Below, piece after piece: positions 1-64,000 of a stretch of DNA of 64,000 nucleotides. The translations under genes and the position numbers were made by a program. Positions within the stretch are counted from its first letter, which is position 1. Every line of letters starts with the position of its first letter. Under the pieces are notes generated by a model, which saw nothing but the letters and a program-made list of their open reading frames with translations, was not told the DNA's origin and ran no database searches. This DNA is from Aidingimonas halophila (lineage in GTDB: Bacteria > Pseudomonadota > Gammaproteobacteria > Pseudomonadales > Halomonadaceae): contig NZ_FNNI01000007.1 in the NCBI RefSeq assembly GCF_900106955.1, forward strand, positions 248,001 through 312,000. The letters run 5' to 3'.

Positions 1-1268
1 CGGTGCCGGCTGCCATGTTGTCGCAGCTCCCGCGGGCGCGTCTGGAATGGTTGGTGCCCGGACTGCTACGTGAGAAGTGCATTGCGCTACTCAAGGCCTT
101 GCCGAAGTCCATCCGTCGCCAGGTCGTACCGATTCCCGATTGGGTCGATGCTGCTCTGGAGGCCATGCAGCCGGATGATGTGCCATTGACCGTTGCGTTG
201 GGTGAGTTTCTGCGGGTCAAGACCGGGCTGCGGCTATCGCCCGATGACTGGCGGACCGACCAGCTCGAGCACCATCTGATGATGAACCTGCGGGTTGTCG
301 ATCATGAGGGCAATGTGCTGGGGGAGGGGCGAGATATCGATGGCTTGATCCAGCGTTTCGAGCATGCCGCCAGCGAGGGAGCCAAATCATTGGCCAGCCA
401 GGCACGGATCGACGACCGACTCGACGACTTACCCGAGACACCGCTACCGGAATCGCGCGTAACGGCCCAGGCAGGCATTCGGGTGGAGGCCTACCTGGCG
501 CTCGTGGAGGGCGATGGCGGCTTGGGTGTGGAGCTTTTCGATCACGCTGACAAGGCGCTCGAGGCGCATCGCCATGGGATCAAGCGTCTGGCCATGCAAC
601 GCCTGCCGGAGCAGGTACGCATGTTGAAACGCGTCGATGGCCTCGACCGCTGCGCCTTGCTGTTCGCCAATGTCGGCAGCAAGCAACAGTTGATCGATGA
701 TGTGGTGGAGGCAACGTTCCTGCAAGTCGTAGCCACCGATCCGCTACCGAGATCTCAGTCGGCACTGCACGAGCGCCTGGAGAACACTCGTGCCGCTCTG
801 GTGCCCCATGGCGAACGACTCGTGAGCACGGTGGAGAAAGCGCTGACCGGTCATCTGGCTGTGACCAAGGCGTTGAAAGGCAATCTGAGTCTGGCTCTGT
901 CGCTGGTATACAGTGATATCAAGGCACAGATGCAGCGCCTGGTGTACCCCGGATTCATCGCACAGGCCGGCGAGTGGTTGGCTCACTATCCGCGTTACAT
1001 GGAAGCCGCTGCCATCCGGCTGGAGAAGGCACCTCGTGAGCGCCAGCGAGATCAGATGCTGATGCAACAGGTACAGGAATTCGAAACACGCCTGGCGGAG
1101 CGCCGTAAAGCGAGCCGTCGCAGCGGTATCGAGGATGCCGGACTCGATGAATTCGGCTGGTGGATCGAAGAGTTGCGAGTCTCCTATTTTGCTCAGCAAC
1201 TGGGTACGCTGATACCGGTCTCGGAAAAGCGGTTGGAACGTCGGTGGGCGGAAATAACCCGTGTATAA
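1..1268 (+). CDS. hrpA: ATP-dependent RNA helicase HrpA, C-terminal part (5' end outside window)
   Basis: The reading frame is open from the window edge, so the DEAH helicase core lies upstream and only about 420 C-terminal residues are seen. They resemble the long C-terminal region (DUF3418) of HrpA: arginine- and leucine-rich helices, a VKTGLRLSPDDW-like stretch near residue 75 and a VSYFAQQLGT-like end. HrpA is a cytoplasmic DEAH/RHA RNA helicase; in E. coli it acts on mRNA processing and stalled ribosomes (family knowledge). The ATPase motifs cannot be checked here. The stop is TAA at 1266-1268, followed by a 108-base gap before mlaA. Which start codon is used is not visible. Confidence 0.85.
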   Translation, partial: VPAAMLSQLPRARLEWLVPGLLREKCIALLKALPKSIRRQVVPIPDWVDAALEAMQPDDVPLTVALGEFLRVKTGLRLSPDDWRTDQLEHHLMMNLRVVDHEGNVLGEGRDIDGLIQRFEHAASEGAKSLASQARIDDRLDDLPETPLPESRVTAQAGIRVEAYLALVEGDGGLGVELFDHADKALEAHRHGIKRLAMQRLPEQVRMLKRVDGLDRCALLFANVGSKQQLIDDVVEATFLQVVATDPLPRSQSALHERLENTRAALVPHGERLVSTVEKALTGHLAVTKALKGNLSLALSLVYSDIKAQMQRLVYPGFIAQAGEWLAHYPRYMEAAAIRLEKAPRERQRDQMLMQQVQEFETRLAERRKASRRSGIEDAGLDEFGWWIEELRVSYFAQQLGTLIPVSEKRLERRWAEITRV

Positions 1269-1376
1269 TCATTCGCCGACTATGCATTTCTGCGCTAGGG
1301 TAGCAGTCGAACAGCAAATCTCCTCGGGAGATGCGACAATCGCGGTATATGAGATGGGACAGCACAGGGTGAGTCG

Positions 1377-2177
1377 ATGACACGCAAGGGAACGCCAGGA
1401 ACAGCAGTAGCTATCCACCGGTGGGGCGTATCGTTGCTAGGAGCGATATTGCTGTCGGGATGTGCCAGCCAGCAAACAGCACAGGACGATCGGAGTCCCG
1501 AGGATCCGTGGGAAGGATTCAATCGCGGTGTATTTGCCTTCAATGAAGTGATTGACCGCTATGCGCTCAAACCGGCCGCTCAAGGTTACGATGCCGTCAC
1601 ACCGGAACCGGTACAAATCGGCGTGGGTAATTTCTTTTCCAATCTCGGTGAGATTCGCACGGCACTCAACAGTGTTCTGCAGGGCAAGCCGGGTAATGCC
1701 GGAGTGGCATCCGGTCGTTTCGTGATCAATACCGTCGTCGGGGTTGGGGGGTTGCTCGATCATGCGACAGCGATGGGACTGACGGTCGACGGTGAGGACT
1801 TCGGCCAGACGCTGGGGGTCTGGGGACTCGATTCCGGTCCCTACCTGGTGCTGCCGCTGTTGGGGCCGAGTACGGTGCGTGATACGGCGGGCCTGCCGGT
1901 GGATATGTACACGTATCCGCTGACGTATGTCGAGGATGACCCGACGCGATACGGGCTGACATTCCTGCGTGTGGTCGATACCCGAGCCGGTTTCCTCGAA
2001 CAGGAGGAACTGATCCGAGGAGATCGCTACAGCTTCATCCGTGACAGCTATCTGCAACGTCGTCGTTACGAGGTCAGTGATGGCGAGACAGGCGACGATC
2101 CGTTCGCGAGTGACGATTTCGATTTCAGTGATGATGATTTCGACGACGTCGATCTTGATGATGCGTATGCCGATTAG
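1377..2177 (+). CDS. mlaA: MlaA (VacJ) family outer-membrane lipoprotein
   Basis: MlaA is the outer-membrane part of the Mla system, which moves mislocalised phospholipids from the outer leaflet back towards the inner membrane. The N-terminus has a lipoprotein signal with lipobox LSGC, lipidated Cys at residue 29. The family signature DPWEGFNRGVFAFNE follows near residue 43, and the domain runs to about residue 230. The length of 266 is slightly above the usual 230-250 because of a very acidic tail at 234-266 (15 Asp in 33 residues). The next gene starts 12 bases downstream, so mlaA probably shares a transcript with the rssB-like gene. The same order (vacJ beside rssB and a STAS gene) occurs in Pseudomonas from memory. 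mlaBCDEF genes are not in this window. Confidence 0.93.
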   Translation: MTRKGTPGTAVAIHRWGVSLLGAILLSGCASQQTAQDDRSPEDPWEGFNRGVFAFNEVIDRYALKPAAQGYDAVTPEPVQIGVGNFFSNLGEIRTALNSVLQGKPGNAGVASGRFVINTVVGVGGLLDHATAMGLTVDGEDFGQTLGVWGLDSGPYLVLPLLGPSTVRDTAGLPVDMYTYPLTYVEDDPTRYGLTFLRVVDTRAGFLEQEELIRGDRYSFIRDSYLQRRRYEVSDGETGDDPFASDDFDFSDDDFDDVDLDDAYAD

Positions 2178-2189
2178 CACGGGATTCCT

Positions 2190-3386
2190 ATGGCAACCCA
2201 ACGACGTTTGATCGGCATCGTCGATCGGCCCGGCCCCGATCGTGATGCATTGGCCGAAACCATCGCCAGGGGGGAGTTCGCTGTCGTTGCGGCAGAGCAT
2301 GTCGACGACCTGCCTCGCGAAACGGTAATGGTCGTCGCTCACGCGCGGGCGGTACCTGCACAGGAATGGCCTTCTCTGGCGGCCAGGCTACCGACCATGG
2401 TCGTCAGCGAGTCACGACTGGACAGTGACCTGCTCAAGGCCGTGGATGCCGGCATGGTCGATTATGTCGTCGAACCGTTGCGTCATGGCGATATCCTGCG
2501 CCGAATGATAGGCAAGGTTATCGACAACCGTCGTCTGGCCGACGAGCATGAGCGGGACCGTGTGAATCTCGCCGAACTCAACGAAACGCTGGAAACTCAC
2601 CTGGCCATGTTGCGCCTCGATCAGCAGGCGGGGGGACATATTCAGCGTAAACTGCTTCCTCTCCGGCCTCAGTCGATTGCCGGTGTCACGTATGATTATT
2701 GGTTGGCACCGTCACTTTATCTTTCCGGTGATTTTCTTGATTTCCATCGCTATGACGAGCGGTTCAGCGTATTCTATTTTGCCGATGTCTCTGGACATGG
2801 CGCCTCCTCGGCTTTCGTGACCGTGCTGCTGAAATATCTATGCAACCACTGGCTTGGGGAATGGGATGGCCGACAGCCGGAGCATCTGCCATCTTCCTGG
2901 TTGGGCAAGCTCAACCGAGAACTGCTGGATACCGGTATCGGCAAGCACGCGACCTTGTTCGTGGGGGTCGTCGACCACCGGGAGCGCTACCTGCATTACT
3001 CACTGGGAGCGCAAATGCCGATGCCGATGCTGGTGGTGAATGAGAATATACAGGTGCTACCGGGCGAGGGAATGCCGGTGGGCTTGTTTCCCAGCGTGGA
3101 ATATCCCAATCTGGGGATGGAATTGCCATCGGACTTTCGTTTGTGGCTGTGTTCCGATGGCATATTGGAGTGTTTGTCGGGCGATACGCTCGATCGGCGG
3201 CTCAAGGAACTCGAGCGTCTGGTGCTTGCCAGCAAGGATCTGGAAGCATTGCGGGGAAGCTTGGCGCTTGGTGACGTGCCGGATAATGACGAAGACGCCG
3301 TTATTCAACGTGCACCGGGATATGAAGAGCTTCCGGATGACTTGACGATCATGACGTTGAATGGGTTTGGCGATGATAATGCATGA
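2190..3386 (+). CDS. rssB: RssB-like protein: degenerate receiver plus PP2C/SpoIIE phosphatase
   Basis: This 398-residue protein has an N-terminal receiver-like fold (about 1-110), a helical linker (about 115-150) and a SpoIIE/PP2C phosphatase domain (about 155-390). Phosphatase metal motifs are present: SGDF with Asp181, ADVSGHG at 198-204, and SDG near 325. The catalytic half closely resembles Pseudomonas RssB (SLYLSGDF, ADVSGHGASSAFVTVLLK). RssB-type proteins control RpoS stability; the Pseudomonas forms also carry the phosphatase and sit beside a STAS gene. The receiver here looks unable to accept phosphate: the phospho-Asp position is Ala/His around residues 50-52 and the invariant Lys is Glu95. 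It overlaps the next gene, so the two are probably translated together. Target and function are inferred from the family and context. Confidence 0.82.
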   Translation: MATQRRLIGIVDRPGPDRDALAETIARGEFAVVAAEHVDDLPRETVMVVAHARAVPAQEWPSLAARLPTMVVSESRLDSDLLKAVDAGMVDYVVEPLRHGDILRRMIGKVIDNRRLADEHERDRVNLAELNETLETHLAMLRLDQQAGGHIQRKLLPLRPQSIAGVTYDYWLAPSLYLSGDFLDFHRYDERFSVFYFADVSGHGASSAFVTVLLKYLCNHWLGEWDGRQPEHLPSSWLGKLNRELLDTGIGKHATLFVGVVDHRERYLHYSLGAQMPMPMLVVNENIQVLPGEGMPVGLFPSVEYPNLGMELPSDFRLWLCSDGILECLSGDTLDRRLKELERLVLASKDLEALRGSLALGDVPDNDEDAVIQRAPGYEELPDDLTIMTLNGFGDDNA

Positions 3387-3882
3387 AGGGCGACTGAAGG
3401 CAGCATTCGATTCGGGTGTCTTCGTGCTTAAGTTATGCGGTGATGTGCGGCTGACCCTGTGTGCCACCCTGGATCAGCAGGCCGCCCGATTGGCCGAGAC
3501 GCCTGGACTCAAGGCAGTCATGGTCGATTTGCGTGAAGCGACCAATGTGGATTCGACCGCATTGGGATTTCTCGCCAAGGTCGCGATGGCGGTGAAAGGG
3601 CGTCTGGAGCAGCCACCGACCATCGTGGCCGATAATCCCGATGTCCAGCGAATGCTGGATGTCATGGGGTTTTCGCGTTTTTTCACCCTTGTCGAGACGC
3701 CACTGACCGAACCGTCGGAACTGGATGAACTGCCGCAGATCGACGCCGATGAATCGGCTCTCCAGCAGCGCATTCTCGAAGCCCATCGTATTCTGATGCG
3801 AATGAATGAGCATAACCGCGAGGAGTTCCAGCCTCTGGTCGATCTGCTCGAAGCGCAGAAAACTCATGATCATGTAGATTGA
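3361..3882 (+). CDS. STAS-domain protein, anti-sigma-factor antagonist type (RssC-like)
   Basis: A small cytoplasmic STAS protein of 173 codons from the first ATG. In-frame ATGs at 3373 and 3379 also lie inside the end of the upstream phosphatase gene, and 3373 or 3379 is as likely a start. The STAS core spans about residues 10-115. The usual phosphorylatable position is in NVDSTALGF, Ser65 or Thr66. STAS antagonists are switched by phosphorylation, and a PP2C phosphatase from the gene directly upstream is the natural partner. A C-terminal extension of about 50 residues is helical and acidic. The sequence does not reveal the cognate kinase or anti-sigma factor, and none is encoded nearby. Confidence 0.8.
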   Translation: MGLAMIMHEGRLKAAFDSGVFVLKLCGDVRLTLCATLDQQAARLAETPGLKAVMVDLREATNVDSTALGFLAKVAMAVKGRLEQPPTIVADNPDVQRMLDVMGFSRFFTLVETPLTEPSELDELPQIDADESALQQRILEAHRILMRMNEHNREEFQPLVDLLEAQKTHDHVD

Positions 3883-3994
3883 TTCGCACACTCCTGTCCG
3901 GTCTGTTCGTCGGGTGAGTCGCCTTTTCCGCTGAGCGGCGAAATCGGCTATCATTAGCACCCTATCTTTTTCTTCAGGCCAAGGAGTGTGCCTC

Positions 3995-5179
3995 TTGTCG
4001 CTCAGTGCTCATCGAGTTGCCTTGCTGGTAGCCGCCAATACGGCTCTGGCTCCCTTTGCCATCGATGCCTACTTACCTGCCATGCCGGCTCTGGCCGATG
4101 CCGTAGGTGCCAGCATCCATCGCACGGAGCTCTCGATCAGTGTGTTTCTCTTGGGCTTTGCGTTGGGACAACTGACGTGCGGCCCACTGTCCGATCGGGT
4201 GGGACGCAAGCCGGTGTTGTTGGCTGGGCTGACCGTCTTCCTGATCGCCAGCCTGGCGATTACCCAGGTCGAGTCGCTTTATACGCTGTGGGCGTTTCGT
4301 TTCATTCAAGCACTCGGTGGCGGGGCTTGTGTGGTCAACTCAGCCGCCATCGTGCGCGACTGTTTCAGTGGGCGTGAGGCCGCCAAGGTCATGTCGACCA
4401 TGGCGATGATCATGATGTTGGCGCCGTTGGCGGCACCGGCGGTCGGCAGTGGCCTGTTGTACCTCGCCGACTGGTGGCTGATCTTCGTATTTCTTGCCTG
4501 CTATGCCGGTTTCTTGATGTGGTTGCTCGGAACACGACTGCCCGAGACCCGCGATCCACATCAGCCGGTGGCATCGCCACGCCAGGTATTGGCCAATTAC
4601 GCCAGTGTCTTTCGTCATCGCGAGGCCATGGGGTATATTTGTGCCGTGGCGATGGCCTTTGCGGGCATGTTCGCTTTCGTGACCGCCTCGCCATTTCTCT
4701 ATATGGAATATTACGGGTTGTCGCCGGCCATCTACCCGTTGGTCTTCGGGGCGAACGTCGTCGTGATGGCTGCCTCCAATCGTCTCAACATCCGGTTGTT
4801 ACGCCGTCGTAGCCCACAGCAGAATCTCGCCCTCGGCCTGGCCATCCAGTGGGTCGTTGCGATGCTGCTGGTTGGGTTGGTGGCCTCGGGACTGGATTCG
4901 CTATGGACGGTGGTGCCGTTGATCATGCTGTTCATGGGGGTGATGGGACTGATCGCCCCCAATGCAATCTCGTCGCTGCTGGATCACTTTTCCCATATGA
5001 GTGCGACGGCGACGGCCTTGCTGGGCAGCATTCAGTTCACCAGTGGTGCCCTGTCCGGCGTTCTGGTCGGCGCGTTCGAGATCGAGAGCGCATGGCCCAT
5101 GGTATTGACCATGCTGGGCGTGGCGACAATCGGCAATTCAGGCCTGCGTGTGCTGGCAGGACGTGCCGGACGTGAATGA
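3995..5179 (+). CDS. Bcr/CflA family MFS drug efflux transporter
   Basis: Inner-membrane proton-coupled exporter of the 12-TM DHA1 major facilitator type. The start is chosen as TTG 3995 because the ribosome site AAGGAG at 3981-3986 overlaps the possible GTG at 3986 but lies 8 bases from the TTG. Signature features are the AIDAYLPAMPALA N-terminal motif (Bcr/CflA family), motif A GPLSDRVGRKP between TM2 and TM3, and alternating hydrophobic segments to the end. Family members export bicyclomycin, chloramphenicol, sulfonamides or cysteine; the substrate cannot be read from sequence. The next gene starts inside or just at the end of this one, suggesting cotranscription with the TauE/SafE permease. 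Confidence 0.88.
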   Translation: MSLSAHRVALLVAANTALAPFAIDAYLPAMPALADAVGASIHRTELSISVFLLGFALGQLTCGPLSDRVGRKPVLLAGLTVFLIASLAITQVESLYTLWAFRFIQALGGGACVVNSAAIVRDCFSGREAAKVMSTMAMIMMLAPLAAPAVGSGLLYLADWWLIFVFLACYAGFLMWLLGTRLPETRDPHQPVASPRQVLANYASVFRHREAMGYICAVAMAFAGMFAFVTASPFLYMEYYGLSPAIYPLVFGANVVVMAASNRLNIRLLRRRSPQQNLALGLAIQWVVAMLLVGLVASGLDSLWTVVPLIMLFMGVMGLIAPNAISSLLDHFSHMSATATALLGSIQFTSGALSGVLVGAFEIESAWPMVLTMLGVATIGNSGLRVLAGRAGRE

Positions 5180-5918
5180 GTCCTTGGTAAGTCCATTACT
5201 GGTCTGGATCGATATGAGCCCGGTCTCCTGGTTGGGCTGTAGTGTGATCCTGCTGCTGGGGGCGTTCGTTCAACGGGCCACGGGGTTCGGTTTGGCGGTC
5301 GTCGGGGCACCGTTGATATTGCCGCTGGAGCCGCGACTGGTGCCGGTGGTGCTGGTGATTTTCGGTTTGATGGTGTCATTGATGATGTTGCGTCAGTATC
5401 GCCGGGAGATTCGCGTCGACGCGATCGGTATGGCATTGATTGGACGCATCCCTGGGACAGCACTGGGTATCTGGCTGTTGCTGGTCGCCCCTCTGGCGGT
5501 GATGGAAGTGACCATCGCCGGTATCGTGCTGTTTGCGGTTGCGGTGAGCCTGGCGCGCTTCAGCCTGCCGGTCAATCGAATGACGCTGTTTTCCGCCGGT
5601 ATTCTTTCCGGCGTTTTCGGTACGGTATCGGCGATCGGAGGCCCGCCGATCGCCTTGCTGATGCAACGCTTGCCGCCGGATAGTGTGCGCGGGAATCTCG
5701 CTGCATTCTTTACCGTCAGTGCCTCGATGACCCTTGTGGCGTTAATGCTCGCCGGACGTATCGAACTCTGGCATCTCGGACTGGCGATCACGTTCATTCC
5801 CGCCATATTGATGGGGAATGGCCTGGCCAAGGCACTGTCCCGTCATCTGGATCCCGTCATCATTCGTCTGGGATCATTGGCGCTCTGCACGGCGGCCGCC
5901 ATAGGCCTGTTGATCTGA
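5172..5918 (+). CDS. TauE/SafE (DUF81) family membrane permease
   Basis: A polytopic membrane protein of about 250 residues with seven to eight hydrophobic segments. It shows the two-repeat TauE/SafE pattern, including the QRATGFGLAVVGAPL motif near the N-terminus and the matching AIGGPPIALLMQ motif in the second half. Family members move sulfite, sulfoacetate or other small organosulfur anions, mainly outward. GTG 5172 overlaps the upstream MFS gene by 8 bases; ATG 5214 is another possible start and removes only a short leader before TM1. Tight coupling to a drug-efflux gene suggests a shared export role, but the substrate is unknown. Confidence 0.8.
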   Translation: MNESLVSPLLVWIDMSPVSWLGCSVILLLGAFVQRATGFGLAVVGAPLILPLEPRLVPVVLVIFGLMVSLMMLRQYRREIRVDAIGMALIGRIPGTALGIWLLLVAPLAVMEVTIAGIVLFAVAVSLARFSLPVNRMTLFSAGILSGVFGTVSAIGGPPIALLMQRLPPDSVRGNLAAFFTVSASMTLVALMLAGRIELWHLGLAITFIPAILMGNGLAKALSRHLDPVIIRLGSLALCTAAAIGLLI

Positions 5919-5919
5919 A

Positions 5920-5940
5920 GCATCATTTTTTTCGTGATGC
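5920..5940 (+). terminator. Weak hairpin after the TauE/SafE gene
   Basis: GCATCA (5920-5925) pairs with TGATGC (5935-5940) around a T-rich loop. The stem is short and no T-run follows, so this is only a possible end signal for the 3995-5918 transcript. It lies just before the Pho box. Confidence 0.3.
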
Positions 5941-5948
5941 CGTTGCGG

Positions 5949-5966
5949 TTGTCATGAAGCTGTCAT
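5949..5966 (+). promoter_or_regulatory. Pho box (PhoB binding site) upstream of pstS
   Basis: Two 7-base repeats, TTGTCAT (5949-5955) and CTGTCAT (5960-5966), are separated by four bases. This is the layout of the PhoB box (CTGTCAT N4 CTGTCAC type). A partial third copy, CTGTCGG, begins at 5970. The site ends 61 bases before the pstS start, suitable for activation. It predicts induction of pstSCAB by phosphate starvation. phoB and phoR are not in the window. Confidence 0.85.
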
Positions 5967-6027
5967 TTTCTGTCGGCAATGTGTGCGTTGCGGAAGTTGA
6001 ACACTCTCATCGACAGGAGTTACTCGC

Positions 6028-7044
6028 ATGAACCGCATCCTCAAGACCACTGCTATCGCTGCTGCTGCCATGAGCGTGGCCAGTGTCGCTCAAGCCCGCG
6101 ATCAGATCCGTATCGTCGGCTCCAGTACCGTCTACCCGTTCGCCAGCTATGTCACCGAAGAATTCGGTGCCACTACCGAATATCCGACACCGGTCATCGA
6201 GTCCACGGGTTCCGGCGGTGGCATCCGCCTGTTCTGCGAAGGTGTCGGCGAAGGTACGCCGGATATTACCAATGCCTCACGCCGCATGAAGCCATCCGAG
6301 CTGGAAGGCTGCATGGAAAATGGGGTGGAGGACGTCACCGAGGCCATGATCGGCTATGACGGGATCGCTTTTGCGCAGTCCAGTGAAAACGATGCCGTCG
6401 ACTTGACTCGTGAGCAGATCTTCCTGGCGGTGGCCGCTCAGGTGCCTCAGGATGGTGAGTTGGTGGATAACCCCTACGAGACCTGGAGCGACATTGATTC
6501 GTCGCTGCCCGATCGCGAGATTTCGATCTATGGCCCACCGACGACTTCCGGTACGCGTGATGCGTTCGAAGAACTGGTCATGGAAGCCGCTTCCGAAGAA
6601 ATGGATGAATATGGCGGTGAAGGCTATACCGATATACGTGACGATGGGGCGTACACCGATGCCGGTGAGAATGACAACCTGATCGTTCAGCGCCTGACAG
6701 AAGACACCGATGCCTTCGGCATCTTCGGCTATTCGTTCCTTGAAGAGAACAGCAATAGCTTGATCGGTTCCAGCATCGATGGCGTCGAGCCTACTCCGGA
6801 AGCGATCAGCTCTGGCGACTACCCGGTGTCTCGTTCACTGTTCTTCTACGTCAAGAATCAGCACGCTGACGATGTGCCGCCGCTGTACGAATACGTCGAC
6901 ATGTTCATGACCGAGCAGATGATAGGCGATGGTGGCTACCTGATGGATATCGGTCTGATCCCGCTGCCGGAAGACATGCGTGAGCAACAACGTCAGGATG
7001 TATCGGATCGCGATACGCTTGAGGTCGCTGATCTGGAAGAGTAA
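6028..7044 (+). CDS. pstS: Phosphate ABC transporter, periplasmic substrate-binding protein PstS
   Basis: Periplasmic phosphate receptor of the Pst high-affinity importer, 338 residues. A Sec signal peptide (residues 1-23, AQA cleavage) precedes the mature protein. The anion-binding motifs IVGSSTVYPFA and STGSGGGIRLFC are followed by TSGTRDAF near residue 176, all typical of PstS. The mature protein is strongly acidic, as expected for a moderate halophile's exported protein. SD CAGGAG precedes ATG 6028 by about 9 bases. It heads the operon pstS-pstC-pstA-pstB under a Pho box, and a strong intercistronic hairpin follows the stop, fitting the higher dosage needed for a binding protein. Confidence 0.95.
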   Translation: MNRILKTTAIAAAAMSVASVAQARDQIRIVGSSTVYPFASYVTEEFGATTEYPTPVIESTGSGGGIRLFCEGVGEGTPDITNASRRMKPSELEGCMENGVEDVTEAMIGYDGIAFAQSSENDAVDLTREQIFLAVAAQVPQDGELVDNPYETWSDIDSSLPDREISIYGPPTTSGTRDAFEELVMEAASEEMDEYGGEGYTDIRDDGAYTDAGENDNLIVQRLTEDTDAFGIFGYSFLEENSNSLIGSSIDGVEPTPEAISSGDYPVSRSLFFYVKNQHADDVPPLYEYVDMFMTEQMIGDGGYLMDIGLIPLPEDMREQQRQDVSDRDTLEVADLEE

Positions 7045-7067
7045 GTGTGGCGACTGTTCGCTGACGA

Positions 7068-7091
7068 GGCCGGTAGCGGTTGCTGCCGGCC
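7068..7091 (+). promoter_or_regulatory. Intercistronic stem-loop between pstS and pstC
   Basis: GGCCGGTAGC (7068-7077) pairs with GCTGCCGGCC (7082-7091) through a GGTT tetraloop, with one G-U pair. No T-run follows. Such structures after a binding-protein gene commonly protect the upstream mRNA or partly stop transcription, so that pstS outproduces pstCAB. The role here is inferred. Confidence 0.7.
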
Positions 7092-7141
7092 CGTTGTCGT
7101 TAGGTACCTGATATCAGGTTGATTCATCCGAGAGAGACCCA

Positions 7142-8398
7142 ATGCAGACCAACCAGATTTTCCTGCTGTTCTGCGGCATTCTGCTGCTACTAGGGTTGGT
7201 AGCGTTTTTCCTGGGACGCGCCAAGGCGGCTCGTGTGCGCGGGGCAGGAATCTCAATGTACGCACAACCTGACCAATATGCTTGGTTCACCGTACTCTCC
7301 ACCGCCGGTCCTGCTTTGATGGTGGGGGCCATTGGTGCCTTCGTCATGTTGTTACTGGGTGCCGAGATACCGACGTTCTATCTACTATCAGGCAGCTTGG
7401 TAGTGGCCGCCGTCGGCTTGGCTGTAGGTGTGATGCAAGTACGGCCGGAGTTCCACGCCCGTCAGGCCATCGAACACGTGATTCGACTGTTGCTGGCCGG
7501 AGCGGCACTGATCTCTATATTCACGACGTTCGGTATTCTTTTCTCGATCATTTTCGAGGCGTTGCGGTTCTTCCAGAAGGAGAGTCTCTGGGAGTTCATC
7601 ACCGGCACCACCTGGTCGCCGGGAGCCAGTTTCCTGGAAGCTGCGGGACGCGCCGAAGAGGGCAGTGGCGGGGGCCAGTTCGGGTCGATACCACTGTTTG
7701 CCGGCACCATGATGATTACTTTGATTGCGATGTTGGTGGCCATCCCCATCGGCTTGATGTCATCGATCTACATGTCGGAATTCGCCCCGCACCGGGTACG
7801 CGGTATCGCCAAGCCCATGCTGGAGATCCTCGCCGGCATTCCGACGGTGGTATACGGCTTTTTTGCAGCGATCACCGTGGCTCCGATCATTGTCGATGTG
7901 GCTGGTTTCTTTGGACTCGACGCGGCCTATAACAATGCGGTTGCGCCGGGTATGGTCATGGGGATCATGATCATCCCGTTCATTTCCTCATTGTCCGACG
8001 ATGTCATCAATTCGGTGCCGGATAGCCTGCGCCAGGGCGCCTTGGCGCTGGGTATGACCAATAGCGAGACCATCAAGCACGTCGTATTGCCGGCAGCGCT
8101 GCCTGGTATTATTTCTGCGTCATTGCTGGCGGTATCCCGCGCTTTGGGCGAAACCATGATCGTGGTCATGGCAGCAGGCATGCGACCCAATCTGACAGCT
8201 AATCCGTTAGAAGACATGACGACGGTTACCGTCAGTATCGTGGCAGCTCTGACCGGCGATCAGGAGTTCGAAAGTTCAGCAACACTCTCGGCGTTTGCCT
8301 TGGGGCTGGCGCTATTCGTGGTGACGCTGACTCTCAATATCGTGTCGGTGGTGATGATTCGTCGCTTCCGCGAAAAATACCGCATCAACGACTTGTGA
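7142..8398 (+). CDS. pstC: Phosphate ABC transporter permease PstC
   Basis: Inner-membrane permease of the Pst importer. At 418 residues it is about 100 longer than E. coli PstC; the extra part is an N-terminal region with three additional hydrophobic segments before the conserved core (from about residue 120). The core carries FGSIPLFAGTMMITLIAMLVAIPIG-type helices and the EAA loop ALALGMTNSETIKHVVLPAALPG that contacts the ATPase. A long periplasmic loop (GTTWSPGASFLEAAGRAEEGSG) precedes TM2 of the core. It is followed by pstA after 21 bases. Family and position make the call secure. Confidence 0.93.
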   Translation: MQTNQIFLLFCGILLLLGLVAFFLGRAKAARVRGAGISMYAQPDQYAWFTVLSTAGPALMVGAIGAFVMLLLGAEIPTFYLLSGSLVVAAVGLAVGVMQVRPEFHARQAIEHVIRLLLAGAALISIFTTFGILFSIIFEALRFFQKESLWEFITGTTWSPGASFLEAAGRAEEGSGGGQFGSIPLFAGTMMITLIAMLVAIPIGLMSSIYMSEFAPHRVRGIAKPMLEILAGIPTVVYGFFAAITVAPIIVDVAGFFGLDAAYNNAVAPGMVMGIMIIPFISSLSDDVINSVPDSLRQGALALGMTNSETIKHVVLPAALPGIISASLLAVSRALGETMIVVMAAGMRPNLTANPLEDMTTVTVSIVAALTGDQEFESSATLSAFALGLALFVVTLTLNIVSVVMIRRFREKYRINDL

Positions 8399-8419
8399 TC
8401 GACGAGGTGTAATCCAGTC

Positions 8420-9586
8420 ATGAGCCATTCCTTTGATGAAATATCCGCGCAACTCAAGCGTCGGCACCGTAAGTCCGCTCGGCTCAAATGGATGTCGATG
8501 GCATCGCTCGGCATAGCGCTTCTCTTCCTGGTAGTGTTTTTCGCCGACATGTTGAACAAGGGGTTGCCAGCGTTCCAGCAGGCCTATGTGCAGGTCGAAG
8601 TCGATTACAATGAAGATGCCGAGACCATGGGCCGCGCGGCATTGGACCCAGAGATCGCATCGTTGGTGAGCCGTAGTTTCGAGCGACTGATTCCCGGCAT
8701 GATACGTGACGACGCTGACTTGCTCGGCACAACGGAAACGCGTTGGGTATTGACCAACAGTCAGGTCGATCAATATCTGAAAGGGCATCGCAATGAACTG
8801 AGCGACGATGAAAAGGCCGCCATCGATGAACGGGTCGAGGATGGCCAGGTGGATATGAAGTTCAACACGACCTTCTTTAGCCAGGGCGACTCAAAGATGG
8901 CTGAACGTGCCGGTATCATGGCAGCCGCCGTCGGCACCATCATGACCATGCTCGTGACCTTGGCGGTGTCGTTTCCCATCGGGGTCATGACCGCTATCTA
9001 TCTGGAGGAATTTGCTCCGGACAATCGCTTTACCCAGGCCATCGAAATCAATATCAACAATCTGGCGGCGATTCCCTCGATCCTGTTCGGTCTGTTGGGG
9101 TTGGCGGTCTTCATCAACTTCTTTGGGGTGCCGAGGTCATCCCCCCTGGTTGGTGGCTTGACCCTGGCACTGATGACGTTGCCAGTCATCATCATTTCGA
9201 CACGGGCGGCCTTACGCAGCGTGCCGGACAGTATTCGCCAAGGCGCATTCGCAGTAGGCTGCTCACGTTGGCAAGTCGTTCGCGACCACGTTCTCCCGTT
9301 GGCACTGCCGGGTATCATGACCGGTTCGATCATCGGGTTGGCCCAGGCAATGGGAGAAACGGCCCCCCTGATTATCGTCGGCATGGTGGCCTTCATTCCC
9401 GACGTGTCGGCATCGTTCACTGAAGCGGCCACCGTGTTGCCGGCGCAAGTCTTTACCTGGGCGGGTGAACCTGAACGGGCCTTCGTCGAAAAAACCGCCG
9501 GCGGCATTCTGGTACTGCTTGCCGTGCTGATTTTCATGAACGCGACTGCCGTGATGTTGCGCAAGAAATTCGAGCGTCGTTGGTAA
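8420..9586 (+). CDS. pstA: Phosphate ABC transporter permease PstA
   Basis: Second membrane subunit of the Pst importer, 388 residues against about 296 in E. coli. The difference is a large, acidic periplasmic insertion between TM1 (about 30-48) and TM2 (about 170-190), as in the longer PstA proteins of marine bacteria and pseudomonads. The C-terminal core has the permease helices and the EAA loop GAFAVGCSRWQVVRDHVLPLALPG, followed by a further TM pair. It lies between pstC and pstB with short gaps (21 and 30 bases), consistent with a single operon. Confidence 0.93.
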   Translation: MSHSFDEISAQLKRRHRKSARLKWMSMASLGIALLFLVVFFADMLNKGLPAFQQAYVQVEVDYNEDAETMGRAALDPEIASLVSRSFERLIPGMIRDDADLLGTTETRWVLTNSQVDQYLKGHRNELSDDEKAAIDERVEDGQVDMKFNTTFFSQGDSKMAERAGIMAAAVGTIMTMLVTLAVSFPIGVMTAIYLEEFAPDNRFTQAIEININNLAAIPSILFGLLGLAVFINFFGVPRSSPLVGGLTLALMTLPVIIISTRAALRSVPDSIRQGAFAVGCSRWQVVRDHVLPLALPGIMTGSIIGLAQAMGETAPLIIVGMVAFIPDVSASFTEAATVLPAQVFTWAGEPERAFVEKTAGGILVLLAVLIFMNATAVMLRKKFERRW

Positions 9587-9616
9587 CGACCACGCATTGG
9601 ACTAGGAAATACGATC

Positions 9617-10462
9617 ATGAACAGTCAAGTTGCCGAGCGGGAGATGACATCCATGACCAGTCAGCGAACCGGGCAGCCGGTGACACGCAACGAACAGGTC
9701 GGCCATGACCTGAGTGTCCGCGTCCGCGATCTGAGCTTGTGGTACGGCGAGCATCAAGCTCTGCATAATGTCAATATTGATATCTACCAGAAGAATGTGA
9801 CCGCGCTGATCGGCCCGTCCGGGTGCGGCAAGTCGACATTCCTGCGTTGTCTGAACCGGATGAATGACTTGATTCGCAACGTCCGCATCCAGGGGCGGGT
9901 GGAGATGGATGGTCGCGATGTCAATGAGCCCAAGATGGATGAAGTGGCATTGCGACGTCGCGTGGGCATGGTGTTCCAGAAGCCCAATCCGTTTCCCAAA
10001 TCGATCTTCGAGAATGTGGCCTATGCCCCGCGTATGCACGACCTGGTCAGCCGCAAGGCCGATCAGGATGAGTTGGTAGAGCGCTCGCTGCGCGATGCCG
10101 GCTTATGGGAAGAGGTCAAGGATAAGCTTCATCAGCCTGGCACCTCTCTTTCTGGCGGTCAGCAGCAGCGTCTCTGCATCGCCCGGGCTATCGCCGTACA
10201 ACCTGATGTGATCCTGATGGATGAGCCGACATCAGCGTTGGACCCTATCTCCACGGCGACCATCGAGGACCTGATGGATAAGCTCAAGAAGCAGTTCACC
10301 ATCGTGACGGTGACCCATAATATGCAGCAGGCTGCTCGTGTTGCTGACTATACGGCCTTCTTTCATCTTGGAGAAATCATCGAATACAACGATACCAAGA
10401 CCATGTTCTCCAATCCGCATACCAAAAAGGCTGAAGACTATATCACCGGCCGCTTTGGCTAA
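9617..10462 (+). CDS. pstB: Phosphate ABC transporter ATP-binding protein PstB
   Basis: Cytoplasmic ATPase that drives PstCA, 281 residues. Walker [10 protein letters not shown], signature [15 protein letters not shown] and Walker [13 protein letters not shown] are intact, as is the switch His in [11 protein letters not shown]. The PstB-specific [10 protein letters not shown] and [18 protein letters not shown] stretches are present. An N-terminal tail of about 30 residues precedes the usual start, so internal ATGs at 9644 or 9653 remain possible. It ends the pst operon: no phoU follows, and the arsenic genes begin after a hairpin. Confidence 0.95.
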
Positions 10463-10472
10463 CATCAGCCCA

Positions 10473-10499
10473 GGCGAAACGGCGCCGTTCCGTTTCGCC
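10473..10499 (+). terminator. Hairpin closing the pst operon
   Basis: GGCGAAACGG (10473-10482) pairs perfectly with CCGTTTCGCC (10490-10499) around a 7-base loop, 10 bases after the pstB stop. The run after the stem is not T-rich, so it may be a weak terminator or an mRNA-end protector. Confidence 0.6.
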
Positions 10500-10553
10500 A
10501 TCTGATCCAGTGTATCTTCATGGTGCTTGTCATCGAGGTGTCACAACGCGGCT

Positions 10554-10579
10554 GTATATATGCTAATGTGTATATATGG
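10554..10579 (+). promoter_or_regulatory. Candidate ArsR operator upstream of arsC
   Basis: Two copies of an AT-rich TATATATG element (10555-10562 and 10571-10578) lie 17-41 bases before the arsC start, the usual position for an ArsR/SmtB repressor. A related ATATGCT...ATATATG arrangement lies upstream of arsH at 15924-15943. The assignment is by position and resemblance only. Confidence 0.5.
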
Positions 10580-10595
10580 TTCAGGAGATATCTTG

Positions 10596-11024
10596 ATGAA
10601 TAAGCAACGCGTGTTGTTCTTATGCAACCAGAATTCCGCTCGTTCCCTGATGGGGGAGGCCTTGTTGCGACACTTGGCGGGTGATCGGTTCGAGGCCGTC
10701 AGTGCCGGCGTCGACCCGGATCAGCCACATGAATTGGCCTTGATGGCGCTGGCTGAACTCGGCATCGATACGCAAGGCCTGGCATCCAAATCACTCGATG
10801 ATTATGTCGATCAGCATTTCGATGCCGTGATCGTGTTATGTGATAAAGCGCAACAACGCTGTCGCCAATGGTCGGGTCATGCGGACGAATGGTTGTTCTG
10901 GGATATCAAGGACCCGCGTTTGTATTCCACGAAAGACGCCTATGCCGACACACTGCAGGAAATCAGGACTCGGCTGCGTCTCTGGTTAAGTATGAAGGCC
11001 CGCGATGATGACCACACTGTCTGA
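10596..11024 (+). CDS. arsC: Arsenate reductase ArsC, low-molecular-weight phosphatase type
   Basis: Cytoplasmic enzyme reducing arsenate to arsenite, of the LMW protein tyrosine phosphatase fold, 142 residues. The start ATG 10596 is preceded by AGGAG at 10583-10587; the frame is open further upstream but lacks a ribosome site. The P-loop is Cys10-x5-Arg16 (CNQNSARS) and the resolving pair is Cys82 and Cys89 (CDKAQQRC), exactly the three-cysteine layout of thioredoxin-type ArsC. It overlaps arsR by 20 bases. The product arsenite would be exported by the Acr3 encoded at 14072-15154. Confidence 0.93.
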   Translation: MNKQRVLFLCNQNSARSLMGEALLRHLAGDRFEAVSAGVDPDQPHELALMALAELGIDTQGLASKSLDDYVDQHFDAVIVLCDKAQQRCRQWSGHADEWLFWDIKDPRLYSTKDAYADTLQEIRTRLRLWLSMKARDDDHTV

Positions 11025-11388
11025 GCCCTCGGCGTTACTCACGCCGGGGCAGCTGTTCAAGTGCCTGAACGATGAGACACGCCAGGCGATCATGTTGCTG
11101 GTGCATAGCGAAGGTGAGCTTTGCGTGTGTGAACTCACCCATGCCTTGGAACAGTCGCAACCCAAAGTCTCCCGTCATCTTTCCCAGTTACGTAACTGTG
11201 GCTTACTGCAGGACCGGCGCGAGGGGCAATGGGTTTACTACCGGGTGATGCCCGACTTGCCTGACTGGGCATTGGACGTGCTGACTGCGACGGCGAGTGG
11301 TGCAGGCGAGATGCTGGCGTCGCTGCAACGTCAGCTTGCCACCATGGGCAACCGGCCGACCCGGCGTCAGATGTGCTGTCAGGAGTGA
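11005..11388 (+). CDS. arsR: ArsR family arsenite-responsive repressor
   Basis: Winged-helix dimeric repressor of 127 residues. The metal-sensing motif ELCVCEL places Cys40 and Cys42 at the start of the DNA-recognition region, the classic E. coli-type arsenite site. The recognition helix follows (SQPKVSRHLSQLR). A C-terminal Cys pair (MCCQE) could add a third ligand. The gene overlaps arsC by 20 bases and lies 6 bases before the GAPDH gene, so it is autoregulated with the operon in all likelihood. Two adjacent ATGs (11005, 11008) are possible starts. Confidence 0.93.
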   Translation: MMTTLSEPSALLTPGQLFKCLNDETRQAIMLLVHSEGELCVCELTHALEQSQPKVSRHLSQLRNCGLLQDRREGQWVYYRVMPDLPDWALDVLTATASGAGEMLASLQRQLATMGNRPTRRQMCCQE

Positions 11389-11394
11389 TTCATT

Positions 11395-12414
11395 ATGACG
11401 TTACGCATCGGTATCAACGGGTTTGGCCGTATCGGCCGGTTGGCACTACGCAGCCTATGGTCGCATCTTGGCAGAGAGTCCGTTACGGTCACGCGTATCA
11501 ACGACCCGGGCGGCGATACAGCGACTTTCGCCCACCTGCTGGAGTTCGACTCCGTGCATGGCCATTGGGCGCCGGGCGAAGGCATTACATCGGACAGTGA
11601 CGCCATCCTTGTCGACGGTATCCGACTGCCGTTCACTCGAGCAGGTGAGATTGGTGGCGGCGACTGGTCGGATTGCGATGTCGTGATCGAAGCATCGGGG
11701 GTCATCAAGACGAGTGCACAGCTGACACCGTATTTCGACCAGCAGGTCAGTCGGGTCGTCGTGACCGCACCGCTCAAGGACAGCGACGTACTCAATGTCG
11801 TGATGGGCGTCAACGACGAAGCCTACGATCCGGCAATCCATCGGGTCGTGACGGCGGCAAGCTGTACCACCAACTGCCTGGCACCGGCGGTCAAGGTGAT
11901 TCACGAGACGTTCGGTATCCGTCATGGGTCGATGACGACGGTACACGACATTACCAATACTCAGTCGATTCTCGATGCCCCTCACAAGGACCTGCGTCGG
12001 GCAAGGGCCTGCGGCATGAGCCTGATTCCCACGACCACTGGATCCGCCAAGGCGATCACGGCCATTTTTCCCGAGCTGGAAGGCAAGCTCAACGGTCATG
12101 CCGTACGGGTACCGCTGACCAATGCCTCGCTCACCGACATGGTATTCGAACTCGAACATGAGACCACGGCCGAGGACGTGAATACGGCCCTGAACGCCGC
12201 CGCGAATGGTCCGTTGGCAGGTATCCTGGGCTACGAGGAGCGACCATTGGTGTCCGTGGATTACCGCACCGATCCGCGCAGTTCGATCATCGATGCGCTC
12301 TCGACCATGGTGATCAATGGCACGCAGTTGAAACTCTATGCCTGGTACGACAACGAATGGGGTTACGCCAACCGCACCGTGGAATTGGCAATGAAAGTGG
12401 GGCTGGGCCATTAA
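11395..12414 (+). CDS. Glyceraldehyde-3-phosphate dehydrogenase of the ArsJ pathway
   Basis: A 339-residue type I GAPDH with N-terminal Rossmann motif [10 protein letters not shown] and catalytic Cys157 in [10 protein letters not shown]; the C-terminal [10 protein letters not shown] motif is intact. In arsenic operons such enzymes use arsenate instead of phosphate to make 1-arseno-3-phosphoglycerate, which ArsJ exports (published for Pseudomonas; family knowledge). The placement here, between arsR and arsJ with gaps of 6 and 1 bases, supports that special role rather than glycolysis. The sequence alone does not show arsenate preference. Confidence 0.9.
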
Positions 12415-12415
12415 C

Positions 12416-13663
12416 ATGCTCGCGGCGCGACTCAAGACACTGCCATTCGAGGTTCGTCAGTATCTGCTGATCACCGGTAATTACTGGGCGTTTACCCTGA
12501 CCGACGGCGCATTGCGAATGCTGGTGGTGCTGCATTTCCACCAGTTGGGCTATTCCCCGCTCGAGGTCGCCATGCTGTTCCTCTTCTACGAGGCATTCGG
12601 AGTGGTGACCAATCTCGTCGGCGGTTGGCTGGGGGCTCGTCTGGGGCTCAACCGCACCATGAACGTGGGTCTGGCGCTGCAGATCGTCGCGCTTGGCATG
12701 TTGATGGTGCCGTCCGCGGCGTTGACCGTTCCCTGGGTGATGGCGGCTCAGGCACTGTCCGGGATCGCCAAGGATCTCAACAAGATGAGTGCCAAGAGCG
12801 CCGTCAAGGTACTGGTGCCCGAGCAGGGCGCCAATGCGCAGAGTGCACTGTTCCGTTGGGTGGCACTGTTGACCGGTTCGAAGAATGCGCTCAAGGGCGC
12901 CGGGTTCTTCGTAGGTGGCCTGCTGTTGACGCTGATCGGTTTTCGCGGTGCCGTGATCGCCATGGCGATGATGCTGGTCGTGGTGCTTGGATTGTCGCTG
13001 TGGCGGCTGCGCGCCGATCTCGGGCGTCAGAAACAGAAGCCCAGGTTTCGGGAAGTGTTCTCCAAGTCGCGGGCGATCAATGTGCTGTCGGCTGCCCGAA
13101 TGTGCCTGTTCGCCTCGCGGGATGTCTGGTTCGTCGTGGCATTGCCGGTCTTCCTGTACGACCAGCATGGCTGGAGCTACTGGACGGTCGGGGGGCTGCT
13201 CGCCCTGTGGGTGATCGGCTATGGGGGTGTACAGACTCAGGCACCGCGTCTGACTCGCTTGATCAAGGGCGATGCGCGCGCCGTGACTGTCGGTTGGGCA
13301 CTGGCGCTGGCCGGATTGCCTGCCTTACTGGCTCTGTTGCCTCTGCAGGCAGTGGCGTGGTTGGTGGCCGGGTTGCTGGCCTTCGGCGTACTGTTTGCGA
13401 TCAATTCGAGCTGGCATAGCTATCTGATCGTTCACTATGCACGTGCCGATGGCGTCTCGATGGATGTCGGTTTTTATTACATGGCCAATGCCATGGGTCG
13501 TCTGCTGGGGACGGTACTCTCGGGTTGGCTGTACCAGGCTCAGGGCCTCAGTGCTTGCCTATGGGTAGCGGCAGGTCTGGTGGCACTCAGCGCAGCGATG
13601 GCCGTCGCGTTGCCGAAAGACTCGGGCCGCCGCGAGGCTGGACAAGGTGCTGTCAACGAGTAG
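12416..13663 (+). CDS. arsJ: ArsJ, MFS-type organoarsenical (1-arseno-3-phosphoglycerate) exporter
   Basis: A 415-residue protein of the major facilitator superfamily with about 11-12 hydrophobic segments. It begins with the LITGNYWAFTLTDGALRMLVVLHFH-type first helix typical of ArsJ. A conserved cytoplasmic stretch KDLNKMSAKSAVK follows near residue 120. The start ATG 12416 lies one base after the GAPDH stop, so translation is coupled. With the GAPDH it makes a resistance route specific for arsenate that needs no reduction. The call depends on the GAPDH neighbour as well as on sequence. Confidence 0.9.
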   Translation: MLAARLKTLPFEVRQYLLITGNYWAFTLTDGALRMLVVLHFHQLGYSPLEVAMLFLFYEAFGVVTNLVGGWLGARLGLNRTMNVGLALQIVALGMLMVPSAALTVPWVMAAQALSGIAKDLNKMSAKSAVKVLVPEQGANAQSALFRWVALLTGSKNALKGAGFFVGGLLLTLIGFRGAVIAMAMMLVVVLGLSLWRLRADLGRQKQKPRFREVFSKSRAINVLSAARMCLFASRDVWFVVALPVFLYDQHGWSYWTVGGLLALWVIGYGGVQTQAPRLTRLIKGDARAVTVGWALALAGLPALLALLPLQAVAWLVAGLLAFGVLFAINSSWHSYLIVHYARADGVSMDVGFYYMANAMGRLLGTVLSGWLYQAQGLSACLWVAAGLVALSAAMAVALPKDSGRREAGQGAVNE

Positions 13664-13696
13664 GCTGGCACATTCATCGTGCCGTTGGAGCCCCAT

Positions 13697-14023
13697 ATGC
13701 CGACGTTGTTGATCTACGTGGCTGCCGCCATCGCTGAAATCGCCGGTTGTTTCGCCTTCTGGGCCTGGTGGCGGCTGGACAAATCGATTCTGTGGTTACT
13801 TCCGGGGATGGGGAGTCTGGTACTGTTCGCTTGGTTGCTCAGTCTGTCGAGCGCCGACTATGCCGGACGCGCCTATGCCGCGTATGGCGGGATCTACATT
13901 CTCGTCTCGTTGCTGTGGTTATGGATCGTCGAGCAGCGCACCCCCGATCAATGGGATTTCATGGGCGTTACCCTCTGCCTGGCGGGGGCGGGAGTCATAC
14001 TGCTCGCCCCACGTACTGTCTAA
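13697..14023 (+). CDS. YnfA family (UPF0060) small membrane protein
   Basis: A 108-residue inner-membrane protein with four hydrophobic helices, ending [11 protein letters not shown]. The family hallmarks [21 protein letters not shown] and [12 protein letters not shown] are present. ATG 13697 is chosen for the GGAG at 13687-13690; an upstream GTG at 13679 lacks a ribosome site. YnfA resembles small multidrug resistance transporters and has been linked to drug efflux in Shigella (family knowledge). Here it ends the arsenic operon, 33 bases after arsJ, which may mean a role in metalloid or cation export, but no substrate can be read. Confidence 0.88.
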
Positions 14024-14071
14024 ACGCTTGCAAACGCTGGGTACCGTGATGCTCTGGCTTGTGGGCTTTCG

Positions 14072-15154
14072 TTATTCGTGGAAGGCGCCACGCGTGCGAT
14101 TGGCAATCCGCACCAGAGCCAGCATCAGCGGCACTTCCACCAGTACGCCGACCACCGTGGCCAAGGCCGCCCCGGATTGCAGACCGAACAGCGCGATCGC
14201 AGCGGCAACCGCCAGTTCGAAGAAGTTGCTGGCGCCGATCATGGCACCGGGGGCTGCGACACAATGCGGTACCTTCCAGGCTTTGGCCCAGCCGTAGGCG
14301 AGCAGGAAAATCAGAAAGGTCTGTACGATCAGGGGAACGGCGATCAACACGATATGCAGGGGATTGGCCAGGATGACCTCGCCCTGGAAGGCGAACAGTA
14401 ATACCAGCGTCAGGATCAAGCCGATGGGGGTGATGGGGCCAATCCGCTTCAAGAAGACATCATCGAACCAGTCCTTTCCATGGCGGGCGATCAATGAGCG
14501 ACGGGTCGCATAACCGGCTGCCAGCGGAATCACGATGTACAGCACGACGGAGAGCGCCACCGTATCCCAGGGGACGCTGATATTCGACAGTCCCAACAGC
14601 AGTACCACGATGGGTGCGAAGGCGAACAGCATGATCAGGTCGTTGAGCGCCACTTGCACTAGCGTGTAGGCGGCGTCGCCGCGCGTGAGGAAACTCCAGA
14701 CGAAAACCATCGCCGTGCAGGGCGCCGCCCCCAGCAGGATCGCGCCGGCCAGGTACTCGCTCGCCTGTTCATGAGGAATCAGCGGCTCGAACAGCACCAT
14801 CAGGAAAAACCAGGCGATGGCGAACATGCTGAATGGCTTGATCAGCCAGTTGACCGTCGTCGTGATGACCAATCCTTTGGGTTGACGCCGTACGCCCAGA
14901 ATCGAGGTGAAATCGATCTGCAGCATCATCGGAAAGATCATCGCCCAGATCAGGATAGCGACGGGGATCGACACCTGGGCGACTTCCATGCGTGACAGCC
15001 CATCGGCCATGCCGGGGGCCAGTTGACCCAGCAGGACTCCGACAACGATGGCGAGTGCTACCCATAGCGAAAGAAAACGCTCGAACAGTCCCATACCCTC
15101 GCGTGTGGCCGGGGAATCGTCCTGCTGTTGCAGGCCATCTTGCTGAACGGACAT
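14072..15154 (-). CDS. acr3: Acr3 family arsenite efflux transporter
   Basis: A 360-residue, 10-TM arsenite/proton antiporter of the Acr3 (BART) family. The conserved, essential cysteine is in GAAPCTAMVFVW near residue 126, and ALNDLIMLFAFAPIV follows. The start ATG at 15152-15154 has AGGAG 7 bases upstream; the 23 extra codons upstream are ignored. It follows arsH on the same strand with a 25-base gap, and its 3' end faces ynfA across 48 bases. It exports the arsenite made by ArsC. Confidence 0.94.
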   Translation of the reverse strand: MSVQQDGLQQQDDSPATREGMGLFERFLSLWVALAIVVGVLLGQLAPGMADGLSRMEVAQVSIPVAILIWAMIFPMMLQIDFTSILGVRRQPKGLVITTTVNWLIKPFSMFAIAWFFLMVLFEPLIPHEQASEYLAGAILLGAAPCTAMVFVWSFLTRGDAAYTLVQVALNDLIMLFAFAPIVVLLLGLSNISVPWDTVALSVVLYIVIPLAAGYATRRSLIARHGKDWFDDVFLKRIGPITPIGLILTLVLLFAFQGEVILANPLHIVLIAVPLIVQTFLIFLLAYGWAKAWKVPHCVAAPGAMIGASNFFELAVAAAIALFGLQSGAALATVVGVLVEVPLMLALVRIANRTRGAFHE

Positions 15155-15179
15155 GAGACACTCCTGTCGGCAGTTGGGA

Positions 15180-15890
15180 CTACATCGCGCGCTGGTTGAC
15201 GCGTGTCGACACCTCTTCAGCACCTTCTCGGCGCTCGGAATAACGGTCGGTGAGATAGTCGCTGCGGTCGCGCACCAGCAGTGTGAACTTCATCAACTCT
15301 TCCATGACATCGACGATACGGTCATAGAAAGGCGAGGGCTTCATGCGATCGTTATCATCGAACTCCAGGAACGCCTTGGGTACCGATGACTGGTTGGGGA
15401 TGGTCAGCATGCGCATCCAGCGCCCCAGGACACGCAGCTGATTGACCGTATTGAACGACTGTGAACCGCCACAGACCTGCATGACTGCCAATGTCTTGCC
15501 CTGAGTGGGGCGCACCCCGCCCAGGGCAAGCGGAATCCAGTCGATCTGTGCCTTCATGATACCGGTCATCGAACCGTGGCGTTCCGGTGAGCACCAGACC
15601 ATGCCTTCGGCCCAGGTTGCCAGGTCACGCAGTTCCTGAACCTTGGGATGCGAGGCATCCTCGCTATCGGGCAGGGGTAACCCACGGGGATTGAACAGGC
15701 GTGTTTCGGCGCCCATGGCGCTTAGTAGCCGAGCTGCCTCCTCGGCCGCCAGGCGGCTGAAGGAACGCTCCCGCAGCGATCCATAGAGCAGCAGAATACG
15801 GGGTGGATGCGTCGATGGTGTGGCATCGAAGAGCGAATCCGTATCGGGGATACGGAAGCATCGGTTATCCAGATTGGGCATGTCAGTCAT
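15180..15890 (-). CDS. arsH: ArsH, NADPH-dependent FMN reductase of arsenic operons
   Basis: A 236-residue flavodoxin-like oxidoreductase. The FMN phosphate loop is [12 protein letters not shown] near residue 34 and the flavin-binding [18 protein letters not shown] near 100. The ArsH-specific C-terminal extension ([13 protein letters not shown]) is present. ArsH oxidises trivalent methyl and aromatic arsenicals to less toxic pentavalent forms and has general NADPH-flavin activity (family knowledge). The start is placed at ATG 15888-15890; the longer frame to 15950 runs through the AT-rich operator region. It is the first gene of the arsH-acr3 unit. Confidence 0.93.
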
Positions 15891-15923
15891 GAGCCGAGGT
15901 CCAATGAGATATATGGGAAAAAG

Positions 15924-15943
15924 CATATATGTGGAAGCATATG
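15924..15943 (-). promoter_or_regulatory. Candidate ArsR operator upstream of arsH
   Basis: CATATATG (15924-15931) and AGCATATG (15936-15943) form an AT-rich pair 34-53 bases before the arsH start. On the minus strand it reads ATATGCT..ATATATG, resembling the element before arsC. One ArsR could thus control both arms. Resemblance only. Confidence 0.45.
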
Positions 15944-16000
15944 TATTCAAGGGTTATCATGGCGGTGCTTGAAGCGCCACAGGCAGCGTGATAGAACCAC

Positions 16001-16071
16001 AGCCTCAGGAGATGGCATACCTCCTGGCCTCGTGCCAAACCATCACGTTCGTGATTGATGATGCCTGTGCA
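16001..16071 (+). ncRNA. Fluoride riboswitch (crcB motif)
   Basis: Stem CAGGAG (16006-16011) pairs with CTCCTG (16021-16026), enclosing the loop ATGGCATAC. A small hairpin follows. The stem ATCAC (16042-16046) pairs with GTGAT (16051-16055), and then TGATG and ATGCC (16061-16065). Loop GGCAT (16014-16018) can pair with ATGCC, forming the pseudoknot that defines this class. GGAGATGG and TGATGATGCCT match the conserved GATGG and TGATG blocks. It lies 86 bases before a fluoride-channel gene, which it should switch on when fluoride binds. Confidence 0.88.
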
Positions 16072-16156
16072 GTGCGCCCGAGGTGCGTGCATGTGCAGGT
16101 GCCTGACGTGCGTCCACTGTGTGTTTTCCATCCATCGACACGAGGACGACCCGATC

Positions 16157-16555
16157 ATGGGATTCTCGATACTCGCCGTGAGTGCCGGTGCCGTGCTGGG
16201 TGCCAATCTGCGCTGGGTGCTCGGCTTATGGCTCAATGCGTTATTTCCCACCGTGCCGCCCGGAACGCTGCTCGCCAACTGGTTGGGTGCCTGGTTGATC
16301 GGCCTGGCGTTGACTATCATTGCCTATTTTCCCCAGCTTTCCCCGGAGTGGCGGCTGTTCCTGGTGACGGGGTTTTTGGGGGCGTTGACCACGTTTTCGA
16401 CCTTTTCCGCCGAAATGTTCAATCACCTGCAGGCCGGTCGGTGGGGGGCGGCATTGCTGGGCATCGGTTTGCATGTCGGCGGATCGCTGCTGATGACGGG
16501 ACTGGGGGTGGCCACGTTTGCCGTATTGCGAATGCTGGCAGGGGCGATCAAATGA
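16157..16555 (+). CDS. crcB: Fluoride-specific channel FluC/CrcB
   Basis: A 132-residue four-helix membrane protein that works as a dual-topology dimer to let fluoride leave the cell. The family motifs [14 protein letters not shown] (helix 2) and [13 protein letters not shown] (helix 3, the phenylalanine/threonine pore track) are intact, as is GANLRW near residue 16. ATG 16157 is the start because the protein then begins with TM1; the upstream extension lies in the riboswitch leader. The riboswitch at 16001-16071 explains its regulation. Confidence 0.95.
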
Positions 16556-16597
16556 GTCATCATCATTACCTGGAATATGACATGACAGGGAGGTTTC

Positions 16598-16678
16598 ATG
16601 GCATCAAGCGGTAGCTTGACGCTGGAAAGGGTCGGTATCGGCGAACTGACGGATAGTGATCTGACAGTGCCTGGCTAG
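16598..16678 (+). CDS. Possible 26-residue leader-like small ORF downstream of crcB
   Basis: ATG 16598 is preceded by a strong ribosome site, GGGAGG, at 16588-16593. The frame runs 26 codons to TAG 16678 and its end overlaps the thiolase 3' end on the other strand. The predicted peptide is hydrophilic and matches no family I recognise. Another short frame, 16553-16615, overlaps the crcB stop as ATGA and starts with [10 protein letters not shown]. Either could be a remnant of a former downstream gene. Real expression is doubtful. Confidence 0.25.
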   Translation: MASSGSLTLERVGIGELTDSDLTVPG

Positions 16679-17859
16679 TCCTCGAGCTCCACGGCGATAG
16701 CCGTTGCCTCGCCTCCACCGATACAAAGCCCGGCAATGCCGCGTTTGCCGCCGGTAACACGTAGCGCATTGATCAGGGTGGCGATGATCCGCGAGCCGGT
16801 GGAGCCGACGGGGTGACCCTGGGCACAGGCACCCCCAAAGATGTTGACCTTTTCGTGAGGGATCGCCAGTCCGTCCATCGCCAGCAACGTAACGACGGCA
16901 AACGCCTCATTGATTTCGAACAGGTCGACGTCAGTCACTCGCCAGTCAAGTTGATCCATCAACTTGCCGATTGCCCCCACAGGCGCGATGGTGAACTCGC
17001 TGGGATGCTGAGAGTGGGTGGCATGACCCAGCAGACGTGCGCTAGCGTGGACGCCATACCGTTCGGCGGCCGACCTGCTGGCGACGATCAGTGCCGAGGC
17101 GCCGTCGGAGATTGAGCTGGCATTGGCCGCCGTGATGGTGCCGTCGTGCGCGAATACCGGTTTGAGATCGCGGATTCTATCGAGTCTGGCCTGGAAAGGT
17201 TGTTCGTCGCGGTCGACACACTGCTCACCTTGGCGAGTGATGACAGTGACCGGTGCCATTTCACCGCTCAGATGGCCTCTCCCATGGGCCGTCATGGCGC
17301 GTTCCAGCGAAGCGATGGCGAAGTCGTCCATGCGATCACGATCATACCCCCGCTCATCCGCGATCTGCTGGGCAAACTCTCCCATCAACCGGCCGGTTTC
17401 GGCATCTTCCAGCCCGTCGTAGAACAGATGATCCTTCAATTCACCGTGACCCAGTCGATAACCGTTGCGTGCCTTGGGAAGCAGATGCGGCGCGTTGGAC
17501 ATCGATTCCATGCCGCCGGCCAGGATGATGTGGCCGCTGCCGGCACGGATCAGGTCGTGGGCCAGCATCGTTGCTTTCATGCCGGAACCGCACAGCTTAT
17601 TGATGGTGGTGGCACCGATGTCGTCGGGAAGTCCCCCATGACGCATGGCCTGACGGGCGGGGCCTTGCTTTACGCCGGCCGGCAGCACACAGCCAAAAAG
17701 CCCTTCATCGATGGCGTCGACGGGCAATCGGCTGTCAGCCAGGGCGGCTTCGATGGCAACGGCGGCGAGTTCCGGTGCCGTCACGTTCGCCAGGCTCCCC
17801 TGGAGGCTTCCCATGGGGGTGCGCTTGGCGGATAGAATCACGATATCGTCATGGGACAT
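16675..17859 (-). CDS. Acetyl-CoA C-acyltransferase (thiolase)
   Basis: A 394-residue thiolase-superfamily enzyme, full length. The nucleophile is Cys90 in NKLCGSGMKA; His349 lies in AQGHPVGSTGSR and the second catalytic Cys is Cys379 in GLCIGGGEA. It condenses or cleaves 3-ketoacyl-CoA with CoA in the cytoplasm. Such genes act in fatty acid oxidation, short-chain acyl degradation or acetoacetyl-CoA synthesis; sequence alone does not decide. It is divergent from a 3-hydroxyacyl-CoA dehydrogenase-like SDR with 131 bases between, a pairing that suggests the last two steps of a beta-oxidation route. Confidence 0.92.
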   Translation of the reverse strand: MSHDDIVILSAKRTPMGSLQGSLANVTAPELAAVAIEAALADSRLPVDAIDEGLFGCVLPAGVKQGPARQAMRHGGLPDDIGATTINKLCGSGMKATMLAHDLIRAGSGHIILAGGMESMSNAPHLLPKARNGYRLGHGELKDHLFYDGLEDAETGRLMGEFAQQIADERGYDRDRMDDFAIASLERAMTAHGRGHLSGEMAPVTVITRQGEQCVDRDEQPFQARLDRIRDLKPVFAHDGTITAANASSISDGASALIVASRSAAERYGVHASARLLGHATHSQHPSEFTIAPVGAIGKLMDQLDWRVTDVDLFEINEAFAVVTLLAMDGLAIPHEKVNIFGGACAQGHPVGSTGSRIIATLINALRVTGGKRGIAGLCIGGGEATAIAVELED

Positions 17860-17990
17860 GGCGTGTCTCCTTGCTTACGGGGTGCTGGCTCGCTCGGCAG
17901 ATCGGGCCTATGTTGTAGTCATCCAAACGTTAGTGTAAATCCGATGCGAGGCGTGAGCGAGGCTTTCGTTCAGGGTGGTGAGGGGCCAGT

Positions 17991-18752
17991 ATGCTAATTC
18001 AGGATCGAACCTTTCTGATCACCGGCGCGGCATCCGGATTGGGTGCCGCCACCGCCGAGCGCCTGATTGGCGGTGGGGCACAGGTAGTGCTGTGCGATCT
18101 CAATGGCACCGTGGAGGAGCAGGCCAGACGGCTGGGGGATGCCGCGTTGGCGGTTCAGGGCGATGTGACCAGCGAGAGCGATCTGCAAGCCGGGATCGAC
18201 AAGGCTGTCAGGTCCAGTGGTGAACTGCATGGAGTCATCCATTGTGCCGGTGTCGTCAACGTGGCCAAACTGGTCGATCGCGAGGGACAACCCGCCGATC
18301 TCGATGCCTACGTACGAACCATTCACATCAATCTGGTGGGCACCTTCAATGTACTCCGCCTGGCTGCTGCCGTCATGACCGGCAATACGCCGAATCACGA
18401 GGGTGAGCGCGGGGTGATGGTGACAACCGCGTCCATCGCCGCCTTCGACGGCCAGGTGGGACAAGCCGCATACAGTGCATCCAAGGCGGGGGTGGCCGGC
18501 ATGACATTACCGCTGGCGCGTGAGTTGTCGCGTCATGGTATCCGTGTCATGAGCATTGCTCCCGGCGTATTCGAAACGCCGATGATGGGGGATCTTCCCG
18601 ACGATGCCGTTGCTGCTCTGACCGAGGCCGTTCCCTTTCCGAAGCGGCTGGGCAAACCCGCAGAGTATGCGCAACTCGTTGAACAGATCATCACGAATCC
18701 GATGCTCAATGGCGAGGTGATCCGCCTTGATGGCGGCATCAGGATGCAGTAA
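17991..18752 (+). CDS. SDR family 3-hydroxyacyl-CoA dehydrogenase (HSD17B10-like)
   Basis: A classical short-chain dehydrogenase of 253 residues. The NAD-binding motif is TGAASGLGA at 11-19, and Asp36 after the second strand favours NAD. The catalytic triad is Ser148, Tyr161 and Lys165 (YSASK). The stretches PGVFETPMMGDLPDDA and MLNGEVIRLDGGIRMQ are typical of the type II 3-hydroxyacyl-CoA dehydrogenase/17-beta-HSD10 group, which oxidises 3-hydroxyacyl-CoA, including branched short chains. The divergent thiolase would take the product. A weak hairpin (18754-18772) follows the stop. Confidence 0.88.
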   Translation: MLIQDRTFLITGAASGLGAATAERLIGGGAQVVLCDLNGTVEEQARRLGDAALAVQGDVTSESDLQAGIDKAVRSSGELHGVIHCAGVVNVAKLVDREGQPADLDAYVRTIHINLVGTFNVLRLAAAVMTGNTPNHEGERGVMVTTASIAAFDGQVGQAAYSASKAGVAGMTLPLARELSRHGIRVMSIAPGVFETPMMGDLPDDAVAALTEAVPFPKRLGKPAEYAQLVEQIITNPMLNGEVIRLDGGIRMQ

Positions 18753-18893
18753 GGAGGGACGCTTTCGCCCTCTACGATGACATCTTGTGCCGCTTCCTGC
18801 CCTGTTGGGCGTTATTCCCGGGTGCGGGGCCACCCCTCGCAGCTACTCGTCCACGGAAGGGCCAGCCTTCGCTGATGAAGGACTCCCGACAGG

Positions 18894-19913
18894 TCAGTCA
18901 CTTGCCTCCTTGAAGCTCACCAGGCGGTGCTTCTCCTCGTCCCACAGGACCAGCCGCACCGATGCGAGGCTCTGCCATAGGGTGAGGCGGCCGATACCAC
19001 GCAGTTCGGGATGATCCCGCAGCACATCGGGCAGGCGGTAAAAGGGAATACTGCTGCATAGGTGATGAACATGGTGCACCCCGATGTTCGCGGTGAACCA
19101 ACGCAAGATACCGGGCAGATCATAGTGTGAGCTACCGTGCAGCGCCGCCTCCTGGAAGGTCCAGTCAGGGTCGTGCTCCCAGAAGGTGTTCTCGAACTGG
19201 TGCTGGACATAGAAGAGCCAGACACCGATCGTTCCGGCGAGCAGTGTGATCGGCAGCTGCACGAGCAGGAAGGGGCCGATACCCACCAGCCATATCATGG
19301 CGGCGACGAGGACCAGGATTGCCACATTGGTCGTCATGGTGCTCAGCCAAGGCATCCAGCCTGCGCGCATGAAGCCTATCGGCAATCGATTGTCTAGCAG
19401 GAATAGGTACGCAGGGCCGAGAGCGAAGAGGACGAGGGGATGACGATAGAGGCGGTAACGCAGCCTCTCGTTGCGAGGCAGGGCGTGAAATTCCGCCACC
19501 GTCAGGGTGTCGATGCCACCGATACGCGGGCGGTCGAGATTGCCGGAATGGGCATGATGGTGCCTGTGGGTATGGCGCCAGAAGTCGAAGGGGGTCAGGG
19601 TCAGCACGCCGATCGCCCGTCCGACCCAGTCATTGGCACGTTTTGAGGGGAAGAAGGCGCCATGGCTGCAGTCATGCTGGATCATGAACAGGCGTACGAG
19701 AAAACCTGCGGCGGGCAGGGTGAGCACCAGGCCGAGCCAGTGGCCGGCGGTCAGTGCCGCCCAGGAAAGGGTCCAGAGGAAGGCGAAAGGAATCAGCGTG
19801 ACCAGCAGTTCGACGACGCTGCGGGCGATGCGTGGCGTGCGGTACTCTCCCAAGGCACGCATGAGGGCGCGTGGTTCGCTGGTGAGGTCATGTTTCTGTC
19901 CTGAGGTTTCCAT
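18894..19913 (-). CDS. Membrane fatty acid desaturase
   Basis: A 339-residue integral membrane di-iron desaturase. The three histidine boxes are present: HDCSH at 80-84, HTHRHHH at 114-120 and VHHVHHL near 277. Four hydrophobic helices span the pattern expected for acyl-lipid or acyl-CoA desaturases. It inserts a double bond, most likely to tune membrane fluidity; regiospecificity cannot be told. It is divergent from the acyl-CoA dehydrogenase gene at 20281, and their shared 367-base spacer holds two PsrA-like sites and a hairpin. Confidence 0.92.
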   Translation of the reverse strand: METSGQKHDLTSEPRALMRALGEYRTPRIARSVVELLVTLIPFAFLWTLSWAALTAGHWLGLVLTLPAAGFLVRLFMIQHDCSHGAFFPSKRANDWVGRAIGVLTLTPFDFWRHTHRHHHAHSGNLDRPRIGGIDTLTVAEFHALPRNERLRYRLYRHPLVLFALGPAYLFLLDNRLPIGFMRAGWMPWLSTMTTNVAILVLVAAMIWLVGIGPFLLVQLPITLLAGTIGVWLFYVQHQFENTFWEHDPDWTFQEAALHGSSHYDLPGILRWFTANIGVHHVHHLCSSIPFYRLPDVLRDHPELRGIGRLTLWQSLASVRLVLWDEEKHRLVSFKEASD

Positions 19914-20121
19914 CTGCGGGCTCCTGTCGGGTCCAGTACGCCATGCCGTGGTCTGCGGCCTCGGTGGGGCGTGGCTGGACGTTCGAAGGATGGTTCATGA
20001 TGCGCCGAGGGAGAGTGAGGTGTATGTGCGCTTGCGTACACTGATAATGCATGGTGTCGGGAAAAGTTCCACCCTGCCGGATGCGTTGATGCCTTCGATC
20101 CTGCCCGAAGCGTGATATAGG

Positions 20122-20155
20122 CTAGGAGGACGTCGAAAACCCGACTGCCTCCTAG
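20122..20155. other. Strong inverted repeat in the desaturase / acyl-CoA dehydrogenase spacer
   Basis: CTAGGAGG (20122-20129) and CCTCCTAG (20148-20155) are a perfect 8-base inverted repeat. Inside it GTCG (20132-20135) pairs with CGAC (20142-20145). The stem would sequester a GGAGG-like sequence. No T-run follows on either strand, so it is not a standard terminator. Function unknown. Confidence 0.5.
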
Positions 20156-20178
20156 ATGATCGATTTTGTCTTCTTTCT

Positions 20179-20232
20179 CAAACGAACGCTTGACTATTAA
20201 AGGCTGAGGCCCTAATTTCAAACATGTGTTTG
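20179..20232. promoter_or_regulatory. Two PsrA-type operators upstream of the acyl-CoA dehydrogenase
   Basis: CAAAC-N4-GTTTG at 20219-20232 is an exact match to the Pseudomonas PsrA motif (G/C-AAAC N2-4 GTTT-G/C) inside the longer repeat TCAAACA-TG-TGTTTGA. A degenerate copy, CAAAC-N4-GCTTG, lies at 20179-20192, 40 bases upstream. PsrA is a TetR-type repressor released by long-chain fatty acids. The exact copy lies 48-62 bases before the dehydrogenase start, in range of its promoter. psrA itself is not in the window. Confidence 0.6.
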
Positions 20233-20280
20233 AGGGCGGTTTTGTCAGCTGCCTCGCCGATGATTCCAGGAGTGTTCGAG

Positions 20281-22086
20281 ATGCCCGACTATCAGGCCCC
20301 CCTTCGCGATTTGCGTTTCGTCATGGACGAAATGTTCGATTTTCCTGGCCACTACTCCCGGTTGCCGGGTGGTGACGAGGCGACGCCGGATATCGTCAAT
20401 GCGATCCTGGAGGAAGGGGCACGTTTTACCCGTGAGGTATTGCTGCCGCTCAACCAGGGTGGTGATCGCGAGGGGTGCCTGTTGGAAGGGGGCGATGTGA
20501 AAACGCCCAGAGGGTTCAAGGAGGCCTACCGCCAGTATGTGGAGGGCGGTTGGCCAAGTCTCTCCGCCGAGCCGGAATTTGGCGGTCAGGGATTGCCGCA
20601 TTCGCTGGGCATGGTGCTGTCCGAGATGATCTGCGCCACCAACCTGGCGTGGGGCATGTATCCGGGGCTGTCCCAGGGCGCTGCCGATGCATTGCGCCAT
20701 CACGGTAGCGAGGCCCAGAAAGCGACCTATCTGACCAAGCTGGTCGAGGGTGAGTGGACCGGAACCATGTGTCTGACCGAGCCGCACTGTGGGACCGACC
20801 TGGGGCTGATCAAAACGCGGGCCGTCCCCAATGACGATAAAAGCTATTCGATCAGCGGCACCAAGATCTTCATCTCGGCGGGTGAGCATGATCTGGCGGA
20901 GAACATTGTCCATCTGGTATTGGCCAAGCTGCCCGATGCCCCCGAAGGCTCCAAAGGCATCTCACTGTTCGTGGTACCCAAGTACCTGCCCACGGCGTCC
21001 GGAGAGCCCGGCGAACGCAATGGGGTCACCTGTGGTTCGCTGGAACACAAGATGGGCATTCACGGTAATGCCACCTGTGTCATGAACTTCGACGAGGCGC
21101 ACGGTTTCCTGGTGGGGGAACCGCACAAGGGCTTGGCCTGCATGTTCACGATGATGAATGTGGCCCGCATCGGTGTCGGTATACAGGGGTTGGGACTGAT
21201 GGAAGCAAGCTTCCAGAACTCGCTGGCTTATGCGTGCGATCGTTTGCAGATGCGTTCACTGTCGGGTGCCAAGGCACCGGAAAAAGCCGCCGATCCGATC
21301 ATTGTCCATCCCGATGTACGCCGTATGCTATTGACCCAGAAGGCGTTCGCTGAAGGTGGACGAATGCTGGTGATGTATGCGGCGCGTCTTGTCGATGTGG
21401 TCGAGCAGGGTCAGGATGCCGCCGAGCGAGAACGGGCCGAGAGCTTGCTGGGCCTGTTGACGCCGATTGTCAAAGCGTTCCTGACCGAAGTCGGGTTCGA
21501 AGCGACCAACGAGGGCGTCCAGATCTTCGGTGGCCATGGCTACATCCAGGAGTGGGGCATGGAGCAGCGGGTACGCGATGCACGCATCACGCGGCTATAT
21601 GAGGGAACGACCGGCATCCAGGCACTGGACCTTTTGGGCCGCAAGGTACTGATGGATCAAGGCGAGACGCTCAAGCGTTTTACCAAGGAGATACATAAGT
21701 TCTGCCAGGCCGAGAGTGAGAACCCCACGCTCAAGGAATTCATCGAGCCACTGTCCAAACTCAATACCGAGTGGGGGGAACTGACCATGGGTATCGGCAT
21801 GAAAGCCATGAACGATCGCGATGAAGTCGGTGCCGCCAGTGTCGATTACCTGATGTATTCTGGCTACGTCGCCTTGGCCTACCTGTGGGCACGTGCCGCC
21901 AGGCAGGCCGATGACGCCTTGGGGGGCGATGAGGATGCCTTTTATCGTGCCAAGCTTGATACCGCGCGTTTCTACTATCAGCGCTTATTGCCGCGCACCC
22001 GCGCTCATGCGCAGGCGATGCAGGTAGGTATGGAGTCCCTTACCGCCATGGAACCTGATGCCTTCGGTCTCGGCTTTCAGGTTTGA
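20281..22086 (+). CDS. Acyl-CoA dehydrogenase (long form, PsrA-regulon type)
   Basis: A 601-residue FAD flavoenzyme that puts the first double bond into acyl-CoA in beta-oxidation. Domains run as an extended N-terminal cap, an alpha-helical N domain, a middle beta domain (TGTMCLTEPHCGTDLG near 158; KIFISAGEHDL) and the C-terminal helical domain with YEGTTGIQALDLLGRK near 440, then a C-terminal extension as in the larger Pseudomonas PA0506-PA0508 type. ATG 20281 has AGGAG 8 bases upstream; the longer frame from 20224 starts in the operator. It ends in a clear terminator. Confidence 0.92.
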   Translation: MPDYQAPLRDLRFVMDEMFDFPGHYSRLPGGDEATPDIVNAILEEGARFTREVLLPLNQGGDREGCLLEGGDVKTPRGFKEAYRQYVEGGWPSLSAEPEFGGQGLPHSLGMVLSEMICATNLAWGMYPGLSQGAADALRHHGSEAQKATYLTKLVEGEWTGTMCLTEPHCGTDLGLIKTRAVPNDDKSYSISGTKIFISAGEHDLAENIVHLVLAKLPDAPEGSKGISLFVVPKYLPTASGEPGERNGVTCGSLEHKMGIHGNATCVMNFDEAHGFLVGEPHKGLACMFTMMNVARIGVGIQGLGLMEASFQNSLAYACDRLQMRSLSGAKAPEKAADPIIVHPDVRRMLLTQKAFAEGGRMLVMYAARLVDVVEQGQDAAERERAESLLGLLTPIVKAFLTEVGFEATNEGVQIFGGHGYIQEWGMEQRVRDARITRLYEGTTGIQALDLLGRKVLMDQGETLKRFTKEIHKFCQAESENPTLKEFIEPLSKLNTEWGELTMGIGMKAMNDRDEVGAASVDYLMYSGYVALAYLWARAARQADDALGGDEDAFYRAKLDTARFYYQRLLPRTRAHAQAMQVGMESLTAMEPDAFGLGFQV

Positions 22087-22137
22087 TTGATCGCGATGCT
22101 TGCTGTTCTGGGTCAGGCGCTCTGACCATCATGCTCC

Positions 22138-22164
22138 CGGCGGCCGACAGGCCGCCGTTGTTTT
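22138..22164 (+). terminator. Rho-independent terminator after the acyl-CoA dehydrogenase
   Basis: CGGCGGCC (22138-22145) pairs with GGCCGCCG (22150-22157) with a GACA loop, followed by TTGTTTT. A strong intrinsic terminator 50 bases after the stop. The next 224 bases to 22388 hold no recognised signal. Confidence 0.85.
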
Positions 22165-22388
22165 CCTGCCTCTGCGTTTTTCGGAATAAGTTAGCAAGCC
22201 AATTATTTTCACAGTAAGGTCAAAATTCCTGGCCATCTCTACTAGAATGAATGTGAATGTTAAGACTAAAGACGTAGTTACGGCCCACTTGTTTCGCTTG
22301 AATTCCTGCGTCTGACGCAGTGTCGTTCCAACGGCGGAATAAGAGCCAGGAGATCATTTCTGTCCACAAGGAAGGAGACAATCACGTC

Positions 22389-22754
22389 ATGTCACGATCC
22401 CATTCGCCAAGATTAGGCGCCATTGTACTTCTGGTGGCCTCGCTCGTCGGGGCTGTCATCGCGCTCCGTGCGTATTTCACCCCGCTTACCGGGGTGACAG
22501 GTACACTCGGAGCGCTTGTCGCCATTCTGGCTACCATTGCTTTGGCCATCATGGCGCTCATCTTGCCTGCCCTGAAAGGGAACGCTGCGCGCAACGCCTG
22601 GCGCGTGCTGGTCTTGCTGGGTCTCGCGGGCACCTTCTTCGCAGGATTCCTCTTGCACCAGTGGTGGATCTGCGTGGCCATGGTCGTCGGCCTGATCGGT
22701 CTGATTCTCGACATGGCCCTTGCGACCCGTACTGCCCGTCCTGCCCATTCATAA
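22389..22754 (+). CDS. Small four-helix membrane protein, probable anchor of the PQQ dehydrogenase
   Basis: A 121-residue protein with four hydrophobic helices and short loops, closely like the N-terminal membrane domain of membrane-bound glucose dehydrogenase (Gcd). ATG 22389 follows GGAAGGAG at 22369-22377 with an 11-base gap; the frame upstream has no ribosome site. It ends 11 bases before the PQQ dehydrogenase gene. In E. coli Gcd the membrane domain and the PQQ domain are one chain; here they appear as two genes. Its likely role is to bring the periplasmic enzyme to the membrane and to ubiquinone. The function is inferred from position and topology. Confidence 0.75.
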   Translation: MSRSHSPRLGAIVLLVASLVGAVIALRAYFTPLTGVTGTLGALVAILATIALAIMALILPALKGNAARNAWRVLVLLGLAGTFFAGFLLHQWWICVAMVVGLIGLILDMALATRTARPAHS

Positions 22755-22765
22755 GGAGCTGATTC

Positions 22766-24793
22766 ATGCCGACACAGAGATCCACCGCACGGCGCTTCGG
22801 CTCGAGCGCGGCGCTGGTGCTATTATTGACGCCCACGGCGCTGCTGGCGCAGGATCAGTCCTCCGCGCAAGACGCTTCGAATGGACAGGAAAGTGGAGCG
22901 GGGGAAGATCCGGCCCGGGACGACGCGGTCCCGCTGGTTCCCGGCACGCCAACCTGGGACAGTTTCCACGGCCAGCTCAATGCACAGAAATACAGCCCTC
23001 TCGACCAGATCAACGCCGATAACGTCGGTGATCTGGAAAAAGTCTGGGAGATTCATACCGGCGATGTTTCCGATGGTTCGGGGGACCTGCCGCCCACCGT
23101 CTGGTCGGCGACACCGGTCTTCGCCAACGATACACTGTATATCGGCACGCCGTTCTACCGTATTCTCGCGCTCGATCCCGCGACTGGCGAGGAAAAATGG
23201 AGCTTCGACACCGAGTCCACGCTCGAGGCGATGACACAACCCGCCCTGAAAAGCCGCGGTGTTGCTTATTGGGAAGCGGACGATCCCGAAGCGGGCGAGG
23301 CCTGTCAGAAGATCGTCTATCTCGGCACCATGGATGCGCAGTTGTTTGCCGTCGATGCCGACACGGGTGAGAAATGCGAAAACTTCGCCGATAACGGTGT
23401 GCTCGACGTCAACCAGTGGAACGACACCAACAATAAGTGGCCGTTGTCGCTGTTGCAGCCGCCGACCGTGGTGGGTGATCACCTTGTTCTCGGCTGGGCC
23501 GGCAAGGATTGGGCATTCGAACAAGCGCCTCCCGGCACCGTTTTCTCCATCAACGCCCGCACCGGCGAACGCGAGTGGACCTTCGACGCCTTGCCCGAGG
23601 AGTTACGCGAGAAGAGCGGTACCGCCAACGTCTGGACGCATATGTCCGCCGACGAGGAAAACGGCCTCGTTTATCTGCCGGTTTCCTCGCCGTCTCCCAA
23701 CTATTGGGGTGGCAACCGTACCGAGGAAGCACCTTTGGCAACCTCGACCACTGCGCTTGATGTCGACACCGGCGAGGTCGTCTGGTCGCGCCAATGGGTC
23801 CATCACGATATCTGGGATTATGATATCAACGCCGCACCGACACTGATGGACATTACAGTGGATGGCGAAGAGGTTCCGGCGCTGGTCCAGGCGACCAAGA
23901 TGGGCTTCCTGTTCGTCGTTAACCGCTTGACCGGCGAGGACGTCTGGCCGATCGAAGAGCGGCCGGTGCCCCAGGGCGACGGTTCCGTCGAAGGCGAGGA
24001 GTACGCGGAGACGCAACCCTTCCCGACCAAACCCGCGCCGCTGCTTGACCAGTCCGAGAAGCCCGAGATATGGGGGTTAGCCGACGCGGCCAGTTTGGGT
24101 CAGTGCTCGGCACTGTGGGACGACCTGTCGTACGAAGGTATGTATACCCCACCCACCACGCAGGGCGAAGGTGTGCTGGCCTATCCCGACAGCGCCGGCG
24201 GCGTGCAATGGGGCGGTGTCGCGTTCGATCCCGCCAGCCAGACGGCCATCGTCAACACTTCGCACATCGTGCAAACCATCAAGCTATATGATCGCGAGGC
24301 CTACGAAGAGGCTGACAGCGGCTCGGGCAACGAGAGCGGCTTCTCCCCGCAGGAAGGTGCACCTTACGGGATGCGGCTCGAAGTCGCGTTGAACTGGCTC
24401 GGCATGCCATGCTGGGAGCCCCCCTTCGGTGAGCTCGTGGCACTCGACATGACAACGGGGGACGTGAAGTGGCGTCGTCCCTTGGGCGCGTCGCAGCAGT
24501 ATGGCTTCTTCATGCCCGAAAGCTGGGGCTCGCCGACTATCGGCGGTCCGGCGGTCACGGCCGGCAATCTGATCTTCATCGGTTCCACGATGGATGCCAA
24601 GCTGCGCGCCTATTCGCTCGATAGCGGTGAAGAGCTGTGGGAGGACCAGGCCGAGGCTCCCGCCGTCTCGAACCCTGCCGTCTACGAGTACGAAGGTCGT
24701 GAATACGTTGCCTTCGTCGCCGGAGGTAACTCGATTCTGAAGGAGCAGGTCGGCGACCAGGTCGTCGTCTATGCGCTGCCGGAAGACGAATAA
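22766..24793 (+). CDS. PQQ-dependent quinoprotein dehydrogenase (glucose/quinate dehydrogenase family)
   Basis: A 675-residue periplasmic quinoprotein with a signal peptide (about residues 1-27, LLA cleavage) and an eight-bladed beta-propeller. Blade motifs such as ALDPATGEEKWSFD, FAVDADTGEKC and SINARTGEREWTFD recur. The gene lacks the fused membrane domain of Gcd, which the upstream gene may supply. It oxidises an alcohol or sugar and passes electrons to the quinone pool. The segment equivalent to STRETSGVIRGFD of glucose dehydrogenase is changed to AFEQAPPGTVFSIN, so glucose may not be the substrate. PQQ synthesis genes are not in the window. Confidence 0.88.
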   Translation: MPTQRSTARRFGSSAALVLLLTPTALLAQDQSSAQDASNGQESGAGEDPARDDAVPLVPGTPTWDSFHGQLNAQKYSPLDQINADNVGDLEKVWEIHTGDVSDGSGDLPPTVWSATPVFANDTLYIGTPFYRILALDPATGEEKWSFDTESTLEAMTQPALKSRGVAYWEADDPEAGEACQKIVYLGTMDAQLFAVDADTGEKCENFADNGVLDVNQWNDTNNKWPLSLLQPPTVVGDHLVLGWAGKDWAFEQAPPGTVFSINARTGEREWTFDALPEELREKSGTANVWTHMSADEENGLVYLPVSSPSPNYWGGNRTEEAPLATSTTALDVDTGEVVWSRQWVHHDIWDYDINAAPTLMDITVDGEEVPALVQATKMGFLFVVNRLTGEDVWPIEERPVPQGDGSVEGEEYAETQPFPTKPAPLLDQSEKPEIWGLADAASLGQCSALWDDLSYEGMYTPPTTQGEGVLAYPDSAGGVQWGGVAFDPASQTAIVNTSHIVQTIKLYDREAYEEADSGSGNESGFSPQEGAPYGMRLEVALNWLGMPCWEPPFGELVALDMTTGDVKWRRPLGASQQYGFFMPESWGSPTIGGPAVTAGNLIFIGSTMDAKLRAYSLDSGEELWEDQAEAPAVSNPAVYEYEGREYVAFVAGGNSILKEQVGDQVVVYALPEDE

Positions 24794-24818
24794 TCTCCGG
24801 TAGCCAATCGTAGCAAAT

Positions 24819-24852
24819 GGGGTGGGTCCACGGATCCAGCCCGTTTTTATAG
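24819..24852 (+). terminator. Probable terminator after the PQQ dehydrogenase gene
   Basis: An imperfect GC-rich inverted repeat (GGGTGGGTCC to GGATCCAGCCC region) is followed by GTTTTTATA. Position and T-run suit a terminator, but the stem has mismatches. Confidence 0.5.
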
Positions 24853-24915
24853 CGCCGTGAATGATGGTCGGCTTGCCGCCGCCCCAGATGTCTCGCCATA
24901 CTCCCGGGGTCTTGT

Positions 24916-26169
24916 ATGGCGATGGGAATGTCAATGACCGCTCAGCAACGTCTTGCCCTGACTCGTGCCGATGCCCGCCGCTTGTTGGTCAATTATCACT
25001 TTCGCCCGGCATCGCTGGAAATGATAATCCGGCGTTTAGGCACGATCCAGTTTGATCCGCTGGCGCCGGTAGGCACCAATCCCGATCTGGTGTTTCAATC
25101 TCGCGTGCCAGGATATCGTCGGGGGGACTGGCAGCAGGCCGCTTATGACCATCGGCGGCTGGTTGACGGCTGGGATAAGCAGGCCAGCCTGATTCAACCT
25201 CGCGAGTGGTGGGCCCAGGGGCCGTTTCACCGCTATTTCGCCCAGCGTTGGCGGAATCGGGGGGTGGACATTGACTCAGCTGAAGCATACGAGTTACTCG
25301 AGCAGGTCGGACGTCGGGGAGCCGCCACCAGTCTCGAGCTCGGCGACCAGCAGGTTGATCCGGCACTGCAAGGTAGCTGGTACGGCAACAAACGGTCAAA
25401 GCATCTTCTCAAGGCGCTCTGGGACACGGGGCGTCTGATGACCCATCATCGCGTGAATGGGCGTCATGCCTATGATTTACCTGAACGCGTATTATCCAGG
25501 GACGCCATTCAGGTAGATGCGTCGGAGGACGATGCCTTGCAGCGTTTGGTCGTACGTCGTGTACAAGCCGCCGGGCTGTTGCGACCTACTGCCGATGCGG
25601 CAGTCTGGTTTCTGCCCTGCAAGCGCGACGAACGCAATCGTATCGTTTCGCAAGCGCTGGCTGAAGGAGAACTGATCGAGATTGACGTGGAGGGTGAGCG
25701 CTATTGGACGTCGCCTGACGTGCTTTCGACACTCGAGAGCGTCTCTGAACCGTTCAGCCCGGCAAGCCACGGTGTACGTTTTCTCGCGCCGCTGGATCCG
25801 CTGATGTGGGATCGTGGTGCTGTCGCGCGGTTATTCGGCTTCGATTATGTCTGGGAGGTGTATAAGCCGCACGATCAACGTCGTTGGGGATATTATGTTC
25901 TGCCCGTGCTCTGGGGCGATCGTTGTGTCGCCCGTTTCGACGCGCGTTGCCGGCGGGACACCTTGACCATTCTGGCCTGGCACTGGGAGCACGATATCAC
26001 TGCATCACGGCTGCCCGACGGCCTGGCCGAGTCGCTGCAGTACGCCGCATGCGATTTCCTCGATTATCTCGGCGCCAACCGTGTCGTGCTGCCTCGTGGT
26101 CTGGGGCGAGAGGGGCGACGGGCCTGGCAACGGGCGGTCAAGTCATCCCATCGACGAGTTGAGGAATAA
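24916..26169 (+). CDS. YcaQ/AlkZ family winged-helix DNA glycosylase
   Basis: A 417-residue protein of the HTH_42 (DUF1006) family, three tandem winged-helix domains. Members AlkZ and YcaQ (AlkX) are DNA glycosylases that unhook interstrand crosslinks and remove bulky alkylated bases. The catalytic motif is Gln45-Phe46-Asp47 (TIQFDPLAP), the Q-hydrophobic-D form of the YcaQ (AlkX) branch. Length agrees with E. coli YcaQ (about 410). Three more ATGs occur in the first eight codons, so the start is uncertain. The gene stands alone before the convergent katG. Confidence 0.85.
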   Translation: MAMGMSMTAQQRLALTRADARRLLVNYHFRPASLEMIIRRLGTIQFDPLAPVGTNPDLVFQSRVPGYRRGDWQQAAYDHRRLVDGWDKQASLIQPREWWAQGPFHRYFAQRWRNRGVDIDSAEAYELLEQVGRRGAATSLELGDQQVDPALQGSWYGNKRSKHLLKALWDTGRLMTHHRVNGRHAYDLPERVLSRDAIQVDASEDDALQRLVVRRVQAAGLLRPTADAAVWFLPCKRDERNRIVSQALAEGELIEIDVEGERYWTSPDVLSTLESVSEPFSPASHGVRFLAPLDPLMWDRGAVARLFGFDYVWEVYKPHDQRRWGYYVLPVLWGDRCVARFDARCRRDTLTILAWHWEHDITASRLPDGLAESLQYAACDFLDYLGANRVVLPRGLGREGRRAWQRAVKSSHRRVEE

Positions 26170-26204
26170 ATCGAACCAATCACCAAGCAGGTGGTTTATG
26201 GTAT

Positions 26205-26245
26205 CGCGACACGGCTGACTTCCTGCGAAGGGCCGTGTCGCGTTT
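26205..26245 (+). terminator. Terminator between ycaQ-type gene and katG (convergent)
   Basis: CGCGACACGGC (26205-26215) pairs perfectly with GCCGTGTCGCG (26232-26242), followed by TTT. The 11-base stem lies in the 110-base gap of two convergent genes and could stop both. Confidence 0.75.
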
Positions 26246-26279
26246 CCCGGTGTGCGATGCACCAAGCAGGAAGGTGGTG

Positions 26280-28852
<2,573 letters not shown>

Positions 28853-29410
28853 ATGAATCCCCAACACGCTAAACAAGACTTTCCGGTCAGCGATATTCGG
28901 CGCTATCTGGAGCCGGGCCCCGTGGTTCTGGTGTCATCGGCGTGGCAGGGAGATACCAATATCATGACGCTGGGGTGGCATACGGTGATGGCGTTTTCGC
29001 CGGCGCTGGTCGGATGCATGATCTCGGCGGGAAATCATAGCCACGGCATGATCGAAAAAAGCCGGGAGTGCGTGATCAATCTGCCGACGGCGGCATTGAC
29101 CGACGCGGTCGTGGGTATCGGCAACAGCACCGGTGATACGGTCGATAAATTTACCGAGTTCGGTCTGACGAAAAGCGAGGCTAGTGAAGTAGCGGCGCCA
29201 TTGATCCCGGAGTGCCATGCGAATTTCGAGTGTCGACTGTTTGACGACTCCCTGGTCGATGAGTACGCCTTTTTCATTTTCGAGGTGGTGAAGGCGCACG
29301 TCGCTCCCTTACCGGTACATCCGGACACACTGCACTACAAGGGCGATGGTCTCTTCATGGTGGCCGGGGAGACCATCGACCGGCACGATGGGTTTACCAA
29401 AGTGAGTTGA
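28853..29410 (+). CDS. Flavin reductase family protein (FMN-binding split barrel)
   Basis: A 185-residue cytoplasmic protein with the flavin reductase-like split-barrel domain: VVLVSSAWQGDTNIMTLGWHTVMAFSPALVG binds FMN, and SRECVINLPT and CHANFECRLF follow. Members are flavin or FMN-dependent reductases, or NADPH-dependent partners of monooxygenases. No monooxygenase gene is adjacent, so the partner or substrate is unknown. A ribosome site AAGGAG precedes ATG 28853. Confidence 0.82.
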   Translation: MNPQHAKQDFPVSDIRRYLEPGPVVLVSSAWQGDTNIMTLGWHTVMAFSPALVGCMISAGNHSHGMIEKSRECVINLPTAALTDAVVGIGNSTGDTVDKFTEFGLTKSEASEVAAPLIPECHANFECRLFDDSLVDEYAFFIFEVVKAHVAPLPVHPDTLHYKGDGLFMVAGETIDRHDGFTKVS

Positions 29411-29429
29411 CCGGTCTTGGAGACCGGTC
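29409..29429. terminator. Hairpin between convergent flavin reductase and yebE-like genes
   Basis: GACCGGTC (29409-29416) and GACCGGTC (29422-29429) are self-complementary arms with a TTGGA loop. It overlaps the last base pair of the flavin reductase stop and lacks a T-run. Confidence 0.5.
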
Positions 29430-29448
29430 GTGTTCCGTCGGTTTGTTG

Positions 29449-30165
29449 TCAGGCGGTGTTTTCGGATACCTGACGCTCCAGTTCTGCAGCCATTTGCGGG
29501 TCGAGTCCCAGGGCGGATGACAGTTGATCCAGCCAGGCCCGTTCCATGGGGTTGTCATCATCGATGATGGTGACACTGGCCAGGTACATTTCACGAGCCG
29601 CCTGAGGTGAGTCGGCTTGCTGAGCGAGGGCCTTGGCATCCAGTGGCGCTTGAAACTGCGCTTCGACCCATTGATGCAATTCATCGTCGGCGCCCATGGC
29701 ATCGATCTGTTCGGTGAGTTGCGCTCGTTCGTCATCATCGATGTGGCCATCGGCACGAGCCGCCATGATCATGGCCTGCAGAATCTCGAGACTGCGCTGC
29801 TCCTGTTGCTGTCCCTGCAGCTTTTCCAGGGGCTGGCCTTCCCGGCTGTCGTCACCCTGATTGGATTGATAGTTCTGCCAGGCTTTCCAGGCCAGCACGC
29901 CGACGCCGGCGAGGGCGCCGTATTTCAGTGCCTTGCCGCCCATCTTGCGACCCCGTTTGGAGCCGATCAGCATGCCGAGTGCACCACCGCCCAGCAGGCT
30001 TTTGAGGTCGAGACCACTATTGCCTTGCTGACCACTGCTGCCACCGAGTTGCGAAGACAAGTTATTGACGACTTGATTGATATCGAATCCGCCGCTGCCC
30101 TCGCGGGAACCACTGCCGCCACCGGCTTGTTTCATCAGCTGATCCAGGATTCCCTTGGCGTTCAT
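29449..30165 (-). CDS. YebE-like (DUF533 / TerB-like) inner-membrane protein
   Basis: A 238-residue protein. The N-terminal part is a glycine- and serine-rich linker with MNAKGILDQLMKQ first; a glycine-rich hydrophobic segment (LLGGGALGMLIGSKRGRKMGGKALKYGALAGVGVLAWK) follows at about 56-95. The C-terminal TerB-like helical domain has acidic motifs ARADGHIDDDERAQL near 136 and ASVTIIDDDNPMERAWL. Start 30165 has GGAGAG 6 bases upstream; the 30177 ATG overlaps that ribosome site. YebE-type genes are stress- or envelope-regulated in enterobacteria, but the molecular role is unknown. Confidence 0.8.
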   Translation of the reverse strand: MNAKGILDQLMKQAGGGSGSREGSGGFDINQVVNNLSSQLGGSSGQQGNSGLDLKSLLGGGALGMLIGSKRGRKMGGKALKYGALAGVGVLAWKAWQNYQSNQGDDSREGQPLEKLQGQQQEQRSLEILQAMIMAARADGHIDDDERAQLTEQIDAMGADDELHQWVEAQFQAPLDAKALAQQADSPQAAREMYLASVTIIDDDNPMERAWLDQLSSALGLDPQMAAELERQVSENTA

Positions 30166-30265
30166 ATCACTCTCCATGAAGGCGGAAACGAATGTGGGAG
30201 ATCATGGGACAACCTCATGAGCCCTTCATGGGAACCTTTGGGCGATGAGGAGTTCGATCAAGGGG

Positions 30266-30865
30266 TCAGTAATCGATGCCGCGTCTGGCCTGTAGACCGT
30301 TGTTGAAAGCGTGCCGGGTGTCATGCATCTCGGTGATGGTGTCGGCCATATCGAGGAGGTCACGATGGGCATTACGACCGGTGATGATGACTGTCTGCTC
30401 GGTAGGGCGGTGTTGTAGCGCTTGTTTGACGCGTGCGACATCCAGATAGCCGAACTTGAGCATGTAAGTGATTTCGTCGAGCACCACGAGATAGATCGAG
30501 GGATCGGCGAGCATCCGTTCGGCTTCTTGCCAGACGTCCAGGCAGGCCTGGGTATCGCTCTCACGGTTCTGCGTCTCCCAGGTGAAACCGGTTGCCATCA
30601 CCTGGACATCGAGGTTCTCGTCATCGATCAGACGATCGCGTTCACCGCACTCCCACATGCCCTTGATGAACTGTACGACGCTGACTTTATACCCATAACC
30701 CAGCGCTCGCGTCACCGTTCCCCACGCTGCCGTGGTCTTGCCCTTGCCGTTGCCGGTGAATACCAGTAACAGGCCACGTTGCTCCGTCGCCTTGGCGACC
30801 TTCTCATCGACACGTTCCTTCAATTTCTGCATCGATTGCTTATGGCGTGTTTCTCGGTCGTTCAT
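30266..30865 (-). CDS. cobO: Cob(I)yrinic acid a,c-diamide adenosyltransferase (CobA/CobO/BtuR)
   Basis: A 199-residue corrinoid adenosyltransferase that adds the 5'-deoxyadenosyl group from ATP to cob(I)alamin. The P-loop is FTGNGKGKTTAAWG near residue 36, and VVLDEITYMLKFGYL and IITGRNAHRDLLDMADTITEM are family hallmarks. The start is ATG 30863-30865, behind GGAGG; an overlapping GTG at 30868 is less likely. No other cobalamin genes or a cobalamin riboswitch lie nearby, so it may serve salvage rather than synthesis. Confidence 0.93.
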   Translation of the reverse strand: MNDRETRHKQSMQKLKERVDEKVAKATEQRGLLLVFTGNGKGKTTAAWGTVTRALGYGYKVSVVQFIKGMWECGERDRLIDDENLDVQVMATGFTWETQNRESDTQACLDVWQEAERMLADPSIYLVVLDEITYMLKFGYLDVARVKQALQHRPTEQTVIITGRNAHRDLLDMADTITEMHDTRHAFNNGLQARRGIDY

Positions 30866-31039
30866 CACCCCTCCGAAAGGAAATGTTCATGATGATGACA
30901 GACTACGTCAGAACATTGCACCCGGCCATCTCCGCTGTGTGATACCGGAGAATTTTCCTTTGCGAACATCTTGCTTGGTGACATGATGCGTCGATCTGGT
31001 GGGAGACATGCAGGCCGTTTCCGGTGTAAGGAGTGGGCG

Positions 31040-31513
31040 ATGACGTCGGTTCCGTTTGTGGTGGGGCTGGTATTTCTCATCATCGGTGCAGAGGCGCTGG
31101 TGAGAGGTGCATCGCGATTGGCGGGGGCGATTCGCGGTGAACGCGATATTGCGGTGGGAAACGTGGTTGGCAGCAATGTCTTCAATATCATGGGCGTTCT
31201 CGGCCTGGCGAGTCTTTTGGCGCCATCGGGTGTTGACGTTTCTGCGGCCGTCATACGATTCGATATCCCGGTGATGATTGCCGTGGCCTTGGCGTGCCTA
31301 CCGGTCTTCTTCACTGGAGGAGTCATCGGTCGTGGTGAAGGAGCGCTGTTGCTGGGCTATTACGTGGCGTATACCGCGTATCTGATATTGGCCACCGCGC
31401 ATCATGACGCCTTGCCGACATTCAGTGCGGCGTTGATGTACGGCGTTATCCCTCTCACCGCCGTATTCCTGACGATCGCTGCTTGGTGCGAATGGAGGTC
31501 ACTGGGTGGTTGA
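31040..31513 (+). pseudogene. Calcium/sodium antiporter (CaCA) family, internally deleted
   Basis: A 157-residue frame behind AAGGAG (31029-31034), starting at ATG 31040. Residues 1-32 look like TM1 of a CaCA exchanger (GAEALVRGASRLA). They run directly into GAIRGERDIAVGNVVGSNVFNIMGVLGL, which belongs after the second ion-binding repeat, and then the usual second-half end. Full proteins have about 320-370 residues and two GTSxPE alpha-repeats; neither is present. An in-frame deletion of roughly 190 residues would explain this, and transport is not expected. The frame is intact, so it could be translated. Its last 15 bases overlap the convergent pgpA. Confidence 0.75.
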
Positions 31514-31978
31514 AGGCTTTCCTCGCCGCCAGAGCGCTAATCCCACCGCTATGATCAGCCAGACATAGAGGTTGGCTACGAGGTCGTCCAGCACGATTCC
31601 CAAGCCGCCTGCCACGTGTTCGAGCTGGGCCGCCGGTGGCGGCTTGATTCCATCCGCGATACGACTAAGAGCAAAGGTGCCGCCCATGACGGCGGGGTGT
31701 CGCGTTGCCAGTTGACCAGCGACGGCAGCGGGAAAGGCCATGAACTCGTCCGCGACGATACGGCTGTCGTCCTTGCCACCCAATGTATCCGACGCGATAT
31801 GGCAGATTGGCACGGCTATGACCAGCAAGCTGCCGGCAATGAGATAGTGTAAGCGTCGTGAATGACGCAATACCCACCATGCCAGCAATAACCCCGGAAG
31901 AGCGCCGACGGTTCCCGGTAGTATGGGCGATTGGCCGAGCCCGAAACCGGTGGCCAGTGCGGTGATGAAATCGGTCAT
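31499..31978 (-). CDS. pgpA: Phosphatidylglycerophosphatase A
   Basis: A 159-residue inner-membrane enzyme that removes the phosphate from phosphatidylglycerophosphate to make phosphatidylglycerol. It has the family N-terminus ATGFGLGQSPILPGTVGALPG, and DSRIVADEFMAF and LSRIADGIKPPPAAQLEHVAGGLGIVLDDLVA motifs with the conserved Asp residues. Four hydrophobic helices. The start is ATG 31976-31978, giving the usual length; a frame extending to 32230 overlaps the divergent chrA and has no support. thiL and nusB, frequent neighbours, are absent. Confidence 0.92.
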   Translation of the reverse strand: MTDFITALATGFGLGQSPILPGTVGALPGLLLAWWVLRHSRRLHYLIAGSLLVIAVPICHIASDTLGGKDDSRIVADEFMAFPAAVAGQLATRHPAVMGGTFALSRIADGIKPPPAAQLEHVAGGLGIVLDDLVANLYVWLIIAVGLALWRRGKPSTTQ

Positions 31979-32098
31979 GGGATACCTGAAGGTTGTCATA
32001 TGGGTGTGACACAATGAGTACATGATAATGGATGCGTCAGAACTTGACGCGCCATCGCTCGGTATCCGTGGAATGATTTCAATCGATCGGGAAGGCTC

Positions 32099-33298
32099 AT
32101 GACAAATACGCAGGCCGGTTCTCGTGTCAGGGACGTGTTTAAAGCGTTTCTCCTGCTGGGGCTGACATCGTTCGGTGGGCCGATCGCTCACCTGGGGTAT
32201 TTTCGTAGCGAATTCGTGACACGTCGCCACTGGCTGGACGAGAAGGCCTATGCCGATCTGGTCGCGCTGTGTCAGTTTCTGCCCGGGCCGGCAAGTAGTC
32301 AGGTAGGTTTTGCATTGGGGTTGCTGCGGGGCGGACCTTGGGGGGCGGCCGCTGCGTGGCTGGCATTCACGTTACCGTCGGCGATCGTCTTGGTGCTGTT
32401 CGGCATGGGCGCGGCACTGATGGAAGGCCCGGTAGGTAGCGGTATCATCCACGGTTTGAAGGTCGTGGCTGTAGCGATCGTTGCCCAGGCGGTCTGGGGG
32501 ATGGCAAGGAATCTCTGTCCTGACCGTCGGCGAGCAACGATTGCGTTGGTGGCTGTGCTGATGGTGATGGCAGTGGGTGGGCCCGGCGGACAGGTAACGG
32601 CGATTCTGCTGGGTGCCGTGGTCGGTTGGTGGCTATGTCGGGATGCAAGTGTCACCGAGGGTGAGGCATTGCACTTTCCGGTTTCCAGGCGTGCAGGTGG
32701 TATGGCGCTGGTGGTCTTCGGGATCCTGTTGGCTGGCCTGCCATTGCTGGCGCTTCTTTCGTCCAGTCAGGGAATGTCTATGGTGGATGCTTTCTATCGT
32801 GCCGGGGCACTGGTGTTCGGTGGAGGGCATGTGGTACTGCCGTTGCTGGAAGCAGAAGTGGTGCAGTCCGGTTGGGTCTCTTCGGACGCCTTCCTGAGCG
32901 GTTATGGAGCGGCACAAGCGATTCCGGGACCGTTATTTACCTTTGCGGCATATTTGGGCTCGGTGATGCAGACGCCACCCAGTGGTGTTCTGGGCGCGGT
33001 GATCGCATTGGTCATGATTTTCCTGCCAGGCATGTTATTGTTGATTGGTGTGATGCCGTTCTGGAATGCCTTCCGTCGCCTGACGGGGGCTCAGGCGGTG
33101 ATGCGAGGTACCAATGCTGCGGTTGTCGGTATTCTGGGCGCGGCTCTGTATGATCCTGTCTGGACAACGGCAATTCTTGGACCGGCCGAATTCGCCCTGG
33201 CGCTCACCGGCTTTGTACTGCTTACCGTATGGAAAGTGCCACCCTGGACAGTGGTGGTGGTGTCGGCACTCGGAGGTATCGTGATCAGTGCGGGCTGA
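32099..33298 (+). CDS. chrA: Chromate transporter ChrA
   Basis: A 399-residue membrane protein of the CHR family, long (two-repeat) form. Each half begins with a related motif: SFGGPIAHLGYFRSEFV and LCQFLPGPASSQVGFALG in the first half, and GALVFGGGHVVLPLLEAE and GYGAAQAIPGPLFTFAAYLG in the second. It expels chromate across the inner membrane using the proton or sulfate gradient (family knowledge). No chrB or regulator is adjacent. ATG 32099 follows a GGAAGG run; the gene is divergent from pgpA. Confidence 0.92.
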   Translation: MTNTQAGSRVRDVFKAFLLLGLTSFGGPIAHLGYFRSEFVTRRHWLDEKAYADLVALCQFLPGPASSQVGFALGLLRGGPWGAAAAWLAFTLPSAIVLVLFGMGAALMEGPVGSGIIHGLKVVAVAIVAQAVWGMARNLCPDRRRATIALVAVLMVMAVGGPGGQVTAILLGAVVGWWLCRDASVTEGEALHFPVSRRAGGMALVVFGILLAGLPLLALLSSSQGMSMVDAFYRAGALVFGGGHVVLPLLEAEVVQSGWVSSDAFLSGYGAAQAIPGPLFTFAAYLGSVMQTPPSGVLGAVIALVMIFLPGMLLLIGVMPFWNAFRRLTGAQAVMRGTNAAVVGILGAALYDPVWTTAILGPAEFALALTGFVLLTVWKVPPWTVVVVSALGGIVISAG

Positions 33299-33307
33299 GT
33301 GTGCCCA

Positions 33308-35491
33308 TCAACTGCGTGGGGCCTCCCAGCCGACATGGGGGCGCCTGATATCTCGAGATGCAACGCGGGTGTCGGGATAGGCTGGATGAAAGGCCGGAGA
33401 CGATGCGGTCTGGTTAGCGAGAACTCGTGTGATGGTGTCGGCATCCGCAGGGCGGGAAAAGAAAAAACCCTGACCTCTATGACAGTGGTAAGCTTGCACT
33501 GCCTGTCCGTGAGCTTCACTTTCAATACCCTCTGCGATCACTGAAAATCCAAGGCTGGATCCCATATCGATGATGGCACGGATAATGGCCTGATCACGGT
33601 GGTCGTCCAATATCCCGTTGATGAAGGAACGGTCGATTTTCAAAGCGTCGACCGGCAGTTCCTTGAGGTATCTGAGTGAGGAATAGCCGGTACCGAAGTC
33701 GTCGATCGCCAGAGAAATGCCCATGCTCCGGATTTCCCGTAGTTGAGCGATGGTCTCATGGTCGAAATGCATCAGCGATGTCTCGGTGATTTCCAGTTCC
33801 AAATGATGGGGTGGCAATCCACTTTCCTGCAGGATGTGGCGCAAGCGTGAAGCAAAGCCACGGTGGGCCAGTTGTGGTGCAGCTATGTTGACGGCAATGT
33901 GACCGAAGCCGAGGTTGGCGTCCAACCAGGTGCGTCCTTGCTGACAGGCTTCGCGGAGTGCCCACTCGCCGAGGGAAGTGATCATGCCAGTACGCTCGGC
34001 CAGAGGGATAAACACGGTAGGTGAAATTGCTCCTTCCACGGGATGTTGCCAACGAGCCAGAGCCTCAAGCCCTATCCATTCTCCGGTGCGGAGATCGATC
34101 AGCGGCTGGTAATGAAGAAAGAGTTGATCCCGGTTCAGGGCACCACGTAAGTCGTTGCCCAAGCGTACCTGGAACATGGCCTGATTGGTCAAGGAAGTGT
34201 CGAAGAAGTGATAACCGAGATCCTCGGTCTTGGCCCGGTACATGGCAGCATCGGCATGCTGGATCAGCTCATCCGCTCGGATGCTGTCGTCAGGGTAGAT
34301 ACTGATACCGATACTCGGATCTGCGTGCAGCTTCCAGTTGTCAAATTCAATCGGCGGCTGCATGGCTCGTAACAGTCTTTCGGCTGTTCTGGCCGCTTCT
34401 TCAGGCAATTCCAGATCCTGGATGAGTACGATGAATTCGTCGCCAGCGAAGCGAGCTACTGTATCGTCCTCACGAATGAAGTTTGTCAGTCGAGTGGCAA
34501 ATTCCTGCAGCACTCGGTCCCCGGCCGCATGCCCGAGACTGTCATTGATCGTCTTGAAATCGTTCAGGTCCATGAAGAGCACGGCCAACCGCTTATCCTG
34601 ACGTTGACTGCGAGCTAGCGCGGTACTCAACCGCTGTCGGAACAGGGTGCGATTGGGCAGGCCGGTCAAGGCATCAGTATTGGCAATGTGCTCCAACATG
34701 CGCTGTATGGCTTTCTGGCGGTCGATCCAGGCAGCTAGTAGACCAAGCCCGAGGATCAGACCGGCGAAACCGCCGATTGTTGCTGCCAAGGCGCTGTTGG
34801 AGAGCTGCGGGGCCTGGGTTCCGGGCATGATGGCAGTATCGTAGAAGCGTGATGCACCCATGGCAGTGTAGTGCATGCCCGCGACCGCAAATCCCATGAA
34901 GACACCGGCGACAACGCGCACTCCATTGTCCGAAAGTTCGCCCAGGTTGCGCACGCGGAAATGCAGATAAAGGGCCGCCAATGCAAGCAGGAACGCGACG
35001 ACGATGGAGAGTCCAAAGAACCCGAAGTCATAACGCAACCCTGGCATATGCATGGCTTCCATACCGATGTAATGCATACTGCCGATGCTGATGGCCATCA
35101 GCAGTGCGCCCAGCAGCAGCCGGGGCATTGAGGGAGCGGAATGGGCCATGCAGTATAGGGCGACGCCACTGCCGAGAATTGCCGGTAACAGTGATAGCCC
35201 GGTCAGACCGAGGGTGTAGCCCATGTTTTCGTGACCTTGGACGGAAAAGGCCAGCATGGCGGTGAAGTGCAAGGCCCAAATGCCACATCCCATGGTGATG
35301 GCGCCTCCGATGTGCCACCACCGACGAATGGCAAACGAACGGGAGGCAATCATGCGATCGGCAAGCATCAAGCTGGTCAGACCGGCTAAACAGGCAATGG
35401 CAATGGAGAGGGTAACGAGTAATGGATCGTAGCCACCTTCCAGCAATGGCCCCAGATCAGGGTCAGTCTCATCAAAACGCCAAAAATCCAT
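33308..35491 (-). CDS. MHYT-GGDEF-EAL cyclic di-GMP signalling protein
   Basis: A 727-residue inner-membrane protein. The N-terminal MHYT sensor (about 20-255) has seven helices and three motifs, HFTAM at 75, HYIGM at 140 and HYTAM at 207, proposed to bind copper and sense oxygen, CO or NO. The GGDEF domain (about 270-430) has AGDEF at 349-353, and an inhibitory-site RxxD at 340-343 spaced five residues before it. The EAL domain (about 445-700) keeps EAL at 476, ELEITET, DDFGTGYSS and a lysine in ALKIDRSF. It should degrade cyclic di-GMP; whether the AGDEF site still makes it is open. AGGAG lies 5 bases before the ATG. No operon partner. Confidence 0.93.
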   Translation of the reverse strand: MDFWRFDETDPDLGPLLEGGYDPLLVTLSIAIACLAGLTSLMLADRMIASRSFAIRRWWHIGGAITMGCGIWALHFTAMLAFSVQGHENMGYTLGLTGLSLLPAILGSGVALYCMAHSAPSMPRLLLGALLMAISIGSMHYIGMEAMHMPGLRYDFGFFGLSIVVAFLLALAALYLHFRVRNLGELSDNGVRVVAGVFMGFAVAGMHYTAMGASRFYDTAIMPGTQAPQLSNSALAATIGGFAGLILGLGLLAAWIDRQKAIQRMLEHIANTDALTGLPNRTLFRQRLSTALARSQRQDKRLAVLFMDLNDFKTINDSLGHAAGDRVLQEFATRLTNFIREDDTVARFAGDEFIVLIQDLELPEEAARTAERLLRAMQPPIEFDNWKLHADPSIGISIYPDDSIRADELIQHADAAMYRAKTEDLGYHFFDTSLTNQAMFQVRLGNDLRGALNRDQLFLHYQPLIDLRTGEWIGLEALARWQHPVEGAISPTVFIPLAERTGMITSLGEWALREACQQGRTWLDANLGFGHIAVNIAAPQLAHRGFASRLRHILQESGLPPHHLELEITETSLMHFDHETIAQLREIRSMGISLAIDDFGTGYSSLRYLKELPVDALKIDRSFINGILDDHRDQAIIRAIIDMGSSLGFSVIAEGIESEAHGQAVQAYHCHRGQGFFFSRPADADTITRVLANQTASSPAFHPAYPDTRVASRDIRRPHVGWEAPRS

Positions 35492-35682
35492 TATGACTCC
35501 TGGGTTCCCCGCGTGGATGGTTGTGCATTCGTTGTTTTATCGACATGACACAGGAGTGGTAACGGGAGTTTTCGTTATTATGTAAAAGGCACGCTAATTT
35601 AATATAGGAAAATATGTCACAGCTGACGAAGTGAAAGTAGGCGCAACTTTGCAGAAACGATCATCTTCAGTGTTGCATTATG

Positions 35683-35976
35683 TTACGGGTAGCCGAGAAC
35701 GTGCCGAATCTGGTCGATATGGAATGTGATCCAGCGCGGATTGATGGCTCCCCAGTCGCGAATGACATAACGTCCGATGTTGTGTGGGGCACCTGCCTGG
35801 TGTTCGAACACGCAGACGATATCCAATTCCGCCAGCGCATTGATGGTGTCCTGGGCAGTTCGGCGTGGCATTCCGGTGGCTTCGGTAATGGCAGGCACAC
35901 TGTCGACACCATTGTCGATTAAATAGGCGACATAGAGGCGTCGATAGAAGCTCGATTTTGTCTTGCTGACTGGCAT
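35683..35976 (-). CDS. Winged helix-turn-helix protein paired with the radical SAM gene
   Basis: A 97-residue cytoplasmic protein. The N-terminal part (SSFYRRLYVAYLIDNG) leads into a helix-turn-helix (VPAITEATGMPRRTAQDTINALAEL) and a short C-terminal wing. Similar conserved proteins are found in pseudomonads (from memory). ATG 35976 has AGGA about 8 bases upstream. It lies 36 bases after the radical SAM gene on the same strand, so both are probably transcribed from the LexA-controlled promoter. DNA binding is inferred from the fold; target unknown. Confidence 0.75.
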   Translation of the reverse strand: MPVSKTKSSFYRRLYVAYLIDNGVDSVPAITEATGMPRRTAQDTINALAELDIVCVFEHQAGAPHNIGRYVIRDWGAINPRWITFHIDQIRHVLGYP

Positions 35977-36012
35977 CGGCACGTCCTGGTGGCAACGATG
36001 GGCTTATTCAGC

Positions 36013-37092
36013 CTAGCTGAATAACTCGCCTTGAGCACGAGGCGGGATAAAGGCTTGGGTGTTGAGACCGCTATCGACACGTTCATGCAATCCCAGCCGG
36101 CGACTGGCCTTGATGAAACGTTGAGCCAGCAAGTCGGCAAAGACGCCTTGGCCCCGCATACGGTGTCCAAATCGGGAATCGTATGTCTCGCCTCCGTGAC
36201 ATTGCCGTATCAGGCTCATCACCTTGGCCGCACGTTGCGGGTAGTGATGTGTCAACCAGTCCTCGAACAGAGGGGCGACCTCGTGAGGGAGTCTCAATAA
36301 CATCCAGGTGGCGCTACGTGCGCCGGCACGACTGGCGGCTTCCAACAGATCCTCGAGTTCATGGTCGGTCAGACCGGGGACAATGGGGGAGATCAGAGTG
36401 CCGACGGGAATCGCGGCGGTATTGAGTTCCTTTATGACATTAAGGCGCGCCTGAGGGGAGGCCGTGCGCGGCTCCAGTGTGCGTTTGAGCTCGGTATCGA
36501 GGCTGGTGAGACTGACGAACACACGGACGAGATTGTGTTCGGCCATGGCCGACAGCAGATCCAGGTCGCGTAGAATCAGCGCACTCTTGGTGACCAGCGT
36601 CACAGGATGGCGGCACTCCAGCAGCAGCTCCAGTAGCGATCGGGTGGTACGACGCTCGGCTTCTATCGGTTGGTAGCAGTCGGTATTGCCGGAAAGGTTG
36701 ATGGGGCGGCAGACATACCCCGGTTTGCCTAGCTCTTCGCGCAGTCTATCGACCATGCCAGTGCGAGCGATCAAGCGGGTTTCAAAGTCGAGCCCCGGTG
36801 ACATGTCCCAGTAAGCATGGCTAGGTCGGGCGTAACAATAGATACAGCCGTGCTCGCAGCCACGATACGGGTTCAATGAGCGGTCGAAGGGAAGATCCGG
36901 AGAATGGTTCCAGGACAGGGCGCTTTTCGCGGGTTCGTCGGTGACTTCCGTAACGATCCGCTCGACGGGTGCTTCCTGCCACCATCCATCATCAACGGCT
37001 TCACTTTGCGTTGGCGAGAATCGATTATGTGGATCATAGGTGGCGCCCCGTCCCTTGCGGGCGTGGTGGATGTCCAGCCTCTTCGGGTGCAT
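36013..37092 (-). CDS. PA0069-family radical SAM protein, SOS-controlled
   Basis: A 359-residue radical SAM protein. The 4Fe-4S motif is Cys79-x3-Cys83-x2-Cys86 (CEHGCIYC), a form shared with SplB-like and Rv2578c/PA0069 proteins. SLNPYRGC precedes it and the SPGLDFETR and NLSGNTDCYQPIE stretches follow. The C-terminus ends GLNTQAFIPPRAQGELF. ATG 37092 has GGAG 7 bases upstream. A LexA box lies 18 bases upstream of the start. The reaction is unknown; a DNA-damage link is inferred from the box and the SplB relationship. A winged-helix gene follows in the same transcript. Confidence 0.85.
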   Translation of the reverse strand: MHPKRLDIHHARKGRGATYDPHNRFSPTQSEAVDDGWWQEAPVERIVTEVTDEPAKSALSWNHSPDLPFDRSLNPYRGCEHGCIYCYARPSHAYWDMSPGLDFETRLIARTGMVDRLREELGKPGYVCRPINLSGNTDCYQPIEAERRTTRSLLELLLECRHPVTLVTKSALILRDLDLLSAMAEHNLVRVFVSLTSLDTELKRTLEPRTASPQARLNVIKELNTAAIPVGTLISPIVPGLTDHELEDLLEAASRAGARSATWMLLRLPHEVAPLFEDWLTHHYPQRAAKVMSLIRQCHGGETYDSRFGHRMRGQGVFADLLAQRFIKASRRLGLHERVDSGLNTQAFIPPRAQGELFS

Positions 37093-37110
37093 GGCAATCT
37101 CCAGCCTATA

Positions 37111-37130
37111 TGCTGTATATAAAAACAGTA
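37111..37130 (-). promoter_or_regulatory. LexA (SOS) box upstream of the radical SAM gene
   Basis: TGCTGTATATAAAAACAGTA reads CTG-N10-CAG with an AT-rich core. It differs from the E. coli consensus TACTGTATATATATACAGTA at few positions. It ends 18 bases before the radical SAM start codon on the minus strand, where LexA would block the promoter. Confidence 0.85.
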
Positions 37131-37148
37131 TATAGGATACCCCAAGGC

Positions 37149-37181
37149 ATGCCAATTCTTCGGTCGCCGTCGCATTGGCAT
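37149..37181. terminator. Inverted repeat between ugpQ and the SOS promoter
   Basis: ATGCCAAT (37149-37156) and ATTGGCAT (37174-37181) form a perfect 8-base stem with a 17-base loop. It is 16 bases beyond the ugpQ stop. No T-run, so its role as the ugp operon end is uncertain. Confidence 0.4.
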
Positions 37182-37196
37182 TCTCCTCAGCAGAGA

Positions 37197-37964
37197 TCAG
37201 GTGGCTGCTTTACCTGGCAGATAGTGCGCGAACAGGTCGGGGTCATCGCTGATGACGGCATCCACGCCCCATTGCCATAAGGGAGCGAAGGCGATCGGAT
37301 CATTGGCGGTATAACAGAACAGTCGATAGCCCGTGGCTTTGATTTCCCGGGCCTGTTTTTCCTTCAGTCGTCGCCAGTCGAGATGAAAGCTGTAGGCATT
37401 GAGATGACTGGCAATCTCCCGCCACTCTTTCGGCAGTTTGTCATAGAGCAGGCCGAGATTCAGGCGATGAGGGTCGGGTTCCAGCTGGCGGGCGGTATGG
37501 AGAGCTTGTCGGTTAAAGGAGGACACCACCAGTCGTTCGGTCGGTAGCTTATCGAGGGCCATGGGGAGCGACGTTTCTGTCAAGGTCCGGGGATCCCGGC
37601 CACGGTTCACCTTGAGCTCCAGGTTGAGTCCAAGACCCAGCTCATTGATCAGATCGAGCATCTCTTCCAGTGTCGCCATGCGCTCACCGGCAAATCGAGG
37701 GTGAAACCAGGCACCGACATCAAGGGTCTTCGCGGTAGTCATGTCGAACGTGAACAGTTTGCCGCGACGGCTGGAACAGCGTCTGACCCCGGGATCGTGC
37801 CAGATGACGGGGGTGCCATCACCCAATAGCTGGACGTCTAGCTCGACCCATGGACAGCCACAGCGATAAGCACCCCGGACCGCGGTCAAGGTATTCTCCG
37901 GAAAATGAGCCGACAGTCCACGGTGCGCAATGGTATGGGGATGTATTGCCTCGAGTCGTGTCAT
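37197..37964 (-). CDS. ugpQ: Glycerophosphodiester phosphodiesterase UgpQ
   Basis: A 255-residue cytoplasmic enzyme that hydrolyses glycerophosphodiesters imported by Ugp into glycerol-3-phosphate and an alcohol. GDPD-family residues are intact: HRG at the N-terminus with following ENT, WVELDVQLL (metal-binding Glu and Asp) and the catalytic His in VIWHDP. The last gene of the ugpBAECQ operon; its start overlaps the ugpC stop by four bases (ATGA), so translation is coupled. Confidence 0.93.
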   Translation of the reverse strand: MTRLEAIHPHTIAHRGLSAHFPENTLTAVRGAYRCGCPWVELDVQLLGDGTPVIWHDPGVRRCSSRRGKLFTFDMTTAKTLDVGAWFHPRFAGERMATLEEMLDLINELGLGLNLELKVNRGRDPRTLTETSLPMALDKLPTERLVVSSFNRQALHTARQLEPDPHRLNLGLLYDKLPKEWREIASHLNAYSFHLDWRRLKEKQAREIKATGYRLFCYTANDPIAFAPLWQWGVDAVISDDPDLFAHYLPGKAAT

Positions 37965-39046
37965 GGGGTCGTGATGGCCTCTGTGGTTGTCAGGCGTTGA
38001 CCCTGTTCAGGGTCGAAGAGATGAAGTCGTTCAAGATCCGGAGCCAGCCACAGGCGGTCGCCTTCCTCGAGACGACGTGCGCCGTCGAAACGGACGACCA
38101 GTGGTTCCGCCTGGCCATCCAGCTGTACATACGCCAGGGTGTCGGCACCCAGTGGCTCGACGAGTTCGACCTGGACTGCCAGCGCATCGTCGGATTCCTC
38201 GACCGGTACCAAGTGCTCTGGGCGAATGCCGAGAGTGACGTGGCCATGGGCATCGACAGGCGCATGCAATTGGTTACCGCAGGGGAGTGACAGTGTCCGA
38301 CCACTGGCTTCGGCGCTGAGAAAATTCATGGCAGGTGAGCCAATGAATCCGGCCACGAACGTTGATGCGGGTTGGTCATAGAGTGTCATGGGCGAGCCCA
38401 ACTGCTCTATCCGTCCCTCGTTCATGACGATCAGACGATCCGCCAGCGTCATGGCTTCGACCTGGTCGTGAGTGACATAGACGGACGTGACTCCCAGGCG
38501 TTTCTGCAGCCGGCGTATCTCCAGACGCATTTGTACACGCAGTTTGGCGTCGAGATTGGACAGGGGTTCGTCAAACAGGAACACCTGAGGTTCACGCACG
38601 ATGGCGCGTCCCATCGCGACGCGTTGACGTTGGCCACCGGACAGTTGGCGCGGGCGACGGTCGAGAAGGTCCTGTAAACCGATCAAGCTTGCCGTTTCCT
38701 CGACCTTGCGGCGACGCGCTTCCTTTGGAACGCCACGATTCTTGAGGGCATATTCCATATTGCCGGCCACGCTCATATGGGGGTAGAGCGCGTAGTTCTG
38801 AAATACCATGGCGATGTCGCGGTCCGCGGGTTCCAATGGATTGACGCGGGCCTCGCCAATGTAGAGGTCGCCTGCGGTGATATCTTCAAGACCGGCGAGC
38901 ATGCGCAGCAGTGTGGATTTTCCGCAACCTGACGGGCCGACCACGACCAGTAGTTCACCATCGGCGATCTCCAGGTCCAGGCCGTGCAGGGCGACGAAAC
39001 CATTGGGATAGGTTTTTTTCAATCCGTCCAGTCGTAGTGTTGCCAT
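37961..39046 (-). CDS. ugpC: sn-Glycerol-3-phosphate ABC transporter ATPase UgpC
   Basis: A 361-residue ATPase of the MalK type. Walker [19 protein letters not shown], signature LSGGQRQRVAMGRAI and Walker B VFLFDEPLSNLDA are intact, with the MalK-like C-terminal regulatory (TOBE) domain. It energises UgpAE. It lies between ugpE (10-base gap) and ugpQ (4-base overlap). The operon context separates it from maltose or polyol MalK-type paralogues. Confidence 0.93.
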   Translation of the reverse strand: MATLRLDGLKKTYPNGFVALHGLDLEIADGELLVVVGPSGCGKSTLLRMLAGLEDITAGDLYIGEARVNPLEPADRDIAMVFQNYALYPHMSVAGNMEYALKNRGVPKEARRRKVEETASLIGLQDLLDRRPRQLSGGQRQRVAMGRAIVREPQVFLFDEPLSNLDAKLRVQMRLEIRRLQKRLGVTSVYVTHDQVEAMTLADRLIVMNEGRIEQLGSPMTLYDQPASTFVAGFIGSPAMNFLSAEASGRTLSLPCGNQLHAPVDAHGHVTLGIRPEHLVPVEESDDALAVQVELVEPLGADTLAYVQLDGQAEPLVVRFDGARRLEEGDRLWLAPDLERLHLFDPEQGQRLTTTEAITTP

Positions 39047-39056
39047 GGAGTCTCAC

Positions 39057-39902
39057 TTATTTCTCGGTATCGACCAGCCCTTTCACGAAATAGCGCTGCA
39101 TCAGCACGATTACGATGACGGGGGGCAACATGGCCAGTAGCGCGGTCGCAGTAACCGTGTGCCAGGGCACCAGGTTATCTGCCGATGTCAGCATGCGTTT
39201 GAGGCTGATGACGACCGTCATGTAATCGGATTCGGTGGTGATCAGCAGTGGCCACAGGTATTGGTTCCAGCCGTAGAGGAACATGATCACGAATAGCGCG
39301 GCGATATTGGTCTTTGATAGTGGTAGCAGAATGTCACGCAGAAAGCGCCAGGGGCCGGCGCCATCGACACGTGCGGCCTCGAGCAGCTCCGGCGGCACGG
39401 TCAGGTAGAACTGACGGAACAGGAAGGTGGCCGTGGCACTGGCGATCAACGGCAGGATCAATCCTGTGTACGAATTCAACATCCCCAGACCGGCGACCAC
39501 CTTGTATGTTGGCATGATGCGGACTTCCACCGGCAGCATCAACGTGATGAAGATCGCCCAGAAGCAGAGCATGCGAAATGGAAAGCGAAAGAAGACGATC
39601 GCATAGGCTGCCAGAATGGCAATGGTGATTTTGCCGACGGCAATCCCCAGGGCCATGATCGTGGAATTGACCAATAGCCGGGTGGCATCGGTGCCCAATC
39701 GGCCGACCGGATCGCTGAGCACGGCCAGGAAGTTTCCGAACCCTTCACTGCCGAACCAGAAAGGGGCGACGCCGGTATAGAGCGATGATTGCGTATGCGT
39801 TGCGGCAACGATCGCCATCCACACCGGCAGGAAGAAGACGATCACGCACAGAATCAGGAGCGTGTGACTGGTAATGTCGAGGCCGCGGCGACGATAACGC
39901 AT
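39057..39902 (-). CDS. ugpE: sn-Glycerol-3-phosphate ABC transporter permease UgpE
   Basis: A 281-residue inner-membrane permease with six hydrophobic helices and the EAA loop ELLEAARVDGAGPWRFLRDILLPLSK near residue 178. UgpE-type start with a first helix after RRRGLDITSHTLL. It forms the channel with UgpA. Gaps of 13 bases to ugpA and 10 to ugpC show a tight operon. Confidence 0.93.
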   Translation of the reverse strand: MRYRRRGLDITSHTLLILCVIVFFLPVWMAIVAATHTQSSLYTGVAPFWFGSEGFGNFLAVLSDPVGRLGTDATRLLVNSTIMALGIAVGKITIAILAAYAIVFFRFPFRMLCFWAIFITLMLPVEVRIMPTYKVVAGLGMLNSYTGLILPLIASATATFLFRQFYLTVPPELLEAARVDGAGPWRFLRDILLPLSKTNIAALFVIMFLYGWNQYLWPLLITTESDYMTVVISLKRMLTSADNLVPWHTVTATALLAMLPPVIVIVLMQRYFVKGLVDTEK

Positions 39903-39915
39903 CGTGTTGTCCTTC

Positions 39916-40791
39916 TCAGTACTGAACCTTGCGTTCGATATAGCGGAATTGCAGGAGAGTCAGTAGACCCACCAGGATCAGCAGAATGACGGATTGTGCG
40001 GCGCTGGATCCCAGATCATAGCCCTCGAAACCATCTTCGTAGACCTTATAGACCAAGGTGCGGGTTGCTCCGCCCGGCCCGCCACCGGTCGTGGCATCGA
40101 TGGTCCCGAAGGTCTCGAAAAAGACATAGACGCTATTCATCACCAGCAGGAAGAAGGAGGTTGGCGATAGTAGCGGAAAGGTGACGGTCCAGAATCGTCG
40201 CCAAGGGCCGGCGCCATCAATCGCTGCCGCTTCCAGCAGGCTTTTGGGGATCGACTGAAGGCCGGCCAGAAAGAACACGAAGTTGTAGCTCATCTGTTTC
40301 CAGATCGACGCCAGGATCACCAGAAGCATAGCCTGGCCGCCATTGACGCGATGGTTCCAGCCGATCCCCAGATTTTCCAGGCCGGCGCTGAGTAGCCCGA
40401 GGTTGGGATCGAACATGAACATCCACAGTACGCCGGCGACGGCGGGTGCAACGGCATAGGGCCATATCAACAAGGTCTTGTAACTGTGGGCGCCGTGAAT
40501 GACCCGGTCGGCCTGTACGGCAAGCAGCAGTGCCAGCGACATGGCACCGACGGCCACGGAAACACTGAACAGCGCGGTGACCCCCAGGGCACGCAGATAC
40601 TCGAACGAGGTGAAGATACGAGCGAAGTTCTCGAACCATACGAACTCGTGACCCAATCCGAATGGATCTTCGATATAGAATGCCTGAACGATGGCTTGGG
40701 CCGCAGGCCAGAAAAAGAATACGGCAATGACAGCCAACTGAGGTGCCAGCAGGATCCAGGGAGTCAGGCGATGGCGTTGGAATGTGGCCAT
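39916..40791 (-). CDS. ugpA: sn-Glycerol-3-phosphate ABC transporter permease UgpA
   Basis: A 291-residue permease with six helices and the EAA loop SLLEAAAIDGAGPWRRFWTVTFPLLSP. Typical family segments LLAPQLAVIAVFFFWPAAQAI and VFFFETFGTIDATTGGGPGG are present. It pairs with UgpE. An intercistronic hairpin (40851-40873) separates it from ugpB, fitting the common uneven expression of the binding protein. Confidence 0.93.
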   Translation of the reverse strand: MATFQRHRLTPWILLAPQLAVIAVFFFWPAAQAIVQAFYIEDPFGLGHEFVWFENFARIFTSFEYLRALGVTALFSVSVAVGAMSLALLLAVQADRVIHGAHSYKTLLIWPYAVAPAVAGVLWMFMFDPNLGLLSAGLENLGIGWNHRVNGGQAMLLVILASIWKQMSYNFVFFLAGLQSIPKSLLEAAAIDGAGPWRRFWTVTFPLLSPTSFFLLVMNSVYVFFETFGTIDATTGGGPGGATRTLVYKVYEDGFEGYDLGSSAAQSVILLILVGLLTLLQFRYIERKVQY

Positions 40792-40850
40792 GAATACCTA
40801 GCGATCACAGGGAATGGAAATAACGTCCGGTTCATGAGGCTGTCGGGAAT

Positions 40851-40873
40851 GGGCCGGGCTGGGAGCCCGACCC
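40851..40873 (-). promoter_or_regulatory. Intercistronic stem-loop between ugpB and ugpA
   Basis: GGGCCGGGCT (40851-40860) pairs with AGCCCGACCC (40864-40873) around GGG, with one G-U pair on the RNA. It lies 10 bases after the ugpB stop without a T-run, matching the pstS-pstC hairpin in placement. Confidence 0.65.
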
Positions 40874-40882
40874 GTCACAGGC

Positions 40883-42199
40883 TCATGAGTTGGCGCGCTG
40901 GAACCGCTCGAGCAAGTCGTTGCTGCGTTCGACGGCATTGTCCATGCCTTCCTGGACTTCCACCTCATCGCTGAAGATGTTTTCGAGTTCTTCCTCGACG
41001 ACATCACGGATCTGAACCATGTTACCCAGGCGAATGCCCTTGGAGTTTTCGGTCGGCTCGGTGGCGGTCATCTGTTCGATGCTGACATCGGTACCGGGGT
41101 TCTCCTCATAGAAGTTCTGCTCCTGACTCAACTCATAAGCGGCATTGGTAATCGGCAGATAGCCGCTGAATTGATGCCAGTCGGCCTGGACTTCCGGTGA
41201 GGAAAGATAACTGAAAAACTCGGCGATGCCCTCATACTCCTCATCACTCTTGCCGCGCATGACCCACAGCGATGCACCGCCGATAATGGAATTCTGCGGC
41301 TCGTCGATGACCTCGGATGAGTAAGGCAGGGGATTGACCGAGAACTCGAAGTCTTCGGCATTGGCGCGTACGCCGGCCAATGAGGCGGATGAGGCCATCA
41401 GCAGCGCGCACCGACCGGTGTAGAAGGCGGGAGCGGCCTCATCGAAACGGCCGTCATAACGGAAACGATCATCCTCCTGCCAATCCTTGAGGCGCTGGAT
41501 GTGATCGACGGCGGCGGTTTCATTGATCTGTAGTCGCGCATCGAGACCGCCGAAGCCATTCTCCTCGCTGGCAAAGGGAATATCATGCCGGGCCGAGAAG
41601 TTTTCCAACTGGATCCAGGAAGGCCAGGTGGTCGTCATGCCACAGCTTGCGGCGTCGGATTCGACGACCTGGGTGAGCACGTCACCGAGTTCTTCCCACG
41701 TTTCGGGGACGTCATCCACACCGGCTTCCGCAAGGATATCGCGATTGGCATAAACGACAGGCGTCGAGGAGTTGAAAGGCAAGGACAGCATATCGCCATC
41801 ACTGCTGGTGTAGTAACCAGTGACTGCCGGCAGGTAGGCATCGGGATCGAAATCGGCTCCATGATCATTCATCAACTCGTGTACCGGATAGGTCGCACCT
41901 TCCGCTGCCATCATGGTGGCTGTACCGACTTCGAAGATCTGGACGATGGCCGGTGCCTCGTCGGCACGGAAGGCGGCAATCGCACTGGTCATGGTCTCGC
42001 TGTAATCGCCACGGAAGGAGGGCTTGATTTCATAGTCCGACTGACTGTCGTTGAATTCCTCGGCAATCTCGTCGATCTTGTCGCCCAACTCGCCGCCCAT
42101 GGCGTGCCACCATTCGATTTCGGTTGCGGCGTGAGCAGAGAGAGAAACGGAAGCGCAGGCGACGCCCAGAGCCAATGTCGAAGTGGTGAAGCGCATCAT
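40883..42199 (-). CDS. ugpB: sn-Glycerol-3-phosphate ABC transporter substrate-binding protein UgpB
   Basis: A 438-residue periplasmic binding protein with a signal peptide (about 1-24, AHA cleavage) and mature start ATEIEWWHAMGGELGDKIDEIAEEFN, the standard UgpB motif. NSSTPVVYANRDILAEAG, ATTWPSW-like and GGASLWVMRG follow. The start is ATG 42199 because AAGGAG lies 6 bases upstream; a longer frame to 42229 lacks this. It binds glycerol-3-phosphate and glycerophosphodiesters. First gene of ugpBAECQ, under a Pho box. Confidence 0.93.
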   Translation of the reverse strand: MMRFTTSTLALGVACASVSLSAHAATEIEWWHAMGGELGDKIDEIAEEFNDSQSDYEIKPSFRGDYSETMTSAIAAFRADEAPAIVQIFEVGTATMMAAEGATYPVHELMNDHGADFDPDAYLPAVTGYYTSSDGDMLSLPFNSSTPVVYANRDILAEAGVDDVPETWEELGDVLTQVVESDAASCGMTTTWPSWIQLENFSARHDIPFASEENGFGGLDARLQINETAAVDHIQRLKDWQEDDRFRYDGRFDEAAPAFYTGRCALLMASSASLAGVRANAEDFEFSVNPLPYSSEVIDEPQNSIIGGASLWVMRGKSDEEYEGIAEFFSYLSSPEVQADWHQFSGYLPITNAAYELSQEQNFYEENPGTDVSIEQMTATEPTENSKGIRLGNMVQIRDVVEEELENIFSDEVEVQEGMDNAVERSNDLLERFQRANS

Positions 42200-42313
42200 G
42201 GCGTACTCCTTGTTGATCGTTGTTGTCATCCCTGGGGGGATGGCATGTCACGAATGGGCCGGGTTTGTTGTCGCATTGCCTGAGCAATGGCTCGTCTAAA
42301 TTAGAGGCCAAAC

Positions 42314-42331
42314 ATGACAGCTAGATGAAAA
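42314..42331 (-). promoter_or_regulatory. Pho box upstream of ugpB
   Basis: Read on the minus strand, TTTTCAT and CTGTCAT are two 7-base repeats separated by CTAG. This matches the PhoB box in layout; the first repeat is one or two bases off. It lies 115 bases before the ugpB start. Confidence 0.72.
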
Positions 42332-42408
42332 CTAGCCCATGCCACCAAGATGCGCCACACGCGTCATAGCGATGTGATTGGTTCGGCGCAGATTGCACGG
42401 CAATCGGC

Positions 42409-43161
42409 TTATCGTGCCAACCAACCGCCATCCACGGCCAGGGCATGGCCATGAACATAGTTCGCCGCATCGGAGCAGAGAAAGACCACGGCACCGCCCA
42501 GATCTTCTGGTGTCCCCCAGCGTGCGGCGGGAATGCGACCGAGGATTTCGGCGCTGCGCTGTTCGTCGTTGCGCAGGGCCTGGGTATTGTCGGTTGCCAT
42601 GTAACCGGGAGCGATGGCGTTGACGTTGATGCCGTACGCAGCCCATTCATTGGCAAGCAGTCTGGTCAGTCCCAGAATGCCGCTCTTGCTGGAGGTATAC
42701 GACGGCACGCGAATACCTCCCTGGAAGGAGAGTACCGAGGCAATATTCACGATTTTCCCGCCACTCCGGCGTTCGACGAGGTGGCGTGCCATCTGTTGAG
42801 AGAGAAAAAACGCTGCTTTCAGGTTAACGTCGATGACGGCATCCCAGTCGTCCTCGGTGAACTCCAGTGCCGGTGCCCGCCGGATGGTCCCTGCGTTATT
42901 GACCAGAATATCCAGCTTGCCTGCCTGCTCAATCGCCCGGGTCACGATTTCACCCGGCTCATCGCGGCCCAACTCGGCGTGGATCGGGTAAAAGTGCCGT
43001 CCCAGAGCGTCGATTGCTTCATGCGTTGCGGTCGCTTCACTGCGGCTGACGCCGACAATATCGGCTCCTGCCTCGGCCAAGGCGACAGCCATGGCCTGGC
43101 CGAGCCCCTTGTTGCAGCCCGTGACCATGGCAATGCTGCCGGATAGAGAAAATGGATTCAT
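42409..43161 (-). CDS. kduD: KduD-like SDR, 2-deoxy-D-gluconate 3-dehydrogenase
   Basis: A 250-residue SDR. N-terminal [24 protein letters not shown] binds NAD; the catalytic segment is [20 protein letters not shown] with Ser, Tyr and Lys. The [34 protein letters not shown] stretch is typical of KduD/2-deoxygluconate 3-dehydrogenases in pectin and uronate catabolism. ATG 43161 follows AAGGAGG. Other kdu, kdg or pectin genes are absent, so the substrate may differ. The gap of 209 bases to ugpB means a separate transcript. Confidence 0.82.
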
Positions 43162-43330
43162 ACATGACCTCCTTGAATAGGTTGTTGGCATGAGTTCATC
43201 GCATTTTCTGTAGTTGTAACATGTTCATTGGAAGGAGTATTCGTATCATGGTGGGGGAATTGCTTGACGAGAGGCGGTATTCGACGCTTGGATACGCAAG
43301 TATCCCGTTAGCGATCTAAGGAAACAGGTC

Positions 43331-44308
43331 ATGGCAAAACGCATTCAGTTTTCTCGTACCGGTGGCCCTGAAGTGCTCGATTATGTCGATGTCGAGCCGA
43401 GGGTGCCGGAGCCCGGTGAGGTGTGCGTCAGAAATGAAGCGGTGGGGCTGAATTTCATCGATATCTATTTCCGGACCGGTTTGTATCCAGCGCCGTCGTT
43501 GCCGTCGGGGTTGGGAACTGAAGGTGCTGGTATCGTCGATGCGGTTGGAGAGGGCGTGTCTCACCTCCGGGAGGGCGATCGCGTCGCTTATGCCCAGGGC
43601 CCGTTAGGGGCTTATGCTGAATACCACACATTGCCGGCCGACAAGGTCGTCGCCCTGCCCGATGATGTCGATGTGGAAACAGCTGCCGGAAGCATGCTCA
43701 AGGGCTTGACCGTGCAATATCTGTTGCGTCAGACCTACCCGCTGGAAGGCGGCGAGACGATCCTGTTTCATGCCGCTGCCGGCGGGGTCGGGTCGATTGC
43801 TTGCCAGTGGGCGCGTGAACTGGGCGTCAAGTTGATCGGGACCGTGAGTTCGAAGGAGAAGGCCGATCTGGCCAAGGCCAACGGTGCCTGGGCAACCATC
43901 GACTACACCCAGGAAGATGTGGTCGAGCGGGTCCGTGAGCTTACTCAGGGCGAGATGTGTGATGTGGTCTATGATTCTGTCGGCAAGGATACCTGGGAAA
44001 CGTCGCTGGATTGCCTCAAGAAACGTGCCTTGATGGTCAGTTTCGGCAATGCCTCCGGTCCGGTCGAAGGGGTCAACATCGGCATTCTCAATCAGAAAGG
44101 CTCGCTGTTCGTGACGCGTCCCAGTCTGAATGGTTACGCCGATACCCGTGAGCGACTGGAGATGATGGCCAACGATCTGTTCGACATGCTCGAAAGCGGC
44201 AAGGTCAAGGTCGATATCGCCCAGCGCTACGCCCTTTCTGATGCGGGGAAGGCGCAGGACTCCCTGGCAGCAAGGAAGACGACAGGCTCCACGATTCTTC
44301 TCCCGTGA
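43331..44308 (+). CDS. NADPH:quinone oxidoreductase (QOR, zinc-independent MDR)
   Basis: A 325-residue medium-chain reductase of the quinone oxidoreductase type. N-terminal FSRTGGPEVLDYVDVEPRVPEPGEV, GLNFIDIYFRTGLYP and the NADPH-binding GGVGSIACQWARELGVKLIGTVSS are present. It lacks zinc ligands. It reduces quinones or enones with NADPH. ATG 43331 is unambiguous. It is convergent with the RpiR gene and ends in a shared hairpin at 44317-44345. Confidence 0.92.
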   Translation: MAKRIQFSRTGGPEVLDYVDVEPRVPEPGEVCVRNEAVGLNFIDIYFRTGLYPAPSLPSGLGTEGAGIVDAVGEGVSHLREGDRVAYAQGPLGAYAEYHTLPADKVVALPDDVDVETAAGSMLKGLTVQYLLRQTYPLEGGETILFHAAAGGVGSIACQWARELGVKLIGTVSSKEKADLAKANGAWATIDYTQEDVVERVRELTQGEMCDVVYDSVGKDTWETSLDCLKKRALMVSFGNASGPVEGVNIGILNQKGSLFVTRPSLNGYADTRERLEMMANDLFDMLESGKVKVDIAQRYALSDAGKAQDSLAARKTTGSTILLP

Positions 44309-44316
44309 GATGGGTG

Positions 44317-44345
44317 ACGAGCGAACGCCGTGAAGCGTCGCTCGT
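44317..44345. terminator. Hairpin between quinone reductase and RpiR genes
   Basis: ACGAGCGA (44317-44324) and TCGCTCGT (44338-44345) are a perfect 8-base inverted repeat in the gap between two convergent genes. No T-run. Confidence 0.55.
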
Positions 44346-44351
44346 GGCTGA

Positions 44352-45251
44352 CTACTCGATGTCGATATAGGCCCCGAGGTCGCGCATGCGAGACTCGAAC
44401 CTCGTGACATTATCGACCAGGCTTTCGGGGCCATAAGCCACGCACTCGGCGAGGATGGCTTCGATGAGCGTGATGGCTGACAGAATCGATGGAAAGAAGT
44501 GAGGCGTCGAGGTGGCGATATTGAAGGTGATACTTGCGCCCGGCACCAGGGGGGATCGCAAGGTGTCCGTGATGACGATCGCCTCGACACCGTTCGCCCG
44601 AGCGATGTCCAGCGCACGTACCGTCTCGGCGCAATAAGGGTCGAAGCCAAAGGCCACGACCAGGTCGCCTTCCCCGAAAGGGGCAAGCTCGGTCAATAAC
44701 CCGCCTTCCTGTCCGCGAATCAACTGCACATTCGGCATGGCGATGCGCCCTACGTAGGCGAAATGGTAGGCGCACGCGAAGGTATCGCGGAATCCGATGA
44801 CAGCCACGTTTCCCGCCGCCAGCAAACGTTGTGCCGCTTGTCTGACCTTGCCCTGCGTATCAGGCGTGAACAGGCGTCCGATGTTATCGAAAGCCGCATC
44901 ACCGACATCCAGAAATACCTGGTCATCGGTATTGGCCTGGGCTTTCAGGCTCGAGGCTCGGCCGGACAGTTCGATGGGACCGGCCTGCATCGCCGCCTGA
45001 AATATCTCCCGAAACTGCTCGTAGCTTTCGAATTCCAGTCGCTTGGCGAGACGCATCAAGGTCGATGGTGTTACGCCGGCGGCCGTGGCTGACTTGCGAA
45101 TCGACTGGAACGCCACCTCCACCGGATGATCCAGCACATAGCGGGCGGCCAGTTTGAGCTGCTGGCTCAGTTCCGGATAGCAGGCGGCCAGAGCTTGATT
45201 GATGGCATCCAGGTCGCTTGTCGTTGTCGTGTCGGCACCGTCTGGCTGCAT
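44352..45251 (-). CDS. RpiR family transcriptional regulator
   Basis: A 299-residue regulator: an N-terminal HTH_6 domain (about 30-105; SIRKSATAAGVTPSTLMRLAKRL is the recognition region) and a SIS sugar-phosphate-binding domain (about 130-260; AVIGFRDTFACAYHFAYVGRI, VVAFGFDPYCAETVRALDIA). Such proteins sense phosphorylated sugars or other ligands. It is divergent from the crotonase-ACD operon at 45499, which is its most likely target. What ligand it recognises is unknown. Confidence 0.88.
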   Translation of the reverse strand: MQPDGADTTTTSDLDAINQALAACYPELSQQLKLAARYVLDHPVEVAFQSIRKSATAAGVTPSTLMRLAKRLEFESYEQFREIFQAAMQAGPIELSGRASSLKAQANTDDQVFLDVGDAAFDNIGRLFTPDTQGKVRQAAQRLLAAGNVAVIGFRDTFACAYHFAYVGRIAMPNVQLIRGQEGGLLTELAPFGEGDLVVAFGFDPYCAETVRALDIARANGVEAIVITDTLRSPLVPGASITFNIATSTPHFFPSILSAITLIEAILAECVAYGPESLVDNVTRFESRMRDLGAYIDIE

Positions 45252-45379
45252 GGAGACCTCTCTGATTCGCGGGGCCAGGCATTCTGCCTATGGCGTGAGC
45301 AAGAGCGCATTGTATCCGAAGTACACGGTCGTTATTGAAACATTTGAGTCAGAGTGATGTAAGTATAGGTACGTTTGTG

Positions 45380-45409
45380 TTGACAGATGTTTCCAGTTCC
45401 CCGTAGCAT
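45380..45409 (+). promoter_or_regulatory. Candidate sigma-70 promoter of the crotonase operon
   Basis: TTGACA (45380-45385), an 18-base spacer and TAGCAT (45404-45409), about 90 bases before the first gene. TTGAAAC half-sites lie on either side (45337-45343 and 45414-45420), possible operator pieces for the divergent RpiR protein. Confidence 0.4.
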
Positions 45410-45498
45410 GATTTTGAAACGAATGTGTCATGTTGTTTTATATTTTGATACTAACGTTTTGTCTTCGTCACACTGGCTTCGCATGCCAAGGAGCATTA

Positions 45499-46293
45499 AT
45501 GACCAGCCCGTCTTATGAAACGCTGATCGTCAAGCATCGTGGGCCGATTGCCGAGATCCGTTTCAACCGCCCGCATCGACTCAATGCCGTGATCGAAACG
45601 TTATATCGGGAGGTGCTGGATGCCCTCGATCAAGCGGAAGCTGATCCTGCGATTCGAGTTGTGATACTGACAGGAGAAGGACGTGCGTTCTGTGTCGGGG
45701 CCGATATGAAAGCGCATGGCTCGGCCCAGCGTTCGCTGTATGAGCGCCGCCGATACCTGCAACTCGGTAATGACGTCTGTGAACGAATCCTTTGCTTGAA
45801 GCTGCCCGCCATAGCCGCGGTCAACGGCTATGCACTGGGAGCCGGTGCAGAAATGGCCGTCGCGTGTGATTTCATCGTCATGGATGACGAAGCGCAACTC
45901 GGTTTTCCGGAAACCGGAATCGGTACTTGTGTGGGAGGCGGTGTGTCCAAGCTGCTGCCTCGACTTGTCGGTCTGAGCAAGGCCCGTGAACTATTATATA
46001 CCGGTCGTCGTATTGATGGGAAAGAGGCCACACGGATCGGCCTGGCCGTAGCGAGTTCGCCTGCCGATACCTTGGCCGAAGAGGTCGATCGACTGGCGGA
46101 AAGTCTGGCCTGCCAGGCGCCGGTATCGATGGCGATGCTCAAGAGGTTGGTGAACCAGGGAAGCCATACCGATCTCGAGTCCCAACTCCAGCAGGAACTG
46201 GATGCGGTTTTTACCTGCTCGACCACTGCGGATTGGCAGGAAGGCGTGGATGCCTTTGCCGAGAAACGGTCGCCCGTGTTTCGGGGGTGTTGA
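45499..46293 (+). CDS. Enoyl-CoA hydratase/isomerase (crotonase) family protein 1
   Basis: A 264-residue crotonase. The oxyanion-hole segments AFCVGADMKAHG and AAVNGYALGAGAEMAVACD are present, as is the FPETGIGTCVGGGVSKLLPRLVG segment; Glu of GAGAEM and of FPETG are placed near the hydratase positions. ATG 45499 has AAGGAG 5 bases upstream; a longer frame from 45430 is promoter sequence. First gene of a three-gene operon, 3 bases before the ligase. Its acyl-CoA substrate is unknown. Confidence 0.9.
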   Translation: MTSPSYETLIVKHRGPIAEIRFNRPHRLNAVIETLYREVLDALDQAEADPAIRVVILTGEGRAFCVGADMKAHGSAQRSLYERRRYLQLGNDVCERILCLKLPAIAAVNGYALGAGAEMAVACDFIVMDDEAQLGFPETGIGTCVGGGVSKLLPRLVGLSKARELLYTGRRIDGKEATRIGLAVASSPADTLAEEVDRLAESLACQAPVSMAMLKRLVNQGSHTDLESQLQQELDAVFTCSTTADWQEGVDAFAEKRSPVFRGC

Positions 46294-46296
46294 ACC

Positions 46297-48492
46297 ATGA
46301 ATCCAATGGAACATCCCCCCATCGTCGATCGCAGTCCGTTGCACGACTTTCTGGCGCCGAATGCCATTGCAGTGATCGGGGCCTCGCCAGACCCGACCAA
46401 GCGTGGGTACAAGGCGATGCTCGGGTTGGTGAAAGACGGTTTTGCTGGTGAGATCTACCCGATTAATCCCAAGCTGGAACATGTGCTGGGTGTGCGTGCC
46501 TACCCGGACCTGGCCAGCCTTCCCGGACCGATCGACCTGGCCCTGATCTGCACGCCGGCATCCACCGTTCCCACGTTGTTGCGGGATTGTGGAGAAGCTG
46601 GCGCCAAGGGAGCCGTGATTCTGGCCAGCGGCTTCGGGGAAACCGGCCCAGAGGGGGCTGTGCTGGAGCATGAGGTACTGGCTGCGGCCCGGGAAGCCGG
46701 CGTGAGACTCATTGGTCCCAATACCTCCGGCATTTTCAATCTCCATCACAAGGTCAATCTCCTGGCGCTGGAGAACGTCAGGCCCGGCGATATCGGCATT
46801 GTGTCACAATCCGGCAACATGCTGCTGTCACTGGCGCTGGAAGCTCAGCATAACGGTCAGGTTGGTTTCAGCACTTATGTGGGCCCCGGCAATCAGACTG
46901 ACATTGGTTTCGATGACTACCTTCGTTACCTGGGGGAAGACGAGAAGACTCGGGTCGCGACCCTATATGTGGAAGGTTTCCGTGACGGACGGCGCTTCCT
47001 GGACGTTGCCAGGGCGGTGTCGGCAGTCAAACCGGTGGTGGTTTACAAGGCAGGCAGTACCGACCTGGGGCAGAAAGCGGCGAGTTCACATACGGGCGCC
47101 CTGGCTGGAAGTTACGCCATGACTGTCGATCTGCTTCGCCAGTCCGGTGTGAGTGTCGTGCAATATTCCGACGAGATCCTGCCCGTGGCGGAAGGGCTGG
47201 GGCTATTGCAGCAGGCGCGGGGCAAACGTGTGGCGATCCTTGCCGATGGTGGCGGGCAGGCGACGATTGCTTCCGATCGCCTGGCCGAAGCCGGCCTGGA
47301 ACTGGCGACGTTGCGCGATTCGACACGTCAGCAACTGGCCGAGGTGTTGTTGCCCCAGGCATCATTGGCCAATCCGGTGGATGTGGCCGGTTCCAGTGAT
47401 GCCAATCCGTCGATCCTGGCGGAGTGCATGGCGATCCTGGCCGATGATGACGATGTCGACAGTGTATTACTGATTGGCATGTTCGGTGGCTACCACCTGC
47501 GGTTTGCCGAGGAACTGCTAGGGAATGAAATGCGTGGCGCCGAGGCCATGATCGAACTCGATCGCCGCACCGACAAACCGCTGGTGATCTACAGTCTCTA
47601 TGCGCCGGTCAAACCGCCGGCATTGCGACGCCTCCATGAAGCCGGATTACCTGTCTATCACTCCATCGAGCATGCGGTTCGAGTCGTCGCCGCGCTGGGT
47701 GAGCGAGGGGCATACCTGCACGCCATGGCATCACCCGAGTGGGCGACGACGGTGACGCCGCATCCTGGGCACCAGGCGGTTCTTGCACGCGCTCATCGGG
47801 AAAGACGCGATCTGCTCGAACCTGAGGCCAAGGCGCTCCTGGGCGCTCACGGTCTACAGGTCCCCGAGGAGAAAGTGGTGCGCAGTATCGACGAACTGGG
47901 AGGGATCGCCGAGGCGTTCGGGGATCGTTCACTGGCGATGAAGGTGGTATCGAAGGACATCCTTCACAAATCCGATGCGGGTGGTGTCCAGCTTGACCTC
48001 AATGGCGAGTCGGCATTGCGCGAAGCATATACTCGAATACTCGATACCTGTCGGACGCATGTGCCGGCGGCCGATATCGAGGGCATTCTGGTCACGCCGA
48101 TGGCTCGCAAGGGGACCGAGGTGATCATCGGGATGATTCGCGATCCTGTCTTCGGTCCGGTACTGATGTTCGGGCTGGGGGGCATATTCGTCGAGGTACT
48201 GGAGGACGTGGCATTTCGAGCCATTCCGTTGACGCGGCAGGATGCCCGCTCGATGGTATCGCAGATCAAGGCCAAGAAAGTGTTCGAGGGGATTCGTGGT
48301 GCGGTGGCGATCGATCAGGAGGCGTTGGTCGATCTATTGATGAAGGTGTCATCGATAGTATCCGCTTATCCCGAGATCGAGTCGTTGGATCTCAATCCGG
48401 TCATCGCCTATGCGGATGGCTACGCGGTGGTGGATGCGCGCATTATCGTCGATAACAAGGCGTCAATTCAGCCGGAGGGAGACATTACATGA
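46297..48492 (+). CDS. ADP-forming acyl-CoA synthetase (acetate-CoA ligase family)
   Basis: A 731-residue fused alpha-beta NDP-forming acyl-CoA synthetase. Order: CoA-binding domain (about 15-115; AVIGASPDPTKRG), succinyl-CoA ligase-like domain (about 155-300) with phospho-His265 in ASSHTGALAGS, a second ligase domain, then the ATP-grasp domain (about 495-725) with His557 in KDILHKSDAGGVQL. It makes acyl-CoA from acid, CoA and ATP, or the reverse. Flanking crotonases suggest a branched, unsaturated or aromatic acid as the substrate. Its stop overlaps the next start. Confidence 0.9.
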   Translation: MNPMEHPPIVDRSPLHDFLAPNAIAVIGASPDPTKRGYKAMLGLVKDGFAGEIYPINPKLEHVLGVRAYPDLASLPGPIDLALICTPASTVPTLLRDCGEAGAKGAVILASGFGETGPEGAVLEHEVLAAAREAGVRLIGPNTSGIFNLHHKVNLLALENVRPGDIGIVSQSGNMLLSLALEAQHNGQVGFSTYVGPGNQTDIGFDDYLRYLGEDEKTRVATLYVEGFRDGRRFLDVARAVSAVKPVVVYKAGSTDLGQKAASSHTGALAGSYAMTVDLLRQSGVSVVQYSDEILPVAEGLGLLQQARGKRVAILADGGGQATIASDRLAEAGLELATLRDSTRQQLAEVLLPQASLANPVDVAGSSDANPSILAECMAILADDDDVDSVLLIGMFGGYHLRFAEELLGNEMRGAEAMIELDRRTDKPLVIYSLYAPVKPPALRRLHEAGLPVYHSIEHAVRVVAALGERGAYLHAMASPEWATTVTPHPGHQAVLARAHRERRDLLEPEAKALLGAHGLQVPEEKVVRSIDELGGIAEAFGDRSLAMKVVSKDILHKSDAGGVQLDLNGESALREAYTRILDTCRTHVPAADIEGILVTPMARKGTEVIIGMIRDPVFGPVLMFGLGGIFVEVLEDVAFRAIPLTRQDARSMVSQIKAKKVFEGIRGAVAIDQEALVDLLMKVSSIVSAYPEIESLDLNPVIAYADGYAVVDARIIVDNKASIQPEGDIT

Positions 48493-49286
48493 TGCAGCCT
48501 ACGTTACAGAATGCCCGTTTGTCGCTCGACTCTCGTGTCGCCACCTTGACCCTGGATCGTCATGATGTGCGCAATGCATTGACCGGCACACATCTCATCG
48601 ACGATATCGTGGCGACGTCTGTGTGGGCCAACGATTGTGAGGATGTCTCGGTGCTGGTGATTACCGGGGCCGGATCGAGTTTTTCGGCCGGTGGTAACAT
48701 CAAGGATATGGCGGAACGGCAGGGAGATTTCGCCGGTGATCCCGCCGAAGTGGCCGAACGTTATCGTCGTGGGATTCAGCGAATTCCGCTCGCCATGCAG
48801 GCATTGGAAGTGCCGGTGATAGCCGCGGTCAACGGCCCGGCGATCGGAGCGGGGTTCGACCTGGCCAATATGGCCGATATTCGCATCGCGTCCAGCCGCG
48901 CCAAGTTTGGCGAGACATTCCTCAATCTCGGGATCATCCCCGGGGATGGCGGTGCCTGGTATCTGCAACGACTGATTGGTTATCAACGTGCCTTTGAGTT
49001 GACCCTGAGCGGTCGTGTGATCGATGCCGAGGAAGCCCAGAGGCTGGGGATCGTGCTGGATGTCGTCGAGCCTGACTCGCTGATGACTCGTGTCGATGAA
49101 CTGGCCGGACGAATTGCTGATCAACCGCCCAAGGCGACACGATTGACCAAGCGCCTGATGACGATGGGGCAGCGCATGGAACTCAAGGAGTTCCTCGATC
49201 TGTGTGCGACGTTTCAGGGGATGTGCCACAACGAGCCGGAACATCTCAAGGCGGTGAACCGGATGTTGGAAACCATGAAGCGATAG
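48489..49286 (+). CDS. Enoyl-CoA hydratase/isomerase (crotonase) family protein 2
   Basis: A 265-residue crotonase with GAGSSFSAGGNIKDMAER and AAVNGPAIGAGFDLANMADIRIAS oxyanion segments. A Glu expected in the second segment is Asp (GAGFDL), while GETFLNLGIIPGDGGAWYLQRLIG retains a Glu. The sequence resembles PaaG/BadK-type isomerase-hydratases. The start overlaps the ligase stop (ATGATG), so it is coupled. It differs clearly from the first crotonase, so the two likely catalyse successive steps. Confidence 0.88.
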   Translation: MMQPTLQNARLSLDSRVATLTLDRHDVRNALTGTHLIDDIVATSVWANDCEDVSVLVITGAGSSFSAGGNIKDMAERQGDFAGDPAEVAERYRRGIQRIPLAMQALEVPVIAAVNGPAIGAGFDLANMADIRIASSRAKFGETFLNLGIIPGDGGAWYLQRLIGYQRAFELTLSGRVIDAEEAQRLGIVLDVVEPDSLMTRVDELAGRIADQPPKATRLTKRLMTMGQRMELKEFLDLCATFQGMCHNEPEHLKAVNRMLETMKR

Positions 49287-49358
49287 AGGTTTGACCCGAC
49301 CTGCCGGGACAGCGAAGATACCCGATGCATCTGCAGTGAGAACCGGTGGGCTGGGTCT

Positions 49359-50186
49359 ATGTCATGGGATGGCTGGCTGAATGCGCTGTTGCCGTATGAG
49401 TGGTCGTCATTGGCTATCGTTTTCTACGGTGGTCTGGCGGTACTTTACTGGCGTGGTGTCGCGGTGTGTCGCCGTCAGGGGGAGGCGCCTGAACGGTGGC
49501 GTTCCGGTGTCTTCTGGACGGGGTTGGTGCTGGGGTATGTCGTCATGCATACCCAGTTCGATTATTACGCACAGTTCATGTTCTTCGTGCACCGCATTCA
49601 GCACCTCGTACTGCATCATGTGGCTGCGTTCCTGATCGTGCTGGCGAATCCGTGGTCAATTCTCGCAGCAGGCTTCCCGTCAGGTCGTATCAAGCAGCAA
49701 TTGGCGAAATGGTTGGCATCATCACCCGTACAATGCCTTTATCGCGTGTTGCAATATCCTCCCGTGGCAGGCGTGCTGTTCGTCGGGCTGGTGTATTTCT
49801 GGCTGATTCCCGATATTCACTTCCGTGCCATGCTAAGCCATCAACTATATCTGGTGATGAACTGGAGCATGCTGCTCGATGGTTTGTTGTTCTGGTGGTT
49901 GATCCTGGACCCGCGTTCTCACACCTTGCGCGTTGCCTGGCGTATGGTGTTGCTGTGGTTCGTGACCGTGTTACAGCTGGCACTGGGTGCCTATATTGCG
50001 TTGAGCCGCACTGAACTCTTTGATGTTTATGCCGTATGTGGTCGGGCCTGGCCTATCGATCCCCAGCAGGATCAAGTCCTTGGCGGCATTCTGACCTGGG
50101 TGCCGCCCGGGATGATGTCAGCGCTGGCCATGCTGCTGCTGATCAAGCGCGTACTCCGGCAGCCAGCCCCAGCGGCTGCGGGGTAA
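49359..50186 (+). CDS. caa3-type cytochrome c oxidase assembly factor (CtaG family)
   Basis: A 275-residue membrane protein with seven hydrophobic helices. The caa3_CtaG family segments FDYYAQFMFFVHRIQHLVLHHVAAFLIVLANPW (His-rich, possibly metal-binding) and LSHQLYLVMNWSMLLDGLLFWWLILDP are conserved. Family members help assemble the caa3 oxidase or handle copper in Bacillus and actinobacteria. No cytochrome oxidase subunit is nearby, so its client is unknown. The C-terminal end contains a weak hairpin (50167-50183) before the convergent fadE. Confidence 0.87.
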   Translation: MSWDGWLNALLPYEWSSLAIVFYGGLAVLYWRGVAVCRRQGEAPERWRSGVFWTGLVLGYVVMHTQFDYYAQFMFFVHRIQHLVLHHVAAFLIVLANPWSILAAGFPSGRIKQQLAKWLASSPVQCLYRVLQYPPVAGVLFVGLVYFWLIPDIHFRAMLSHQLYLVMNWSMLLDGLLFWWLILDPRSHTLRVAWRMVLLWFVTVLQLALGAYIALSRTELFDVYAVCGRAWPIDPQQDQVLGGILTWVPPGMMSALAMLLLIKRVLRQPAPAAAG

Positions 50187-50210
50187 GACGCATCGAATTG
50201 CCGTGACCGG

Positions 50211-52661
50211 TCAGGCAATATCGTGTTGGACTACCTTGTCCCGATGCAGCGCAAAGGCATCGAAGGCAAAGTCGTCGACGGTCAGCATCTCCAGCACTCG
50301 AGCCTCGAAGTTCCGCATGAAGATAGCGTCTTCTTCATTGATGAGACCGGCTTCATATGCCGCTTCCAGTCGCTGTTCGGGATGAAGCGCATCAGCGCCT
50401 ATCTCACCTTTGCCATGCGCCTTGTCGATACGACGGTAAAGCGGTTCAGCGCGTGGGTAGTCTTCCAGCAGCGCATTATAGCGTGCCAGCGGATTGTCGC
50501 GTTGATCGCTGCCTTGATGGTCCCAGGTGTTGTCGAGCAGTTTTTCACGCAGCATGGTCGGGCGCGATATTGCCTGAGCGATCTCCCGTGTTAGGTCGTC
50601 CGTGGGTTGGTGCCAGCGTCTACCCAACGGCATGATGACCCGTGCCAGCATGCGAGCCAGTGCTCGGTTGGGGAAATTGTCGAATAGCTCGGCGAAAGCC
50701 TGTTCCGCGCGGTAGAGGAGGAAACGGCAACTGTAGTGAAGCAGGGCGGCTTCGCCCTCGACATTGTCACTTTCATGCCACTGTTTCAGCACCATGGACG
50801 TCAGATAGAGGTTGGACAGAACATCCCCCAGCCTGGCTGATAGCATCTCCCGGGACTTTAGCCGGGAGCCGAGGGTGGCCATGGCCGCATCGGCACACAA
50901 CCCGAACCCGGCCGAGAGACGCGCGACGTCTCGTGCATAGGGGGCGGCCACTTCATCAAACGGTGTCGCCGCTTTCCCGATTCCCAGCCCTTGCGTCAGA
51001 GCCCGGGCGGCATTGCCGAAGATCAGGCCCGCATGGGCGAAGAACGCCTTATCGAAGGCCTGGACGTCGTTGGCGTCCTTGGCGGCCAGTTCATCGAGCA
51101 CATAGGGGTGGCAACGGATTGCCCCTTGGCCGAAGATCATCAGGTTGCGGGTCATGATATTGGCACCTTCCACGGTGATCGCCACCGGGTTGGCGCTATA
51201 ACCGATACCTAGATAGTTGCGGGGCCCCAGCGTGACGGCCTTGCCGCCATGAACATCCATGGCATCTGCCAGGATCCGACGCTGAAATTCGGTCAGCTGG
51301 CTCTTGAGAATGGCCGAGGGAACGGCCGGTCGTTCGCCATGATCGATCATGTTCGCGGTTTGCAGGACGGTACTTTGAGCGATATACGTCAATGCCGTCA
51401 TGCGCGCCAGCGGTTCCTGAACGCCTTCCATCTCGGCAACCGGAAGATTGAATTGACGGCGCAAGCGAGCAAAGCCTCCCGTCCATCCCAGTGCATATCG
51501 CGCCGTTCCGGTCGCGCCCGAGGGCAGCGTGATGCAGCGTCCGACCGATAGGCACTCGACCAGCATTCGCCAGCCCTGCCCGGCCATTTCCGGTCCGCCG
51601 ATGATCGTGTCGATCGGGACGAAGACATCCGTGCCCTTGATCGGCCCGTTCATGAAAGGACTACCGATGGGGTGGTGACGACGTCCGATCTCGATGCCGG
51701 GCGTTTGGCGCGGTATCAGTGCGCAGGTGATCCCCAGGTCCTCGGTATCGCTCAGTAGACCGTCCGGATCGAACATGCGAAAGGCAAGACCGATAACAGT
51801 GGCGATGGGGGCCAGCGTGATCCAGCGTTTCTCGAAATTCAGCCGCAAGCCCAGAACCTCCCGGCCGTCGACGACCTGTTTGCAGACCACGCCGGTATCG
51901 GGGAGGGCGGTGGCATCGCTACCGGCACGGGGGCCGGTAAGGCCGAAGCAGGGAATTTCACGACCATCGGCCAGGCGAGGCAGGTAATAGTCTTTCTGTT
52001 GTTGGGTACCGTACTTGAGCAACAGTTCGCCTGGTCCCAATGAATTTGGCACGCCGACCGTGACCATCAGTGTCTCGTTGACGGCCAGCTTCTGTAAGAC
52101 CAGAGACTGGGCCTTGGCCGAAAACCCCAGACCGCCATATTCCTTGGGGATGATCATGCCGAAGAAGCCTTCGCGTTTGAGGTAGTCCCAGAGTTCGGGC
52201 GGCAAATCGGCGCGCTCGCGAGCGATTTCCCAGGCATTGCACATGCCGGCGGCGATATTGCACTGGTGGTCGATGAATGCTTGCTCTACTTCGTTCACGC
52301 CATCGAAGCGCTGGGCCATTAACCGGGACCAGTCCGGACGTCCCGTGAAGAGTTCCCCGTCCCAGCCGACGCTGCCGGCATCCAGTGCGGTGCGCTCGGT
52401 ATCGGAGATCTTGGGGGCGATGTGCTGGAACAGGCTGAACAGCCGAGGAGTCAGCCACCGACGGCGAAAGGCCGGTAGCCCGCAGGCTGCCAGTGCACCG
52501 GCGCCAATCAGTAGCACAGTGCCCAGTAACGGTGCTCCGATGAGCCAACCAACGAGACCGGCGACACCTGTAACGATCGTGGCGGCCAGGGCACCGGTTT
52601 CACGACGCATGATCACTAGCAACGCAGCGACTGTCAGTAGGACGAGAACGAGTTGGGCCAT
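50211..52661 (-). CDS. fadE: Acyl-CoA dehydrogenase FadE (E. coli type)
   Basis: An 816-residue enzyme, equal in length to E. coli FadE (814). Two hydrophobic segments near the N-terminus (about 1-55) place it at the membrane; the acyl-CoA dehydrogenase core follows (about 80-560; FGMIIPKEYGGLGFSAKAQS and PCFGLTGPRAGSDATALPD) with a long helical C-terminal domain. It carries out the first step of fatty acid oxidation. A PsrA-like site lies 53-66 bases upstream. It is convergent with ctaG and is probably monocistronic. Confidence 0.94.
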   Translation of the reverse strand: MAQLVLVLLTVAALLVIMRRETGALAATIVTGVAGLVGWLIGAPLLGTVLLIGAGALAACGLPAFRRRWLTPRLFSLFQHIAPKISDTERTALDAGSVGWDGELFTGRPDWSRLMAQRFDGVNEVEQAFIDHQCNIAAGMCNAWEIARERADLPPELWDYLKREGFFGMIIPKEYGGLGFSAKAQSLVLQKLAVNETLMVTVGVPNSLGPGELLLKYGTQQQKDYYLPRLADGREIPCFGLTGPRAGSDATALPDTGVVCKQVVDGREVLGLRLNFEKRWITLAPIATVIGLAFRMFDPDGLLSDTEDLGITCALIPRQTPGIEIGRRHHPIGSPFMNGPIKGTDVFVPIDTIIGGPEMAGQGWRMLVECLSVGRCITLPSGATGTARYALGWTGGFARLRRQFNLPVAEMEGVQEPLARMTALTYIAQSTVLQTANMIDHGERPAVPSAILKSQLTEFQRRILADAMDVHGGKAVTLGPRNYLGIGYSANPVAITVEGANIMTRNLMIFGQGAIRCHPYVLDELAAKDANDVQAFDKAFFAHAGLIFGNAARALTQGLGIGKAATPFDEVAAPYARDVARLSAGFGLCADAAMATLGSRLKSREMLSARLGDVLSNLYLTSMVLKQWHESDNVEGEAALLHYSCRFLLYRAEQAFAELFDNFPNRALARMLARVIMPLGRRWHQPTDDLTREIAQAISRPTMLREKLLDNTWDHQGSDQRDNPLARYNALLEDYPRAEPLYRRIDKAHGKGEIGADALHPEQRLEAAYEAGLINEEDAIFMRNFEARVLEMLTVDDFAFDAFALHRDKVVQHDIA

Positions 52662-52713
52662 GGGGGAACCTCCGTTCCTGACAGAAAAGGAACGAGCCGA
52701 TCGATGATAGAAT

Positions 52714-52727
52714 CTAACGGCCGTTTG
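52714..52727 (-). promoter_or_regulatory. PsrA-like site upstream of fadE
   Basis: On the minus strand CAAAC-N4-GTTAG, one base off the CAAAC-N4-GTTTG form seen at 20219. It lies 53-66 bases before the fadE start codon. Confidence 0.45.
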
Positions 52728-52770
52728 AATTTATAGATTAGTGTATTTGCCGGCCCTTGACTAGAGATAT

Positions 52771-52833
52771 AAAAAAGCCCCGCGGTATGAAGTAAGCCCC
52801 GATAGTTGGACGGGGGGCTTCAGGTAGCGGGGC
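52771..52833 (-). terminator. Nested-hairpin terminator after betA
   Basis: On the minus strand an outer stem GCCCCGC (52827-52833) with GCGGGGC (52777-52783) encloses an inner hairpin AAGCCCC/GGGGCTT (52814-52820 with 52794-52800). Six Ts follow (52771-52776 as As on plus). A strong intrinsic terminator 23 bases after the betA stop. Confidence 0.85.
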
Positions 52834-52855
52834 AGGGGAGGGGGCGCGGAAGGAA

Positions 52856-54547
52856 TCAGGGGCGTACCGGTGTGTTCTGGGCCGGTGCCCCATCGGCCAC
52901 ATAGTACGGCGCGTCGGAAGGGGGTAGCGGATCGCGGCCACGAATCTTGTCGGCTATCTTTTCCGCCAGCATGATCGTCGGGGCATTGAGGTTGCCGGTG
53001 GGAATGACCGGAAACAGGGAGGCATCCACGACGCGCAGGCCCTCCAGGCCATGAACGCGACCGGTACCGTCGACGACTGACGACTCGTCATTGCCCATCC
53101 GACACGTTCCGCAGGGATGATAGGCGGTCTCTGCATTGGCGCGCACGAAAGCATCGAGTTCAGCATCTGACTGAACATCGGGCCCCGGCGAAATCTCACG
53201 GCCTCGATAAGGATCCATTGCCGGTTGGGCGATGATTTCGCGCGTCTTACGGATGGCGGCGCGGAATTCTTCCCAATCACGTTCAGTCGACATATAGTTG
53301 AACAGGATGCTTGGCGCTGCCTTCGGATCGCGTGACGTCAGTCGAACACGACCGCGGCTTTCAGAGCGCATCGAACCGACATGAGCCTGGAAGCCATGAG
53401 CCTGCACGGCACTCTTGCCGTTGTAGCTGATTGCGATCGGCAGGAAATGGTATTGCAGGTTGGGCCATGCTTCCGTGTCGTCCGTACGGATGAAACCGGC
53501 GGCTTCGAACTGGTTGCTGGCACCGATACCGGTGCCCTTGAAGAGCCACTCGGCTCCGATCTTCGGTTGGTTGTACCATTTCAGGGCCGGGTAAAGAGAG
53601 ATGGGTTGCGTGCACTCATATTGAATGTACATCTCCAGATGATCCTGCAGGTTCTCACCCACCCCCTTGCTGTCGTGTACCACCGGGATATCGAACTCGG
53701 CGAGGTGCTCTGGATCGCCGACGCCTGAGCGCATCAGGATCTGAGGCGAAGCGATCGCGCCGGCGCTGAGCAGGACTTCCCGACGCACGTAGGCATCGGT
53801 CACTTCGCCCTTGTGATGGAAACGTATGCCAACGGCGCGCTTGCCTTCAAACAGGATCCGGTCGGTCGTGGCTCGCGTCAGGATCGTCAGGTTGTGACGC
53901 TGTTTGGCCTGATCGAGATAACCGCGTGCTGTTGATGCTCGACGTCCTCCAGGCGTAACGAAACGGTCCATCGGTCCGAATCCTTCCTGTTGATAGCCGT
54001 TGACGTCTTCGGTGCGCGGATAGCCGGCTTCGACACCGGCCTCGATGAAGGCATGATATAGCGGATTGTTGCCGGGTTTGGGAGTGGCTACGCTGACTGG
54101 GCCGTCGCCACCGTGATAGTCGTTCGGACCGATATCGCGAGTTTCTGCCTTCTTGAAATAGGGAAGGCAGTCGGCATAGGTCCAATCGTCCAGACCCGGC
54201 TGCGTAGCCCAATTGTCGTAGTCCAGGGCATTGCCGCGGATATAGCACATGCCGTTGATCAATGACGATCCACCCAGCCCCTTGCCGCGACCGCACTCCA
54301 TGCGGCGATTATCCATATACGGCTCGGGATCGGTTTCGAACGCCCAGTTGTAGCGTTTGCCTTGCAGCGGATAGGCCAGTGCTGCCGGCATCTGGGTACG
54401 GAAGTCGAACCGATAATCCGGACCACCCGCTTCCAGTAGCAGTACCTTGACGTCCTTATCCTCGGTCAAGCGTGTCGCTAATACGTTGCCGGCTGAGCCG
54501 GCGCCGATGATGATGTAGTCGAATTCACGAGCCTGCGGCATCGACAA
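52856..54547 (-). CDS. betA: Choline dehydrogenase BetA
   Basis: A 563-residue GMC-family FAD oxidoreductase. The dinucleotide motif [17 protein letters not shown] is near residue 11; GMC signature [21 protein letters not shown] follows near 83 and the second, [13 protein letters not shown], near 263. The active-site His is in [11 protein letters not shown] near 476. It oxidises choline to betaine aldehyde, attached to the membrane chain. Lengths agree with E. coli BetA (556). Third gene after betI and betB, 93 bases apart from betB. Confidence 0.95.
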
Positions 54548-54640
54548 GCCCTCCTGTCAGTCGATAAAGGGGGTCTGGTCGGCACGGGACAGCCCGCGCC
54601 GGCTCAAGGATGAATAACGTTTCGAGTAAGGAGCGAGGTT

Positions 54641-56110
54641 TCAAAACACCGATTCGAAGGGGCCCATTTCCAACTGTATCGATTTGATCTGGGTGTAATG
54701 CTCCAGCGTCGAGAAGCCGTTCTCACGGCCAACCCCGGATTGCTTATAGCCGCCCACCGGCATTTCAGCGGGGGAGTCGCCCCAGGTATTGATCCAGCAG
54801 ATGCCGGCTTCGAGTCGATGGATGGTGCGATGGGCGCGATCGAGGCGCTCGGTGAAAAGTCCGGCCGCCAAACCGTAATGGGTGTCATTGGCACGGCGGA
54901 TGACTTCTTCCTCGTCGTCGAAGGTCAGGATCGACATTACCGGACCGAAGATTTCTTCCTGCACGATGCGCATGTCGTCAGTACAGTCGGTGAAGACCGT
55001 CGGCGCAGCCCAGGCGCCTTTGGCGAAGTCACCTTGACTCCAGTCATCGCCACCGATCAGCACGCGGGCTCCTTCCTGCTTGCCGAGTTCGATGTAGGAA
55101 AGCACTTTTTCCTGGTGCTCAAAGCTGACCAGGGGGCCGTAGTTGGTTTCGGGTTTGCGCGGATCATCGGCATGAATACGCGCCACGCGTTCACGAATCT
55201 TGTCCTCGAAGGCGCTCTTGACCGAACGATGGACGAAGACGCGGGTACCGTTAGTACAGACCTGACCACTGGAGTAGAAGTTGGCCATCATGGCACCATC
55301 GGCCGCTCGGTCGAGGTCGGCATCGTCAAACACGATCAGCGGTGACTTGCCGCCCAATTCCATGGTGACATCCTTGAGACTGGAGCCCGCGGCGGCGGAC
55401 ATCACTTTCTTGCCGGTACCCACTTCGCCAGTGAAGGAAATCTTGTCGATACCCTCATGATTGGTCAGCATCTGTCCAACCCGGCCATCACCCTGGACAA
55501 CGTTGAAGACACCATCGGGGAGTCCGGCTTCGGTGAAGATTTCCGCCAGTTTCATGGTGGTCAGCGGCGTGACTTCACTGGGTTTGAAAACCACGGCATT
55601 ACCGGCGGCCAGGGCGGGAGCCGATTTCCAGCACGCGATCTGGATCGGGTAATTCCAGGCACCGATCGAGCCCACTACGCCCAGTGGTTCACGACGCGTA
55701 TAGACGAATGAGGTCTCGCGTAGAGGCACTTGGGTTCCCTCGATCGCCGGCGCCAGTCCCGCGAAGTATTCGAGCGCATCGGCGCCAGTGACGATGTCCA
55801 CCGTCGTGGTTTCACTGATTGGTTTGCCGGTATTGAGTGTCTCGATCTCGGCGATATCATCATTATGCTCACGCAAGAGAGCCACTGCACGCTGCAGGAT
55901 ACGGGCACGCTCCATACCGCTCATGGCCGCCCAGACCTTCTGTCCCTCACGTGCCGAGGACACCGCTTTGTCGACATCGGCCTGTGATGCCTGCTGGATT
56001 TCAGCCAGCGGCTCGCCATTGAAGGGGTTGGTGACCGTGAAGGTTTCACCGGAAGTGGCATCAACTCGCCGGCCACCGATATAAAGCTGCTGGGTGTCGA
56101 ATGTCGTCAT
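54641..56110 (-). CDS. betB: Betaine aldehyde dehydrogenase BetB
   Basis: A 489-residue NAD(P)-dependent aldehyde dehydrogenase. Catalytic Cys is in [14 protein letters not shown], near residue 286, and the general base Glu in [14 protein letters not shown] near 252. The family motif [23 protein letters not shown] occurs near the end. It oxidises betaine aldehyde to glycine betaine, the osmoprotectant. ATG 56110 lies 6 bases after GGAGG; the frame to 56122 is not used. It follows betI by 33 bases. Confidence 0.95.
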
Positions 56111-56143
56111 GGCATCCTCCAAGATTGAATAATGAGCTATTAG

Positions 56144-56746
56144 CTACGAAGCCGTCTCGGCCGTTTGTGCGAGTTGCTTGTCAAGATAATCGTAGGCCAG
56201 GCGTCTAGCACGTTCGACATCGAGGCCTTCCGGTGCCAACGCACCGCGCAGCCACAATCCGTCGATCATGGCAGCCAGTCCTCTGGCGCAGTGTCGGGCT
56301 TGCTGTTTTGACATGCACTGCCGAAACTGGTGGCAAAGATTGGAATAAAGCCGTTTGTCGTTGACGAATTGCAGGCGTTGCAAATCGGCCTTGTGCATGC
56401 TGCTGGCCCAGAAGGCCAGCCAGGTTTTCATGACCGATTGGCTGACCTGGCTGCGATCGAAGTTGCCATCGATGATGGCTCGTAAGTGATCGCGGGGCGC
56501 TTGCGATGTGAGGTTGTTGCGCCGTTGGGCTACGGCCTGACCCAAGTCCCACAATATCTGGCGCATGGTGGCTTCGAGAAGACCGTCCTTGCCACCGAAG
56601 TAGTGACTGATGATGCCCGCCGACACACCGGCACGGCGTGCAATTCGCACAACCGTGGCATCGGCGAGGCCGACATCATCGATGGCCTCCATGGTGGCCT
56701 GGATCAGTTGACGGCGGCGAATGGGCTCCATTCCGATTTTAGGCAC
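56144..56746 (-). CDS. betI: BetI, TetR-type choline-responsive repressor
   Basis: A 200-residue repressor with N-terminal TetR helix-turn-helix (MEPIRRRQLIQATMEAIDDVGLADATVVRIARRAGVSAGIISHYFGGKDGL) as in E. coli BetI. The start is GTG 56746 with AGGAG 9 bases upstream; an internal ATG (56731) is possible. It is released by choline. It heads betIBA, and its likely operator is the palindrome at 56872-56885 shared with choX. Confidence 0.94.
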   Translation of the reverse strand: MPKIGMEPIRRRQLIQATMEAIDDVGLADATVVRIARRAGVSAGIISHYFGGKDGLLEATMRQILWDLGQAVAQRRNNLTSQAPRDHLRAIIDGNFDRSQVSQSVMKTWLAFWASSMHKADLQRLQFVNDKRLYSNLCHQFRQCMSKQQARHCARGLAAMIDGLWLRGALAPEGLDVERARRLAYDYLDKQLAQTAETAS

Positions 56747-56871
56747 CGCAAGTCACTCCTCTGTTGAATGTCGTCCGATCGATTTCACGGCCAAGGTACG
56801 TTTTACTGATAGGAAGTCGGGCTAGCCACGAAGGACGACTTCGATTATGGTGAATAGTATGCCTCTTTTTT

Positions 56872-56885
56872 ATTGAACGTTCAAT
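56872..56885. promoter_or_regulatory. BetI operator palindrome between betI and choX
   Basis: ATTGAACGTTCAAT is a perfect 14-base palindrome within an AT-rich frame, similar to published BetI boxes. It sits between the divergent betIBA operon (start 56746) and choX (start 57018), so one BetI dimer site may serve both. Confidence 0.75.
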
Positions 56886-57017
56886 CAATAAAAAAGTTGT
56901 ATGCATGACTCCTTGTACAATCGCGTTTCATGCGTCGTTGCACAAGGAGCAGGAACGATGGCTGTCGATATCCGTTGCAGCCTGAACTGAAGGATGACTA
57001 TCAGGAGAGTTGATTCG

Positions 57018-57980
57018 ATGAAGAACATGACACTGAAAACGTCCTTGTTAGCGTTGAGTGCGAGTGCTGTCACACTGGGTGCATCATCGGCGATGGCCCA
57101 AGAGGCGGAGAGTTGTGAGCCAGTGCGTTTTGCCGAAGTCGGCTGGACCGACATCACCGCAACGACCGCACTGACCCGAGAAGTCCTGGAAGCCTTGGGT
57201 TACGAGACCAGCGTCGATACTGTCTCTGTACCGGTGGCATATTCCGGGATGGTCAATGGCGACTTCGATATCTTTCTGGGCAACTGGATGCCGTCGATGG
57301 AATCCATCAGCGAGCCCTATATCGATGATGGCGATGTGGATCGTGTCGGAGCCAACCTGGAAGGAGCCAAGTATACGTTGGCTGTGCCGAAATATGTCCA
57401 TGACGCGGGCGTCACCTCCCTCGAAGACCTGGATGAACATGCCGACGAATTCGACAACCGGATCTATGGTATCGAAGCTGGCAACGACGGCAACGAATTG
57501 ATCCAGGACATGATTGACGATGATGCGTTCGGTCTTGGTGACTGGGATCTGGTTGATTCCAGTGAAGCCGGTATGTTGGCCGAGGTGCGTTCCAAGACGG
57601 GAAGTGAGGAGTGGATGGTCTTCCTGGGTTGGGAACCGCACCCGATGAATACCAACTTCGAGATCGAATATCTTGAAGGCGCCGATGATTATTTCGGTCC
57701 GAATCTTGGTGGTGCGACCGTGTATACCAACACGCGTGCCGGTTATGTCGATGAGTGCGGCAATGTAGGCGAACTGCTCGACAACCTCCAGTTCACGCTG
57801 GAGATGGAGAACCAGTTGATGGCCGAGATCATGGACGAGAATGCCGATCCACGTGAGGCGGCCCGCGCCTATCTCCAGGAGAATCCGGGCGTACTCGACG
57901 AATGGCTCGATGGTGTCAATACCCGTGATGGCGATGATGGACTGACAGCTGTCAAATCCGAGCTGGGGATTGAGGAGTGA
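57018..57980 (+). CDS. choX: Choline ABC transporter substrate-binding protein ChoX
   Basis: A 320-residue periplasmic protein of the OpuAC/ChoX type, with a signal peptide (about 1-27, AMA cleavage). ChoX family features: SCEPVRFAEVGWTDITATTALTREVLEALGY, FLGNWMPSMES and GWEPHPMN, giving the aromatic box that holds choline. Start ATG 57018 is downstream of AGGAG at about 10 bases. The protein is very acidic. choV and choW are not adjacent, so it works with permease/ATPase genes elsewhere or with another importer. Expression is probably controlled by BetI. Confidence 0.93.
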   Translation: MKNMTLKTSLLALSASAVTLGASSAMAQEAESCEPVRFAEVGWTDITATTALTREVLEALGYETSVDTVSVPVAYSGMVNGDFDIFLGNWMPSMESISEPYIDDGDVDRVGANLEGAKYTLAVPKYVHDAGVTSLEDLDEHADEFDNRIYGIEAGNDGNELIQDMIDDDAFGLGDWDLVDSSEAGMLAEVRSKTGSEEWMVFLGWEPHPMNTNFEIEYLEGADDYFGPNLGGATVYTNTRAGYVDECGNVGELLDNLQFTLEMENQLMAEIMDENADPREAARAYLQENPGVLDEWLDGVNTRDGDDGLTAVKSELGIEE

Positions 57981-57990
57981 TCGGGCATCG

Positions 57991-58014
57991 CGGACTTGCC
58001 ATGATGCAAGTCCG
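57991..58014 (+). terminator. Hairpin after choX
   Basis: CGGACTTGC (57991-57999) pairs with GCAAGTCCG (58006-58014) with CATGAT loop, 10 bases after the stop. No T-run; it overlaps the promoter of tRNA-Met, so it may separate the two units. Confidence 0.5.
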
Positions 58015-58024
58015 TGTGCATAAT
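57996..58024 (+). promoter_or_regulatory. Promoter of tRNA-Met (58078)
   Basis: TTGCCA (57996-58001), 17-base spacer, CATAAT (58019-58024), about 54 bases before the tRNA. Good sigma-70 layout. Confidence 0.5.
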
Positions 58025-58077
58025 TCGCTCCCGTCGCCGGATGCGTGATCGCTGATTGGCAGGGTGACGGCGGCGAT

Positions 58078-58154
58078 GGCTACGTAGCTCAGCTGGTTAG
58101 AGCACATCACTCATAATGATGGGGTCCCCTGTTCGAATCAGGGCGTAGCCACCA
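58078..58154 (+). tRNA. tRNA-Met (CAT), elongator type
   Basis: A 77-base cloverleaf including CCA: acceptor GGCTACG/CGTAGCC, D arm AGCTCAGCTGGTTAGAGC, anticodon loop CTCATAA with CAT, T arm CCCTGTTCGAATCAGGG. The acceptor and anticodon arms match E. coli elongator tRNA-Met rather than initiator or the tRNA-Ile2 type. Confidence 0.95.
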
Positions 58155-58167
58155 GCGGAATCATGAG

Positions 58168-58195
58168 GCGCCCGCATGGTTGGTCCAGCGGGCGC
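58168..58195 (+). terminator. Hairpin after tRNA-Met
   Basis: GCGCCCGC (58168-58175) and GCGGGCGC (58188-58195) form an 8-base GC stem followed by TTCCCGTTT. A probable terminator for the single tRNA transcript. Confidence 0.65.
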
Positions 58196-58233
58196 TTCCC
58201 GTTTCGTCTCAGTGGTTTTCAGGGCGTTGCCCC

Positions 58234-58261
58234 TTGACCTGAAAGACGATATCCGTATACT
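58234..58261 (+). promoter_or_regulatory. Promoter of the tRNA-Asn pair
   Basis: TTGACC (58234-58239), 16-base spacer, TATACT (58256-58261), followed by a GC-rich discriminator (GCCACGCG), as in stringently controlled stable RNA promoters. The first tRNA-Asn starts 21 bases later. Confidence 0.75.
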
Positions 58262-58282
58262 GCCACGCGTGTTCCGGGATGT

Positions 58283-58358
58283 TCCCCGATAGCTCAGTTG
58301 GTAGAGCAAATGACTGTTAATCATTGGGTCGCAGGTTCGAGTCCTGCTCGGGGAGCCA
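58283..58358 (+). tRNA. tRNA-Asn (GTT), copy 1
   Basis: A 76-base cloverleaf with encoded CCA: acceptor TCCCCGA/TCGGGGA, anticodon loop CTGTTAA, T arm GCAGGTTCGAGTCCTGC. Followed 36 bases later by a second copy. Confidence 0.95.
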
Positions 58359-58394
58359 ATACGGAAACACGATCGAGTTGAATCTCTCAGGTAT

Positions 58395-60270
<1,876 letters not shown>

Positions 60271-62355
60271 TTACTCTTCGCGGGTCAGTTGGGCATAATC
60301 CAGTAGTATTTCGGCACTTTCGATGATCTGGGCGCGATCGATGGGTTCATTGTCGGTGCCGTTCACGGCATCCATGCCGCTTTCGCTCTCGAGTGTTTCA
60401 TCGTCTTCATCGCCTCGCGCTTCACTCCAGTCCTCGATGGGCTCCATCCCGAGCGCTTCGCGGCGCTGGTTCTCCAAGGACAATTGTTCACGCTCCTGAG
60501 CATCCATTTCACGCTGGCGCTGGTCGCGGTTGAGACTGACGCTGGTATGCTGCTCGCGCAGTCGTTTCGCGAGCTCAGCCTGACGCTGGAGATAGACGAA
60601 GTTGGGATCCTCGTTGATTCGCTTTTCATGGCTATGAGTGAGTTCGTCGAGATACTTCTCCGGTGTTCCGTATTGGCGATACTGCACCTCACGCACCGTA
60701 TCCCATTCGAGGGCGTTGTCGAGGCTGCTTTCGCCGATGTCATCCGGATCGATCAGGCTGGGATAGGTGATGTCGGGCTCGACACCACGGTGCTGGGTGC
60801 TTTCGCCGGAAATGCGGTAGAACTTGGCGCGTGTCAGCTTGATTTCGCCATGGCTGAGTTCATTCATGGCTTGGACGGTGCCTTTGCCGAAGGTCCGATT
60901 GCCTAGTACCAGGCCTCGACCGTAATCCTGGATCGCGCCAGCGAAAATCTCCGATGCTGATGCCGACAATCTGTTGACCATGACGCCCAATGGGCCGTCG
61001 TAAAGAACGCCTTGCTCGGTATCACCGTACAGACTGATACGCCCGCGAGCGTCACGAACCTGGACGGTGGGGCCGCGATCAATGAACAGGCCGATCAATG
61101 AGTTGGCTTCCTGCAAGGCGCCCCCGCCGTTGTTGCGCAGATCAAGAATGATCCCTTCAACATTGGCTTCCTTGAGTTTCTCGATTTCCTTGGCGACATC
61201 ACGAGTGGTGCTGCGATAATCGTCCTCGCCGGCCTGCCAGGCATCGAAATCCACATAGAAATTGGGGATTTCGATGACGCCCATTTCTTGTGTCGTTCCG
61301 TCACGCTCGACTTCAACGACCTCGCTGCTGGCAGCCTGATCTTCCAGATTGACGGTGTCGCGGGTAATCTCGATCGTTTCCGTGCGTGTAATGTCTACTG
61401 CCTGGGCCGGGACGATCTCCAGTTTGACAACCGACCCTTTGGGGCCACGAATCAGTTCCACGACATCGTCGAGTCGCATGCCGATGACATTGACCATTTC
61501 GTCACTGTCCTCTTGCCCCACTGCGACGATGCGGTCAGCCGGTTCGAGTTTGCCTGATTTTTCAGCAGGGCCTCCCGGGACGAGGCTGGAGACCTTCACA
61601 TACTCATTCTCGCTTTGCAGCATGGCGCCGATCCCTTCCAGTGACAGGCGCATCTGGATATCGAACGATTCACCCTGGCGAGGAGATAGGTATTCGGTAT
61701 GGGGATCGATGGTGCCATTGACGGCCGCCATGAATAGACCGAACACATCCTCACTACTGGTTTGTTCGAGTCGTGTCAGTTGCCCTTCATAGCGTTGGCG
61801 GAGATTCTCTTCGATGGCGTCGTCGTCCTGCTCACTGAGAGCAAGCGTCAGAGCAGCATTCTTCAGCCGCTTGCGCCACAGATCGTCGAGCTCCTCGATA
61901 CGTCGGGGGCGAGAGGCATCCTCGCGATCGAGCTCCAGTCGCTCATCGTCATCGAAACTGAAATCGAGTCCGGCATCGATTTTATCGAGGATCCAATTCA
62001 GTCGATCTTCCTGACGCTCCTGGAAACGCTTATACAGCGCAAAGGGGCGCTCCAGTTCACCACTGAGCAGCGCATCGTCCATCTCGGTTTCAAGGTCTTC
62101 GAAAGCCTCGACATCACGCTGGAGCAGGTAAGCGCGTTGAGAATCGAGGACATTGAGATAACGATCGAAGGCCTGCCTGGACCATTCATCGTCGAGGCTG
62201 ACATCGGCATAGTGGCCGTAGCGTAGCGATTCGGCAACTTCGATGGCGGCCTGGCGCTGCTCCTCTGAGGGGTCAAGCGGTTCCGCGACCGCGATGCCGA
62301 ACGGCAGCATCAATGCGAGGATGCTGGCCTTTCGTATGGCTGCAATCAGGCTCAT
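60271..62355 (-). CDS. prc: Carboxy-terminal (tail-specific) protease Prc
   Basis: A 694-residue periplasmic S41 protease with signal peptide (about 1-24). Order: N-terminal helical domain, PDZ domain (about 230-320), protease core with catalytic Ser466 (RLSASASEIF) and Lys491 (TFGKGTVQ), spaced 25 residues as in E. coli Ser452/Lys477. The C-terminal domain is rich in acidic residues. It degrades proteins with hydrophobic C-termini and processes PBP3 in E. coli. It is divergent from the M18 aminopeptidase and followed by ligB after 60 bases. Confidence 0.95.
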   Translation of the reverse strand: MSLIAAIRKASILALMLPFGIAVAEPLDPSEEQRQAAIEVAESLRYGHYADVSLDDEWSRQAFDRYLNVLDSQRAYLLQRDVEAFEDLETEMDDALLSGELERPFALYKRFQERQEDRLNWILDKIDAGLDFSFDDDERLELDREDASRPRRIEELDDLWRKRLKNAALTLALSEQDDDAIEENLRQRYEGQLTRLEQTSSEDVFGLFMAAVNGTIDPHTEYLSPRQGESFDIQMRLSLEGIGAMLQSENEYVKVSSLVPGGPAEKSGKLEPADRIVAVGQEDSDEMVNVIGMRLDDVVELIRGPKGSVVKLEIVPAQAVDITRTETIEITRDTVNLEDQAASSEVVEVERDGTTQEMGVIEIPNFYVDFDAWQAGEDDYRSTTRDVAKEIEKLKEANVEGIILDLRNNGGGALQEANSLIGLFIDRGPTVQVRDARGRISLYGDTEQGVLYDGPLGVMVNRLSASASEIFAGAIQDYGRGLVLGNRTFGKGTVQAMNELSHGEIKLTRAKFYRISGESTQHRGVEPDITYPSLIDPDDIGESSLDNALEWDTVREVQYRQYGTPEKYLDELTHSHEKRINEDPNFVYLQRQAELAKRLREQHTSVSLNRDQRQREMDAQEREQLSLENQRREALGMEPIEDWSEARGDEDDETLESESGMDAVNGTDNEPIDRAQIIESAEILLDYAQLTREE

Positions 62356-62481
62356 CGAAGCTCTCCCGAATTCATGTACACTTTCTTCCCTAGACTCGCG
62401 GTTCGGTGTGCGAGTTGCGCCTGCCGAACTCGCATTGTATCAGCCTGTGTCGCCAGACATAGACCTATCGATGAGGAACTT

Positions 62482-63780
62482 ATGCCCTTAGAGACGACTA
62501 TGGAACCCTTGTTCGACTTTTTACAGCGTTCTCCTACACCGTGGCATGCTATGGCAACCATGTCGCGGCGTCTCGAGCAGGCAGGGTTTCGTCGCCTGGA
62601 AGAGACAGCTCCATGGCAATTGTCCCCGGGTGACAAGGTGTTCGTTACACGTAATGACTCTTCGTTGGTGGCCATGCAACTGCCGGAAGATCGGTTGACC
62701 GCTCTGCGCATGATCGGTGCCCACAGTGACAGCCCCGGGTTGCGACTCAAGCCTAACGCCGCTCAGACAGCCCACGGGTGGTTGCAACTTGGTGTCGAAG
62801 TGTATGGCGGTGCATTGTTGGCCCCCTGGTACGATCGTGACCTGAGTATTGCCGGACGCGTGCATTTGCTTCGAGATGATGGGCAGGTCGTATCAGTGCT
62901 CATCGATGCCGAACGTCCCGTCGCCATGGTGCCTAGCCTGGCGATTCATCTGGATCGTGAGGCAAATAATGGCCGTACCATCAATCCACAGACACAAATG
63001 GCCCCAATATTGTTGCAGGGTGGCGACAAAGACGATTTCGTCATGCTACTCAAGCGCTGGGTACATGAGCAACATCAGCTGGGCGATATCACGATTCTGG
63101 ATTTCGAGTTGCTGCTCTATGATGTTCAGGCGCCCCAGCGGGTGGGGGTGAATCAGGAGTTGATTGCCAGTGCCCGGCTAGACAACCTGTTGTCATGCTT
63201 CATGGGATTGGAGGCGCTGCTGTCGAGCGACGGCCGTCAGGGTGCGGCTTTTGTCGCGAACGATCATGAGGAAGTCGGTAGTGCCAGCATGTGTGGTGCT
63301 CAGGGACCCTTCCTTGGTGATGTGTTGAAACGGGTCAATGAACAACTTGGTGAACCGGGCGAGGAGGGGTATATCCGTCTGATCCAGGCATCGAGGATGA
63401 TTTCGTGCGACAACGCTCATGCCTTGCACCCCAATTATCCCGAGAAACACGATGAGACGCATGGACCGACGCTCAATGGGGGCCCGGTCATCAAGGTCAA
63501 TGCCAATCAGCGCTATGCGACCAACAGCGGCACCGCTGCACTGTTTCGCGATCTTTGCCGGGAGGCGGAAGTACCGGTACAGACGTTCGCGACGCGTGCG
63601 GATATGGGGTGCGGTAGTACGATTGGTCCCATAACGGCCACGGAGATCGGCGTGCCAACACTGGATGTGGGCGTGCCGCAGTGGGCGATGCATTCGATTC
63701 GTGAAACGGCGGGCGCAGACGATGTGGATTACTTGATCCGAGCACTCACGGCATTCGTCAATCGTCGCGAGTTGATTTGA
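62482..63780 (+). CDS. M18 family aminopeptidase (aspartyl aminopeptidase type)
   Basis: A 432-residue cytoplasmic metallopeptidase of the M18 family, the usual length. Zinc ligands lie in GAHSDSPGLRLKP (His), SARLDNL (Asp), NDHEEVGS (Glu-Glu), CDNAHALHPNY and the C-terminal WAMHSIRE (His). ATG 62482 follows GAGGA; ATG 62500 is an alternative, while the frame from 62374 overlaps the prc promoter region. It removes N-terminal acidic residues. Convergent with the tRNA-Met. Confidence 0.93.
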   Translation: MPLETTMEPLFDFLQRSPTPWHAMATMSRRLEQAGFRRLEETAPWQLSPGDKVFVTRNDSSLVAMQLPEDRLTALRMIGAHSDSPGLRLKPNAAQTAHGWLQLGVEVYGGALLAPWYDRDLSIAGRVHLLRDDGQVVSVLIDAERPVAMVPSLAIHLDREANNGRTINPQTQMAPILLQGGDKDDFVMLLKRWVHEQHQLGDITILDFELLLYDVQAPQRVGVNQELIASARLDNLLSCFMGLEALLSSDGRQGAAFVANDHEEVGSASMCGAQGPFLGDVLKRVNEQLGEPGEEGYIRLIQASRMISCDNAHALHPNYPEKHDETHGPTLNGGPVIKVNANQRYATNSGTAALFRDLCREAEVPVQTFATRADMGCGSTIGPITATEIGVPTLDVGVPQWAMHSIRETAGADDVDYLIRALTAFVNRRELI

Positions 63781-63809
63781 TCGAGCAGAGCAGAGAGGAC
63801 CAAGAAATA

Positions 63810-63835
63810 ACCCCCACGGGATAACCGGTGGGGGT
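63810..63835 (-). terminator. Terminator downstream of tRNA-Met (also of the M18 gene)
   Basis: ACCCCCAC (63810-63817) pairs with GTGGGGGT (63828-63835). On the minus strand TTATTTCTT follows the stem, so it terminates the tRNA; it may also serve the M18 gene. Confidence 0.75.
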
Positions 63836-63841
63836 GACATC

Positions 63842-63918
63842 TGGTGGCTACGCCCTGACTCGAACAGGGGACCCCATCATTATGAGTGATGTGCTCTGAC
63901 CAACTGAGCTACGTAGCC
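63842..63918 (-). tRNA. tRNA-Met (CAT), second copy, inverted
   Basis: A 77-base cloverleaf on the minus strand with CCA. Acceptor and anticodon arms are identical to the copy at 58078; it differs in the D loop (GTTGGTCAG against GCTGGTTAG) and one T-loop base. Elongator tRNA-Met. Confidence 0.95.
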
Positions 63919-63929
63919 GACGGACGCGC

Positions 63930-63958
63930 ATCCTACTGGCACGGACGCGGAGCGTCAA
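63930..63958 (-). promoter_or_regulatory. Promoter of the second tRNA-Met
   Basis: On the minus strand TTGACG (63953-63958), 17-base spacer and TAGGAT (63930-63935), 11 bases before the tRNA. A GC-rich discriminator follows, as for stringently controlled stable RNA. Confidence 0.6.
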
Positions 63959-64000
63959 GCGTGAATATCCCGTCACGGCGCTCTTGAAATGGCCAGCCCC

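Follow-up and report, generated by a model that had tools for sequence, protein, structure and literature searches.

Does a 157-residue open reading frame of Aidingimonas halophila, which joins the start of a CaCA-type cation exchanger directly to sequence from its second half, represent a gene in decay or a small membrane protein put to a new use? Both options had been offered in a first-pass annotation of the 64,000-nucleotide stretch that carries the frame (hereafter, the window). Comparison with related genomes identifies the frame as a genuine, internally deleted CaCA (TIGR00367-type) exchanger gene. We interpret it, with a probability of about 0.8, as a loss-of-function allele of a redundant exchanger gene produced by a recent in-frame deletion.

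An in-frame deletion relative to a full-length ortholog

The closest relative found was the congener Aidingimonas lacisalsi strain XHU 5135 (locus L036, genome G001), whose exchanger is full length (356 aa), syntenic, and located between the same neighbors. Starting at its codon 230, this ortholog aligns with window positions 31127 to 31507 (identity at 273 of 381 bases), and the register of the TM1 part against L036 is offset from that of the second-half part by exactly 600 bp (200 codons). The deleted residues, 30 to 229 of the ortholog, correspond to TM2 to TM7 in an AlphaFold model of the full-length protein. Synteny and alignment with a full-length ortholog establish descent from the CaCA family, and in a FastTree phylogeny the window sequence is the sister of the A. 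lacisalsi ortholog (local support, 0.87). The 200 missing residues were not found elsewhere in the A. halophila genome, in which the best match (43% identity) was to another exchanger. L036 has GCGAT at the left boundary of the deleted segment and GCGCT at the right boundary, and GCGAT is also what the window carries; the join bears a microhomology of ∼5 bp, GCG(A/C)T, and no long repeat.

These comparisons bear out the first-pass description of an open frame with its own ribosome site in which an in-frame deletion fuses TM1 to second-half sequence, and they supply the full-length ortholog that it proposed to look for in close relatives. The junction lies within the interval it suggested (near 31120 to 31140). 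Its estimate of roughly 190 missing residues was correct as to the loss and is revised in size to 200 codons, and the search for junction repeats that it proposed yields the short microhomology alone. The join had been placed after the alpha-2 repeat; it falls instead inside alpha-2, in the loop between TM7 and TM8, and TM8 is kept.

Table 1. Features of the locus and of related exchanger copies
Feature	Position	Strand	Details and basis
CaCA exchanger remnant ORF	31040-31513	+	157 aa, open frame
Ribosome-binding site AAGGAG	31028-31033	+	6 nt 5' of ATG; from sequence
TM1 part, 29 codons	31040-31126	+	68/87 bases identical to start of A. lacisalsi ortholog
Deletion junction GCGAT	31127-31131	+	Comparison with A. 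lacisalsi
Second-half part (TM8, TM9, TM10, C-terminal TM11)	31127-31513	+	Alignment and models
Cob(I)alamin adenosyltransferase gene (PF02572), upstream neighbor	30266-30868	-	Pfam; also adjoins A. lacisalsi ortholog
Phosphatidylglycerophosphatase A-like gene, downstream neighbor	31499-32230	-	3' end covers final 15 bases of exchanger
Histidine-kinase ORF, A. lacisalsi	L036:4389-5225	-	Between exchanger and pgpA; missing in window
109-aa chimera, A. halophila contig C19 near 86,938-87,268	L140:1439-1768	+	Sequence comparison
Chimera, genome G104	L143:1935-2378	+	Exchanger 3' part joined at SIGVLG
Extra exchanger N-terminal half, genome G103	L171:4765-5271	-	168 aa
Exchanger halves in different frames, genome G156	L172:659-1704	-	Frames meet in central loop
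Hybrid exchanger, genome G082	L142:1945-2508	-	187 aa, single alpha repeat

The two species differ at this locus in one further respect, the histidine-kinase ORF present in A. lacisalsi. Its start resembles, by eye, the end of a response regulator, and no ortholog of it was found in the A. halophila genome (best match, 31% identity). The ORF was either inserted in A. lacisalsi or lost in the window.

Loss of the ion-binding motifs

The tripeptide GTS occurs nowhere in the 157 residues, which confirms the earlier statement that both GTSxPE motifs (TM2 and TM7) are gone. The accompanying description of the protein as lacking both ion-binding repeats is overstated, because TM8 is kept with its GNVVGSNVFN motif: alpha-1 is wholly lost, whereas alpha-2, of which TM8 is the second half, loses only its TM7 half. 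According to a study of NCX_Mj (PMC4753433), 12 residues of that exchanger hold ions, with TM2 and TM7 contributing four apiece and TM3 and TM8 two apiece, and replacement E54A or E213A lowers kcat/Km 25- to 50-fold. When aligned in the numbering of the same source, window residues S45 and N49 correspond to NCX_Mj S236 and D240, leaving 2 of the 12 ligand positions, the TM8 pair only. Since neither catalytic glutamate is left, ion exchange by the known mechanism should be impossible for the fragment, and its sequence indicates that the remnant is almost certainly transport-dead.

Family assignment follows the same lines. The two alpha repeats, each with GTSxPE, that characterize a CaCA exchanger are not present in the window protein. 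It has TM1 and TM8 to TM10 with GNVVGSNVFN in common with the TIGR00367/PF01699 calcium/sodium antiporters (Escherichia coli YrbG type, NCX_Mj fold), but unlike them it is without TM2 to TM7 and the GTSxPE motifs, and its score of 77 bits for the NCBIfam model TIGR00367 lies under the curated cutoff of 179.65, compared with 298.7 bits for the A. lacisalsi ortholog. The PF01699 score (63.2 bits) is above the gathering score of 24.9; the match is a single stretch covering profile positions 55 to 150 of 151, and the A. lacisalsi ortholog matches in two stretches.

Distribution of the short form and of other broken copies

Of 275 family genomes, 55 contain exchanger matches at an E value of ≤1e-30, for a total of 58 places, and at 54 of these places the open frames are at least 353 aa long (among them G156, with halves in different frames). 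The four shorter frames are that of the window, one cut by a contig end (G273), one with another internal deletion (G082), and a 3' remnant with a foreign start (G104); the short architecture of the window was not found in any other of the 275 family genomes. Among 369 genomes drawn from the class, 21 places in 20 genomes match at an E value of ≤1e-28, and the only other open frame below 300 aa, L147, is cut by a contig end; because the family and class searches overlap in genomes, their counts are not additive. ORFs shorter than 300 aa that are truncated where a contig or locus ends (L147, L038, L016, L141, and L117) were set aside. So was L068, a record that is interrupted at stop codons and comes from Gracilibacteria, a group with TGA recoding.

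A conserved short family, with the same short form in several species, was thus not found. Many relatives carrying the short form had been named in the first-pass annotation as what would refute recent decay; the search of the 275 family genomes returned none. Of the two options that the annotation offered, decay is the better one, with the short form in 1 of 275 genomes and broken copies in relatives.

Several of those broken copies have features of their own. In A. halophila itself, the 3' remnant of a second exchanger (C19 near 87,094) is preceded in the chimera at L140 by 56 aa from the start of another gene, for which G006 and G014 contain relatives with longer open frames, and a VIT1-family gene directly follows. 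The foreign start of the G104 chimera is presumably that of a dihydrodipicolinate-synthase-like gene, and G104 also carries a full-length exchanger. An intact full-length copy, almost identical in sequence, lies ∼3 kb away from the extra N-terminal half in G103. The split in G156 may be natural, dividing the exchanger into two half genes, or it may stem from a frameshift or a sequencing error.

Selection on the retained part

To place the window protein among 132 distinct full-length family sequences (A. lacisalsi included), its two parts were aligned fixed in place; free mafft alignment put the window TM1 on TM6. Over the 127 retained codons, the window and L036 differ at 28 first, 13 second, and 67 third positions. 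The corresponding NG86 estimates are a dN of 0.165 and a dS of 1.68, a ratio of 0.10 compared with 0.09 to 0.17 for five neighboring genes, all of these ratios being rough because dS is near saturation. In the 94 columns with at least 50% family agreement, the window deviates 17 times and A. lacisalsi 18 times, and of the 26 columns in the second-half part with ≥90% conservation across the family, 25 are unaltered. Tip branches in the tree (FastTree, 108 rows) measure 0.175 for the window and 0.215 for A. lacisalsi. A simple binomial bound, calculated on the columns that reach ≥50% family agreement, limits the neutral postdeletion share of the branch to ∼9% at an omega of 0.1, 14% at 0.15, and 19% at 0.2; on the stricter 70% columns, the limit is 12 to 18% at an omega of 0.1 to 0.15.

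Neither acceleration nor relaxed constraint was detected in the retained part, which points to either a young deletion or a constrained product. A single allele does not distinguish between the two, and youth is the simpler reading.

Structure models

AlphaFold predicted five helices for the window fragment, with a pLDDT of 58.8 and a pTM of 0.48, compared with 83.7 and 0.84 for the A. lacisalsi ortholog as a full-length control. The contrast is partly unfair, since the alignment for the fragment had no homologous rows over TM1, while the control, also run with 30 rows, had homologous rows over its entire length.

Weighing the explanations

In the reading that we prefer, the in-frame deletion of 600 bp removed TM2 to TM7, with slippage or end-joining at the 5-bp microhomology as the probable mechanism, and translation of the remainder would yield a five-helix membrane fragment (TM1, TM8, TM9, TM10, and TM11). 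The sequence comparison demonstrates the deletion and the motif loss directly, whereas inactivity, recency, and the microhomology mechanism are inferred. The genome has full-length CaCA genes at two other places, C21 and C12, which would make the loss bearable. Together with the second 3' remnant in the same genome and the broken copies in relatives, these two intact genes make the loss of this copy unremarkable. Counting against loss of function are the intact frame, start, and ribosome site (a one-in-three outcome for a random deletion) and the unrelaxed constraint on the retained part (dN/dS, ∼0.10). The same observations speak for a rival explanation, in which the five-helix product was repurposed and is maintained by selection, perhaps because it partners or inhibits the intact exchangers; this explanation also draws on the nearly unchanged conserved columns and on the low ceiling for any neutral period. 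We nevertheless consider it unlikely: the short form occurs in one genome only, a sigma-70 scan of positions 30840 to 31620 found no promoter-like site, the AlphaFold model is poor, and a deletion that is merely young is expected to give the same selection figures. The first-pass suggestion of a repurposed protein has no positive support; it keeps a small probability because the retained part evolves no faster than its ortholog. A narrower version, slightly less probable again, is that the small protein (TM1 plus TM8 to TM11) binds, tunes, or blocks intact exchangers and so became a regulatory subunit through one deletion; because TM2 to TM7 are an even number of helices, TM8 to TM11 would hold their native orientation.

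Two further explanations are improbable, and about equally so. The A. halophila genome is a 21-contig draft known from its assembly alone, and the living strain might carry a full-length gene from which 600 bp were lost in assembly or library construction, but a 5-bp microhomology would be far too short for assembly collapse, and the contig in whose interior the locus lies is 365 kb long. Alternatively, recombination between the alpha repeats might first have produced a half-size exchanger, as at L142, that then lost TM2. A first step of this kind is present in the relative G082, but it is superfluous here: one deletion of 600 bp suffices to account for the sequence, and the residues that precede GN, RGERD, match the alpha-2 type. 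We therefore retain loss of function by a recent deletion. In-frame-deleted transporter pseudogenes are a general kind in bacteria, and the A. halophila gene resembles them as a microhomology deletion in a redundant gene, with no notable difference.

A single-alpha-repeat hybrid in a relative

The G082 copy (L142) is, like the window gene, an exchanger of the same kind with an in-frame internal deletion and an open frame; unlike the window gene, it retains one complete alpha repeat with GTSSPE. It has 162 codons fewer than L134, with the crossover within the GNVVGSNVFN of both repeats: 57 of its first 60 residues are identical to those of L134 (first repeat), and the C-terminal part of the second repeat follows. 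Replacement changes relative to L134 are few. The hybrid is the sole subfamily copy (E value of ≤1e-30) in G082, a single-contig genome, and its form was found in 1 of 90 genomes searched in its genus. No half-size or single-alpha-repeat CaCA protein was found in the literature, as judged by titles.

Taken alone, the deletion in A. halophila means little: one species minus one of three exchangers. With the broken copies in relatives, which we take to be Halomonadaceae, members of this family seem to break the exchanger often. More interesting than the deletion itself is the hybrid of G082. A half-size ancestor has been proposed for inverted-repeat transporters; the single-alpha-repeat hybrid resembles such an ancestor and is directly assayable.
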